From: Hypomesus transpacificus
Lineage: Eukaryota; Chordata; Actinopteri; Osmeriformes; Osmeridae
Direction of reading: 5' to 3'
DNA length: 64,000 nucleotides
Assembly (NCBI RefSeq): GCF_021917145.1
Contig: NC_061076.1
Coordinates: 677,243-741,242, forward strand
Shown: one piece after another, positions 1-64,000 of the stretch
How the letters are laid out: every line of letters starts with the position of its first letter
How positions within the stretch are numbered: position 1 is the first letter of the stretch
Translations under genes and position numbers: made by a program
The notes under the pieces: model-generated
Seen by the model: only the letters and a program-made list of their open reading frames with translations
Told to the model about the DNA's origin: nothing
Database searches by the model: none

Positions 1-703
1 CCCTGACAGAATTGAGGGACATATTTCAGAAATTGACCTGAGTTACTGATACAGCATGTGTGTAACCCTAACCCTTCCGAGCAGTGAACGGGACTGCACC
101 TGACTACATCAAGTCTCTCCTGCAGCCTTACACCCCACTACGGTCTTCTTCTGACAACCGTCTGGTGGTCCCACCGCTCAAGAGCGCCCGGTCCCAACAC
201 AAGCTCTTCTCCTGTCTGGCCCCCCAATGGTGGAATCAACTCCCCACCTCCATCAGAGACACTGACTGTTTCCCCACCTTCAAAAAAGGGTCAAGACGCA
301 CTTGTTCCGGGAGTACAACGGTACATAGGAATGATTTGCTGGACCTGATGTTAGTTTCCTCCAGGAACACAATGACTCTTATTTAGGGACTTGTTGCTGT
401 TGCTGGTTAGTTGTAACTGATTTAATTTCTTGTACTTGCTGTGAATTTTTATTGTTCCTTGCTTTTCTACAGGTACACTCATGCACTTTTGAGGTTCATG
501 TTGTTTAATTGTAATTTGTTTAACTGCATGCTCTTATGGTTCCTCCCATAGGCACTTATTTGTTTTTTCACAATGTGTGCTCCATGTTTTGGTTACCCGC
601 AATGTTTTTGGGGCTATCTCGTTGTTATGCACTTTTGTAAAGCTCTCTCTTGGAAGTTGCTTTGGATAAAAGTGTCTGCTAAATAAATAAATGTAATGTA
701 AAT
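1..703 (+). mobile_element. LINE 3' end (L2/CR1-like), truncated
   Basis: An open stretch at 84-386 reads like the C-terminal tail of fish L2/CR1-type reverse transcriptases: an APDY-x-LLQPYTP start, then a W-N-x-LP motif. A 3' tail follows at about 660-703, with the TTGGATAAAAGTGTCTGCTAAAT signature common at the ends of fish L2-like LINEs and the SINEs that borrow them. The 5' part lies outside the window or is lost. No catalytic RT motif remains, so this is a dead 3' fragment. Family assignment is from memory of the tail pattern. Confidence 0.7.
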
Positions 704-1007
704 GTGTGTGTGTTTCCTTGTTTCCTGCTCTATGCTGACACCATACAGCGACAGAGGAATGTTTTCCCTGTCTGAAAGAAAGGCACAGGCACACAGGTGA
801 TCATAATATTCACTACATATAAAGATCTACACTTCTGGAGGTTTAAAGTGGTAACAAACATGATTCAGCTTGTCAACCAGCTAGCTATTAAAATCAGGGG
901 AGCAGCATCAGGGTGTGAAAGTGTAAAAAATATTTTTTTCCGGGAAACCCTATGGGATATTGCTTGCCTTTCTCCTCAGACCTCAGCCTGTGATTGGATG
1001 ACTGACC

Positions 1008-1128
1008 TGCATGTATGACTGACCTGCATGTCTGCATGTATGACTGACCTGCATGTCTGCATGTATGACTGACCTGCATGTCTGCATGTATGACTGACCT
1101 GCATGTCTGCATGTATGACTGACCTGCA
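1008..1128. repeat. Minisatellite, about 25-bp unit
   Basis: The unit TGACTGACCTGCATGTCTGCATGTA recurs about five times with almost no divergence. It lies downstream of the 3' end of the proline-rich minus-strand gene. Its short ORFs on both strands are repeat artefacts. Confidence 0.9.
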
Positions 1129-1521
1129 GCTACACCTGGATGAAAGGGGCCTGATGAGAGAGGTCTGTGTGACCCTTGGAAGTGAGATGATTCGATTGCA
1201 AAAAATTCTAGCCGAAAAAAAATCTACCCCTCAAAAAACGCAGAAATTTGATTTGCTTCCATACTAGGGTGCAGCATCCCTGTGAACGATCTAGCACGAG
1301 AACACAGCTCTAAAACATAACATCAACGAATGTTACTCACTTCCCATGGCCCTCATCCATTTCAGAAGACTTTCAAAATCCTGCAGAAGGAAGCAGAAGT
1401 TCTTCACTGTCTAAGATTCAGGTTGTAACAATGTATTTAGAGAGGAACTGTCGACTATCCACCAGGAGAGAAGCCCAGGTGAAGCCCCAGCAGACCAGCT
1501 CATACCTCCGTGTTCTCAGAC

Positions 1522-4500
1522 TCAGCAGGGGGTGGAGGGACGCCTCTGTTCTGATAACGGGACTGTGGCTGTGACTGTTGTGTCGTCGATCCCGTTGTTG
1601 ACCTGTACACACTGCTGGATGGCTGAGGTGAAATGAGAACACAAACAGTTGGTGTGACGTGCTAGTGTGTATGAGTCTGTCTGTCTCTTGCTCTGGGGTT
1701 CTCACCTGGAAGTGGTTCTCCTCAGGTAGAACGTGCAGGTAGGGGGAGTCCTTTATCTCACTGTACACTGACTCGGTATGGTAGGTCTGGTCCACGGCAG
1801 CTGGACAGGGAAGGAGCAGTCTGCTGCTTGCAGGTGGAGGTGGGGGATTGAACAGAGGTGGTGGAGGAAGAACAGGACGCACAGACGTATAGTTTCCTCT
1901 TGCATTGGCAGGCTTAGGGTACAGGAAACATGACATACTCATTAAACTCAGTACAGCTACAGACATCGTCTTTGTCGTCGTCGTCATCGTCATCTACCGC
2001 TTATCTGGGGTCAGGTCGCGGGGGCAACAACCTAAACAGGGAGGCCCAGACTTCCCTCTCCCCGGCCACTTCCACCAGCTCTTCCTGGGGGACCCCGAGG
2101 CGTTCCCAGGCCAGCCGAGAGACATAGTCCCTCCAGCGTGCCCTGGGTCTTCCCCGGGACCTCTTACCAGTGGGACGTGCCCAGAACACCTCACCAGGGA
2201 GGCGTCCAGGAGGCATCCTGATCAGATGCCCGAGCCACCTCAGCTGGCTCCTCTCGACACGGAGGAGCAGCGGTTCTACTCTGAGCCCCTCCCGGATGAC
2301 CGAGCTTCTCACCCTATCTCTAAGGGAGAGCCCGGACACCCGCTTGTATTCGTGATCTCGTTCTTTCGGGCACAACCCATAGTTCGTGACCATAGGTGAG
2401 GGTAGGAACATAGATCGACTGGTAAATAGAGAGCTTCGCCTTTCGACTCAGCTCCTTCTTCACAACGACGGACCGATGCAGAGCCCGCATCACTGCGGAT
2501 GCCGCACCGATGCACCTGTCGATCTCGCGCTCCATTCTGCCCTCACTCGTAAACAAGACCCAGAGATACTTGAACTCCTCCGCTTGGGTCAAGATCCCAA
2601 GAGAATCCAGTACCCCGTACTCTCGGAGCACCCCCCACATGAGCCTCCGAGGGACACGGTCGAACGCCTTTTCCAAATCCACAAAACATGTGTTGACTGG
2701 TTGGGCGAACTCCCATGTACCCTCCAGGACTCTCTGGAGGGTATAGAGCTGGTCCACTGGTGGAGCTTTTCAACCACCTCGGCGACCTCAGCCCCTGAGA
2801 TAGAAGGGCCCCCCCAATGTCCCCAGACTCTGCCTCCACGTCGGAAAGCGTGACGGTGGAATTAAGGAGGTCTTCAAAGTATTCCTTCTACTGATCCAGG
2901 ACGTCCCCCCATCGAGGTCAGCAGCAGAGGGGAGGTCACCATCCCCACCATATACAGTGTTGCTACAGACATACTCATTCATTTCTATATTCATGTACAA
3001 TTACATCTAACCAAAGCCAGTGTTACCTTCTCAGTCCTGGTCTGGGATCTTGTGGTCTGGGCTCTACTGGGGGAGTCATGGCCAGCCTGGGCATGCAGGG
3101 GGCTGGACACAGGGCTGATAGGAACAGGAGGAGCTGGTCTCACAGGGGACAGGTAGCCTCCTGAACCCTATCAGTTATGAATCGTTTTCATACAAAGGCA
3201 AAAGGACTGTGAAATTGCCCTAAATTGTAATTACAAATTGACTTAAATATTTTGTTTCATGGGTTTAGAAGTTCTTGTAAGTATAGATTTTCCTGTGCAA
3301 GAAAGACAGAGCTGCAGAATCCTTGAGATGGGTGGAGGTGTTAGTGTCTGGTGAGCTCACCTCCAGTAGACGCTCCCTTAGAGGAGGCGGGGCTTGGTAC
3401 CCTGAGGGGCAGCGGGACAACAAGGGGGAGGGGGGCAGGGCTGGACGGGGAGGGGGGGACAGCAAGGGGGAGGGGGGCAGGGCTGGACGGGGAGGGGGGG
3501 ACAGCAAGGGGGAGGGGGGCAGGGCTGGACGGGGAGGGGGGGACAGCAAGGGGGAGGGGGGCAGGGCTGGACGGGGAGGGGGGGACAGCAAGGGGGAGGG
3601 GGGCAGGGCTGGACGGGGAGGGGGGGACAGCAAGGGGGAGGGGGGCAGGGCTGGACGGGGAGGGGGGGACAGCAAGGGGGAGGGGGGCAGGGCTGGACGG
3701 GGAGGGGGGGACAGCAAGGGGGAGGGGGGCAGGGCTGGACGGGGAGGGGGGGACAGCAAGGGGGAGGGGGGCAGGGCTGGACGGGGAGGGGGGGACAGCA
3801 AGGGGGAGGGGGGCAGGGCTGGACGGGGAGGGGGGGACAGCAAGGGGGAGGGGGGCAGGGCTGGACGGGGAGGGGGGGACAGCAAGGGGGAGGGGGGCAG
3901 GGCTGGACGGGGAGGGGGGGACAGCAAGGGGGAGGGGGGCAGGGCTGGACGGGGAGGGGGGGACAGCAAGGGGGAGGGGGGCAGGGCTGGACGGGGAGGG
4001 GGGGACAGCAAGGGGGAGGGGGGCAGGGCTGGACGGGGAGGGGGGGACAGCAAGGGGGAGGGGGGCAGGGCTGGACGGGGAGGGGGGGACAGCAAGGGGG
4101 AGGGGGGCAGGGCTGGACGGGGAGGGGGGGACAGCAAGGGGGAGGGGGGCAGGGCTGGACGGGGAGGGGGGGACAGCAAGGGGGAGGGGGGCAGGGCTGG
4201 ACGGGGGGACCGGGGAGAACATGGAGGCCTTGTGTCTGAGGGTTGGGGAACACCAGAAACCACCAATGAAAGGTTAGTGAGTGGTGGCTGAATAAACGCA
4301 ATAAACAGTTTGTGCTAAATATTCTCTATAACTCACCGTCCCACTTGTGGTCCTCATTTCATCAAAGGTATCGAGGGAATAAGCTTTGTGTAGGCCTGGG
4401 GGTGGATGTGCAGGACGAAGAGGCCTCGTCTGTGGGCTACGCTCTGTCTGAGGGCTACGCTCTGTCTGAGGGCTACGCTCTGTCTGAGGGCTACGCTCTG

Positions 4501-6476
4501 TCTGTGGTAGAGCTCTCTCATAAAGGGGCTGAGAAGGGGTGGAGCAGGACCGGGGAAGAGGCGGGCGGTGCTCTGGACAGAGAAGAGGAAGTGGGGACGG
4601 AGCCCTCGCACCACACACATCTGAAGACTGATGAACACATTACATTTACATTTAGTCATTTAGCCGACTCTCTTATCCAGAGCGACTTACAGTAAGTACA
4701 GGGACACAACGTCATTATTAGGTTATTTGTTGAGGAAAAGTGTTTTGACCGCTTACCTTCATATCCTGCTCATTAGACGTTTTAAGCTGACCAAAGTCCC
4801 CATTTGTAGCAGAGGAAGTGTTTTTAAAGGAAGGCACAGTCTTGGGTCGGAGTGGAGGAGGATGAACAGGACCGGGGGTCCAGGGATCTTCTGGAATATT
4901 CTGATGATCCCTCTGCAGAATCGTAAGGGGTGGTCAGCTATCATGTAAACCCAGCAGCTGGTGCAGGAGCAAGGGTTACAGGCTGATGGATGTCCATCCC
5001 CAGGGTAGGTGATAAAGGGAGCTCACCTCTGTGGATGTCTCCGTGAGAGCTGGGCTCAGAGCTCTGCTCTTGGGCTAGGGGCCTGGAGCTATGGCTGCTC
5101 TGGGGGCCTGGAACCAGGCTGCTCTGGGGGCCTGGAGCTAGGCTGCTCTGGGGCTGGGGGCCTGGAGCTAGGCTGCTCTGGGGGCCTGGAGCCAGGCTGC
5201 TCTGGGGGCCTGGAGCCAGGCTGCTCTGGGGGCCTGGAGCTAGGCTGCTCTGGGGGCCTGGAGCTAGGCTGCTCTGGGGGCCTGGAGCCAGGCTGCTCTG
5301 GGGCTGGGGGCCTGGAGCGGGGCTGCTCTGGGGGCCTGGAACGGGGCTGCTCTGGGGCTGGGAGCCTGGAGCTGGGCTGCTCTAGGGCTGGGGGCCTGGA
5401 ACGGGGCTGCTCTGGGGCTGGGAGCCTGGAGCTGGGCTGCTCTGGGGCTGGGGGCCTGGAGCTAGGTTGCTCTGGGGGCCTGGAGCTAGGCTGCTCTGGG
5501 GGCCTGGAGCTATGGCTGCTCTGGGGCTGAAAGCTTGGAGCTGGAGCTGGATGATCCATGATCTAACATGATAGAGGTTCTCGTATCTTCCCTCACCTTG
5601 CTTTCTTCTGGGTCTTTAGCGGAGTCTGGCAGGTCTGTGGTCAATGACTTGACCATGTTCTTGGTCCTGAGGCGTATGGTGGGCTGGGTAGAGGTACAAG
5701 CACATCCCAACAGGTGAACATTGTCATATTTCTTTCTATGTTTGTATAACATGTTTAGTTTGTCAAATTCAAGATGCACATTTGTGTTGATTGATACTTT
5801 TAATGGGATTCTTGTGCCAAGGAAACTTTCTGGTTGTCATGGAGAACTGATTGTCCTTTTGTTGGACAGTTGCCTTAAACTGTCTGTAATGCATCTCCTT
5901 TCTTCAGACAGCAAGATGTACAAACACACACACACACACACACACAAGAGCAGCACAAATGTTTATATTGAAGGACCACTGAATTAGAACAAAAATGGAA
6001 TGTAGGCCTAATACTGACTTGGTCACCTTCGACTACCTTGACAGGGAGGTGAAATGTTCCTGACATGCTGGTTTGTGTACAGATCACTGGTCTGGCCTGT
6101 TGTGTTTCTCAGAATATCTTTTCATGCCTTGTCTGAGGTATTCGATTATGCAACAGTGAGTCAACTGTGTCAGGTTGCACACTTGTATTAGTAGTTTGTT
6201 TCCTCCTAAAATACTAAAGTAGCCTATTGTTGTTTAAGAAATATAAAATATTTTAATTAAATAATCTAAACATCTCAGATGTTTTACTCTGGTTCATTAA
6301 GAACTGACTTAGCAAAAGCAATGGTCTAAAATAAAGACACATTTATTGTGGCTGAATAATCAGCAATCTTGAGTATGTCAAACCGTATAAGAATTGACCT
6401 ATGTGACAAACTCAAGATTCACTCATGTATATCCACAGATCAGTTCAAATAATGAATGATACCCTACCGTTGCCAT
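1522..6476 (-). CDS. Proline-rich, tyrosine-motif protein (unidentified adaptor-like gene), multi-exon
   Basis: I do not recognise this gene. The exon model on the minus strand is: 6468-6476 (start, M-A-T), 5597-5683, 5027-5562, 4757-4912, 4337-4570, an exon ending at 3361, 3027-3167, 1706-1912 and 1522-1614 (stop TGA). Donors are mostly strong (GTGAGT, GTGAGC, GTAAGC). Phase is 0 at most junctions, and lengths are 87, 156, 234, 141, 207 and 93 nt, all multiples of three. The product is rich in PxxP stretches. Near its C-terminus it has an ESVYSEIKD tyrosine motif suited to SH2 binding, so a cytoplasmic scaffold is an inference. I see no signal peptide or membrane segment. Two exons sit on minisatellites (5089-5530 and 3416-4205). 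There the frame does not close cleanly: a TAG at about 5087 precedes the donor at 5027, and the exon ending at 3361 has no phase-0 acceptor. Either the repeats vary or are misassembled, or some exons are alternative. Confidence 0.5.
1980..2900 (-). mobile_element. RTE-like LINE fragment with internal deletion
   Basis: The minus strand encodes the C-terminal half of a fish non-LTR reverse transcriptase. Visible are VDLEKAFDRVPR (RT motif around palm A), a MEREIDRCIGAA stretch, LTYGHELWV, and a C-terminal RWLGHLIRMPPGRLP segment followed by RGRPRARWRDYVSRLA. The 3' end is a GATGACGATGACGACGAC tail next to 1980-1995, as in RTE-type elements that end in short tandem repeats. A large part between the palm and the maturase-like region is missing, since VLREYGV joins almost directly to ILTQAEEFKYL. 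The reading frame changes more than once. It sits in an intron of the proline-rich gene, same strand. Confidence 0.8.
3416..4212. repeat. G-rich minisatellite, 42-bp unit, about 19 copies
   Basis: The unit GACAGCAAGGGGGAGGGGGGCAGGG... is 42 bp and nearly identical over about 790 bp. Because 42 is divisible by three and no frame holds a stop, long ORFs of about 290-330 codons appear in several frames on both strands. On the minus strand the repeat reads as PALPPSPLLSPPPR, which fits the proline-rich host gene; it opens behind a good acceptor near 4239 and runs on into the exon ending at 3361. Whether it is translated is unproven. The G-tracts could form quadruplexes. Confidence 0.9.
4432..4504. 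repeat. 18-bp coding repeat (TERSPQ), 4 copies
   Basis: GGCTACGCTCTGTCTGAG is repeated four times inside the exon 4337-4570 of the proline-rich gene. On the minus strand it encodes TERSPQ units. It keeps frame. Confidence 0.85.
4636..4705 (-). mobile_element. SINE/LINE tail fragment
   Basis: ACATTTAGTCATTTAGCCGACTCTCTTATCCAGAGCGACTTACAG is the reverse complement of the conserved fish L2/SINE 3' tail. Similar short tails lie at about 10345-10380, 17615-17650, 27875-27900 and 52860-52910. Confidence 0.6.
5075..5530. repeat. 24/30-bp coding minisatellite (PEQPSSRP)
   Basis: Units of CTGCTCTGGGGGCCTGGAGCTAGG (24 bp), some with a 6-bp insertion, repeat about eighteen times. On the minus strand they encode PSSRPPEQ-type octapeptides within the third exon of the proline-rich gene. 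The terminal units at both ends carry one extra base (CATAGC in place of CTAGC). This shifts the frame and puts a TAG in the frame used by the middle of the array. Confidence 0.9.
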
Positions 6477-6479
6477 GTC

Positions 6480-7440
6480 TTTATCCTGCGAGTCTTAGAC
6501 GGGATTTCTGTTTCCCCGCGGGTGGCCGTCCTCTTTCAGCCAGCTGAACTCTGAATAACTCTCCTGCGTTATGAAACACCAGTTGTCGAGGGGAGATGTC
6601 TTTGTGTGCTACTAATCTACCATCGCATTCCTAATGACAAGCAGTTGTGCCGGCTCCTGCTCGGGAACAAAAGATAAGAAAAAAAAATCAGAAAAAAGTT
6701 ATAGCCTACGTTGAAGAGACTTTTCTTGACAGACATCCGTGTCTTCCTTCCATGACATACAATTCTGTAGCTACAAACTATTAGCCTGATATGTTAAAAT
6801 GCAAATGTAATGTTTTATGAATTGTAGATTCAACATAAAGCTGTAGCGTTTGCCTTATAGTGTAGCTTTTGTGATAGGCTACATTTACATTTAGTCATTT
6901 TAGTGATAAAACAGCCAAACAATTAGTTGTAGCCTAAGTAATAGGTAATTTACAGAGGCATGCAGCCTGCAGGCCGCACAGTTTAAGTGTGAAGGTGTGA
7001 CTAATAACTGTAGCCGATCTGTCACTATTCTGAATTAGCATCCATAACACTTTCTAACAGCAATCTACGGAACTTGTTTTACAGCATACAATCTAATGAC
7101 TATAGCGAACTTTATCATAGATTCAGATCTCTTTGAAATAAAGGTACAGTTTGTGCAATGACTTCACTGACAGCTATTTCTGAGGTGCGTATGCTGCCTA
7201 ATCTAAATTGATGAACATTTCATTAGACCAATGAGAATTTGAGATTCAAGAGTTTTGTCCAATAGGGACAGGACCAGTATAATGAAAACCGAGAGTTGGC
7301 GGAAAGTATCGAAGTGTATTCAAGGATATAGCCTATACAGATCAAGAGCGACGGTTTGGGAAGGTGGTCTTCTGTTCGGATATCAAAGTGGTTTAATGTG
7401 AAAACGAGTTAGCCATATCAAATTGGTTAACGAAAACAAA
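6480..7440. promoter_or_regulatory. Divergent intergenic region between proline-rich gene and protease
   Basis: About 960 bp separate two start codons that point away from each other (6476 on minus, 7443 on plus), so both promoters should lie here. I see no canonical TATA box or CpG-dense core. The stretch is AT-rich and holds a short L2-like tail near 6880-6900. Confidence 0.4.
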
Positions 7441-7442
7441 AT

Positions 7443-11307
<3,865 letters not shown>

Positions 11308-11309
11308 AG

Positions 11310-14300
11310 ACACTCCAAAGGCTGTCCTCCATTTTGTTTTCAGATCGATTTTAAACCGAGTTGACCAGCTTCAAGAGGAAGTGGTTTTAGTGTTGATCCA
11401 AAAGACACCAGGAAGTCGCCGTGGTAATGAAGTTGACAGTTAGTGCAGAATCTGTTAACTCAAAACCAAAAAGAAAAACAAGTTTGAAGGGACTTTTTGC
11501 TCAGTTTGTCTGATTTTAAGATTAGATCTTTTTCCAAATCAACAATGCTTTGTTTTTAGATTTGTGCTTTTTTGGGAGTAATTTAAAATGAGTAAAGATG
11601 TTTTAAATGAGAGCTTTTCTAATCATTGTTGGTGTGAAACCAGCTTATGAGTGTAGATGTGTGTTTCACTGTCATGTTGTTTCACAGCTTTGTCACACAG
11701 GATGGTTTAAATGTCAATGCTGAATTGGCATGTTGGAGGCTATTGTTTTTTGAAGAATACTGTTACAAGTTGACTTAAGCTTTCCGTTGTGCATTTTTTG
11801 ACTGAATGCCTACATCTAACCACTGCCCACAATATCCCTCATTTACAAAATAAACATTTTGTGAGACATTTTGGTTTTGTGAGTTGATTCAGACAGAGCA
11901 ACCATACTGAACATACGTCGTAGCATTTATTGGAGTTACAAAGTGCTGTGTGTACCATTCAGTTCCAGACAACTCAAATTAAATAGAAAATGAGTCACAA
12001 ATAAAAAACGATACATTGCATGCAAGCACATATCTAGGCTGAGCCCCCAAGCTGGAGGAGACAGCACTTTGGGCTTCTTGACACCAACAGACAAACGTCA
12101 CAAACTTGTGGCACAGTTACCTCACCAAAGTTTATATCTTTAGTCAGGTCTGTAAGCGAAGGAAGACTCCAATTTCAACACTTAAAAAAATAAAGAAAAA
12201 AACTAAGACCCACGACTGCTTCACCCTTATGAACAGCACCCTTATTAAGCACAGTGTGTTGTATTCTTTGCAAACATAAATACTCTTTTTTTTGGTTACA
12301 AATGTACAATAAATACAAAAATACTAACACGTCTCCACGACTAGAATTGTTTCGTAATTGTTGTGGTATTGAGACAACAGGCCCAGTATTCCTCATCCTA
12401 CGGCTTGTAACAGGCCCAGTATTCCTCATCCTACGGCTTGTAACAGGCCCAGTATTCCTCATCCTACGGCTTGAGTAACATCCTAAACGTATTCGAGGGG
12501 ATTGCCTGTATAATGATTAACCCTACGTAGGAGAGCGAGAGGTCCAGGTTTGACCAGCTGAAGGGACGACACGTCGACACAACCTGCTTCAGTAACCATC
12601 ATCCAAGCAGCTGGCCAGCGTCCCAGACAACACTAGATGAACACCTTCACGTCCTCCCAGGTTGGACAGCAAACCTTCCGTCCTCACTTACTAGATGAGC
12701 CGCCAGTGTAGACTGAGCTAGCAGAAACCCACCTCCCCTTTAGTGTCGTATACACACACTTACACAAGCTGGCAAACTGACAGGAGATCAATGAAGCATG
12801 TGACTCTGTTGAAGCTCCTGCAGATCAGGGTCTCCTCACTGACCTCTGGAACCACACGTTCAAATATATTGGACTCAGATGCATATTCTTAAAAGGATCT
12901 ATCCTTCTGTTAACAGGAGGAGATAATATCATTGGCATTCACAATCCTAACGCTGCGCCCCATGAGCTCTGGTCAGATCAGGAAGTGAGTTCTTTAGTAA
13001 ACTTGATGTCCCAATTGTTTTGCAACAATGTTGCACCTTGCCATCAAGGAACCACCCAATCAGCACCCTGATCACGACCTCCTTTTGCAACTCTGTTGAT
13101 AAACAGCTTAGTGTCTTATTGATGTTGCACATCTTAAAATCAAGACAATTACATGGGTGAAGAGTTTTGAAAAACACAATGTTAGAACTTTGATGAAGAT
13201 GCCATGTTCAATTTTCTGTTGTATAACAACCAGGTATGCATATATAAACCTTTAAACATGACATCTGACATTAGAACTAGACAGCACAGAGCTTTAGGGT
13301 AAGAGACATCAGGGTACTCATGCAAACAGGATACAGCCCTAAACAGACTACGTTTAACAACTCTTTCATCCAACTTTTAGATCAAGGACTTTTCTGCTGC
13401 TCGCAAATCACCAGCTTCAGCAGACTCATAGTTCGTTTAGTCACCATGACGACCCCTCCACTCTGGGAGACTGAAGCCTAACTGGTGTTTTTTTGTAAAG
13501 CAGGGAAAATAATGATTTAACAGGGCTGAACAGAGACTTTGTTCTTCTTTTAACTCAGAAATGTCTCAAGAGACTCTACATAACTATAGTCAAATAAATG
13601 AGCATAAGATTACTCTCTAATCTTATGGTCAAATATTTGCTTTCCTGGTGACCCACAAGAGCATCATATTCTGTTCATCCTTTCACACAGTGCTGAGGGG
13701 CAGACAGGGCCATGTTCATCCTTTCACACAGTGCTGAGGGGCAGACAGGGCCATGTTCATCCTTTCACACAGTGCTGAGGGGCAGACAGGTCCATGTTCA
13801 TCCTTTCACACAGTGCTGAGGGGCAGACAGGGCCATGTTCATCCTTTCACACAGTGCTGAGGGGCAGACAGGGCCATGTTCATCCTTTCACACAGTGCTG
13901 AGGGGCAGACAGGGCCATGTTCATCCTTTCACACAGTGCTGAGGGGCAGACAGGGCCATGTTCATCCTTTCACACAGTGCTGAGGGGCAGACAGGGCCAT
14001 GTTCATCCTTTCACACAGTGCTGAGGGGCAGACAGGGCCATGTTCATCCTTTCACACAGTGCTGAGGGGCACACAGGGTCATGCAGCAGGAACAGGTCTA
14101 ACCTGTCCACAGTTGTAGGGTTTGTGTTGTTGACTAATAATCATAAATCCAAAAACATGAAGCGTTAAGCTCACATCGTATGGTTGGGCCACATGTCGGT
14201 TGTCTGTCTGTTGATGAAGACGATGTTTCACAGGCAAGGCTAACATTCCCTCCACAACTTCAGTGTTTGAAATCACTCGTAACCAATCGTGACCAAATTA

Positions 14301-14748
14301 CTTAAAAAAGACTCAAGTGGATTTCCATCCACTCATAAATTAACATTAAATATCATCTTTATTTCATTCCAGATTAGTTATATGTGTGTGTCACCCTGTT
14401 TTACAATCACCAACTTAAACAAACAAACAAACAGCACCAAACGAAACAGCCTGTGTGAACCAGAGGGTTTTTGTTGACCAAAAGAGGCGTGACCTGGACT
14501 GGGCTGAGGTTAGACCGGTTTGTAGATCTTCAGATATGGCTGAACACAGCAACACCAGGTGCTGCTGCTGTCACACACAGGTGAATACAAAAGCAAAAAG
14601 CCCCAGAGCTAGTCTAGAGATCCTGCCGTCCGTCTGCAGGACAGTCCGGAGCCTTCCTTCTGGACAGCTTGTGATGATGTGCTCGGATACATGTCCACGT
14701 TGCATCACACACCACCTCAGGTGCGCTCTTGGTTGCCGTGGCAGGTCG
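11310..14748. other. Convergent 3' ends: protease 3'UTR and mief1 3'UTR
   Basis: The protease 3'UTR runs to about 11875 (AATAAA near 11848). A minus-strand AATAAA (TTTATT on plus) lies near 11926, suiting the end of a mief1 3'UTR of about 2.8 kb. A three-copy 33-bp repeat (CCTACGGCTTGTAACAGGCCCAGTATTCCTCAT) occupies 12375-12472. I see no other coding region. Confidence 0.55.
13678..14085. repeat. Minisatellite, 41-bp unit, about 10 copies
   Basis: GTTCATCCTTTCACACAGTGCTGAGGGGCAGACAGGGCCAT repeats with only single-base variants, in the presumed 3'UTR of mief1. Confidence 0.95.
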
Positions 14749-17450
<2,702 letters not shown>

Positions 17451-17829
17451 CTCTGCTTCTCTATGGAGATGGAACGCCCACAGGGGGAGACAAGGCTTGG
17501 TGAAACATGGTCAATGTGGAATCGTGTGTGGTAGCAATGGATAATGATATTGTAAAATAGCATCTGTTCACTAATAAAAGGGAAATTAATACATTAAATG
17601 ACATTAATAATCATGTGTTTTACAGACGCTTTTATCAAAGCGACCTCTGGCTTCACAGATCTCGAAGTAAACAAGACGACTAAGGTCTGAATTCCAGAAC
17701 TGATTGAACGTCAATAGACAATCCCAGTTTGATCTAGGACAGGCGTAATCTGTGTCTGCAAGACCAGGACACATACCTGATTAAATGGTTTGATTTCAAA
17801 TGCTCTTGGTTGCGACAGACGTGCTCTCC

Positions 17830-17915
17830 GCCCCCCCGCTACACCAGCCCCCCCCCCGCTACACCAGGTCCCCCCGCTACACCAGGCCCCCCCGCTACAC
17901 CAGGCCCCCCAGACG
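17830..17915. repeat. GC-rich 17-bp repeat covering the altMiD51 stop codon
   Basis: On the minus strand GGGGGGNCCTGGTGTAGC units repeat four times. The first unit provides the last codons and the TAG stop of the 70-aa upstream ORF. Confidence 0.8.
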
Positions 17916-18107
17916 GCTGCTGAGGAAGAACTGGCCCCTCTTCAAAGCGTCCTCCTTGGCGGTGGGCGCCGTCAGTGCCTGGCAACGGCGGAACTCGCGG
18001 GCCACGGCACGCTGGTAGTAGTTGCGGTCAGTGTGCTGAAGATGGCGCCCTGCACGGAGCAGAGCCCGGTACAGGTCCAGCACCGCACTGCGAGACCAGC
18101 CGCCCAT
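17895..18107 (-). CDS. altMiD51 / MIEF1 micropeptide (LYR-motif protein), upstream ORF of mief1
   Basis: This short ORF encodes exactly 70 aa from the ATG at 18107, the length of the human MIEF1 upstream-ORF product. It contains the LYR signature (VLDLYRALLRAGR) and a second conserved block, YYQRAVAREFRRCQ, as in LYR proteins of the complex 1 family. The human protein is a mitochondrial-matrix factor that associates with mitoribosome assembly. A GTG codon four codons upstream is in frame, but the ATG gives the family length. The MiD51 start follows about 440 bp downstream in another exon, so both probably come from one bicistronic mRNA. The stop codon lies in a GC-rich tandem repeat. The gene is easily missed because it is short and lies in a 5'UTR. 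Confidence 0.88.
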   Translation of the reverse strand: MGGWSRSAVLDLYRALLRAGRHLQHTDRNYYQRAVAREFRRCQALTAPTAKEDALKRGQFFLSSRLGGLV

Positions 18108-18358
18108 CAGGGCCGACACATGGAGAGGGGAGGAGTCCCTGGCTCCTGGGGGGGGGGGGGGGGGAAGTTACATGTTTCATGTATTATTTCAGAAGATGCT
18201 AACATACATACAGGGGGGACTAGGGCCTGAAGAGTACAGCAGGAAATCAGACCGCTGAGTTGTTGGAAACAAAGTCAAGAGAGACAAACAGGGAGAAGGA
18301 AGGAGAAGAGAATGAGTAGTTTAAAGAAGTACAGATGGAGAGAGAGACAGAGAGTGTG

Positions 18359-18428
<70 letters not shown>

Positions 18429-21400
18429 TCTACTATTAATTTAATATATGTTTTTATCTTGATCCATTCAAACCTGCAACCTCATGATCTGCAGTCAAAT
18501 GCTCTACCACTGCTCTATATTCAATACATACCAATGTACAAATACAAATGTATTTTGCATTTTTACATCATATTATATATTCTGAATAAGTAGCCTTGAT
18601 TGTACCCACCATTTCAAGCATTGATTCAAATGAATAGCAGTGATGTTTGTTTTTTATTTAATTGAGAGACGGAATATGCTCAAGAATAAACGAAGATTCC
18701 TGACAACTGAAGGATATCCACAGAGATCTATTGAACTAGGCAGCTGTATGATAGGCAAAAAGCACAACAAATTACCCATCTACCTGTGTCTTTCACTAAA
18801 TGAACCAAATTGCCAAATATAATTTCTCAAGTTTGGTTACAATTGGACTATTAACAAATATCCACTTAACAAAGCAAGCATTGTTCAAGCTTGCTCATCT
18901 CATAACAAAGAAGCAGATGATTCAGACACTAATATATGAAGTAATATGTTAATTTGTCTGGACCAAGGATTTTAACTTGAATACTCGGAACGTTTGTTCT
19001 GAGTTGCCTACTAACAACTTCTTAGCTAAGAAGATCCACCAAATCGACAGAGAAGTCGCAAAACAATATATTTGGCAGCACTAATGTCAAAAGGCTACTA
19101 AGGCTAGCTAGCGTAGCCCACGGTAGGCAAATTAGCTACTAACCAGTTATGTGGCCTTGAGTACCAGTGCAGTGAGTACTATAGCTACAGATATACACCA
19201 AATATACTTGGATATCAGTGTCACTTTCATTCGGAGAAATGGTTGGCGAGTTTTGATTTGACCACTTGGCGTGTGTTAGCCTAGCTTACAGCAAGTTAGC
19301 GAGTTAGCCGGTTAGCTTCCAGAATAATCAATGCTAGGCTACAGATCAACACTTTTGGATCCGCTAGCTACTGTAGTGCTACGCACAATCAACATGTACA
19401 GTTAGAATTTACAAGCTTTGCCAAGAACAAGCAGCTGACTTACGTTTCAAAAACTGTTTCAAATATTTGTCCTTAGCCACCAGAAGAAGCAACTCACTCA
19501 CGCCGGGGTCAACATGTATCCCGGAAGTTAATGACGAAATATTTTCACACCTGTTGTTAGTACATCCGGTGTAAGAAACTCAAATGAGTCTGAACGTGAC
19601 ATGTCAAGTAAATAAATTATATCAAATATATGCGATATTTACCGATTTTATCATTAAAACCAATTATGAAATAACAGGCAATTCTAATAATAGGTAGAAA
19701 TATTGCTCGAGTAGCATATGACACGACCTACAATTACTAAGTCTTGGGCTTAAATCCTTGAAGAACTTGATTACTTGGTTGTGCTAAAAACATACTTCAG
19801 GAAGCCTGCTTTTCACCACAAAATTATCAATTCAACATGAGAATTGGCCCCACAGTATATTATAAGTGTATAAATAGCCTTGGCACAAGCTGTTCATCAT
19901 GCATAAAACGGCCTTTGAAATCCTTTAGTCAGAAAATATTTAACTTTCCAACTAAATGACTTCCTGTAGGCTTCAGCATATAGGGTTTAAATCAGGTTAA
20001 ATCATGAGACCGTTGTAACTGAAGACAACACGAGAGATAGTTAGAGAAAGGCAGCTAAGTGATTCCCATGCATGTTCTTTCTTCTACTGTAACCTAAATC
20101 TAATTATAACAACAACGTGGACAAAACCAGCAAACGTATACTTAATAGATCCCTCAGCAGTCACAAGGTTAAAATGTCTTGTTCAAGATTAATTAGAGTG
20201 AGTGTGGACTAAGAATGATCTATATTTAATAAAGGTATCAGATACAATACAATCAAATCCGTATCTAAAAGACCCATCTTGAAAGTCCATTCTGTGGAGG
20301 ACAGCACAGGGTGCAGGGAGAGACTGTCCCCGGTTCACCCAGTCTTCATGGAGAGACAGGAAATTGAATTCTTTAATTGGAATCACAAGGTATATATTAT
20401 AGCCTGCCCCTGTTTGTGTACACCCACAGAACTGGCTGCCACTCAGACTTGCATCTTACGGACTGTCCAGGTCTTGACTGATTTCCATACTGAGGTAAGC
20501 AAATAAAACTATAAACAAGAATTTTAGACATGAAGTCAATACTAAAGAATAATATCTTGACAAATGTAAGGAATTCTGTAAGATCCTTGTCTTTCTTATC
20601 CTGTGTTGTCTTTCCCCCATAAATATTAGCATGTTATAGTTTGTTTGTGAGACTCCTTGATTTGGACTAATATCATACTGAAATGTTCTGTATATGTGCA
20701 GGTCAAGTATGTAGATAACTTCATCTGATCATCAAATGTTGTGTGATGTTATGTCAGACAGGCTTGGATGAATCCCAGCTGTGTTAGATTTACAGAACTG
20801 AACTGTGTGCAGATTCTTTTTCACTCTTGGGCATTTTGACACGCTTTGTGTGTGATGTAATTATTCTTCTGTTTATGTGCAACGAAAGGACATGCTGCTT
20901 TCAAAGGAGTATCTGTTGGGTTGGAATTTACTTATAAACTGAGGGCTTAAACATAATGGTAAGAATAGTAACAATTATATGCTATAGGTTGTGAAATTGT
21001 TCTCTTGTAGATAGAACAATACTGCAGTTATGTCTTACAAAATTAAAAAAGAACTCAACGTTTACAACCTAGCTATACAAGCTATACGATCTGAGTTGAT
21101 GTGTCAAAGGACTTTGTGAGAGGTTGTAATACAAGAGAGTCAAATGGAAATTAAGACCATCCATAACTATGGGTGATAGTATTGTAGTGCAATATAAAGA
21201 AAAAAAAGGACATTAACATATACATTTAGAAACAAACCATGCATCGTTTGCATTTCTAAACACACATCACATCTGCTCTCTCTTTGAATCAGTGAAATTG
21301 TAGCTTTGTTTAGAGGACATGTCATAGCTGTTATGGGCAATCACAAGACCAGCATCTCTGGAGAGCCAGAATCTACCCTGGAGAAGAATACTAACTGTCA

Positions 21401-22020
21401 ACATTGTGGACAGCAACTGAGTCGACCAATCAGCACTAATCTAATTTCCCCACATGGTCATGCAGCATGAGGCATCATTCTCATGACAACTGGCAATACA
21501 AACACCACGCTATTCTTAATGTGGAACTGGGGCAATTTTCTGGTTTAACTAAGAGGGGTACGTGGCACGTGGATTGGCTTTGTTAGGATATTATGTCAGT
21601 AGGGGCTGAGGTTAGGAAGCTTTGTCTCAGGATCAGCGGGGGGGGGGGCTGGTGGAGGGGGGGGGGGGGGTGGTGGAGGGGGGGGGCTGGTGTTTCCATC
21701 AACGTGAGGTCACATGACAGAGCCAACAGTTTGTTGGACTGTCAGGAATTCCTGCTTTGGATGATCAACAGAAGAACTGAATTAGTTTGAAAACGTGTTC
21801 GACATGGAGAGAGGCTGTGAAATGGACTGATTAACTGTGGAAGGGGAATTATTTATTTTTTTTATTTTGGAGAAGGAAGAGATAGCGCAAAATAAGACAT
21901 TATTAATTTAAAGGTACTACTTTGCCAATACTGAAACAATATCTTGCTGCTCACAAGAGAGTCGCAACAATCAAAGGTGGTCAGTATGTTGACTCAACTG
22001 ACTTGACTGAATAAGCACAA
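18108..22020. other. Intergenic: mief1 promoter side and upstream of the fusion gene
   Basis: This stretch holds a G-run (18148-18165), a (GA)n tract (18361-18421) and a SINE-like element (18430-18655). A stretch rich in GCTAGC/TTAGC words follows at about 19090-19380 and looks like 5'UTR or promoter sequence. G-runs lie at 21640-21690. I found no coding region beyond short chance ORFs. Confidence 0.4.
18430..18655 (-). mobile_element. SINE-like element with tRNA-derived head
   Basis: At 18475-18530 the reverse strand reads TAGAGCAGTGGTAGAGCATTTGACTGCAGATC..., with an A-box and a B-box-like GGTTGCAGGTTTGAAT, as in tRNA-derived SINEs. The adjoining body at 18540-18655 is closely matched by 27905-28020. 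Both copies lie directly after a (GA)n tract. Confidence 0.65.
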
Positions 22021-22024
22021 CCTT

Positions 22025-22328
22025 ACTCTACACCTCTCCTTCACTAGGCCTTACTCTACACCTCTCCTTCACTAGACCTTACTCTACACCTCTCTTTCAC
22101 TAGGCCTTACTCTACACCTCTCCTTCACTAGGCCTTACTCTACACCTCTCCTTCACTAGGCCTTACTCTACACCTCTCCTTCACTAGGCCTTACTCTACA
22201 CCTCTCCTTCACTAGGCCTTACTCTACACCTCTCCTTCTCTAGGCCTTACTCTACACCTCTCCTTCACTAGGCCTTACTCTACACCTCTCCTTCACTAGG
22301 CCTTACTCTACACCTCTCCTTCACTAGG
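22025..22328. repeat. Minisatellite of acceptor-like units before the fusion gene's first coding exon
   Basis: The 28-bp unit CTCTCCTTCACTAGGCCTTACTCTACAC repeats about eleven times. It ends at the acceptor CTTCACTAG (22328), eleven bases before the ATG at 22340. Each unit therefore contains a pyrimidine tract and AG, a potential acceptor. Confidence 0.9.
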
Positions 22329-22339
22329 TTGTCAACAGG

Positions 22340-25300
22340 ATGGCCCTTCTTGATTATCCCGTTCCAGAGCTGGATGTGACCTTGCAGGAGGCCAGCCGTG
22401 TGCTCCAGCTCACCCTGGAGCCTGAGCTGTACCCCCAATACATCAGCACCCTGAGCCAGCAGAGGGGGGTTCTGGAGGAGGCCCAAACCCGCTTGGCAGC
22501 CGCTGCCTCTGGAAGGGAGAACTGGGTGACGGAACAGTTCAAGTCCCGGCTGCTGTCATGCACGGACCCTCTGCCCACCTCCACCGCCATCCCCTCCGTG
22601 CTACCCCCCTCCCAGGTAGAGCGCTCCCAAGCGGAGAGGGCAGCAGCCCTGATGTGGGCGGTGGCAAAGCTATACACAGAGCCCTCATTGGTGGAGGGGG
22701 ATGTTCCAACTGAACGCACACAGCAGTCTGAAGTATTTGCTACCAGCCGCATTCCTGGCAGCACTCAGGATCAGATTCAGGTGACTTCTTCAGATACAAA
22801 AATATATTTTTTAGATATTTTATTGCAAAAAAAGATTTAAAGAGGCCCACCTCATCTTATGTGGGTATTTTTTAATGCGATATCAAATGTAACCTTTCCT
22901 CCCCAGGTGTATCCAGAAAGCCTCCATGCCATCATCATCAGCTCAGGTGGAGTGTTTTCTGTCAACATACTGGAGCGCTCCGTCCCAGGAGGGCCCATGT
23001 CCCCTCTGCCTTTCCTCCACATCTACAGCCAGGTGCTTCAGGTGCTGAACCAGCCACCAGCTGCGGAGGAAAACGATCCCCGGGCCATCTGCAGCCTCTC
23101 GGCCCTGCAGCGCCAGGCCTGGAGCTCCGTCAGGGGAGACATCCTGAGGAGAGGAGGGCCCACTGCTGCCTCTCTGGGGGTGATGGAGAGCGCGCTGGTG
23201 GCTCTCTCCCTGGAAGACTGCAATCCACCGTCTGACCTGGCGGACACCCTGAACGCAGTCCGTCTGGGGGGGGGGGACGGATCCTGTCTGAGATACTACG
23301 ACAAGGTACAGGAAATAGGATGTCTGTCATGTGGTGTCCTGGTGAATGAGCTGCATTCATCCCGTGGAGGATGTGGTCTTTACGTATTTGTTTGAAAGAA
23401 AAACAACATGATTATCTGCTGAGTAGACTAATTACATCGATTGAGTTAAATGAATAATGCAATATTGAGTCAGATGGGAAGTTCGTCTTCAACCCCTCCC
23501 AGAGTTATTTGCAGTCCACAATTTTCATCTAATAAAATGTACTTCACAGAAGCACTGGAAGAAAACCGGTTCTTCCTCAGGTTAACATCAACTGGCAAAC
23601 CACACGACAAACAACACACATTCTTCTTTCTCCACAGGTGGTGAATCTGGTGGTGTTTAAAGACAGCACAGCGGGCATGGTGTTTGAGCACAGTGCTTTG
23701 GATGGGATGGTGGCAGGGCTGGTAGCTGAGAGTGTCTTCTACTTGTCAGAATCAGTTAGCTTAGACCTCACCCAGGCTAACATAGTGAGCAGCGATGGAT
23801 CCACCATCGCTAACATGGATTCCCCCACTCCGGGTCCACTGTCGTTTCCAATGCAGGGTATAACCAACCCTAGCCCGAGTCCCCCCCTTAAAGCAACCCA
23901 CCCAGTCCTCACATTTGAGGTTTCCTCTTACGCAGATGTATTCTCAACCTTGCAAGGTCACAGGGGCTTATACGATGCATGGATCAACTTTTCCTTACAG
24001 CTCTCCCTGAGGCAAACTCTAGGGGACTCTGCTGACACCCACATCCTGGTAACACCTACCCACATGCGCCACTACAAACATGGCCGCTGTGACCCCACAT
24101 ACTCTCTCACCATGAAGTCTCGCCAGCTCGTTGGAGCGTTAGCGACCTGCGTGGGACCAGACAACATCCCTCGGTACACCACTGACCTCCTACGCCTCTT
24201 CCACGCTGCCTTCCTGGAGCATAAGAACCTCATCAAAGCTACCAAAAGTGGCCATGGTGTCGGGCCTCACCTCGCTGCCCTCCGCTGGGCTCTGTCTCCA
24301 GACAACCCCCTCAAAAGGTTCCTGGAGTCCTTTGGATGCCCGTCCGTGTATCTCACAGGCAAGGATGTGATGGAGGGTGTGGAGTGTGCGGTGGGAAACG
24401 TTTATGCCAAAGATCAGCTGGCTGTCACGTACCTAGGAAGGAGCGACAGGGTCCGTATGGTGCTCAATGGAAAAGGAAGCTTTGCCACAATCCTGGAGAG
24501 GCTTCAAGATAGCCTGAAGGTCACACTTAAGCTGGTAATGTTGCTTGCTGTCAGATATGCGCTTGCAGGTCAGATGGGAGCCCTGGAGTGCCTGCTACAG
24601 GAAGGACAGGCTGGACAAATGAACGACTTGGTTGAGGGGAAAATCAGCCCGAGTTGTGTCCCTGTCGGCCCAAGGCTGGGAAGAAAAGTGTCCAAGCAAA
24701 CCCTGACCTCTGACCAAGCCACTGCCGACTTGAAACAAGACTTTACTTTGGTGATCCATGGAGGAGCTGGGGAGGTGATGATGCTGAACCAGAAGGTCGT
24801 GGGAGTCATTGAATTTGCCCTCCAGACAGCCCTGACCCTCGGGGCCCGAGTGCTCCAGGGAGGAGGCAGTAGTCTAGATGCTGTGCAGACGTCTGTGGCA
24901 GCCTTGGAGGACTGCTTCCTCTTCAATGCTGGAAAGGGCTCCGTGTTCAACCAAGAAGGCAAGAATGAGATGGAGGCGACCATTGTGGATGGAAGTGGGA
25001 TGACTTCTGGGTCAGTGGCCTGCCTTCAGAGGGTGAAGAACCCGATAAACGCCGCTCGACACGTTATGGACAAAAGTGCACACTCACTGCTAGTAGGGGA
25101 AGGAGCAGAGGAGTTTGTACAAAGCTTGGAGGGGAGCGCCAAGCCTGTGAGCGCACAGTACTTTCACACTGATGTTCGACGCAGGGAGTTAATAACAAAG
25201 CTTAGCGCAGGCAACGCCTCCAAAAACAACCACCCGCAGACTGTTGGTGCTGTGGCGTTGGACCGCCAGGGCAAGCTAGCAGCTGCGACATCTACAGGTG

Positions 25301-27576
25301 GGTTGGTTGGGAAATGGAAAGGCAGAGTTGGAGATACCGCAGTGGTTGGAGCAGGAATATATGCTGATGATCAGTTAGCAGTGACCTGCTCGGGGGATGG
25401 AGATGTGTTCCTAAGCCACACGGTTGCTCAGAAAGTGGCTGGCCTCTACCACCATAAAGGCTCCAATCTGAGACAGGCCTGTCGAGAGCTGATGACTGAG
25501 AACCTGAAGGGGAACTGTGCAGGGATCATCGCTGTAGACGCCAGAGGTGACGCTGTCATTGAGACCAACGCTGGGGTGATGTTTGTGGCCTCTATCATCA
25601 GTGGGATTACCCGCGTTGAAGTCATCAGACCCATGAAGAGTTCCTGTAACGTGATCTGGGAAACTGACAACCTTGTGGCTTACTTACACTCCAGCCCCTG
25701 GACCCCTGGTGCTACCATTCTGACCCGCAAAACCCTTAGTGGGCAAAACAGCATCTTTAAGTTACCCCTGCCAGATTTTCTAGAAATGTTACGAGGGGCA
25801 AAGGCTGTTGCTAGTTTGCTGTGTGATAGAATGGAGGTGCAGCGCTGTGCCTTGGTATGTCAACCACAGCCTGATCAGCCGGCCCAAATCAGAGTGCTGC
25901 CGCTCCACAGCTTGGAGGCCGAATGGAAGCCCCACCTAGCTTCAGAGGAGGACTTCCAGGTCTATGATCCAGGTTACTGCAGCTCAAAGAGTGGCCCGCG
26001 CTGGGAGGACCACGATCTGGACCAGGTCCAGGCCAAGATTCAAAACAAGCTCCCCACACCAAACGCACCCCCCAGCTATGATTATTTAGGAGAGCCCTCC
26101 GATGACAGCCTGTTCTCACGTATAGTGCGGGGCGAAGAGCAACAGTGGCGCGTGTGGGAGGACAACGACCACGTGGCCTTCCTCACTCCTTACCCCAACA
26201 CGCCTGGTCTTACTGTCCTGGTGCCACGCAAACCACTGACCAGCGACATCTTCCGCCTGAAAGACTCTGACTACACGTCCCTGATTCTAGCGGCTCGTAA
26301 AGTGGCCGGTCTGCTGGTGGAAGGACTGAGAGCACGAGGTGTTGCTCTGATCTTCGAGGGTTTTGAGATTGATTACGCTCACGTTAAACTGATCCCTCTG
26401 GTCCCTTCACCAAGCTCCGAGCCTCCTGCCCTGCAGCAGGAGTGTGTCACGGCCTATCCTGGATACGTCTCATCTGCTGATGGCCCCCCGGCTAGCCCTG
26501 AGACCCTGAGAGAGATCTACACCAGGATCTCACTCTGCCGACCCCCCCGCTCCTGGGAGGACCCCCAGACTCACTCTGCCTTGGCCATTAGAAGCCAGTG
26601 GTACCGCAATCTTTTCCAGATTCAGAACACTCTTTTCCACAGCACTGTGGAATACTTTCACAACACCTGCCAGTATTCCTATGCTCTGACCCCTCTCACC
26701 ACAGACACCATATCATCTCCTATGGGCCTGGGATCAGACTCTGAGCCTGTGTTTGTCAACATGCTGGGACAGGGCGTCTATCTGGCTGACTCCATGCAGT
26801 TTGTGCTGGAGTATTTCCTGCGCTTCCAAGAGAACCTGCCGGGCACCTACTACGTATCTCCAAGCTTCAGAGGAGAGGATCCAGACGCAACACACTTGAA
26901 CCAGTTTTACCATGTGGAATGTGAGCTGCTTGGCAACATGGATGATGCCATGAACATAGCAGAGGGCTATGTGGCCAACCTCACCAAAGCTATGCTCAAG
27001 AAGCACTCGGACATCATACTGAATACTGCTGGGACCCTCTCCCATGCACAAGACATGCTGGAGAAGCTGGATGGAAGAACACCCCTCCCAAGAGTCACGT
27101 TGGACCAGGCCATTCCCATGATGCCGTCTGCAGACTGTCTAGAGTGGGTCCAAGATGGCCAACCCCAGTTTGGCAGGAAACTGACACGCAAAGGAGAGCG
27201 GGTGTTGATTAAGAAGTATGGAGGAGCCGTCTGGCTGACAGAGATGGACCACTTAGGTGTGCCTTTCTATCAGGCCTATGTGGAACATAGTGGCAAACGC
27301 AAGGCCAAAGCAGCCGACCTGCTCCTGGGTCTGGGAGAGACTGTGGGTCTGGGAGAGCGCCACTCCACCCCTGAGATGGTGCAGGACGCCCTGAGGCACC
27401 ACCTCGTGCCCGAGGAGTCCTACAGGTGGTACATCAACATGAGGCAGGTCATCCCTCTCCTCACCAGTGGATGGGGAATGGGCACCGAGCGCTATCTGTG
27501 CTGGCTGCTCCAACACGATGACATCAGAGACATTCACATCATCCCCCGCATGAAAGCCAGGAAGTACATGCCCTGA
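22340..27576 (+). CDS. Five-domain fusion: carnitine acyltransferase / asparaginase / HIT x2 / AsnRS-like
   Basis: Three coding exons (22340-22780, 22907-23305, 23638-27576) join in phase 0 and give 1592 aa; the last is a single 3.9-kb exon. Domains in order: (1) choline/carnitine O-acyltransferase, about 1-600, with YYDKVVNLVVFKD...EHS holding the expected catalytic His298, and a GHGVGPHLAALR block. (2) Plant-type (Ntn) asparaginase/isoaspartyl peptidase, about 648-945, with IHGGAG at 653-658, NAGKGSVF, and the autocleavage Thr815 in TVGAVALD, then ATSTGG. (3) A degenerate HIT-like domain, about 955-1070. (4) A second HIT-like domain, about 1105-1205, where the triad reads Y-A-H-V-K and only the central His1195 remains. 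(5) A class II aaRS core of the AspRS/AsnRS type, about 1262-1592, with motif 2 FRGEDPDATHLNQF (Arg1358, Glu1360) and motif 3 GWGMGTER (1558-1565). It lacks the OB-fold anticodon-binding domain, as do archaeal AsnRS-derived asparagine synthetases. The combined function is unknown to me; a role in asparagine turnover is inferred. Confidence 0.85.
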
Positions 27577-27686
27577 AGCCAGGAAGTACATGCCCTGAGA
27601 TGCCCTCAGAACCTTCTATTCCAAAGCGTGGATCACTGTCAATTAACAGAGAGATACTGTACATCAGTGAACTGAGGACTGAAGCA

Positions 27687-27845
<159 letters not shown>

Positions 27846-27864
27846 ATATAATAATGTAACATTG

Positions 27865-28022
27865 CATATTAGATTAGTAGGTGCTTTTATCTAAATCAAA
27901 ATGTATGAATACAAATGTCTTTTGCATTTTCACATCATATTATATATTCTGAATAAGAAGCCATGATTGTACCCACCATTTTAAGCATTTATTCAAATGA
28001 ATAGCAGTGATGTTTGTTACTT
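27865..28022 (-). mobile_element. Second copy of the repeat seen at 18540-18655
   Basis: CATCATATTATATATTCTGAATAAG...CCCACCATTTTAAGCATTTATTCAAATGAATAGCAGTGATGTTTGTT matches 18555-18650 with few changes. An L2-like tail (GGTGCTTTTATCTAAA) precedes it at 27880-27897. Both copies follow (GA)n tracts. Confidence 0.7.
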
Positions 28023-28559
28023 AAAGACACGTTTTTGACACGGCACCACTCAGAGAAATTAAACGGGCGTCAGGAGGACATTTTACAGAGTCTTTGTAGC
28101 CATTTAAAGTTGTAAATTGTGCTTTGACATTTATTACTATAAAAAAAAAAATACTTGTGAGTCACATTTCTTTTGTTGTGTGTATTATTCAGAACGTTCA
28201 TCTATTCGACACTGTTTACCAGAGGGGGCCCCAGATTATGCTCCTGGACTATGATACAGAGTTTATAAAAACCCAGTTTTATCCAAAGATAGATTTGTTT
28301 ATCTGTGTCAAGGAAACTAGCCCTCTGTGTTCAGTGCTAATGTCAACAAAGCTGAAGGCTCTGAGAATCAAGTTTATCAGTGAGCTTCTGGAGTCAAATA
28401 AGTAGACTATCAAGTAGAATTGAACAAAGGAGAAAAGGGAGGGCAGGCATCAGGTTTGTAATTTCCTCTCAATGACCTGGTCCTGCACGGGCTGGTAACT
28501 ATCTGACAAGCCAAGCATTGAGTGTGTAATCAGAGGCTTGTGACAAGGCACACGCTCCC

Positions 28560-29052
28560 CCAGCATGTCCTCTCTCCTCTGGACATCTCTCCTCTCTAAC
28601 ACATCTCTCCTCTCTGACACATCTCTCCTCTCTGACACATCTATCCTCTCTGACACATCTCTCCTCTCTAACACATCTCTCCTCTGGACATCTCTCCTCT
28701 GGACATCTCTCCTCTCTCCTCTGGACATCTCTCCTCTGGACATCTCTCCTCTCTCCTCTGGACATCTCTCCTCTCTCCTCTGGACATCTCTCCTCTCTAA
28801 CACATCTCTCCTCTCTAACACATCTCTCCTCTCTAACACATCTCTCCTCTCTGACACATCTCTCCTCTCTGACACATCTCTCCTCTCTAACACATCTCTC
28901 CTCTGGACATCTCTCCTCTGGACATCTCTCGTCTGGACATCTCTCCTCTCTAACACATCTCTCCTCTCTCCTCTGGACATCTCTCCTCTCTAACACATCT
29001 CTCCTCTCTAACACATCTCTCCTCTCTAACACATCTCTCCTCTCTAACACCC
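28560..29052. repeat. Pyrimidine-rich minisatellite (CTCTCCTCTCTAACACAT / CTCTCCTCTGGACAT)
   Basis: Two related units, of 18 and 15 bp, are interleaved for about 490 bp between the fusion gene and mpst. The 18/15-bp lengths keep all frames open, giving false ORFs on both strands. Confidence 0.95.
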
Positions 29053-29504
29053 ACACCAGCCACCAAAGTCCAGTTTGACACAAAGAGTCGCAGAGATAGA
29101 ATAGTCATGTTGACAACATTCCAAGCAAGGCACACAAAACACGATTGTACACGTCCAGCAGAATTGTAAGTGGGGCAGGTATTTGTTTAGTCACACTACA
29201 GGAGAGCCCAAACCCATGACTATCACCAAAGTGCTTCTGCCTTCAACAGCCCCAGAAGGCAATAGACAGAATTACGTGGCAAAATTCTTTTTGTATGTTG
29301 ATATTTTATTCCATATGTTTTTACCAACAAAAAAAACCTTCTTTCCATGGACCTTAATCTCTAAACAAAATGTGTAAAAAGTTCCTTGGCTACTTGTCAG
29401 AGTTGTACGTTCCCACAGAGGGGCGTGGTCACATCGCACACGTGACTTACCCTGTCAAATGATGTACAGCCATAGGGTTAGTGTACCGCTAACTAAAAGC
29501 TGTC

Positions 29505-30560
29505 ATGGCGTCGCAGACCCGTGCACTTGTCTCAGCCCAGTGGCTTGCCGATGCGATAAAAAGCAACCGAATAGGTCCCCACCTGCGGATACTTGATTCG
29601 TCTTGGTATTTGCCGAAACTGAAACGAGATGCCACGTCAGAGTTCAGACAGAAACACATACCCGGCACACACTTCTTTGATCTGGATGAGTGTTCTGACA
29701 AAACTTCATCGCTGGATCACATGTTGCCAACTCAAAATCAATTTGCAGAGTACGTGTCAGGATTAGGTATTGGGAACGACACACATGTTGTAGTGTACGA
29801 TGCCAGCGACTTTGGATCATATAGCGCACCCCGCGTTTGGTGGATGTTCCAGTTATTTGGGCACAATTTTGTCTCCGTGCTGGACGGTGGCATGAAGAAC
29901 TGGCTTCATGAAGGGCGTCAGGTGACGTCAGAGTATTGTTCACCAGAGCGTCAAGAGTTCAAGGCGAGCATCAATCAATCTTGGATAAAGACCTACGACG
30001 ATATCGTGAAGAACATCGAAACCCAACGGTTTCAGGTCATCGATGCTAGGTCCGCTGGCAGGTTTAGGGGAACTGAGCCGGAGCCCAGGGATGGTAAGTT
30101 GCCCCATCAGTAACTGTAAACACCTACAGGTGCACATGTCGAACTGCTTCCATAACATGTATCACAAAAAATAGGTAATGCTTGGGGACACAATCAATCG
30201 TGACACAGAGCTGAATGATCAATGAAGCTTCACAATTCACTCAAATCAACCATACTCTTGCTTTGCTCCACAGACACTAAACCCGGGCACTTCCCTGGTG
30301 CCATCAACATGCCTTTCACCAGTTTCATGGACGCCTCCGGGAGGGAACTGGAGGCTGACCAGCTGACTAAGCTGTTCCAGGAGGCCGGTGTGGACCTGGA
30401 GCGGCCCCTCTGGGCCAGCTGCGGCTCAGGTGTGACGGCGTGTCACGTGGTGCTGGCTGCCCACCTGCTGGGATCTCCGCGAGTGTCCGTGTACGACGGC
30501 TCGTGGGCTGAGTGGTATAAAAGAGCTGCGCCCGAGCATATTATCTCTGAAGGGAAATAG
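29505..30560 (+). CDS. mpst: 3-mercaptopyruvate sulfurtransferase
   Basis: MPST moves sulfur from 3-mercaptopyruvate to acceptors, a step in cysteine breakdown and H2S formation. The exons are 29505-30093 and 30274-30560, joined in phase 1, giving 291 aa, the usual size. Two rhodanese domains are visible: an N-terminal inactive one (RILDSSWYLP, HIPGTHFFDLDECSD, VVVYDASDFGSYSAPRVWWMFQLFGH) and a C-terminal catalytic one. The active loop is CGSGVTACHV with Cys246. CGSG marks MPST, whereas TST (rhodanese) has CRKG, so the family call is firm. The upstream sequence ends in a plain ATGGCG start. Human MPST lies beside TST and CIMIP4/TEX33, and a cimip4-like gene is found downstream here. Confidence 0.95.
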
Positions 30561-30944
30561 AAATTAAGATGAAAGTAGAAATAAAGGTGAGAGAAGGAGA
30601 TAGGAGGTAGACCCCTTCATGTAGCAGAAGTTACTGATCAGTCAACAGAAGATGAATGCACTGAATCCACAGTTACTAAGTGCTCAAGAGGGGGAAAGGT
30701 CAAGGCGTTTTACTTCAGAAACCCTCAGATCAGAGAAGGTTGAGTGTTTTTCACAGGGCTGTAATCATAATATATATTGGGGGGACACATCATATTCAAA
30801 TCTGGTCAAAAAATCCCCCCAATATATTGATATAAAAAAATAAATAAGATATAAATGTTATATGCACACTCTGAAATTATCATAAAAGATGTAATCATAT
30901 TCATAACTAAATATAAAACATTTTCAGGGGGGGACCCTCAAACT

Positions 30945-31198
30945 CCCCAGCAGATTTTGTCCCCCCCAGTGTTGACTCCATGGCGATGGTCTTGGTTTGT
31001 CCCCCCCAGTGTTGACTCCATGGCGATGGTCTTGGTTTGTCCCCCCCAGTGTTGACTCCATGGCGATGGTCTTGGTTTGTCCCCCCCAGTGTTGACTCCA
31101 TGGCAATGGCCTTGGTTTGTCCCCCCCAGTGTTGACTCCATGGCGATGGCCTTGGTTTGTCCCCCCCAGTGTTGACTCCATGGCGATGGTCTTGGTTT
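30945..31198. repeat. Minisatellite, 40-bp unit, 6 copies
   Basis: TTTGTCCCCCCCAGTGTTGACTCCATGGCGATGGTCTTGG repeats six times behind mpst. The unit length shifts frame, so all three frames of the minus strand produce similar chimeric ORFs. Confidence 0.95.
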
Positions 31199-31204
31199 TT
31201 CACA

Positions 31205-32958
31205 GATTTGGGGAACCGCTGCTGTGTAAAAGGTGCTGGTCATAAAGAAGCACTAGGGTGAGTGGTGTGGTACAGGTAGTCCTAGATTATTCATACAGAG
31301 GATGTTGAGACCAATAACTTAAGTGGCACTTAAGCTTTAATTATTTCATGTTTCATTTACTATCCTCAAATGAAGAATATTGCATTTCAAATCAAACATT
31401 GTTGCAGACCTAAGTGCACTTTTTTAGTTGAAATGGCAACAGTTACATTGTGACTAATATTATGACGTGCAATACATTTCACAATAAAAACGAGTACGTT
31501 TTTAGACTAAATGTCCTGTCTTTTTTTTTAACTTATATTTAAACACGATTCTTTATTTGGAATATTGAATGTCACTTGCATAATAGTCTACTTGTATTGT
31601 TACATTTTATAAAGAATGTTATCTTTAAAACATTATGTAACCAATCCGTAATTAAATATCCGGCAAACGAATGCTTGGCCAGCATAGGCCAATATTATGG
31701 GAAATACAACAATGTGCAGTGCATTATTTCGGGAGTAGGCTACTGGACCATATATTCATAGTGGGTTATTTTATATCAGTAGACAATAACATTGTCATAT
31801 ATGGGCAGATCCCAGTGTAGTAGCTGACGCAGAACACATTTAGAACCAGTTCAATCCGGTTTCATGTTGGATTTTGGGGGTCTATCAATGTGCCTGATTT
31901 TTATGGTGTACTAATAATTCTGTTATTGTATTTTCGACCATGCTGTGTAATACGTAATTGTTGTTAATTGTAAGCGGTTTCTTCAGCACAGCAGATTGGC
32001 GTCCAAATCGAACGTATGTGGATGTTCAAGTCTCCATTTGAATGTAAAAAAAATATATATTGCTTTGTTAATTCGTCTATTGTGATTGATATATTTAATT
32101 TAAACACTTCAGATGTGCTCATTATACATTTTTGACGTAGCACTAAACGGAATAAAGTCGGCAGATTGTCAGAATGCCACAGCGACGATGGCCGAAAACG
32201 ACGTCAAAGACTTTCCAATGAAACGAATCTTAAAAGGTGCCCTGCGAGTTGCCTGGAGGTCCTGAGGAAATAAACAAATTGGGGTCCTTTTTTGATAGGC
32301 GAGATATCGTGGTGCTGGCTACGTGGAAACAGATACCGTGTCATTCAAAACCAAGCTGCAAATTGGACAAAATAAACATTACATCTGAGCTTGTTTGGGA
32401 TTTCGGCATTTCTGCTAGATAAACAAATTGTCACTTATCGGCAATTTAAGTGGTAGCTGTAATTTGACAGTCAAGAAAAGTGTTTAAAACCGTGTGGCAC
32501 TGGCTTTTGTTTTTAGCTTTAACAAGCTATCGACTATCGACGCTAGCTCTCACTGCTGCAAGAGAACAAGAACAACTGAGATCTACAAGCTTCCACTATT
32601 TCTGCCCAGTGTCAAGTTAATAAAGAGGTAAAACAAATAGCAGCATTATTAATTACAGAGACAATGAAAGTATTAATAAATGTGCAAGCTATGTTAGTTG
32701 ACTACGTTAGCTGCTACAAGTAGCCTACTTTCCTAACTTTAGCTTAGCATTTCCACCGTAGCTCGCTCATTAGCGACTAATGAGTTATGTGGACAATGCA
32801 TAACCTGTTTAGGACATACGGTTAGTGCTAATAATAATCAAAGAACAACATTGACATGGAATATCACTGTGTATTTTGGTATGGCCATCAAGTTAAAAAA
32901 CGTTACTTTCAGTTAATTGTTTTGCATTTTCACCACAGAGCGGCGTTAATGAGTAGCA
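31205..32958. other. Intergenic and ube2i 5'UTR
   Basis: No coding region is visible in 31205-32450. A probable non-coding first exon of ube2i ends at about 32627 with AAAGAG|GTAAAA. Coding starts in the next exon at 32959. Confidence 0.45.
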
Positions 32959-34602
<1,644 letters not shown>

Positions 34603-36020
34603 AGCTGGCCAGGCCCTTCACCTGACCTTCCTGAGGCTGGAAAGGCAGCACTCAAAGGACCACTCCAATAAACATCTACAGTTTCAGCATTTATTGTTTA
34701 CTACAGACCTTGGAAAGGGTTGTGATTTTTATGTAGGTATGTTGTAAAAATATTTAGGTCATGGAACAAGAATGTTGACAACCACAGAAAACAAAACCCT
34801 TGACCGTAAAACTACCGTTGCTTTTTTTACAGAAATGTCACCCCATATTAATTGGTAATTTGCAGAAAAATAATCACACATAGAATTAATATGATGTTAT
34901 TGTTCACAGTCTGGCATCATTTCTGCTCGTACATCCCCAAATATGATCATTGTTTCACATATTTGACTTTGATCTTACTTCTTGTTTTGGGAGCATTCAA
35001 GGTTGTATTTGGATTATTCAACTAAACTGGGTGACTGAATTAAGTGCACTTCATAGAGATAGAAGACCAGAGAGGTCAACCTCTGAAGACATGAGTGCAT
35101 GTACATATATAAATATTGAGAGTTGTGGAACCTATGTTTTATAATGTTTTAGCAAGTTGATACATGTGTGTGTGTGGTATTAAAAGTAATGAACTCAATT
35201 AAATGTATGATGTGAAATAAAATTGACAAGGGAACCGATTTGTTAGCCTGTTTTCAGTGTGAGAATGAGTTCTGGTGGACAAATGGGATGGAGAACAAAG
35301 TATTCAATGTGTTGCGTGACATGCAGGGCAACCACAAACTTGCTATGTGACGAGGCATCCCTCCATTTACTGAAACCTTTCAGGCTAATTGTGACATCAG
35401 TATCCTGGTAACGGTTCACCTCACGTTCATTGGTCGATGCGTGGGTCTACAAAAATCAATGATTTATTAAATTTGACCAACACTGAGGTAAGGTTTGAAG
35501 TGGAAAGAAGAGGCGTCGGCGCCGAATACAAATGTAAGTATACAATCCCAGACAACGGGGTACACTTCTTCTGTTGTTTGAATCAATTATTGTTGGAACT
35601 ACTTAAAACAATACATTCTTAACCCAGTCGACATACTGACACACTGATCTTGGGGGGGAAAAAGTCAAGTGATTTTATGGAACGTGTGCAAAAAAAACAG
35701 AGGCCGATGCAGCACATGGTCCGCTGCTGTTTTTGTTCGAGCTTCCATGGGAAATTCGCCAGAGGGCGGATTTTGCTAATAAGGCTTGAGTGCAGCATGA
35801 TAGTCTCATCCAGAATCTTTTTGGGTCATATTATAAATAGGCACAATAGGCTATGTACCCAAAATAGTACCGGACATGTTTTTGGGGGTGACAAGCTGGG
35901 TTTGAGTTCTTTGTTTATGCATCTGTGATATGACGGCTCTGCAAACACATAAAGGTGTGACATTGTTAACGATGCGCTAGAAAGTTGACACCTCCGCTTG
36001 TCGTGTTCTTAGTCGCTGCC
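34603..36020. other. ube2i 3'UTR and spacer
   Basis: The ube2i 3'UTR probably extends to about 35225, where AATAAA occurs near 35217. The rest, up to 36020, shows no gene. No strong repeats were seen. Confidence 0.45.
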
Positions 36021-36987
36021 ATGACCTCCCTTGACCAGTCAGAGACCGCAACAGACGACGCGAACCATGTAAATTGGAACTATCTATAAGCTATAGGTGC
36101 ATTGATTACAAATGTGTTAAGGTGTTTTTCCAGGTTGAAATGGGTGAGCAAGCCTGCGTGTGTAATTTTCAGGCGGTGAGGGGTACAGCGTGTTCCCCCT
36201 TTCTCGTGCTGCCTCATTACTCAGACACAGGGTCTACTTTCTCATCTGCACACTCGTCCTATCACAGCCTGGGACACTGTCTCCGCAGCAACATCTTCCC
36301 AGGTTGGTAATGATGATGAGGTGATGGTGCTGGGAAGAAACTCCATGACATGCTTTCATCACATCACAAACATCCACTGTTACTCAGTTAGGCTTGAAAT
36401 AACCATAGTTCAAGGCCTGTTTCACACATTGCTAGGTGTGCATCTAGTAGAATTCACACATACATTTCCTTTGGGATTAATAAAGTGAACTGAATAGAAT
36501 ATTGATCCTGTGAATGTTCTGTTCCTCTTCCCTGTCTCCACGTTTGCTCTCCTTTGTGTCTGCCAGGGGCTCCTCTGGAGTGGAAGTCTCTGGTTCAGGA
36601 GTCTTACATCCTGCACCCCCTGGCCCCCCCTCCTCCAGACCCACCACGCTGGTACGGCCGCAGGACTGACGACCTGGGTGTGTAGCAGGGCCTGACCATA
36701 TAGCTACTCCTGGCTAAGTACAAAGGAGGAACATTTGAAACACTTAGCCCACTGATGTTCTAGCTTTAGCCAAAGCATATGCGTTTAAAACGCTTGAAGA
36801 AAAAACTTTTTTTTTCTGATTTTATCAAAACACAATTCACAAAACTACATACCCAAAACACCTCATACAGAATATCCTGCTAAATTAAGCACTGCAGAAA
36901 CGCTTATCAAAATCAAACTTTGGCACCAAATAGCTTTTTGTTGAATACAGTAAACATAAAAGAACATTTAGGACACAACATTAAGAT

Positions 36988-37022
<35 letters not shown>

Positions 37023-39223
37023 ATCTATGCCCATGGCCCTCCCTCTTAGAATGAACAATTATCAAATACACAGACATATATATATATGTACAGATTACAG
37101 ATCAAAGAAACATAGTCATACATAATCATCACATAAAATATACAGTTACAACATTTCCATAACTATTAATCTAGCTTGCGAACAAATGGTGAATTGTCTT
37201 TTGTAAGTTTGCGAGATTGGACAGAGATCTGATGTTTGGTGGTAGGGTGTTCCAAAGATTGACAGCACAGTAGAGAAAGGTTCTCTCTTTGGAGTTTGCT
37301 TTTGGTTTAGGTAATTTGAAACGGTAGGAATTGGATAATCTAGTTGAATATGTGTGGGTTGAATTGATGGGAACCATGGAACTCTAAATGTTTTGGGGCT
37401 CATGACTGACAAGTATTCTAAAGAACATATTCAATGTACTGATGGCGAATCTATCTCTTACCATGGGCCAACCCAGATCCAGGGGCATCTGTCTACGGAG
37501 CATTTCAACAACAATCTGAAGGCTCTGTTCTGTACTACTTGGAGCAGGGCCGTACGCAGGCCCCAAAAAATACTGAGGTCATGAGTCAGAACTTCTAGGC
37601 GGGTTCGGGGGCATGCTCCCCCGGATTTTTTTTAAATTACATTATTTAAATATGGCCATTTTCTCTTATTGAGTCTTAAGGAGCAAAAACATCATCATTA
37701 TGACATTTGAATATGGGGCGGTGTGGAGCTTTTGAAATTTTGAGGTAAACATGGGGCATTCTGAGGCTTTTTGAAGGACCTTTATGGGACTCATGAAGTA
37801 AGGGCAAGTTACCACAATTTTTTTTAAATTATTATTATATGGCAACAACGGTACGAGCGTTTTGATTGGATAACGGGTAGTCACCCCAGCGTGTTGCCCT
37901 CCTCGCCGGTCAATACGGATCCGTATTGCCCTCTGACGTCAGCTTCAAAATGAGCGATATCGACGAGTCAGCTGCTGAGTTTTACTATCCAGATGATGCT
38001 GAAAAGCTTTGTCATCGAAAGTGAGGATGAAGACCAGACTCTTTGAATCACTTGTGTCGTTATTTTGTGATGAAATTAAAGCCATTTTAGCAGAACCATG
38101 TTGTCCGCTTTCTATCAAAAGTAATGAGTTGCTTGGCAACACATGAAACACACCGTGAGAAGACTTAAGAGCTAGCTACAATTAGCCTAAAGGTACCATT
38201 TATTTTCGTTTACAAAATGAAAAGAATCTAAAATTGCCATATAATAAACTACTTACTAACCTCGACCGTTCGGTCATGCCGGGAAATATCAAACTGAGGC
38301 TGGAACGTATCGACCGAGCGATAGCGAGTCAGTTTGATATTTCCCAATTGCCACTGAATTTCATTTTCAATCAATCACATCAATGACATATCATATCAAT
38401 CGCAAAATGAATGTTGATTCATGTATAAAATCACGTTACGGTTTGTGGGAGACCAAGATCATCGTCCTGCAGTCAGTTTCACGTGTACTTTATTTTGAGT
38501 TTATATACCACGATTTAAGCAAAAAAAAAACAGAAATACGAAAAAAAATACCGAGGACACGACCTCGGTGTCCTCAATGGTAGTTACGGCCCTGACTTGG
38601 AGCTTACGAGTGTTTGACTCAGACATGTTTGCTGGAGCTGGTAAACAGTACTGTGCTACTGATAAGACAAGTGCACATACGACAACCTTACAGACTTCAT
38701 AAGACATGGTCATAAGACATGCGTGCCTTCTCACAAGGGCGATGGTCCTGGATTGTTTAGCAACAATACGATTGACATTCAAATTCCATGTAAGTGATGT
38801 GTAGCCCCAACAAAACTGTCTCTCTCACCTGTTCAATACTTTCAGTTTCAGTTCCTATAACCAAATTCAGTGAAGTGGAATGTAGGAGAGACCATTTTTG
38901 AGGAGATCCAAAAAGCATGCACTTAGCCTTCAAAACATTCATTGTTTTTTACCCATTCTAAAATCTTATTGAGGTCAGGCTGCAAAACAGCAGCAATCTC
39001 AGCTAAGGATATTGACATTCTTGGTCCAGTTCATGTGGTGCTTCTAAATCTGAATTTCTACATGAATAAATCCTAACCCTGAAGAACCATGGGTGTATTA
39101 GTGGAAGTGAAGCACTGTGAGCTGCTTTCTTGTGTTTCCCCTGTAGTGAGATGGACCGAGAGGAACATCGTGAACCAGAAGCTGAACAAGGCCCTACAGC
39201 AGATGGAGAGAAAGGGCAAATGA
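36021..39223 (+). CDS. cimip4: CIMIP4/TEX33-like ciliary microtubule protein
   Basis: Four exons (36021-36068, 36134-36302, 36567-36677, 39147-39223) join in phase and encode 134 aa. The best-conserved part is PLEWKSLVQESYILHPL, then PPDPPRWYGRRTDDL followed by RWTERNIVNQKLNKALQQMERKGK at the end. This resembles the C-terminal part of TEX33/CIMIP4, reported as a sperm/ciliary microtubule inner protein. Human CIMIP4 is adjacent to TST-MPST, matching this position. The protein is shorter than the human one, so the N-terminus may be reduced, or a 5' exon missed. The last intron is 2.5 kb and holds nested transposons. Identity rests on memory of the family and on synteny. Confidence 0.6.
36991..37020. 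repeat. Poly-G tract
   Basis: A pure G run of about 30 bases lies in the last intron of the cimip4-like gene. Its length may be set by sequencing limits. Confidence 0.9.
37150..37544 (-). mobile_element. LINE 3' part (CR1/L2-like), split by a DNA transposon
   Basis: On the minus strand it reads RTFLYCAVNLWNTLPPNIRSLSNLANL, the C-terminal end of a CR1/L2-type reverse transcriptase. Upstream of it, a related part begins at 38603 beyond the inserted element. Frames are broken. Confidence 0.75.
37545..38594. mobile_element. hAT-type non-autonomous DNA transposon, 1050 bp, with 8-bp TSD
   Basis: The element starts CAGGGCCGTACG and ends TTACGGCCCTG, giving 10-bp terminal inverted repeats (CAGGGCCGTA/TACGGCCCTG). 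It is flanked by a perfect 8-bp duplication, ACTTGGAG (37537-37544 and 38595-38602). Ends beginning CAGGG with an 8-bp duplication are the mark of hAT elements. No transposase is encoded. Inside are a perfect 17-bp inverted repeat (38281-38297 with 38329-38345) and an 18-bp palindrome (37911-37928). It inserted into a LINE. Confidence 0.88.
38603..39010 (-). mobile_element. LINE 5' portion of the split copy
   Basis: The minus strand gives NVLKAKCMLFGSPQK, ETVLLGLHI and related pieces, typical of the RT and downstream part of a CR1/L2-like LINE. With 37150-37544 it formed one copy before the hAT-type insertion. It is broken by frame changes. Confidence 0.7.
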
Positions 39224-39884
39224 AGTTCCTGGTCTCAGCACCCGACCACAGAGTGCTCATTCTTAGTGACAAGTCCCTATTACAGCTCGACACACCCAAC
39301 CACCTCTTAGTGCTGCTGCATTTCACTAAGTCACAGGATTCAAAACAACCTTTTAACACAGGCATGCCTACACATCACTGTAACCAACCATTCACTCATA
39401 CATCGTGTAAAAAAATATACATTCGTGGAAGATGAAATATCCCTGGATGAATAAAGTTGTTGGAAACATCCACGTTGCAAGTTGTCAACTGTTTAGTTGA
39501 CAAACTGTCAACACCGCTGAGGAGTCCGAGCAGATGAAAGTCACTCTTTTTTAATAACTTCAATGTAAAACTGGAACGAGGAATATGAAATAACACCAGT
39601 TCCATGCCACAACTCTGATTCATAGAGGAAATAACAACATAACTAAAACAATGACATAAAAAGGGAATTATTCTTATACCTGACAGTTCCCCTGTGGAAG
39701 TGACAGAGTAATGTAAACTGATAACATCACAGACGTGGTTTAAGCAAAAACCACTGAAACTAGCTTTTAACCTTAATCTCCTGACAAGTCAGACATAAAA
39801 AAGATCTCTTAATCGTCGCCTCGCTGTGGGGAAGGATGAAAGTATTCACAAGCAGGGAGACAACTCACCTCAACCATGCTCTTC

Positions 39885-40285
39885 TCTCTGTTCTCCTGTC
39901 TGTCTCTGTCTGTCTCTGTCTGTTCTCTGTCTGTTCTCTGTCTGTTTTCTGTCTGTTCTCTCTCTGTTCTCTGTCTGTTCTCTGTCTGTTCTCTCTCTGT
40001 TCTCTGTCTGTTCTCCTGTCTGTTTTCTGTCGGTTCTCTGTCTGTTCTCTGTCTGTTCTCCTGTCTGTTTTCTGTCTGTTTTCTGTCTGTTCTCCTGTCT
40101 GTTCTCCTGTCTGTCTCTGTCTGTCTCTGTCTGTTCTCTGTCTGTTCTCTGTCTGTTCTCCTGTCTGTCTCTGTCTGTTCTCTGTCTGTTCTCTGTCTGT
40201 TCTCTGTCTGTTCTCCTGTCTGTTTTTCTGTCTGTTTTCTGTCTGTTCTCTGTCTGTTCTCCTGTCTGTTCTCTGTTCTCCACCA
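39885..40285. repeat. TCTGTTCTC / TGTCTGTCTC repeat block
   Basis: About 400 bp of interleaved CTGTCTGTTCTCT and CTGTCTGTCTC units. All frames are open on both strands. Confidence 0.95.
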
Positions 40286-40989
40286 GATCACTGACAGACA
40301 TAACGGGCCCTGTTAGGAAAGTTTGATACTGAGCTTGCTCTGTATAGTCTTTCGCAAATGTTATATTCTTCTCTGTGTGAACTTTTATTTGCGATCTGGC
40401 TTTGTCTTATGTTCTGTCTCCTGATTGAGGTAAAACCTGCTACAATCTGGCCTGTTTGGCTACCTGATGAAATCATCGTCTCTGCTGGAAGAGAGCGAGG
40501 GAACACCTGTTTGCATGGCCAAGCAACGCTTTCAATGGGATTTTGAGACTAAATGGTGCATTCTTTAGCATGGAAGAGCCAGTTGAAAATCACACAGGGT
40601 TCAGGGTCAGAGCTGAGCAAAGTATCAAGATTCCCGCTAAAACGAATGGGTTGCATTTAGAACAACTAGCCTACAACAGACGACTCGTCACCCCCTCCCT
40701 TTCATACCACAACCCCCAGCCCCCCCCTCTGTGCTTCTGTGGTCGGAACAGAAATGTTGTTTTCTTGTTTCTTCAGTACACACAACTCGTTCACACTTCC
40801 CCACCAGACCACAGGCTCTGACCTTTCAACACGCATCTCATACACATCACCTGAGATACGCAATTCTCCCTCACACACAAACATACACTTCCTTGCACAC
40901 ACACACACACACACTCATCCTTCACGTGTAGCACTTTCCCCGGCAGGCGAGCAGCCCCTGGCAGCCCCCACCGAGCTGCTGTTGCGACA

Positions 40990-41190
40990 CAACGCCTAAC
41001 CCTTCACTACGCCTAACCCTTCACTACGCCTAACCCTTCACTACGCCTAACCCTTCACTACGCCTAACCCTTCACTACGCCTAACCCTTCACTACGCCTA
41101 ACCCTTCACTACGCCTAACCCTTCAATACGCCTAACCCTTCACTACGCCTAACCCTTCACTACGCCTAACCCTTCAATACGCCTAACCCT
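40990..41190. repeat. 17-bp minisatellite containing TAACCC
   Basis: CGCCTAACCCTTCACTA repeats about twelve times. The TAACCC word recalls telomeric repeats but the 17-bp unit is different. Confidence 0.92.
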
Positions 41191-43183
41191 TCCAAGAAGG
41201 TTTGGTTTGACAAACAAGCAACTCAGGAGGCGAGGGTTGCGCAATGCCCCCCTTAAAGTGCAAGGTGGATGGGGCGTGAGGGGACATGTGCAGGAGCAGG
41301 CCTGCTGCAGGGGGGTTAGGAGGCGGGAGGCCTTTAGACTCTTCTGGGCTGCAGTTCTCTCCTCACAGTTACTCCTGCTGCTTGAACTCGACAAGATGAA
41401 ACATCGATGTTCGTCATACTAAAAGGAATGATGCGTGACATGGAGAATCTGTGGCCGCTGGTTCTAGTGAATACATGAGTGATTCACTGATGTCCCGCAA
41501 CACAAGAGAGATGGGAACCAAACGGTGCTTGTGTGAGGTCACTTCTGTTTCTGTCTTTTCTTTGTTATGGACACAATCACAAATACACTCAAACACACAC
41601 ACAATCTAGGCTCTGAAGCCAGCGCTATGTGTTCCTGCTCCTGTGTCAACTCACTCTCCCTTTTTGGACATGACAGAGGTTTCCATGGCCTCAGCTATGT
41701 CTGGTCATTCAGATAAACTGATCTAAATTTGATATGTAGACTTCACTTTGACAATGTTGAAGAGTTAGCTCGGGCTCAGTGTTTGACTCATACAGGATGT
41801 GGTACATCTGATAGTGCTCGCTCTCTCTCTCCCCCCCCCCCCCTCTCTCTCTCTCTCTCGCTCTATTTTTACCTTGACGTGTGATGGGCCCCTTGGACGC
41901 TAAGTCACTTCATCTGTGTTGTAGAAGATCGGCGGCTAGAAGTTGTTCTTTTTCTACTCTCCTCATACTGGGCGGTTTCCTGCTAACACCAGCCCCAGGA
42001 AAGCTGTCACTCTGAAATGTCACTGGGCACTTCAATCCAGAAGGGGCGAAACAGAAAGAGAGAGACATATCTACCTGAGATACAGGAAGAGGAGAGAGCA
42101 TCTAGTTAACCAGTCAGATAGAGGAAGAGCAGAATGATCTCTGGTGCACACCTGAACTGACCAGGAGGTTGACCGACAGGGTGAGATTACCATCAGTTAG
42201 GGTTCCTATCTGTGTCTGTATGGCACAGTACTAGGGTTAAGGCCTGCAGAACACTGTTACCATGACTTAGTTATGCTGCAACATTTGTTTTATTTATTTA
42301 ATGTGTATAATTTTGCAGGAAATGTTTAGTATTGCTGCATCCTGCTGTAATTCGATATTTTGGTAGTTGACGGTGTGACAGGTATTTAAGGATTGCGTTT
42401 GGAGCTTGTCTGGTGTGACAGGCATTGTCTGGTGTGACAGGTATTTAAGGATTGCGTTTGGAGCTTGTCTGGTTTGTAGACTCTGTGTTCCCATCCTGCT
42501 CGGTGGGTTCTGGAGGGTTTCTTGGTGCTTATTTGCACGTGTGACTGATGATGTGACATGTGTGACTGATGATGTGACATGTGTGACTGATGATGTGACA
42601 TGTGTCAGTCATTTTGGAGGAAGCCGGTCCTCTCATTTCAGTACAAGATGGAAAACCACGACCAACTGTCGAGTCATTGGAGAAACAGACTCTCACACGA
42701 CTTTAAAAGGCCATTCAATGAGGTCCTATGTGATTTTATCAGCACTTGCAAGACATTTTTGATTACCAGACCCTGTTATGGTTCAAGATAGATATACATA
42801 TAATATCAAATAATATTTGATTGTAATCTATTCTGTTTTTATATGAAATTACCAGTTTGACTGTGCTATAGTGGTCCATAGAATGTCAGCATCTACAGTC
42901 CATGTGTAAAGTTTGCTATGGTAACAGAGGCTGTTAGTGGTTTAAGTGTTTCCATATCCTTAACCCACTCAAACTGTGTGATTGCAAAACCTTTTGTCAG
43001 AGGGGCTTATCAGTGCAGCTATGGTGATGCAGTCAGTGGTTTGGTTCAATGCACCATTTGCAGACTCAGCAGACATATCAAACAACATGATGTTGTTTAA
43101 TCATTTATTGTGTTCTGTGTGACGTTATTAGTTCTATGTTATAATATTCTGTGTGTATGCTGTCCTTCCAGCCTGCAGCAGTG

Positions 43184-46100
43184 ATGGAGCCCCTCTGGAG
43201 TGTGTGTCTTCTCCTGCTCTCCATCCCACTGGCCTCTGCTCCCCCGCCTCCTCCCTCCCCTCCCTCACCTCCTCCAGGTCAGAACACCTCCTCCCTCCCC
43301 TCCCTCACCTCCTCCAGGTCAGAACACCTCCTCCCTCCCCTCCCTCACCTCCTCCAGGTCAGAACACCTCCTCCCTCCCCTCCCTCACCTCCTCCAGGTC
43401 AGAACACCTCCTCCCTCCCCTCCCTCACCTCCTCCAGGTCAGAACACCTCCTCCCTCCCCTCCCTCACCTCCTCCATGTCAGAGAGTTTGCAAAGTGATT
43501 TGCAAAGTGATGGCATTACATTACTAGATCTGTTATCTATCTCATTCCTAGATGTATTATTGACCTCATTACTAGCCAGTTCACCTGGAGTCTAGGTACT
43601 CTATCTGCTTTCCCAGGCCCTTGGAAGTCTGTGAAGGCGTGAGGCTGAGGGCTGAGTGTGGGCTCATCATGCTGTGTGTTCCTCTCAGGCCTGTCTTGTG
43701 TGAGCGACCACGTCAGGAACATCACCTGTGAGTGGAACAGCTCCGGTGCGGCGCGTGGGGAGGCCTGCAGGATCCAAGCGTCCGGTCATGGTTGTGTGTA
43801 AGTGACACATATGTGTCCTTAGGAATTGTTTGTACATTGTTCGTAGTTGCACATTTTTTGTGTGTTACAGCTTCATCAGATTTCAGTAGTTACCGTGGTT
43901 ACCATGGTGGAGTAGCGAATGCTTGTATCCGTAGCGACGTGTGAGATGTGTGTGTAACACTTTTTGTTGTCTCACTCAGAAATCTAAGTTGTGCGTTGGA
44001 ACCACTGGGTCGCCCGGGTGCTGTCCTGCACAGGTGTGGATTTGCCTGCACACGTGTGAGTCAATTCGACATTTTCTCACTGTGCTTACTCCTAATGTAA
44101 AACATGATAAACACTAAGATTTAAGATTTTTTTTCCTCAAAGGAAATAATGAATCCTTTTCAGTTGATTAGAGCGCTTGAGGAAGAACACAAACACACAA
44201 CTTGTCTTCCTTTTCAGAACTTGAATTCAGCTCTGAGGCTGACACTCTGGCTGAAGTGTGGAGAAACTGTGGTGACTGAAATCAGAAAGTTCAAACCATC
44301 AGATCACAGTAAGGACATCTGATGGGCTCCCCCTTCTTTAGGGCACCTGCAGTGTTTATATGATTCAAAGTATTTATAGTGGCAGTATATATAGTATCAA
44401 TAGTATTACAGTGTTTATAGTATATATAGTGTTTATAGTCTTTATAGTCTTTATAGTCTATAGTATTTATAGTATTTATAGTATTTATAGTGTTTATAGT
44501 ATTTATAGTATTTATAGTATTTATAGTCTTTATAGTCTTTATAGTATTTATAGTATTTATAGTGTTTATAGTATTTATAGTGTTATAGTATTCATAGTAT
44601 TCATAGTATTTATAGTGTTTATAGTGTGTATAGTGTTTATAGTGATACAGTAATATTGATAGTGGTACATAGTGGTTATAGTGGTACAGTAGTATTGATA
44701 GTGGTAGAGTAGAATTGTTAGTGGTACAGTATATATATACTTATAGTGGTACAGAAGTATTGATAGTGGTACAGTATATATATACTTATAGTGGTACAGA
44801 AGTATTGATAGTGGTACAGTATATATATACTTATAGTGGTACAGTAGTATTGATAGTGGCACAGTAGTATTGATAGTGGAACAGTACAGTGTATTAATTG
44901 GGCCTGGCTGAAAAAGTGTGAGAAGCACCCCAGAATCCCATGCAGGGTTAAGGTTAGGAGGAATGCACAGTATCATTTACATGACGTTTGTCTGTGTGCG
45001 TCTGTGTGTGTGTGCGTCTGTCTGTGTGTGCGTCTGTGTGTGTGTGTGACAGTCAAAATGAATCCTCCTGGTGTTCCTCTGATCGACACCAGCTCCAACG
45101 ACACCAGCGTGTCCTGGGGCCCTGGGGAGCCTCTCTCCACTCTGATCTTTGGCTACAAATTCCAGGTGCAGATTAAACAGGAACACCAGCAATGGGAGGT
45201 AAGTGGGATGTGAGTGTGTGTGTGTGTGTGCGTGTGTGTGTGTGCGTGTGTGTTTGTGTTGATGCTGAAAGTGTTTCACTTCCCCTTCCTCTCTTGTGTG
45301 TGTGTGTGTGTGTGTGTGTGTGTCAGGATTCCCTGATATTGACCCGATCCAAGTTGGAGCGCAGCCTGACTGTGAAGATGAAGGAGGCTGGAGTGTACCA
45401 GGTCAGGGTGAAGGTCCGTCCAGATGACCAGTACAAGGCCCAGTGGAGCGACTGGAGTCCCACTTCCTCCTGGCGGGCCGAGGGGGAGGGAGGGACAGCA
45501 GACAGCCCAGATGTGAAGCTGCTGGACTGGACCTCAGTAGTGGTGCCATTTGTTGTGGTGGCTGTTCTGACTTTCATCATTGTGCTACTGCTGGTCCTCT
45601 GCAAAACGTGCGCAAAGAAGGGGTTAGTCTTCTTCAATGTGTGTCTGTGTGTGTGTGTCTGTGTGTGTGTGTGTGTCTTTGTGTATGTTTATTAGTGCGC
45701 GCTTGTGTAGGGTATTAATAGTCCATAAGTATATTTTGGTTTACATTTGTGTCTTTCTCTTCTACTGGGTAGGAAACATCCACAGCATGTCCCCGACCCA
45801 TCTAGATACTTCCACGCCCTCAACTCTGTCCACGACGGCAACTTCCATGTAATCCCTCACCTCAGTTTCATATAGTGTCTGTCATGATCAATCCTGACAA
45901 CACACACTGCCTCTGCGGCCATGCAGCCTCACTGTGTGACGCAACCTCACATTATGGAGAAAATGTACATACACCCACACCCACATGCACACACACACAC
46001 ACCCACATGCACACACACACACCCACACCCACACCCACATGCACACACACACACACCCACATGCACACACTCACAAGTCCTTTCTGTCCCAGATGGGTGG

Positions 46101-47058
46101 AGGATGATGATAACAGTGTCTTCTTGTCCTCTAGAGCTGGCTGAGCCCCATGTTTGCTGCTGAAGCTTTCCTGCCAGCCCTGCCCTGCCAGGACATCTCT
46201 CTGCTCCAGGTGGCTCAAGCTGTCGTCCCCTCCACCTCTACCGCAGCGACATCTGCCCTCCTGTACAATGGCCCCGCCCACGGCCCCGACAGCCCCGCCC
46301 ACAGCCCCAACAGCCCCGCCCACAGCCCCGAAAGCCCCGCCCACGGCCCCGACAGCCCCGCCCACGGCCCCGACAGCCCCGCCCACGGCCCCGACAGCCC
46401 CGCCCACGGCCCAGACAGCCCCGCCCATGGCCCCAACAGCCCCGCCCACGGCTCCAGTGGAGAAAGCAGTGGCCAATCCTCCTCCTCCTGCTTTTCCAAC
46501 ATCGGCTACTTCCTCTCCAACTACCCCAGCAACCTGCGTGTGGAGTCCTGCCCCGTCTACTTCACCTATGAGGAAGACCCCCTCCACCCCCTGCCCTGGC
46601 CCTCCCTCACCAGGCCAGACTCCTATGAGCTCCTGCTGCGCCCGGGCATCACCCACACCGCCAGGCCCGGCTGCTGGAAGGAGCCTCGGAGCCCTGATTC
46701 AGGGATCAGCGAGGGCAGCCAGATCCCGTCCGAGGATGAAGAGAGTGTGAACGATGTTGGAACAGTTCAGTTCAATCACCCCCCTCCTCTCTTCCTGCCC
46801 CCCCTCTCCCGGGTCGCTTGCTTGATGCATCACGGGGAAACTCCTGCCCCCCCCGCCCTCTCCCAGGCCCCCATCCCCCCAGGGAAGCCCCCCCCCAACC
46901 CGGATGGGGACTCTTCCCTGGTGCATGGTGGCAGCTACAATGCCTGGCCTGTAGACTGCACTCTGGCCAGATGCTCATCCATGACCATTAGGCCATGTGG
47001 AGGCGGGTATCTGACCATCAAAGAGCTGCAGACCACCTACAGCAAGAAGTCCATTTAA
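43184..47058 (+). CDS. il2rb: Interleukin-2 receptor beta chain
   Basis: A type I cytokine receptor subunit that binds IL-2/IL-15-like cytokines and signals through JAK1/STAT5. The exons are 43184-43277, 43689-43797, 43980-44055, 44218-44308, 45053-45198, 45327-45622, 45773-45848 and 46135-47058. All junction phases agree, giving 603 aa (human 551). In order: signal peptide (WSVCLLLLSIPLAS), a fibronectin-type pair with the Cys pattern LSCVSDHVRNITC, the WSXWS box as WSDWSPTSSW, one membrane helix (VVVPFVVVAVLTFIIVLLLVL), and a long tail. The tail has SWLSPMFAAEAF, the tandem PAHGPDS block, CFSNIGYF, CPVYFTYEEDP and GGYLTIKELQ near the end, with tyrosines placed as in IL2RB. c1qtnf6 follows, as in mammals. 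The donor of exon 1 sits in a minisatellite. Confidence 0.92.
43238..43482. repeat. 40-bp minisatellite spanning the il2rb exon-1 donor
   Basis: AGAACACCTCCTCCCTCCCCTCCCTCACCTCCTCCAGGTC repeats about five times plus a partial first unit. Each unit contains CCTCCAG|GTCAGA, so the authentic donor (43278) is copied several times. The 40-bp step changes frame. Confidence 0.95.
44375..44885. repeat. AT-rich TATAGTATT repeat block in an il2rb intron
   Basis: First TTTATAGTA/TTTATAGTG nonamers (44375-44650), then larger units of about 60 bp around ATTGATAGTGGTACAGTATATATATACTTATAGTGGTACAG (44650-44885). Located in the intron before exon 5. Confidence 0.92.
46266..46452. repeat. 21-bp coding repeat (PAHGPDS), about 9 units, in il2rb tail
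   Basis: GCCCACGGCCCCGACAGCCCC repeats within the cytoplasmic exon of il2rb. Variants give PAHGPDS, PAHSPNS, PAHSPES and PAHGPNS. The 21-bp unit keeps frame; substitutions change D/N/E and G/S only. Confidence 0.95.
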
Positions 47059-47059
47059 G

Positions 47060-47176
47060 GGCTGGTCCGGCTGCAGGCTGGTCCGGCTGCAGGCTTCTTC
47101 AGCTGCAGGCTGGTCCGGCTGCAGGCTTCTCCAGCTGCAGGCTTCTCCAGCTGCAGGCTGGTCCGGCTGCAGGCTC
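47060..47176. repeat. CTGCAGGCTGGTCCGG repeat in il2rb 3'UTR
   Basis: Units of about 15-17 bp, GGTCCGGCTGCAGGCT and TTCTCCAGCTGCAGGC, repeat about eight times just after the stop codon. Confidence 0.85.
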
Positions 47177-47740
47177 CGTCCTGATCAGGGGAATGACATC
47201 ATGATTTATTAAACAGCATGCTTTATGTAAGGGGTCATGAGATCATTGTCATCATTTTGCCAAGGCTGGTAAACAGATTTGCAGTGATATAGATGTGTTT
47301 TATTTCTGATTTAATGTCTTTGTGTTCTACTGTAATGAGCTGCTGCTGGCCTCACCTGTCATGGAGCTGTTAGACACGACTGTTGAAACTGTATCTGTAT
47401 ACGTTTCTATTAGGGAGCATGCACGTTGTCTTTCTAACTGCCCTTACAAGCATTATATTCATATTGTATCTGAGTTCTTGTCTGCATACTGTTGGGAATA
47501 GTGGATTGCCATTACATTGATACTTTATCTCAACTGACAAAACATTGTATTTTTAATCAACTATATTGCAACTATCTTTTTTCTAATGTATTCTTAATCA
47601 GTATGTCTTGCACAGAAACAGAACGTTTGCTCTAGTTGTATTTACACTCACTCAGCTTGCATGAGCACCAGAATAAACTTCAGAAAGAGGTCACCCATAG
47701 TGTATCTGGCTGAAGGAGTGTCCAGAGCAAAGGCTCCTGG

Positions 47741-47776
<36 letters not shown>

Positions 47777-49049
47777 CTCTGTGCATGCACGTGTCTGCAT
47801 GAGTGCATTGTGTCGTTGTGTGCATGACTTTGTGTGTGTGTGTCCTGTCAGGTGGTCCTGTGCTTGAGCAGGAGCGTGTGTATTAGTTATGTGGTTTGAC
47901 ATTTAACTGGGACACCACTGGTTTCCGCTTCTTTCACCTACTTGACACAAAGAGCTCACATGCTCGTCTGAAACACAACAACACAGGAAAAATCGATGAT
48001 AAAAACGAATGATATTGGAGGTGTTGAGATGAAATTGTTACATTAGCAACCGCCTCTGGAGAACAGTTTCTGAGGCTTGAGATTCCTATTAGATGCCTCA
48101 TTATGAAAGGATGTTGGACAGACGCACACACCAGATCATTCCTACATAACTAGAGTGCTATTTGATCATACACATCACTATTTGGATTTAGTACTAGATA
48201 CTACATCAGAATAAGTGATTCTGAAAAGATTCCATCTGGAATGATGGAGAAGTGCTCAGCGTTTAGTAGTTCATGTTGTGGTTAGGGTAAGTGCCCTTCT
48301 ACCAGCAGTGGGCGACAAAGCTCAAATGACAGTTAGACTTGGACAGGTTTGTTTCTCTGTGTTCTACATCATGGTCTGTCTCTGTGTTCTACATCATGGT
48401 CTGTCTGTGTTCTACATCATGGTCTGTCTCTCTGAGACATGTTGCAGAACTCATTTACCTCTCTTAGACCATCCTGTTAGTAGAGGACAGTGTCTGTATG
48501 TCTCCATGTGAAGCACACTGGTGCTGTGTCTGTGTCTCCACCCAGACACGAGGCGAGGAGGTAAGCTATTGAGAACCAACCCTAACTTTGCTGGTATTGG
48601 AGAGGGTTTGCATGCACATGAGGCACACAAACACACACACAGAGTGGCACCTAATTAAAACGGAAGGATATCTAACATAGCGCCTAGGAGTCTGATGTAA
48701 AAATACTGTCTGTGGGCAGCAGAAGATGTTTTCTGATGTGAGAATTGGAGGGTCAGCAGCCAGGTACGTACGAGCGGACACCTGGAAGGTCAACCTGGAA
48801 ACTGCCTGAGGAATTTTAGCAGGTCAGGTACAGCTGTACCCTTGCATACAACTGGACGAGCAAGACTTCGAAACTGAGAGCAAAATCCAGATAGGGAGAA
48901 TAAAAGACTTAGATAAGACTGAGAAACAGACAGAGGAAGCTAAAGGGAGGAGAGTATAACCTTGGAATCAATCACAGAAAAGGCCAAATGTGTCTATTTA
49001 TAGCCTATGAGACAGATGGAGAAGAGCTCCTTTAATAATATAACTGCAC

Positions 49050-49662
49050 AAAGTTCGGAGCAGGCTGAGGCAGGAGAGCCAGGCTAACTGGGTTCGGAGC
49101 AGGCTTCAACAGGAGAGCCAGGCTAACTGGGTTCGGAGCAGGCTCCACCAGGAGAGCCAGGCTAACTGGGTTCGGAGCAGGCTCCACCAGGAGAGTCAGG
49201 CTAACTGGGTTCTGAGCAGGCTCAGGCAGGAGAGCCAGGCTAACTGGGTTCTGAGCAGGCTCAGGCAGGAGAGCCAGGCTAACTGGGTTCTGAGCAGGCT
49301 TAGGCAGGAGAGCCAGGCTAACTGGGTTCGGAGCAGGCTCCACCAGGAGAGTCAGGCTAACTGGGTTCTGAGCAGGCTCAGGCAGGAGAGTCAGGCTAAC
49401 TGGGTTCGGAGCAGGCTCAGGCAGGAGAGTCAGGCTAACTGGGTTCGGAGCAGGCTCCACCAGGAGAGTCAGGCTAACTGGGTTCGGAGCAGGCTCAGGC
49501 AGGAGAGTCAGCCTAACTGGGTTCGGAGCAGGCTCAGGCAGGAGAGTTAGGCTAACTGGGTTCGGAGCAGGCTCAGGCAGGAGAGTCAGGCTAACTGGGT
49601 TCGGAGCAGGCTCAGGCAGGAGAGTCAGGCTAACTGGGTTCGGAGCAGGCTCAGGCAGGACG
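49050..49662. repeat. 39-bp minisatellite, about 16 copies
   Basis: GAGCAGGCTCAGGCAGGAGAGTCAGGCTAACTGGGTTCG repeats with two variant centres (CTCCACCAGG and CTCAGGCAGG) and C/T changes. The 39-bp unit keeps one frame open on the minus strand, giving a false ORF of 142 codons. Confidence 0.96.
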
Positions 49663-50379
49663 AGCTAACGCGCAGCAGATGTGCTCATGTTACACGTGTA
49701 CACAGCGTCTGCTCCCCCAGCCGTGGCTAGCGGAGCTCTCAGATCCGACTTTTAGGTTTCCGTAACATCGGGACGGAAAGGCTATTGTTTATTTTGCCTG
49801 TAGAGCACATTCACACAAGGACTTTGAATTAGGTAGAACTGTCTCCTCCATCTCTGTAATCATACTCCATCATTTTAGCTGGTGAGAAACTGCCATATCG
49901 CAACATCCTGCTGCCTGCCAGCAGTAAGACCTCACTGTTAAACACAACGACCAGGACTATAGGACTTTGGCTGGCACAAGGTTTTTTATCAATAAATCAA
50001 GTTATTGGCATCAGATCCATACATGTTTTTGTCATGGTCCTTGCAGGATCCTGTCATTTTCATGAGTTACTGACTTTTAATGACTGAGGAGCGTCGCGGT
50101 CCTGTTCTTACAGACTGTAAATGTCATGTTGAATTTCATGCACAGTAATTGATGGAGAAGCTTACTGCCAACATAAACGACTCTATTTGCCAGACATACT
50201 CTGGACGAATCAGAACATGGGCAGAGCCAAATAGCAGAGCCAACTATAGCCTATGTATAAAGCAAACCACTTTTTTCGATTATTATGCATTGCAAGGTAG
50301 GACGGAGTCGAATTACATCTGTAAGTGAACATGGACAAGTAGGGATCTAAATGGTAGTGTGTAAAGAGATAGAAAGTGA

Positions 50380-50628
50380 GCAAGCGAGAGAGCGAAAGAG
50401 AGCGAAAGAGAGCGAGAGAGAGCGAGAGAGAGAGAGAGAGAGAGCGAGTGAGAGAGCGAGTGAGAGAGCGAGTGAGAGAGCGAGTGAGAGAGCGAGCGAG
50501 AGAGAGAGCGAAAGAGAGAGAGAGAGAGAGCGAGTGAGAGAGCGAGTGAGAGAGCGAGTGAGAGAGCGAGTGAGAGAGCGAGTGAGAGAGCGAGAGAGAG
50601 CGAGCGAGAGAGAGAGCGAGAGAGACTG
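50380..50628. repeat. GAGAGCGAGTGA repeat
   Basis: About 250 bp of GAGAGAGCGAGT(GA) units upstream of c1qtnf6. Confidence 0.95.
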
Positions 50629-51777
50629 ATTAAGGCGTTTTAGGTTATTCTGTGTGGATGTACACAAAGACAGACACAGACGTAAACCAGGTGAGTTTAA
50701 CTTTGCTTTGCCGCATTTACTATCTATCAATCAAACTGACTCTGTGGAACCGCATTTCAGATGCCCGCCGCAGCAGCAGGTTCCGTTTTAATAGATAACT
50801 TCAGAAATACTCTTGCTCACTATTTGACAAAATACCTACTTTGTCAGCGCACGTGTATATACTTGGGCTTTTTAACTCCATTGAAGAAAAAAAACACATT
50901 CAAACATATTTAACTTTAAGGATGCACCACTGAACCAACGCTACGTGGACAGACATCCTTAGTAGGGTATTTACAAGCTTTTAGTAGGCCTATGCCTTTT
51001 ATCTATCTATATTCAAATCGCGTCTATATTTTATGCGCTACATCTCGACCATTACACACTTCAACTGAAGTTCTGTCCCCTGTTTGATCTGTCTGTTTCT
51101 CTTCACTTAGCCCAAGCACTTTACTGTGGAGCGAGTTGACTGTGGACTAGCCGAGCAGCAAACGCCTGACACAGTATCAGACAGGCTGAGCTCTGGGCTT
51201 GGAGGCCAGACATGCCTTTCCTTATGGACTTTAACTCAAACAATGTGTGCTTCTGTGATTGTGGACATGTCTGGGTCAGTGACGCAGCTGTTTCACATTC
51301 ACCTTGCGACTGATAGTGCCCCACAGATTCAGTCCAATGAACACAACTTTTTAACTAGTGCTATTACCAGGTGTACTAATGCCCTCTGACGTGTCAGTGC
51401 TGTGTTTTGGATCTTATATTATTTTAGCAAAGAACGATGATGTGAATTTCAGAAACTAAATCAGAAGTGGTTCTGAATGACCTCTGCTCTGGCTTTGTTT
51501 GGCCATTCCTAACTCTCCTCTCTCCTCTCCGGGATAGTAAATGTTTTCTCTGGAACAGGTCTCCTCTTCTTTTCCACAGTTCAGGAACACAAGAAGACAT
51601 CATGTGCCAACTGCTAAGCTCTGACTGTTCTTCAGTGTCACCATGTGTTTTTTAAGAATAAGAAGAAATTGCACAGCATTGTCATTCTCATAAATACTTA
51701 GGAGGGGGCAATACATTCACAACACTTCCTGGAAGCCAACATGACCTCTGACCTTATCCCTCCTCTCAGGTGCAATT

Positions 51778-53705
51778 ATGTTTGACAGCCACCTCCTGCT
51801 CCCCCTCCTACTCTCGCTCTCCTGGGTGGTCTCTGTCCCTCCCCCCGGCACCTCCTCTGGCCCTTGCCGCCGGTGCTGCGACCCCCTGGAGCCGCATGAA
51901 GGCTCCTCCAGCCTGGCCTCGGAGGTCCACACCTACATCAACATGACGATCCTCAAAGGTGGGTGGCATTAGCTATGACACAGGTCAGATATGAAGCTCC
52001 TGGTTGAGTTGAGCTATGACACAGGTCAGATAGGGTTAGGGTTAAGCTCCTGGTTGAGACAGAAGTGGAAGCAATGTTGTCTGTGTTATTCTGCTGAGTT
52101 GGGAAGAAAACATCAGCCAATCCAGATCTTTCACATCAGAGCCCAGCTGATGGCTCAGAGAAAAGCCTTGAAATACCTTCACTGTCAGACGCTCCGTGTC
52201 GCAGGCCTGGCCTTGTCTGACATGTCAGAGGCCCAGTTAGGGTCGAGGCTGTTCTGGTGCACCTGTGCTTCAGTGGGTTAGAATGTCACTGTCCTCGGGG
52301 GTTCCAAGGAGAATTCTGGGACTTCATGTGGTTCCATTCCTCCCACCATTCCATCTGTCAGCCAATCGAGTCCAGGCCAAGTTCAGAAGCTTCTCTTGGG
52401 GCTAAAGAGTTGTGTTCATTCAGGGCTCTTTATCCTGGCCTCTAACTGGCTTATGTGGCAGAAAAATGACCACTACTATTTGTGTGGGTGTTTCTGTTTC
52501 TGTCGTTCAGAAAGAAAGAGAGACGAAAAGAAGGAAAGAACTTAGTGGCTTTTTTTTAGGAAAAATGTACTGTTGAAGTTAGACAGAGCTTAAACCTCAG
52601 CGTTTCTCCAAAATAGTTTCTAAAATGGAGCTTTTTGAGGACTGCATTCCTGCAACTGGAAAGTTGTCAACAAAGTGTTTGCAGAAAGAGACAGAAACAA
52701 AACAATGATTTAATCCATATCCATATTTAGTTTAGTTTAGTGTCTTTATCCTAGTTTGACAGGAGCCACATCTGGTGATGTTGACCTTGGTTTGATTCCA
52801 GCTCATCAAACCATGATGTCACATCGTCTCAGATCAGTATAAGCCTAATTTGATCAAATTAGGACATTATTTTATCTAAAGGGACTTACAAATAGTGCAT
52901 TTAGAAAGTACGGTAGAAGATCGAGGATCAGAAGTGCACAGACCTACAGTATCCTGGTGGTCAGAGTCTAGAAACACTCTGATTCGCCAGCCACATGGAC
53001 AAGTAACCACATCTCAGCTAGCAGGCATGGCCAACCAAAAAGACTGGTACAGTGCAACAATGACATCTCAGTTACAGCTAATAAAGATGGGAACAAAAAC
53101 AACCAACAAAGCAGTCCAGTCTTGTAAGCAGTGAATGTGTTCCGTTATGACTCACAGGAGACAAGGGTGACCGTGGGGACAGAGGGACACCAGGTAAAGC
53201 AGGCCATGGCGGGCCTCCAGGGGTCCAGGGCACCATGGGCTCTAAAGGTGACAAAGGTTCAGCGGGCCTCCCAGGGGACCCCTGTAAGACCCAGGATTCA
53301 GCCTTCTCTGTGGGCCGCCGCAAGGCCCTGCACAGCCTGGAACATTACCAGGCCCTGGTGTTCGACACGGTCTTCGTCAACCTGCATGGCCACTTCGACA
53401 TGTTCAAGGGCAAGTTCTACTGCTTTGTTCCTGGGATCTACTTCTTCAACGTCAACATCCACACGTGGAACTTCAAGGAGACGTACCTGCACATCATGCA
53501 GAACGAGCGTGAGCAGGCCATCCTGTACGCCCAGCCCAGCGAGCGCTCCATCATGCAGAGCCAGAGCCTGATGCTGCAGCTGCAGCTGAATGACGAGGTG
53601 TGGGTAAGGCTGTACAAGCGGCAGAGGGAGAACGCTGTCTACAGTGACGACGTAGACATCTACATCACCTTCAACGGGTACCTCATCAAGCCCACCAGCG
53701 AGTGA
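51778..53705 (+). CDS. c1qtnf6: C1q/TNF-related protein 6 (CTRP6)
   Basis: A secreted trimeric C1q/TNF-superfamily adipokine-like protein. Coding exons 51778-51958 and 53158-53705 join in phase 1 to 242 aa. It has a signal peptide ([15 protein letters not shown]), a short collagen-like stretch of Gly-X-Y ([22 protein letters not shown]) and a C1q head. The head has [46 protein letters not shown]-like [27 protein letters not shown] and [10 protein letters not shown]. The head is close to CTRP6 (and related CTRP1). The position directly after il2rb, as in human, favours c1qtnf6. The collagen stretch is shorter than in mammals. The intron contains a 40-bp duplicated segment near 52010-52060. Confidence 0.88.
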
Positions 53706-55190
53706 GGCCACGGAGGAGGGAGGGAAGGAAGATGGGAGAGGAGGGGGGGAGGGGAGGAGGGGAAAAGAAATGGTCATAGATAAAGGTGAGTCTACTTCAT
53801 GAATCGCCCCTAAAGAATGAGGAAAGGAAGAGGAAGAGTGCATTCTCTTCCGACACTATCTGGGGTGGGGGACGACAAGGTTAGATGGAGGGAGGGCAAG
53901 GTCAAAGGTGAAGATGAGGCTACCTCAACAACCAATCAGGAGTGAGAAACCATAGGGTGGGTGGCTCGTAGTGCAGCTGATGTCCTGGATCTCGTTACCT
54001 CCCAGTGGAGAGCAGTGGATAACCAGATGCATGAACCAGCAGTCCAACAACCGCACTGGAGCGGTCACTGATGCAACCAGGCACAAGATGGCCTTTCCAA
54101 ACCACACACAGCGAAATTCCTTTGGGCAGCGTGTCTCTAACAGAGTAGGCTGCCTTTTTCACACTAGACACACCGCCTGCACAGTAGCTTCAAGGGTTAG
54201 GGTTAGAATTTAAAATGACAATCTTGACCTAATAAAAAAAAATATATATATATGAATGTCAGAGTAATTAGAGGTTCAAAACATTCTTGTCTGGCACTTA
54301 GCACTTGTTGGATTCCAGTTGTTCATCATGTTTCATTTATAGGACTTTTCAAAGGTTTTTAAGGCGTTTTTTGCCTGTAAGTCTCAGTCTTATTTTCTTT
54401 GGGGCCTTGTGGTAAAGGCTGCCCATAACCTTGGTGCTTAAACGTGTGATAGTTTATAATAATAGTTGCAATAATGCTTTCCGTTGCCTCACTGCATGAT
54501 AACTTGTTTGGTAGACTCAACCTCAGCTTCACCAAGACAAACAGTAACAGAAGTGAGATTTCAGGATGTGATGTTCCAGCCTCCCATTCACCATCCTGCT
54601 CACGGACCCACGGGCTCAAACTGAGCACTGGACGTCAGTCACAAACGGCTACACTTCATCCCCTGGTTCAGCTTTGCTTTCAAGTGTACTAGAATGTCTT
54701 GCTGGTGCTTTGTCTAATTGGTGCTAAAGTGATTTTTTATTTTATCCAGATTTTGTACATATATTTGAAAAATAGTATACACTGTTTGTCAGCTGCAACC
54801 TTTTCAGATGTTATGCCACATGAGAATAAACATATTGACAGACTGAAACAAGGGATGTGTTATTGGAAGCCCTGTGAGGTTTGGTAACGCTGTGTTCACA
54901 CCCAACAAGAAGCCTTTTTTCACAGTGTCACGCAATATTCTTTTTCTCAATTTTCTTGATATACTGTGTCAGAAAGTTCACCGTAAATTCAGAAAATAAA
55001 TGTAGAAGTTACTCGTTGTAATCACATATGGCTTGTTAAAGGTGTTTATGTTCCAGGTCACCCATTTTAGATCCAGGCTCATGCTATAAGGTGTAGCTAT
55101 AAGGGTTAGCCTATACTCCATCAGCTGTTGGGGCTGATTCAGGTGTCCAGGAATTTCGTGTCCCATGAAAAGATATTCCACTGGTCCCCT
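53706..55190. other. c1qtnf6 3'UTR and flank
   Basis: A GA/GGGAGG-rich stretch (53710-53770) follows the stop. AATAAA lies near 54825. No further gene is visible. Confidence 0.4.
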
Positions 55191-55196
55191 TAAAGA

Positions 55197-55310
55197 GGAT
55201 GGGTATAGCTCAGTGGGACAGAGTTTGACTGCAGATCAGAGAGGCCACAGGTTCAAATACCCCGTTAATCACCTTGTATAAAAGTGTCTGCTAAATACAA
55301 ACTGGTGAAC
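55197..55310 (+). mobile_element. tRNA-derived SINE (tRNA-Cys-like head)
   Basis: GGGTATAGCTCAGTGGGACAGAGTTTGACTGCAGATCAGAGAGGCCACAGGTTCAAATACCCC carries A-box (TAGCTCAGTGG) and B-box (GGTTCAAAT) sequences and a closing stem GGGTA/TACCC. It continues directly into GTATAAAAGTGTCTGCTAAAT, the L2-like SINE tail, so it is a SINE and not a tRNA gene. The anticodon loop TGACTGCAGATC reads GCA (Cys). Confidence 0.8.
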
Positions 55311-55319
55311 TGAAAGGTT

Positions 55320-57693
55320 CATGGCTGGTTTAGTTGTGGAAGAAATTGTATTCCAAACTAGTGGTAATACTTGCAGAGGGAGATGCAGCTATTATGTGTT
55401 CACCACTAGAAAGTAGCCTTGTGAAAAAAATTTGGGACACAAACACGATCACAATTACCCAAACCACAGGCTTCGTCATGCCATAAACTTTATTTCTCGT
55501 GTTCAAAAAATTAAGCAGAAGTTCATACTTAATATCACGTTATAATAATACTGAAATAAACTCTTTCCTGCCTAAAGGTCCTGTGTGTGTTTCCCCCTGT
55601 GAGAGAGGAAGCGGGAAGCAGGGAGATGGTTGGGTCTGGTGAGGTGGATGCAGCAGTTGTTATACAGTCCTGTTCTGTTCTCTTTGCTAAGTTTCAGGTA
55701 TAAATGTGGCTTTTCTGAAGTTAAACTGTGGGCCTTAGGGGTTTCATGCAGGCACCATCTGAGCCATCATTTCAAACAAATAAATAATAATAATTAAGAA
55801 CAAAGGCAATAAAACGATGACGATTCAACATGAACACCCTCTCCTCTGGGTGTAGTAAGGTTTGTAACACAGATTGTTTCCATGAAACAACATACTGTAC
55901 AAATCACACCAGAGTTTCCGTGTGTACAAGCACACTTACAAATACCTAGAAGACAAGGTACATAAGACCCACAGAGGAGGAGCCCTTAAAGCACATGTAC
56001 ATAGAGCACATGATGAACAAACACTGCTTTCTAATCCCCACGGTCTGAGAGAGGCCCCCAACAGGCCAACAGCATATCAAAGATACAACGTTTTCATAAA
56101 GAGACTAATTCAACGTAAAAAGTCATGATACAAAAATATTTTTGTATGTTGTTTTTTTTTTTTTTTGGGCTGTGTAAACTTTGTTTCCATAGCAACCAAA
56201 AGGCACTGTCTCCTTCTCACCATCTCCAGGCCAACATCAGATCTCCATAGCAACAATACTGACTATCCGGCCTGGACAGTACAGAACAATGACCCTGCCA
56301 GACCAAAACACGACTGACCATTTAGCCTCAACATGAGCCCAACCCAGCAGTGAACTGCCAGGACCTCAACAGCAGCCTGCTGTGTCTGGGCACACTGTAC
56401 AGCAATGACCAATCAGTTGGTAAATGCACACTTAACACAAATGCTACATAGCCTGTAGCTGCAAGCCTCACCCCTTTGACCCCCCCCCCCCCCCCCCCCC
56501 CCCACAAAAAAAGGCTTTCCTGAACATGTCCCTTATTCAGTGTGACACCATAATACTGACATTGGTATCTTATGCTGCACGGCAACACTGTGAATGGCAA
56601 CCAGTTACTGGATTTAAACAATGTCGGTATCGGAAATTTCACTTCAACACATTATAGTAGAATTCCTTGATCAGGCATCAATTGTTTTTCTATAAGACAA
56701 ATGCCCAAAATGTTGTCTTAATCTGCAAATGGCTGACACAAAATGACACATGAAAAAGACAAGAATGGCGAGGCCTCCTTCTCTGGTGGAGACAGGTCAG
56801 AACACCACCTAGCCAGGCGGTGTGCTTCATCTCAACACTCAATGGTTACTCTGAGTCACACAGAGGGTTTTTCCCCAACGTCCACTTCTGAACTGAATCA
56901 TGTGCATCATACAATCAACACACACCTGACCACAGCCCAGTCTCCTGGTGCACAGCCTATCACAGCCTGTGGCTCATGTACTGAAATTGTGATTTTCTTT
57001 TTTTTCCCCTTTTTGAACTCGTTCTACTATAGCAAACATTCTACACGTTTCATGCTGAAACAGGAACAGAGCATACGCCTAAAGCTCAGATCTGACATCA
57101 CGTGTGTCAGTTGCTGCCAATGTGAGAGACACATGGATTTGCAACTGCCCCAATATATATTTTTTCTTCCAGATTCTGAGGTATAGATGCTAACAGCAGT
57201 CAAAATGTAAAACATAACACAAATCCCTTTCATGCTCGATTGTAACAAACAGTACACCAAGACGTTGTTCATTAAAATTAGTTTGCTCTAAAAGTGCCTC
57301 TAAAAATGTAAAAATATTTGAAAACAAATGCCCTAAACTCCTCACCAACACCCAGGCTTCTATCAGTAGGGTGATTTCATAGCTACAAGGGGTCTGTGAC
57401 ATCACAGATGTAATAATCTGTGTCACATAAAAAATGCAAAGGCTCTGTGACACAGCCAGCTACGAGGATCAGTGAAATCCCAGCATACAACGTGTGACAT
57501 CACAAGTCTTCTTTCTGACATCATAGTTTGCTACAGGCGTTTCCTCACCTGTTCCACCGGGAGTTTAAACGTGAGATTCAAACGCAACAGAAACATGTAC
57601 CATCTACATAACCCACAGCAGAGTAGAGTTCACACCTTCTACAGCCTGGTACACTTGGCAAGAGAGCGTGTGTGTGTGTGTGTCACATAAGTA
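55320..57693. other. Spacer and chst12 3'UTR
   Basis: Poly-T (56152-56166) and poly-C (56480-56503) runs are present. The minus-strand chst12 3'UTR probably occupies much of the right part; a TTTATT (AATAAA on minus) lies near 55489. No coding region was found. Confidence 0.4.
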
Positions 57694-59406
57694 TCAGTCA
57701 TTTAGAAGTGACTCAGGTTTTTCATATCCAAACAGTCTGAAGTCTGGCTCATAGAGCCTGTACAGTTCCCTCCGGGCCACTAGGGGCACTGTGCTGAACC
57801 AGTCGGCCTCCCAGCTGCTGGCTGTCAGGTTCCTGTGAGAGGTGGGGAACTCCACCACGTTGTCCACCTTCAGGATCCTCAGCAGGTGCTCCGCGTCCTC
57901 CTCCACCGTCTCCAGGTGGCCCACAAAGTCATACTGGATCTGACACGGATGGCACAGCCGGTACACCTGGCGCCAGTGCTCGTTAAAGGGCATTTCTGTC
58001 TCCGTCTGGGGGTCCAGCAGGTACTGGATGAACTGGGAGAAGGAGGGGCGGAGCTTCGCGGCAAAGGCCTCGTCCACCGAGGTGGGCAGGTCTGAGTGGT
58101 TGCCGTAGCGCCGGAGTATGACCTGGGAGAAGCGTTTGTAGAACTCCTCGTTGCGCAGCTGGAACTTGTTCCGGAAGGCGGAGATGAGACGGACGAAAGG
58201 GTCCCTGACAAACAGGAACTTGGTGTACTTCTGAAGCTTCACCTTCAAAACCAGGTCAAAGTTCATCAAGAACCATGGAAACAGTAACAGATCCACTTGA
58301 GATCTTAAGAATATAAAGTAACATGTTTTTTGAATGTGACATAGTTGATTCCTATTTTTATCTAAATATATTGATTCAAAATACAAAACTTTTAAACTAT
58401 TCACTGCAGCCTCATACACGTGGAGATAAGGTCACCAGTGTTAAGAATTGATCAAACAATGGGGTAAAAATTATGTTTTAAGTTTTACGTCAATAAACTA
58501 TTTACAGGAGCTCCTTCAAATTCAATGTGAAGAGGTTCCACTGACCTTCATGAGGTGGCGGGAAAACTTGCCGTAGCGTTTCCAGAACTTGTTGAAGGTG
58601 AAGTGCAGGCTGCTGTTGTGGACCATGTCCCGGGGCACGGCCGAGGGCTCACGGTAAGGCACCCCATCCAGGAGCATGCTCTCACTCAGAACGATCATGA
58701 TGCGCTTCCAGTTACTGCACGCCACCTAGCGCAGCGCAGAGTTAAGGCTTAATAAAACAGTAGTGTACAAAACATTAAAGTAAGGTAAAAACAGAAAAGT
58801 AAATGGTTGGTATTATCTCCAGGTGTGTGTGTATCTTGAGCCCACACTGAGGTATATGATGCTGTGCGTCTGTGTCCAGACCTTGGGTACGTAGCAGTAG
58901 ATGATGCCGTGCCGGTCGTCCACTATCAGGTGGTCCAGCTCCTTGTTGGGGATGTCGTCGAACGTCCGGTTCTTCCCGGGGAAGCTGACAGCGTCGTCGT
59001 GGCACAGCTCCTGCAGCCTCTGCCGGCGAGCGTCCTGCCGCTGCCTCTGCTCCGGCGCCACGGGGCCCGCGTGGATCTTCCACTCCCTCGGAGGCACGTA
59101 GCGCTCCTCAGCACGCTCCGATTGGTTGATGGGTTCCTGCGGCGCGGTCTCGGTGGGGTCGGAGGTCCCCTCCAGGAACTGGTTGACGAAGGCGTCGATG
59201 TCGGACAGGAAGGAGGGGACGTGGGGGGTGAGGGGGGCGGGCTGGGGGGGCCGGGGGGTCCTGGGCCCGGGGGGGGAGATAGGGGAGACGGGGGTGTGCA
59301 GGTAGAAGTGGGAGGCCCCAACATCGTCCCAGTAGAGGATGATGAACAGGATCATGAAGACGGAACCCAGGATCAGAGAGATCCGGAACAGCCGGGACTT
59401 CCCCAT
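57694..59406 (-). CDS. chst12: Carbohydrate (chondroitin 4-O) sulfotransferase 12
   Basis: A Golgi type II membrane enzyme that moves sulfate from PAPS to C4 of GalNAc in chondroitin and dermatan. Exons 58882-59406, 58546-58725 and 57694-58242 join in phase 0 to 417 aa (human 414). The N-terminus MGKSRLFRISLILGSVFMILFIILYWDD is the signal anchor typical of CHST12. A proline-rich stem follows. The PAPS 5'-phosphosulfate loop (VPK|VACSNWKR) is cut by the first intron. The 3'-phosphate loop is FVRDPFVRLISAF. EHWRQVYRLCHPC and the YDFVGHLET block match. The human CHST12 coding region is intronless, while the intron positions here are at the CHST11-like sites. The first donor (AAG|GTCTGG) is weak. 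Confidence 0.92.
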
Positions 59407-59435
59407 GGTGTGGGCTTCAGGAACTAGTCACTGCC

Positions 59436-59640
59436 CTGGGGCTCACCGTGCTGGGGCTCACCGCGCTGGGGCTGACTGCGCTGGGGCTCACTGCGCTGGG
59501 GCTGACTGTGCTGGGGCTCACTGCCCTGGGGCTCACCGTGCTGGGGCTCACCGCGCTGGGGCTGACTGCGCTGGGGCTCACTGCGCTGGGGCTGACTGTG
59601 CTGGGGCTCACTGCCCTGGGGCTGACTGCGCTGCTGCTCT
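59436..59640. repeat. 15-bp minisatellite just upstream of the chst12 start
   Basis: GGGGCTCACTGCGCT/GGGGCTGACTGTGCT units repeat about thirteen times, ending about 30 bp before the ATG on the minus strand. The array would lie in the chst12 5'UTR if the mRNA is continuous here. Its frames are open, so ORFs here are artefacts. Confidence 0.9.
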
Positions 59641-59699
59641 GGGTCAGGCTGGCTGGACGCGCTCCTCCCTCACCCCAGCTCCATTTCAGCATGCCCTGG

Positions 59700-61700
59700 A
59701 GACACACAGCAACACTACACTGAGGTAGGTGATCACCGGCTGTGTGTAACTGCAATCTTTTCACAGCAAATGGTTCCTGACGGCTGTGAACAGGCCTCCA
59801 CACATGCGTGTGATTACACGTGGGTGCACACAGTCACACATAATGTAGATGAGGATGGAAACGGTTTGAACAGGTTGAAGAATGCAGCTTTGTGGCTACC
59901 AGGCTTTTTAGCCTCCGGAGACTCACTCACACGTAGCTGCCAAATGCCTGTCCGTCAGCCATACACCCATGAAACTACCATTCAAAAACATGTAAAGGTC
60001 TACTGCAAATAAAAAACACATTTGAATCAAAAACTACATTTTTACCGTAGTTTTCTTAAGCTATGTTGAACAATACCGGGTCGCTTTATCTTTCCTTCCT
60101 GTTTTTAAAGTGTCTGTATACGTCACGTTTCCATTCCATAGATTCTAAATATGGAACTGTGGCTCCACATCCTTATTCCTCTCTCACAGGAACCTCCACC
60201 AACTCTGCCGCAGACTGCTCCAAGTGGGTTGCGGTGAGATGACACGGTGCGGGCTGAGGAGCTACGAATTCGGGCTCTTCTCGTTATTCGGTAACAACTA
60301 AAATAACGCTAGAGAGGTTGAAACATATTTCTATCAAATTATTCAAACGGTCACACTGTGTTTTAAAGTGACGTGCAGCGGTCCGTTCTAGCGGACACAA
60401 TGTAGGCTTTCACGCCACGAGCAGCGGAGGCAGAACGCGCCACACGGCACATATCGGTTGGAGAAAGCAGAACGGACATCAGACAGAAACATGAAATCTG
60501 GGTTTAAACGGCAGTAGTATAGAACTAAGAGGGGGATCATTTCGGTTCAGGACAGTCTCTTCATCTCAGTGAGATTCGGCTTCCCAGTTTGTCCGAGACA
60601 GAACCTAAGTCCGGTGACCGGGAAAACCTTTCAAAGTCTACTCGCTGCTACTGTCACAGACTTTTAATGTTTGTTTTCGAAAATAACGTTAATATCCCGA
60701 GAAAGAAAGAAAGCGCCCTTACCTTGTCTGGGGTCTTCTCTTCTCCCCGCCGCGTCAGCTGCTGAGATGCGCGATCACGCTGTTTTTGGATCGACCGTTG
60801 TTCACGGCATCGCGAGATTACATTGGCAGTCTCTGTCTGCAAACGAAAAAAGAGGCCACCTCGCACTTTCTAGGTCAACAATCATTCACTGGCCGCTCAG
60901 AAAAATGAATAGAACCCTTTAAATGAACAAAACTACGTTTTAGACAGACTATGATCCTTTAACCTTTAAATCTTGTGGTAGCTAGGGAGACAAACCCCAT
61001 GATGTAATAGGGAGATGATGAAAATCTGAGAATTACGTTTGTCCCAAAGAATGTGAAACCAATAAAAAATACAAATCGATACTTTTTAGTCGTGAGATGA
61101 CGAGGGAACCTACTAAAAGAGTGAAGACAGACCTCTATTTAGATGACAAGTGCATCCATCCATCAAACCATCCATCCATCCGTGTGATGGGTGTCAGTAA
61201 CTCAATCTGCTTGCTCTCGTTGTGGCAGAAAACCAGACTGGGGGTTAGTAACTACAATCCTGTCATTAATCTATTGGATTAAATGTGTCAAAGTTCCCTT
61301 CCAGCAGCAGATGGCCCTTTCTCTGATACACACGTACAGATGATATCTCAACAGACAGCTGCCGTGCCCAAACACAGACAGCTCCATCTGTACACATGCC
61401 GACTGGCAGTTCTCAGCACTGAACAGTGAGCATGGGCATCTGTGAGAGGAACAGTGAAATATGAAATAATACTCAACAGAAGATCCCTGTACTGCAGATG
61501 TACGCCACTAGAGTTCACTGAGGAGGCGTCTAGAAAGAGGACATCCTGACAGTTTTCTTTTGAAAATCCTTTAAATTGCCTGTTTTAATTTAAAGTCATG
61601 GGTTGACATAAAGATAATTTTTGGAAAGCTGTTTATTGGTAGAATACAGAAATAGTAACACTATTTACTACTATACTACTATAACTACACAATCTATAGT
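59700..61700. other. Spacer between chst12 and the CARD-MAGUK gene
   Basis: Probable upstream promoter and non-coding exons of chst12 on the minus strand, with a plausible donor near 60720 (AAG|GTAAGG on minus). No coding region is visible. Confidence 0.35.
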
Positions 61701-61951
61701 TAGTCGGTTAGGGTTGGTGTTTTTGTGCGCACGTAGCAAGTGAGAAATGGTGCTCGTCTTTGTGTCTGTTATGCGTGTTCCTGTGGGTGAGTGTGTATGT
61801 ACAAGTTTTGCATGCATGCATGCACATGTGTGTATATGGCCGGGAACAACTGCATGTCACTGTGTGTGTGTGTGTATAAAGTCTTCTAGTTTGTGTGTGT
61901 GTGTGTATATTTGTGTGTGTGTGTAACGGTTCCCCAGTCTGTGTGTCTCTG

Positions 61952-63377
61952 CTACAGCAGATCCTGTTCCACCCAGACAATCTTTCTCTGTTCCTCCAGA
62001 ATTCTGTCTTTAATGATCCTGAGGAGATCCTCTGGCCCAGCCCAGGTCTCAGGCTCCACGCTGGCATACAGGCAGGGGACCCTCTCCAGCTCCTTCTCCT
62101 TCGACCGACACACTCGCACAAAGTCTTCCTCAGACTCCACCCGCAGGGGCAGCTTCCTGTCAGGGACAGGAAGCAGGAAGGAAGTGTGGCTGTGGTTATG
62201 TTTAGAACAGGGTTCTCGGTAGTCATGAGCCATGCTGGTTAGCGGGGGGGGGGGGGGAGAGGCTGGTGTTGTGAGGCGTGTGTTTGTGCGGTGTTCCGAG
62301 ACGTGTGTTTGTGCGGTGTTGTGAGGCATGTGTTTGTGCGGTGTTGTATGGCATGTGTTTGTGCGGTGTTGTATGGCGTGTGTATGTGCGGTGTTGTATG
62401 GCGTGTGTTTGTGCGTACCGTAGCCGTCTGATGTTCTTCTCACAGATCTTAATGTAGATGATGATGGGGTAGATCTCTCTCCTCAGAAGGTCTTTGACAC
62501 AGCTGAGGTCCGCTTCAAACAGGCAGTGTTTACCCTGAGTGAAGGGGGGGAAACACACACACACACAGACACTGTAAGAACACACTCAGGAACAAACTCA
62601 CAGACACACACAGATACTGTAAGAACACACTCAGGAACAAACTCACAGACACACACTTGGGCAGAAGTACGTTTGAACACCCACACCTACACACCAACAG
62701 GTGGCCACACACCTTTGAAGCAACAACCTCAATGTTTTCTGGGGTGATGCACTCATACATGTTGGCCTGTTTCTCTCTGGAGTGGAGGATGGGCTCAATA
62801 CTTTGCTTCCTCAGGAAGTCTTCCCTGGTCAGAGTGTCTAGTGGAGACAGAACAGGCAGCATACAGTAAAAGACTTTGACCTGACACTCTCTCCAGGTGC
62901 CAGCCTACTTCTGAATCCTGATACGTCTAAGGTCACTCATATAAAACAACGTTCTAAAAAGGACGTCTACAGTAAAGTCAGTAGTAGGTGTCAAACAGGT
63001 GTTAAGGATCAAGGGTGCATGCTTAACATCTTTACATACACTGTCAGATGACACCAGCATCATCCCTGCTCCAGTTACACAGCATAGCACGAGAAAAACA
63101 CAGCACAATGACTGACCTGGAATGGACAAGAGGAATCCTCAACCCACCCCCCCCTCACCCCCTCACCCCCCTCACTGTTCACTGTTTCTGTAGAACACCT
63201 CTCACCTCACTCCAGTTTCATCTCCCTCTTGTTCTCCCTGACATTCTAAACTGGAAGAAAGGTGTCAGGTGACACTTTCTTATTCAACAGGGAATAAACT
63301 GCTCGAGTACGCTCACTCACACCCCCCTCACACATACAACAGGCTATAAAGACTCTCACTAACAACTATAAATGCTC

Positions 63378-63467
<90 letters not shown>

Positions 63468-63885
63468 CCACACACACACACCCCCACACACACAGCCTGA
63501 CCTGGTTTGCAGATGTTGAAGTCCATGGCTCCTCCCATGTTGAGGATCTTCTGGATGAGGGTCTTGGCCAGGGTGTTGGGGCTGAACAGCACAGGCCGTC
63601 TCCTGTGCACGTGCTGCGGGGTGACCAGGCTGTACGGCACCAGACTCAGGCCTCTGCTCACCTCGCTCTCAGGGTCCCCCAGGTCTGAACACACACACAC
63701 AGCTTAGGACCACACACACATACTAACACACACACACGTAACACACAACACGCACGCAGTCCCTCACCCTCCGGTCGTAGAGTCTCAAAGCCGGGTCGAG
63801 GCAGGGTTGCATTTCCTGAGTTGACAATCCTCACACGCTCACTGCTGTTCATACGCTTGTACTTGTTGTCTACTCTGCTGACAAA
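61952..63885 (-). CDS. card11: CARD11-like MAGUK scaffold, 3' exons (partial)
   Basis: Five 3' exons on the minus strand: 63768-63885, 63502-63684, 62713-62837, 62419-62534 and 61952-62156, ending in a TAG stop. They encode the guanylate-kinase-like C-terminus of a [116 protein letters not shown] and finally [18 protein letters not shown]11 is the lymphocyte scaffold with BCL10/MALT1 that drives NF-kB. The family also includes CARD10 and CARD14. The neighbour chst12 (human 7p22, as CARD11) favours card11. The remaining exons (CARD, coiled coil, PDZ, SH3) should lie beyond position 64000. Confidence 0.7.
62265..62416. repeat. 25-bp minisatellite in the CARD-MAGUK last intron
   Basis: GTGTTTGTGCGGTGTTGTGAGGCAT units repeat about six times. 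Confidence 0.85.
62560..62660. repeat. 42-bp tandem duplication with CACACA
   Basis: CACAGACACTGTAAGAACACACTCAGGAACAAACTCACAGAC-type unit twice in tandem, in the intron of the CARD-MAGUK gene. Confidence 0.8.
63380..63484. repeat. (CT)n and (CA)n microsatellites
   Basis: Pure CT for about 75 bp is followed by CA with CCCC interruptions, in an intron of the CARD-MAGUK gene. Confidence 0.95.
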
Positions 63886-64000
63886 CTACACACACGCACA
63901 CACGCACACACACACACACAGACCTCAGAAGAAGGAACATTAGACGTGTGGGGATATGCAATGTGTGTGTGTGTGAGTGAGAGATTTAAGAGTGTGTACC

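Follow-up and report, generated by a model that had tools for sequence, protein, structure and literature searches.

Introduction

In microcin C self-immunity, as described in two papers, MccE adds an acetyl to the alpha-amino group, the carboxamide is cut by MccF and the P-N bond by the HIT protein MccH, and AspRS is the target (PMC7157772, PMC9239234). HIT domains have nucleotides as substrates, and the MccH clade is assigned the motif ExxxxxHxHxKxx, with a Phe replacing the N-terminal His (PMC7157772).

Fish structural color depends on iridophores, which contain guanine platelets. The original saiyan study in zebrafish, by Salis in 2019, is said to have reported that the gene is necessary for these silvery-white skin cells. 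Passages on saiyan in clownfish papers describe expression only in white, iridophore-bearing skin and class the gene with iridophore genes or markers, with no function assigned; these passages do not mention five domains or a bacterial homologue, and saiyan has no biochemical meaning in the papers examined.

Results

We analyzed a window of 64,000 nucleotides from Hypomesus transpacificus, meaning the whole stretch of DNA, numbered from its first letter. The gene and its parts lie in it as follows.

22340..22780, plus strand: coding exon 1, 441 nt, aa 1-147; N-terminal acyltransferase; frame and GT border; Carn_acyltransf 2.7e-11
22907..23305, plus strand: coding exon 2, 399 nt, aa 148-280; acyltransferase; AG/GT borders, in phase; Carn_acyltransf 9.1e-10
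23638..27576, plus strand: coding exon 3, 3939 nt, aa 281-1592 and stop; all remaining domains in a single frame; Carn_acyltransf 2.8e-16
23638..24597, plus strand: C-terminal acyltransferase, reaching about aa 600; HxxxD (aa 298-302), GRCDPTYS (aa 429-436), VGPHL (aa 488-492)
24733..25632, plus strand: Ntn asparaginase/isoaspartyl peptidase domain, aa 646-945; Asparaginase_2 2.2e-77; predicted nucleophile Thr815 at 25240-25242
25633..26052, plus strand: HIT1, degenerate HIT domain, aa 946-1085; likeness to HIT2
26053..26532, plus strand: HIT2, lysine-type HIT domain, aa 1086-1245; Pfam HIT 9.3e-6
26356-26388, plus strand: motif E1187-x5-Y1193-x-H1195-x-K1197 within HIT2
26560..27573, plus strand: AsnRS-like class II core, aa 1255-1592; motif 2 SFRGED, GETVGLGERH, motif 3 GWGMGTER; no anticodon-binding domain

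Spliced, the three exons give 4779 nt and 1592 aa, with AG/GT borders and a single, terminal stop. The borders, the lengths and an identical 1592-aa database protein (P0001, "uncharacterized protein si:ch211-256m1.8 [Hypomesus transpacificus]") agree with the preliminary description of this DNA, which had proposed two short exons and a 3939-bp last exon in phase. Because the database name is the locus name used in the clownfish papers, we identify the smelt gene as saiyan/si:ch211-256m1.8, the teleost iridophore gene. Pfam searches run exon by exon found Carn_acyltransf in all three exons as well as Asparaginase_2, HIT and tRNA-synt_2 (1.5e-28), and a 1346-codon open frame with such family matches is far beyond chance. 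All four families that the preliminary description had named for a model search match, with the HIT model passing for the second HIT domain only; its five-domain fusion holds, HIT1 being recognized through its likeness to HIT2, and His298, Thr815, Arg1358 and GWGMGTER lie where it had placed them. An Rfam scan gave no match at gathering thresholds.

We counted conservation along the chain in the best 120 of 211 database matches (fish rows). In these rows and in one bacterium, the residues predicted to be catalytic are conserved in four of the five domains. The acyltransferase passes the carnitine/choline acyltransferase (PF00755) family score, and its HxxxD motif keeps H298 in 118 of the best 120 of 211 rows (2 gaps) and D302 in 117 (3 gaps). 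It lacks the carnitine or choline acceptor signature: position 490, whose register was set by CROT and CPT2 alignments, is Pro in 119 of the 119 fish rows having a letter there and in the bacterium Parabeggiatoa. The equivalent site, which we take to be part of the acceptor signature, is Arg in seven and Asn in two of the other smelt acyltransferase loci (the motif was read in 9 of 10, leaving out the locus on contig C4). Judged by these motifs, the acceptor site is of neither the carnitine nor the choline type.

The Ntn domain scores 260.7 bits against a PF01112 gathering cut-off of 27, and Thr815 falls at the position where the beta chains of solved isoaspartyl peptidases start. Thr815 is kept in 120/120 of the best 120 of 211 rows, T833 in 118 (Ser in the other 2), and R843 and D846 in 120 each; the last three are presumably the supporting Thr, Arg and Asp of the Ntn site. 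One stretch of the domain reads CTGTGE in Parabeggiatoa versus CSGDGD in fish.

HIT1 and HIT2 are 31% identical over 131 aa (pairwise E 2e-16, C-terminal extension included), and because of this likeness we read HIT1 as a real HIT domain, though it is below the Pfam threshold. Its central-His position, 1030, holds Q in 84, H in 19, Y in 6, K in 4, C in 3 and another residue in 4 of the best 120 of 211 rows, and E in Parabeggiatoa; only 5 of the 120 combine His at 1030 with Lys two residues on. HIT1 probably has a structural role. In HIT2, the same best 120 of 211 rows have E1187 in 119 and H1195 and K1197 in 120 each, with Y (108) or H (12) at position 1193. At the place of MccH Phe44 they carry L (79), F (16), I (11), V (8) or another residue (6), and Phe stands there in Parabeggiatoa, in the fungal protein P0211 and in the proteins P0175 and P0201. 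In a small tree of HxHxK and HxHxH proteins, one HxHxK HIT clusters with HIT2. The retained Glu, His and Lys suggest that HIT2 is MccH-like.

In motif 2 of the core, R1358 is present in 119 and E1360 in 120 of the best 120 of 211 rows, and the signature GxGExxGxGxRH occurs in 181 of 189 core relatives. The motif-2 loop has five residues and no R/K in 129 of 160 rows, with 29 of the 189 relatives left out as not matching the pattern, whereas three solved AsnRS have six-residue loops containing 2-4 R/K; basicity of this loop is presumably tied to tRNA. The predicted fold of the core is AsnRS-like, and AsnRS structures score better than archaeal 3p8t among the 50 matches listed. Asparagine synthetase A (PRK06462) models gave 186.6 of 322 and 177.6 of 389 bits, below each cut-off. 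The interpretation in the preliminary description is supported in part. Along its lines, one chain would both convert Asp to Asn, in the core, and hydrolyze Asn or beta-aspartyl peptides, in the Ntn domain, possibly with ammonia channeled between these two; we consider such asparagine and ammonia cycling unlikely.

The same five-domain protein, 1607 aa long, in one frame and conserved end to end with the fish chain, occurs in the giant sulfur bacterium Parabeggiatoa (locus L071); the architecture is found in 1 of 77 loci. We rejected an annotation artefact on the grounds of the identical database protein, the single 3939-base exon and the one-frame bacterial homologue. A pseudo-enzyme scaffold would fit the absence of the HIT1 central His from most of the best 120 of 211 rows and of the carnitine signature, but the other four domains keep their predicted catalytic residues in those 120 fish rows and the bacterium, and we regard scaffold or artefact as hardly credible.

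Among 42 genomes of the bacterial order, a search for the acyltransferase part gave two hits, the Parabeggiatoa genome itself (G001) and one weak match (E 2e-4). A eukaryotic contaminant contig was judged unlikely, as the adjoining ORF has matches in 26 of the 42 genomes, its own (two copies) included. GC is 0.41 in the flank versus 0.54 in the gene, which together with the adjoining ORF suggests that the genome is bacterial and the gene foreign to it. In a tree of 189, from which 4 of the 77 loci were dropped because their match was under 250 aa and 12 of 120 core-search proteins because they were short, the multidomain clade has 96 tips and a support of 0.999 under a midpoint root, with Parabeggiatoa inside it. 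Parabeggiatoa belongs to a group of five (support 0.714), and the node uniting all other multidomain members but one has 0.212. The search for core relatives, which also occur in fungi, covered the best 120 of 1646 rows, fish included, and 186-591-aa proteins only; beside the core, these carry pieces of HIT2 in 12, HIT1 in 8, asparaginase in 3 and acyltransferase in 0. The Parabeggiatoa homologue indicates that a five-domain enzyme was transferred in its entirety between domains of life, and it offers an alternative protein for assays.

Bacterial genes linked to S66 genes form a clade separate from the multidomain type in the tree of 189, so their gene context may not carry over to the multidomain chain. 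Five S66 neighbors match muramoyltetrapeptide carboxypeptidase best, far under its cut-off, which makes MccF-like activity a candidate reading only. S66 neighbor density was taken from 20 genomes hand-picked from the 77 loci. The neighbor clusters were counted with profiles whose seeds come from the same loci. HIT and asparaginase neighbors are rare, each in 1 of 77 loci, L071 aside. A literature search for MccF, S66 and AsnRS together found no paper. The MccH-like HIT and the S66-linked relatives connect the vertebrate protein to peptide-nucleotide antibiotic and immunity chemistry.

An alternative role is damage control, in which the chain would remove toxic aspartyl- or isoaspartyl-nucleotides much as in immunity to microcin C-like peptide-nucleotides. 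HIT2 appears MccH-like, and each activity class (acylation, amide cleavage, P-N cleavage and AspRS-like binding) has an analogue in the cited accounts of microcin C self-immunity. However, an amino acid-activating core would be superfluous for detoxification, and a need in one pigment cell type is left unexplained. Toxins of this sort are not known to us from fish either, and we hold this explanation to be quite unlikely.

Discussion

The presence of the same five-domain protein in fish and a bacterium suggests that a real chemical pathway is packed into one protein, probably centered on aspartate or asparagine. We tentatively propose a catalytically competent chain that carries out a short biosynthetic route to a compound derived from aspartate or asparagine. 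The core would adenylate Asp or Asn and then use ammonia or an amine, instead of tRNA, as the acceptor. HIT2 may cleave or re-use an aspartamide-nucleotide bond arising en route or by error, the Ntn domain may hydrolyze or transfer a beta-aspartyl amide, and the acyltransferase would move an acyl group from CoA to an acceptor other than carnitine or choline. The product would be used by guanine-crystal iridophores in fish and presumably has another role in fungi and bacteria.

Counted against the biosynthetic line were the Tyr in place of the first MccH His, the mostly Leu Phe44 place, the rarity of HIT and asparaginase neighbors, the separateness of the S66-linked clade and the second-hand nature of the zebrafish claim.

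A fuller version, which we consider doubtful, is a one-polypeptide pathway that passed between domains of life and was recruited by the reflective pigment cells of fish. It would proceed by way of an aspartamide-nucleotide intermediate, with a dedicated step by an MccH-type HIT, to a novel acylated aspartyl (or asparaginyl) amide, and guanine-crystal iridophores would depend on this compound for their formation or maintenance.

The chain could instead act in purine chemistry for guanine crystals, with a purine nucleotide, or a conjugate of one, as the substrate of HIT2 and the remaining domains serving iridophore purine turnover. Guanine platelets, the action of HIT domains on nucleotides and the white-skin-only expression in the clownfish papers are consistent with this, but fungi and Parabeggiatoa have relatives and no iridophores. 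To our knowledge, no purine enzyme belongs to any of the five domain families, and we rate this role as improbable. Once saiyan is read as a five-domain enzyme with testable active sites, a gene so far used as a marker poses a metabolic question: which compound derived from aspartate or asparagine do reflective cells need?

Comparison with known enzymes

The acyltransferase resembles the choline/carnitine acyltransferases CrAT, CROT, CPT2 and ChAT in sequence (CROT E 6.7e-13) and in HxxxD. It differs from them in having GRCDPTYS and VGPHL, whereas the other smelt loci have GRT(D/E)T(I/V/M)R with DRHL or GRVDNIR with DNHL, which we take to be the carnitine and choline types, respectively. The Ntn domain shares the Thr and supporting residues of the isoaspartyl peptidases/L-asparaginases ASRGL1 and EcAIII but is embedded in a longer chain. 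Compared with the MccH-clade HIT hydrolases, which are aspartamide-adenylate phosphoramidases, HIT2 keeps the Glu, the central, catalytic His and the Lys of ExxxxxHxHxKxx; unlike them, it mostly has Tyr for the first His (108/120) and mainly Leu for the Phe that replaces the N-terminal His (both in the best 120 of 211), and it belongs to a tandem HIT inside a five-domain chain. The core has the class II catalytic fold of asparaginyl-tRNA synthetase but neither its anticodon-binding domain nor its basic motif-2 loop, which is one residue shorter in the smelt core. Like the AsnRS-related asparagine synthetases (PRK06462; archaeal 3p8t), it is a class II core without an anticodon-binding domain, but it stays under the cut-off of every model and belongs with relatives marked by GxGExxGxGxRH.

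Gene model and domain layout of saiyan

The gene si:ch211-256m1.8, or saiyan, lies at window 22340-27576 on the (+) strand. Its three coding exons, the last of them 3939 bases long, join into 1592 codons, and the translation is identical to the database entry "uncharacterized protein si:ch211-256m1.8" of Hypomesus transpacificus, which confirmed the earlier reading of 1592 aa from two short exons and a 3939-bp last exon.

Domains of saiyan
aa 1-600, acyltransferase (Pfam, NCBIfam and PDB sequence matches)
aa 646-945, Ntn asparaginase (Pfam, NCBIfam and PDB sequence matches)
aa 946-1085, HIT1 (likeness to HIT2)
aa 1086-1245, HIT2 (Pfam, NCBIfam and PDB sequence matches)
aa 1255-1592, AsnRS-like core (Pfam, NCBIfam and PDB sequence matches)

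By sequence comparison HIT1 is similar to HIT2, C-terminal extension included, so the pair looks like the product of a tandem duplication. Eleven 28-bp tandem repeats (window 22021-22328), each unit ending in a splice-acceptor-like CACTAGG, stop 11 bases before the start codon, and a 22-bp perfect tandem duplication (window 27554-27598) spans the stop codon. Five stretches (window 3265-4314, 9370-9910, 28583-29050, 39785-40406 and 49032-49664) are not genes; they consist of long low-complexity sequence or tandem arrays in which several reading frames are open simultaneously.

One chain across fishes

A protein search with saiyan returned 211 matches at E ≤ 1e-3. Among the best 120, identity to the smelt protein was 64-100%, and the 110 matches labeled with a species were all from bony fishes. 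The preliminary description had proposed a five-domain fusion with two HIT-like domains, and this layout was borne out: 120/120 of these homologues have all five domains in unchanged order in one chain. The five domains are one protein. The gene is flanked by two others.

window 14761-18128, (-) strand, MIEF1
window 29499-30563, (+) strand, two-rhodanese gene, which we take to be MPST/TST

The Channa and Scortum gene models of saiyan continue into MIEF1, and a lamprey model fuses a portion of the core with the rhodanese gene; such run-on models suggest close packing. From the lamprey model, the gene order seems to be old and to extend to lampreys. MIEF1 adjoins the gene in Cottus too (available part of PMC5638112). 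Among the core relatives listed, a 365-aa model from the brachiopod Lingula has a core 64% identical. Smelt contig C210 carries two partial copies spanning the HIT domains only (L114:5366-5791 and L115:4482-5856), 72-73% identical to HIT2 where they match; a search of 40 of the 80 kb of that contig did not turn up a core near them. They may be decayed copies or else belong to a larger gene as exons.

A bacterial five-domain homologue

Scanning 84,980 prokaryote species with two peptide patterns, we found core relatives at 77 loci. Only one, L071 on a Candidatus Parabeggiatoa contig, has the five-domain architecture in the same order, as a single 1499-codon frame left open where the contig begins. 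The fish and Parabeggiatoa proteins form one continuous alignment (648/1577 columns identical); against P0241, the intact 1607-aa Parabeggiatoa protein, identity was 32.5% in the acyltransferase, 51.9% in the asparaginase, 27.3% in HIT1, 62.5% in HIT2 and 63.1% in the core. Core identity to fish is 62% for L071, versus at most 48% for the remaining 76 loci.

A tree of 189 cores, rooted at the midpoint, places Parabeggiatoa in a single clade with fish, Lingula, named fungi and metagenome proteins (96 tips, support 0.999); 72 prokaryote loci with 21 database proteins form the other group (93 tips, support 0.918). The L071 gene has a GC content of 0.54 versus 0.41 in its flank, and an adjoining 83-aa ORF is matched in 26/42 genomes of the order to which Parabeggiatoa belongs, including its own. 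Transfer of the five-domain gene across domains of life, in either direction, is the simplest reading. Partial architectures occur among the best 120 core relatives listed (proteins of 186-591 aa): HIT1-HIT2-core in the fungus Byssothecium (P0211), and an asparaginase end plus core in the fungus Fusarium (P0185). No fungal protein of full length was among these 120.

Published record of saiyan

Both gene and name, along with the iridophore role, are already in print. The available part of PMC12918100 uses the name saiyan in clownfish, gives 4.7 TPM in white skin versus 0 in orange, counts it among 216 genes positively selected with bar gain and describes no convergence at its selected sites; the phenotype, a reported need for the gene in iridophores, comes from 2019 work, as relayed in the available part of PMC12919797. 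Combining enzyme names, we found no description of the fusion in the open-access literature, nor of the five-domain anatomy, bacterial homologue or HIT2 signature (Salis 2019 may mention some domains), nor of the acceptor-site change of the acyltransferase or the S66 link.

Genomic context of stand-alone bacterial AsnRS-like genes

An S66 peptidase lies within the scanned stretch of 60 of the 77 loci (L009-L085), which are not independent because Streptomyces is over-represented; 38 are at <3 kb and 50 on the same strand as the AsnRS-like gene. Twenty genomes picked from these loci contain 37 S66 matches in 73.4 Mb, a density that predicts about 0.7 for the 1.42 Mb scanned. S66-linked loci also occur in Firmicutes, Proteobacteria, small-genome Patescibacteria, Elusimicrobia and Poribacteria. 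A methyltransferase is present in 53/77 stretches, together with S66 in 48. The S66 family includes LD-carboxypeptidases and MccF; for five neighbors the best match was an LD-carboxypeptidase, yet far under the cut-off. MccF cleaves the carboxamide of aspartamide-AMP (available part of PMC7157772).

The Vibrio ostreicida locus looks like a candidate thioamide-forming cluster with two tRNA-synthetase paralogues.

L067:5090-17980, S66, ThiF-rhodanese, ThiS, TfuA, AsnRS-like, YcaO, methyltransferase, MatE exporter, MetRS-like class I synthetase

It also encodes a 714-aa protein without a Pfam match; relatives of its ThiS, TfuA and 714-aa proteins occur at L038, L052 and L064.

HIT2 and the proposed chemistry

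MccH, the HIT phosphoramidase of microcin C immunity, gives its name to a clade with the motif ExxxxxHxHxKxx, in which neither the central His nor the Lys is dispensable; these enzymes hydrolyze the P-N bond in the toxic core of microcin C, aspartamide-adenylate (available part of PMC7157772). E-x5-Y-x-H-x-K or similar occurs in Parabeggiatoa, in fungal P0211 and in P0175, P0201, P0160 and P0210. In 23 selected genomes (the smelt's own and 22 with AsnRS-like genes), the two prokaryote HITs closest to HIT2 have HxHxK and the third HxHxH; one HxHxK protein clusters with HIT2 (support 0.983), and the other shares an 8.5-kb contig with an AsnRS-like gene (L020). HIT1 no longer carries the central His in 101/120 (best 120 of 211 matches).

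Taken together, the core, the MccH-like HIT2 and the S66 neighbor of the bacterial cousins point towards a tRNA-independent chemistry of aspartyl/asparaginyl-adenylate or aspartamide. By family membership, the Ntn domain would act on beta-aspartyl amides. These three signs and the Ntn family substrate lead us to favor, tentatively, a one-chain biosynthetic enzyme. In such an enzyme Asp or Asn would be activated and an amide formed, HIT2 would take off the nucleotide, the Ntn domain would trim or transfer the amide, and the acyltransferase would acylate an acceptor that is neither carnitine nor choline. Which step follows which, what the product is and how it relates to iridophores are our inference. 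Among rival accounts of the chain, asparagine cycling is less probable, and detoxification of aspartyl-nucleotides and purine chemistry each seem slightly less probable again.

HIT2 is MccH-like in its signature and a candidate member of the MccH clade: among the best 120 of 211 matches the motif places hold Glu in 119/120, the central His in 120/120 and Lys in 120/120, whereas the first His of the MccH motif is Tyr in 108/120 and His in 12/120.
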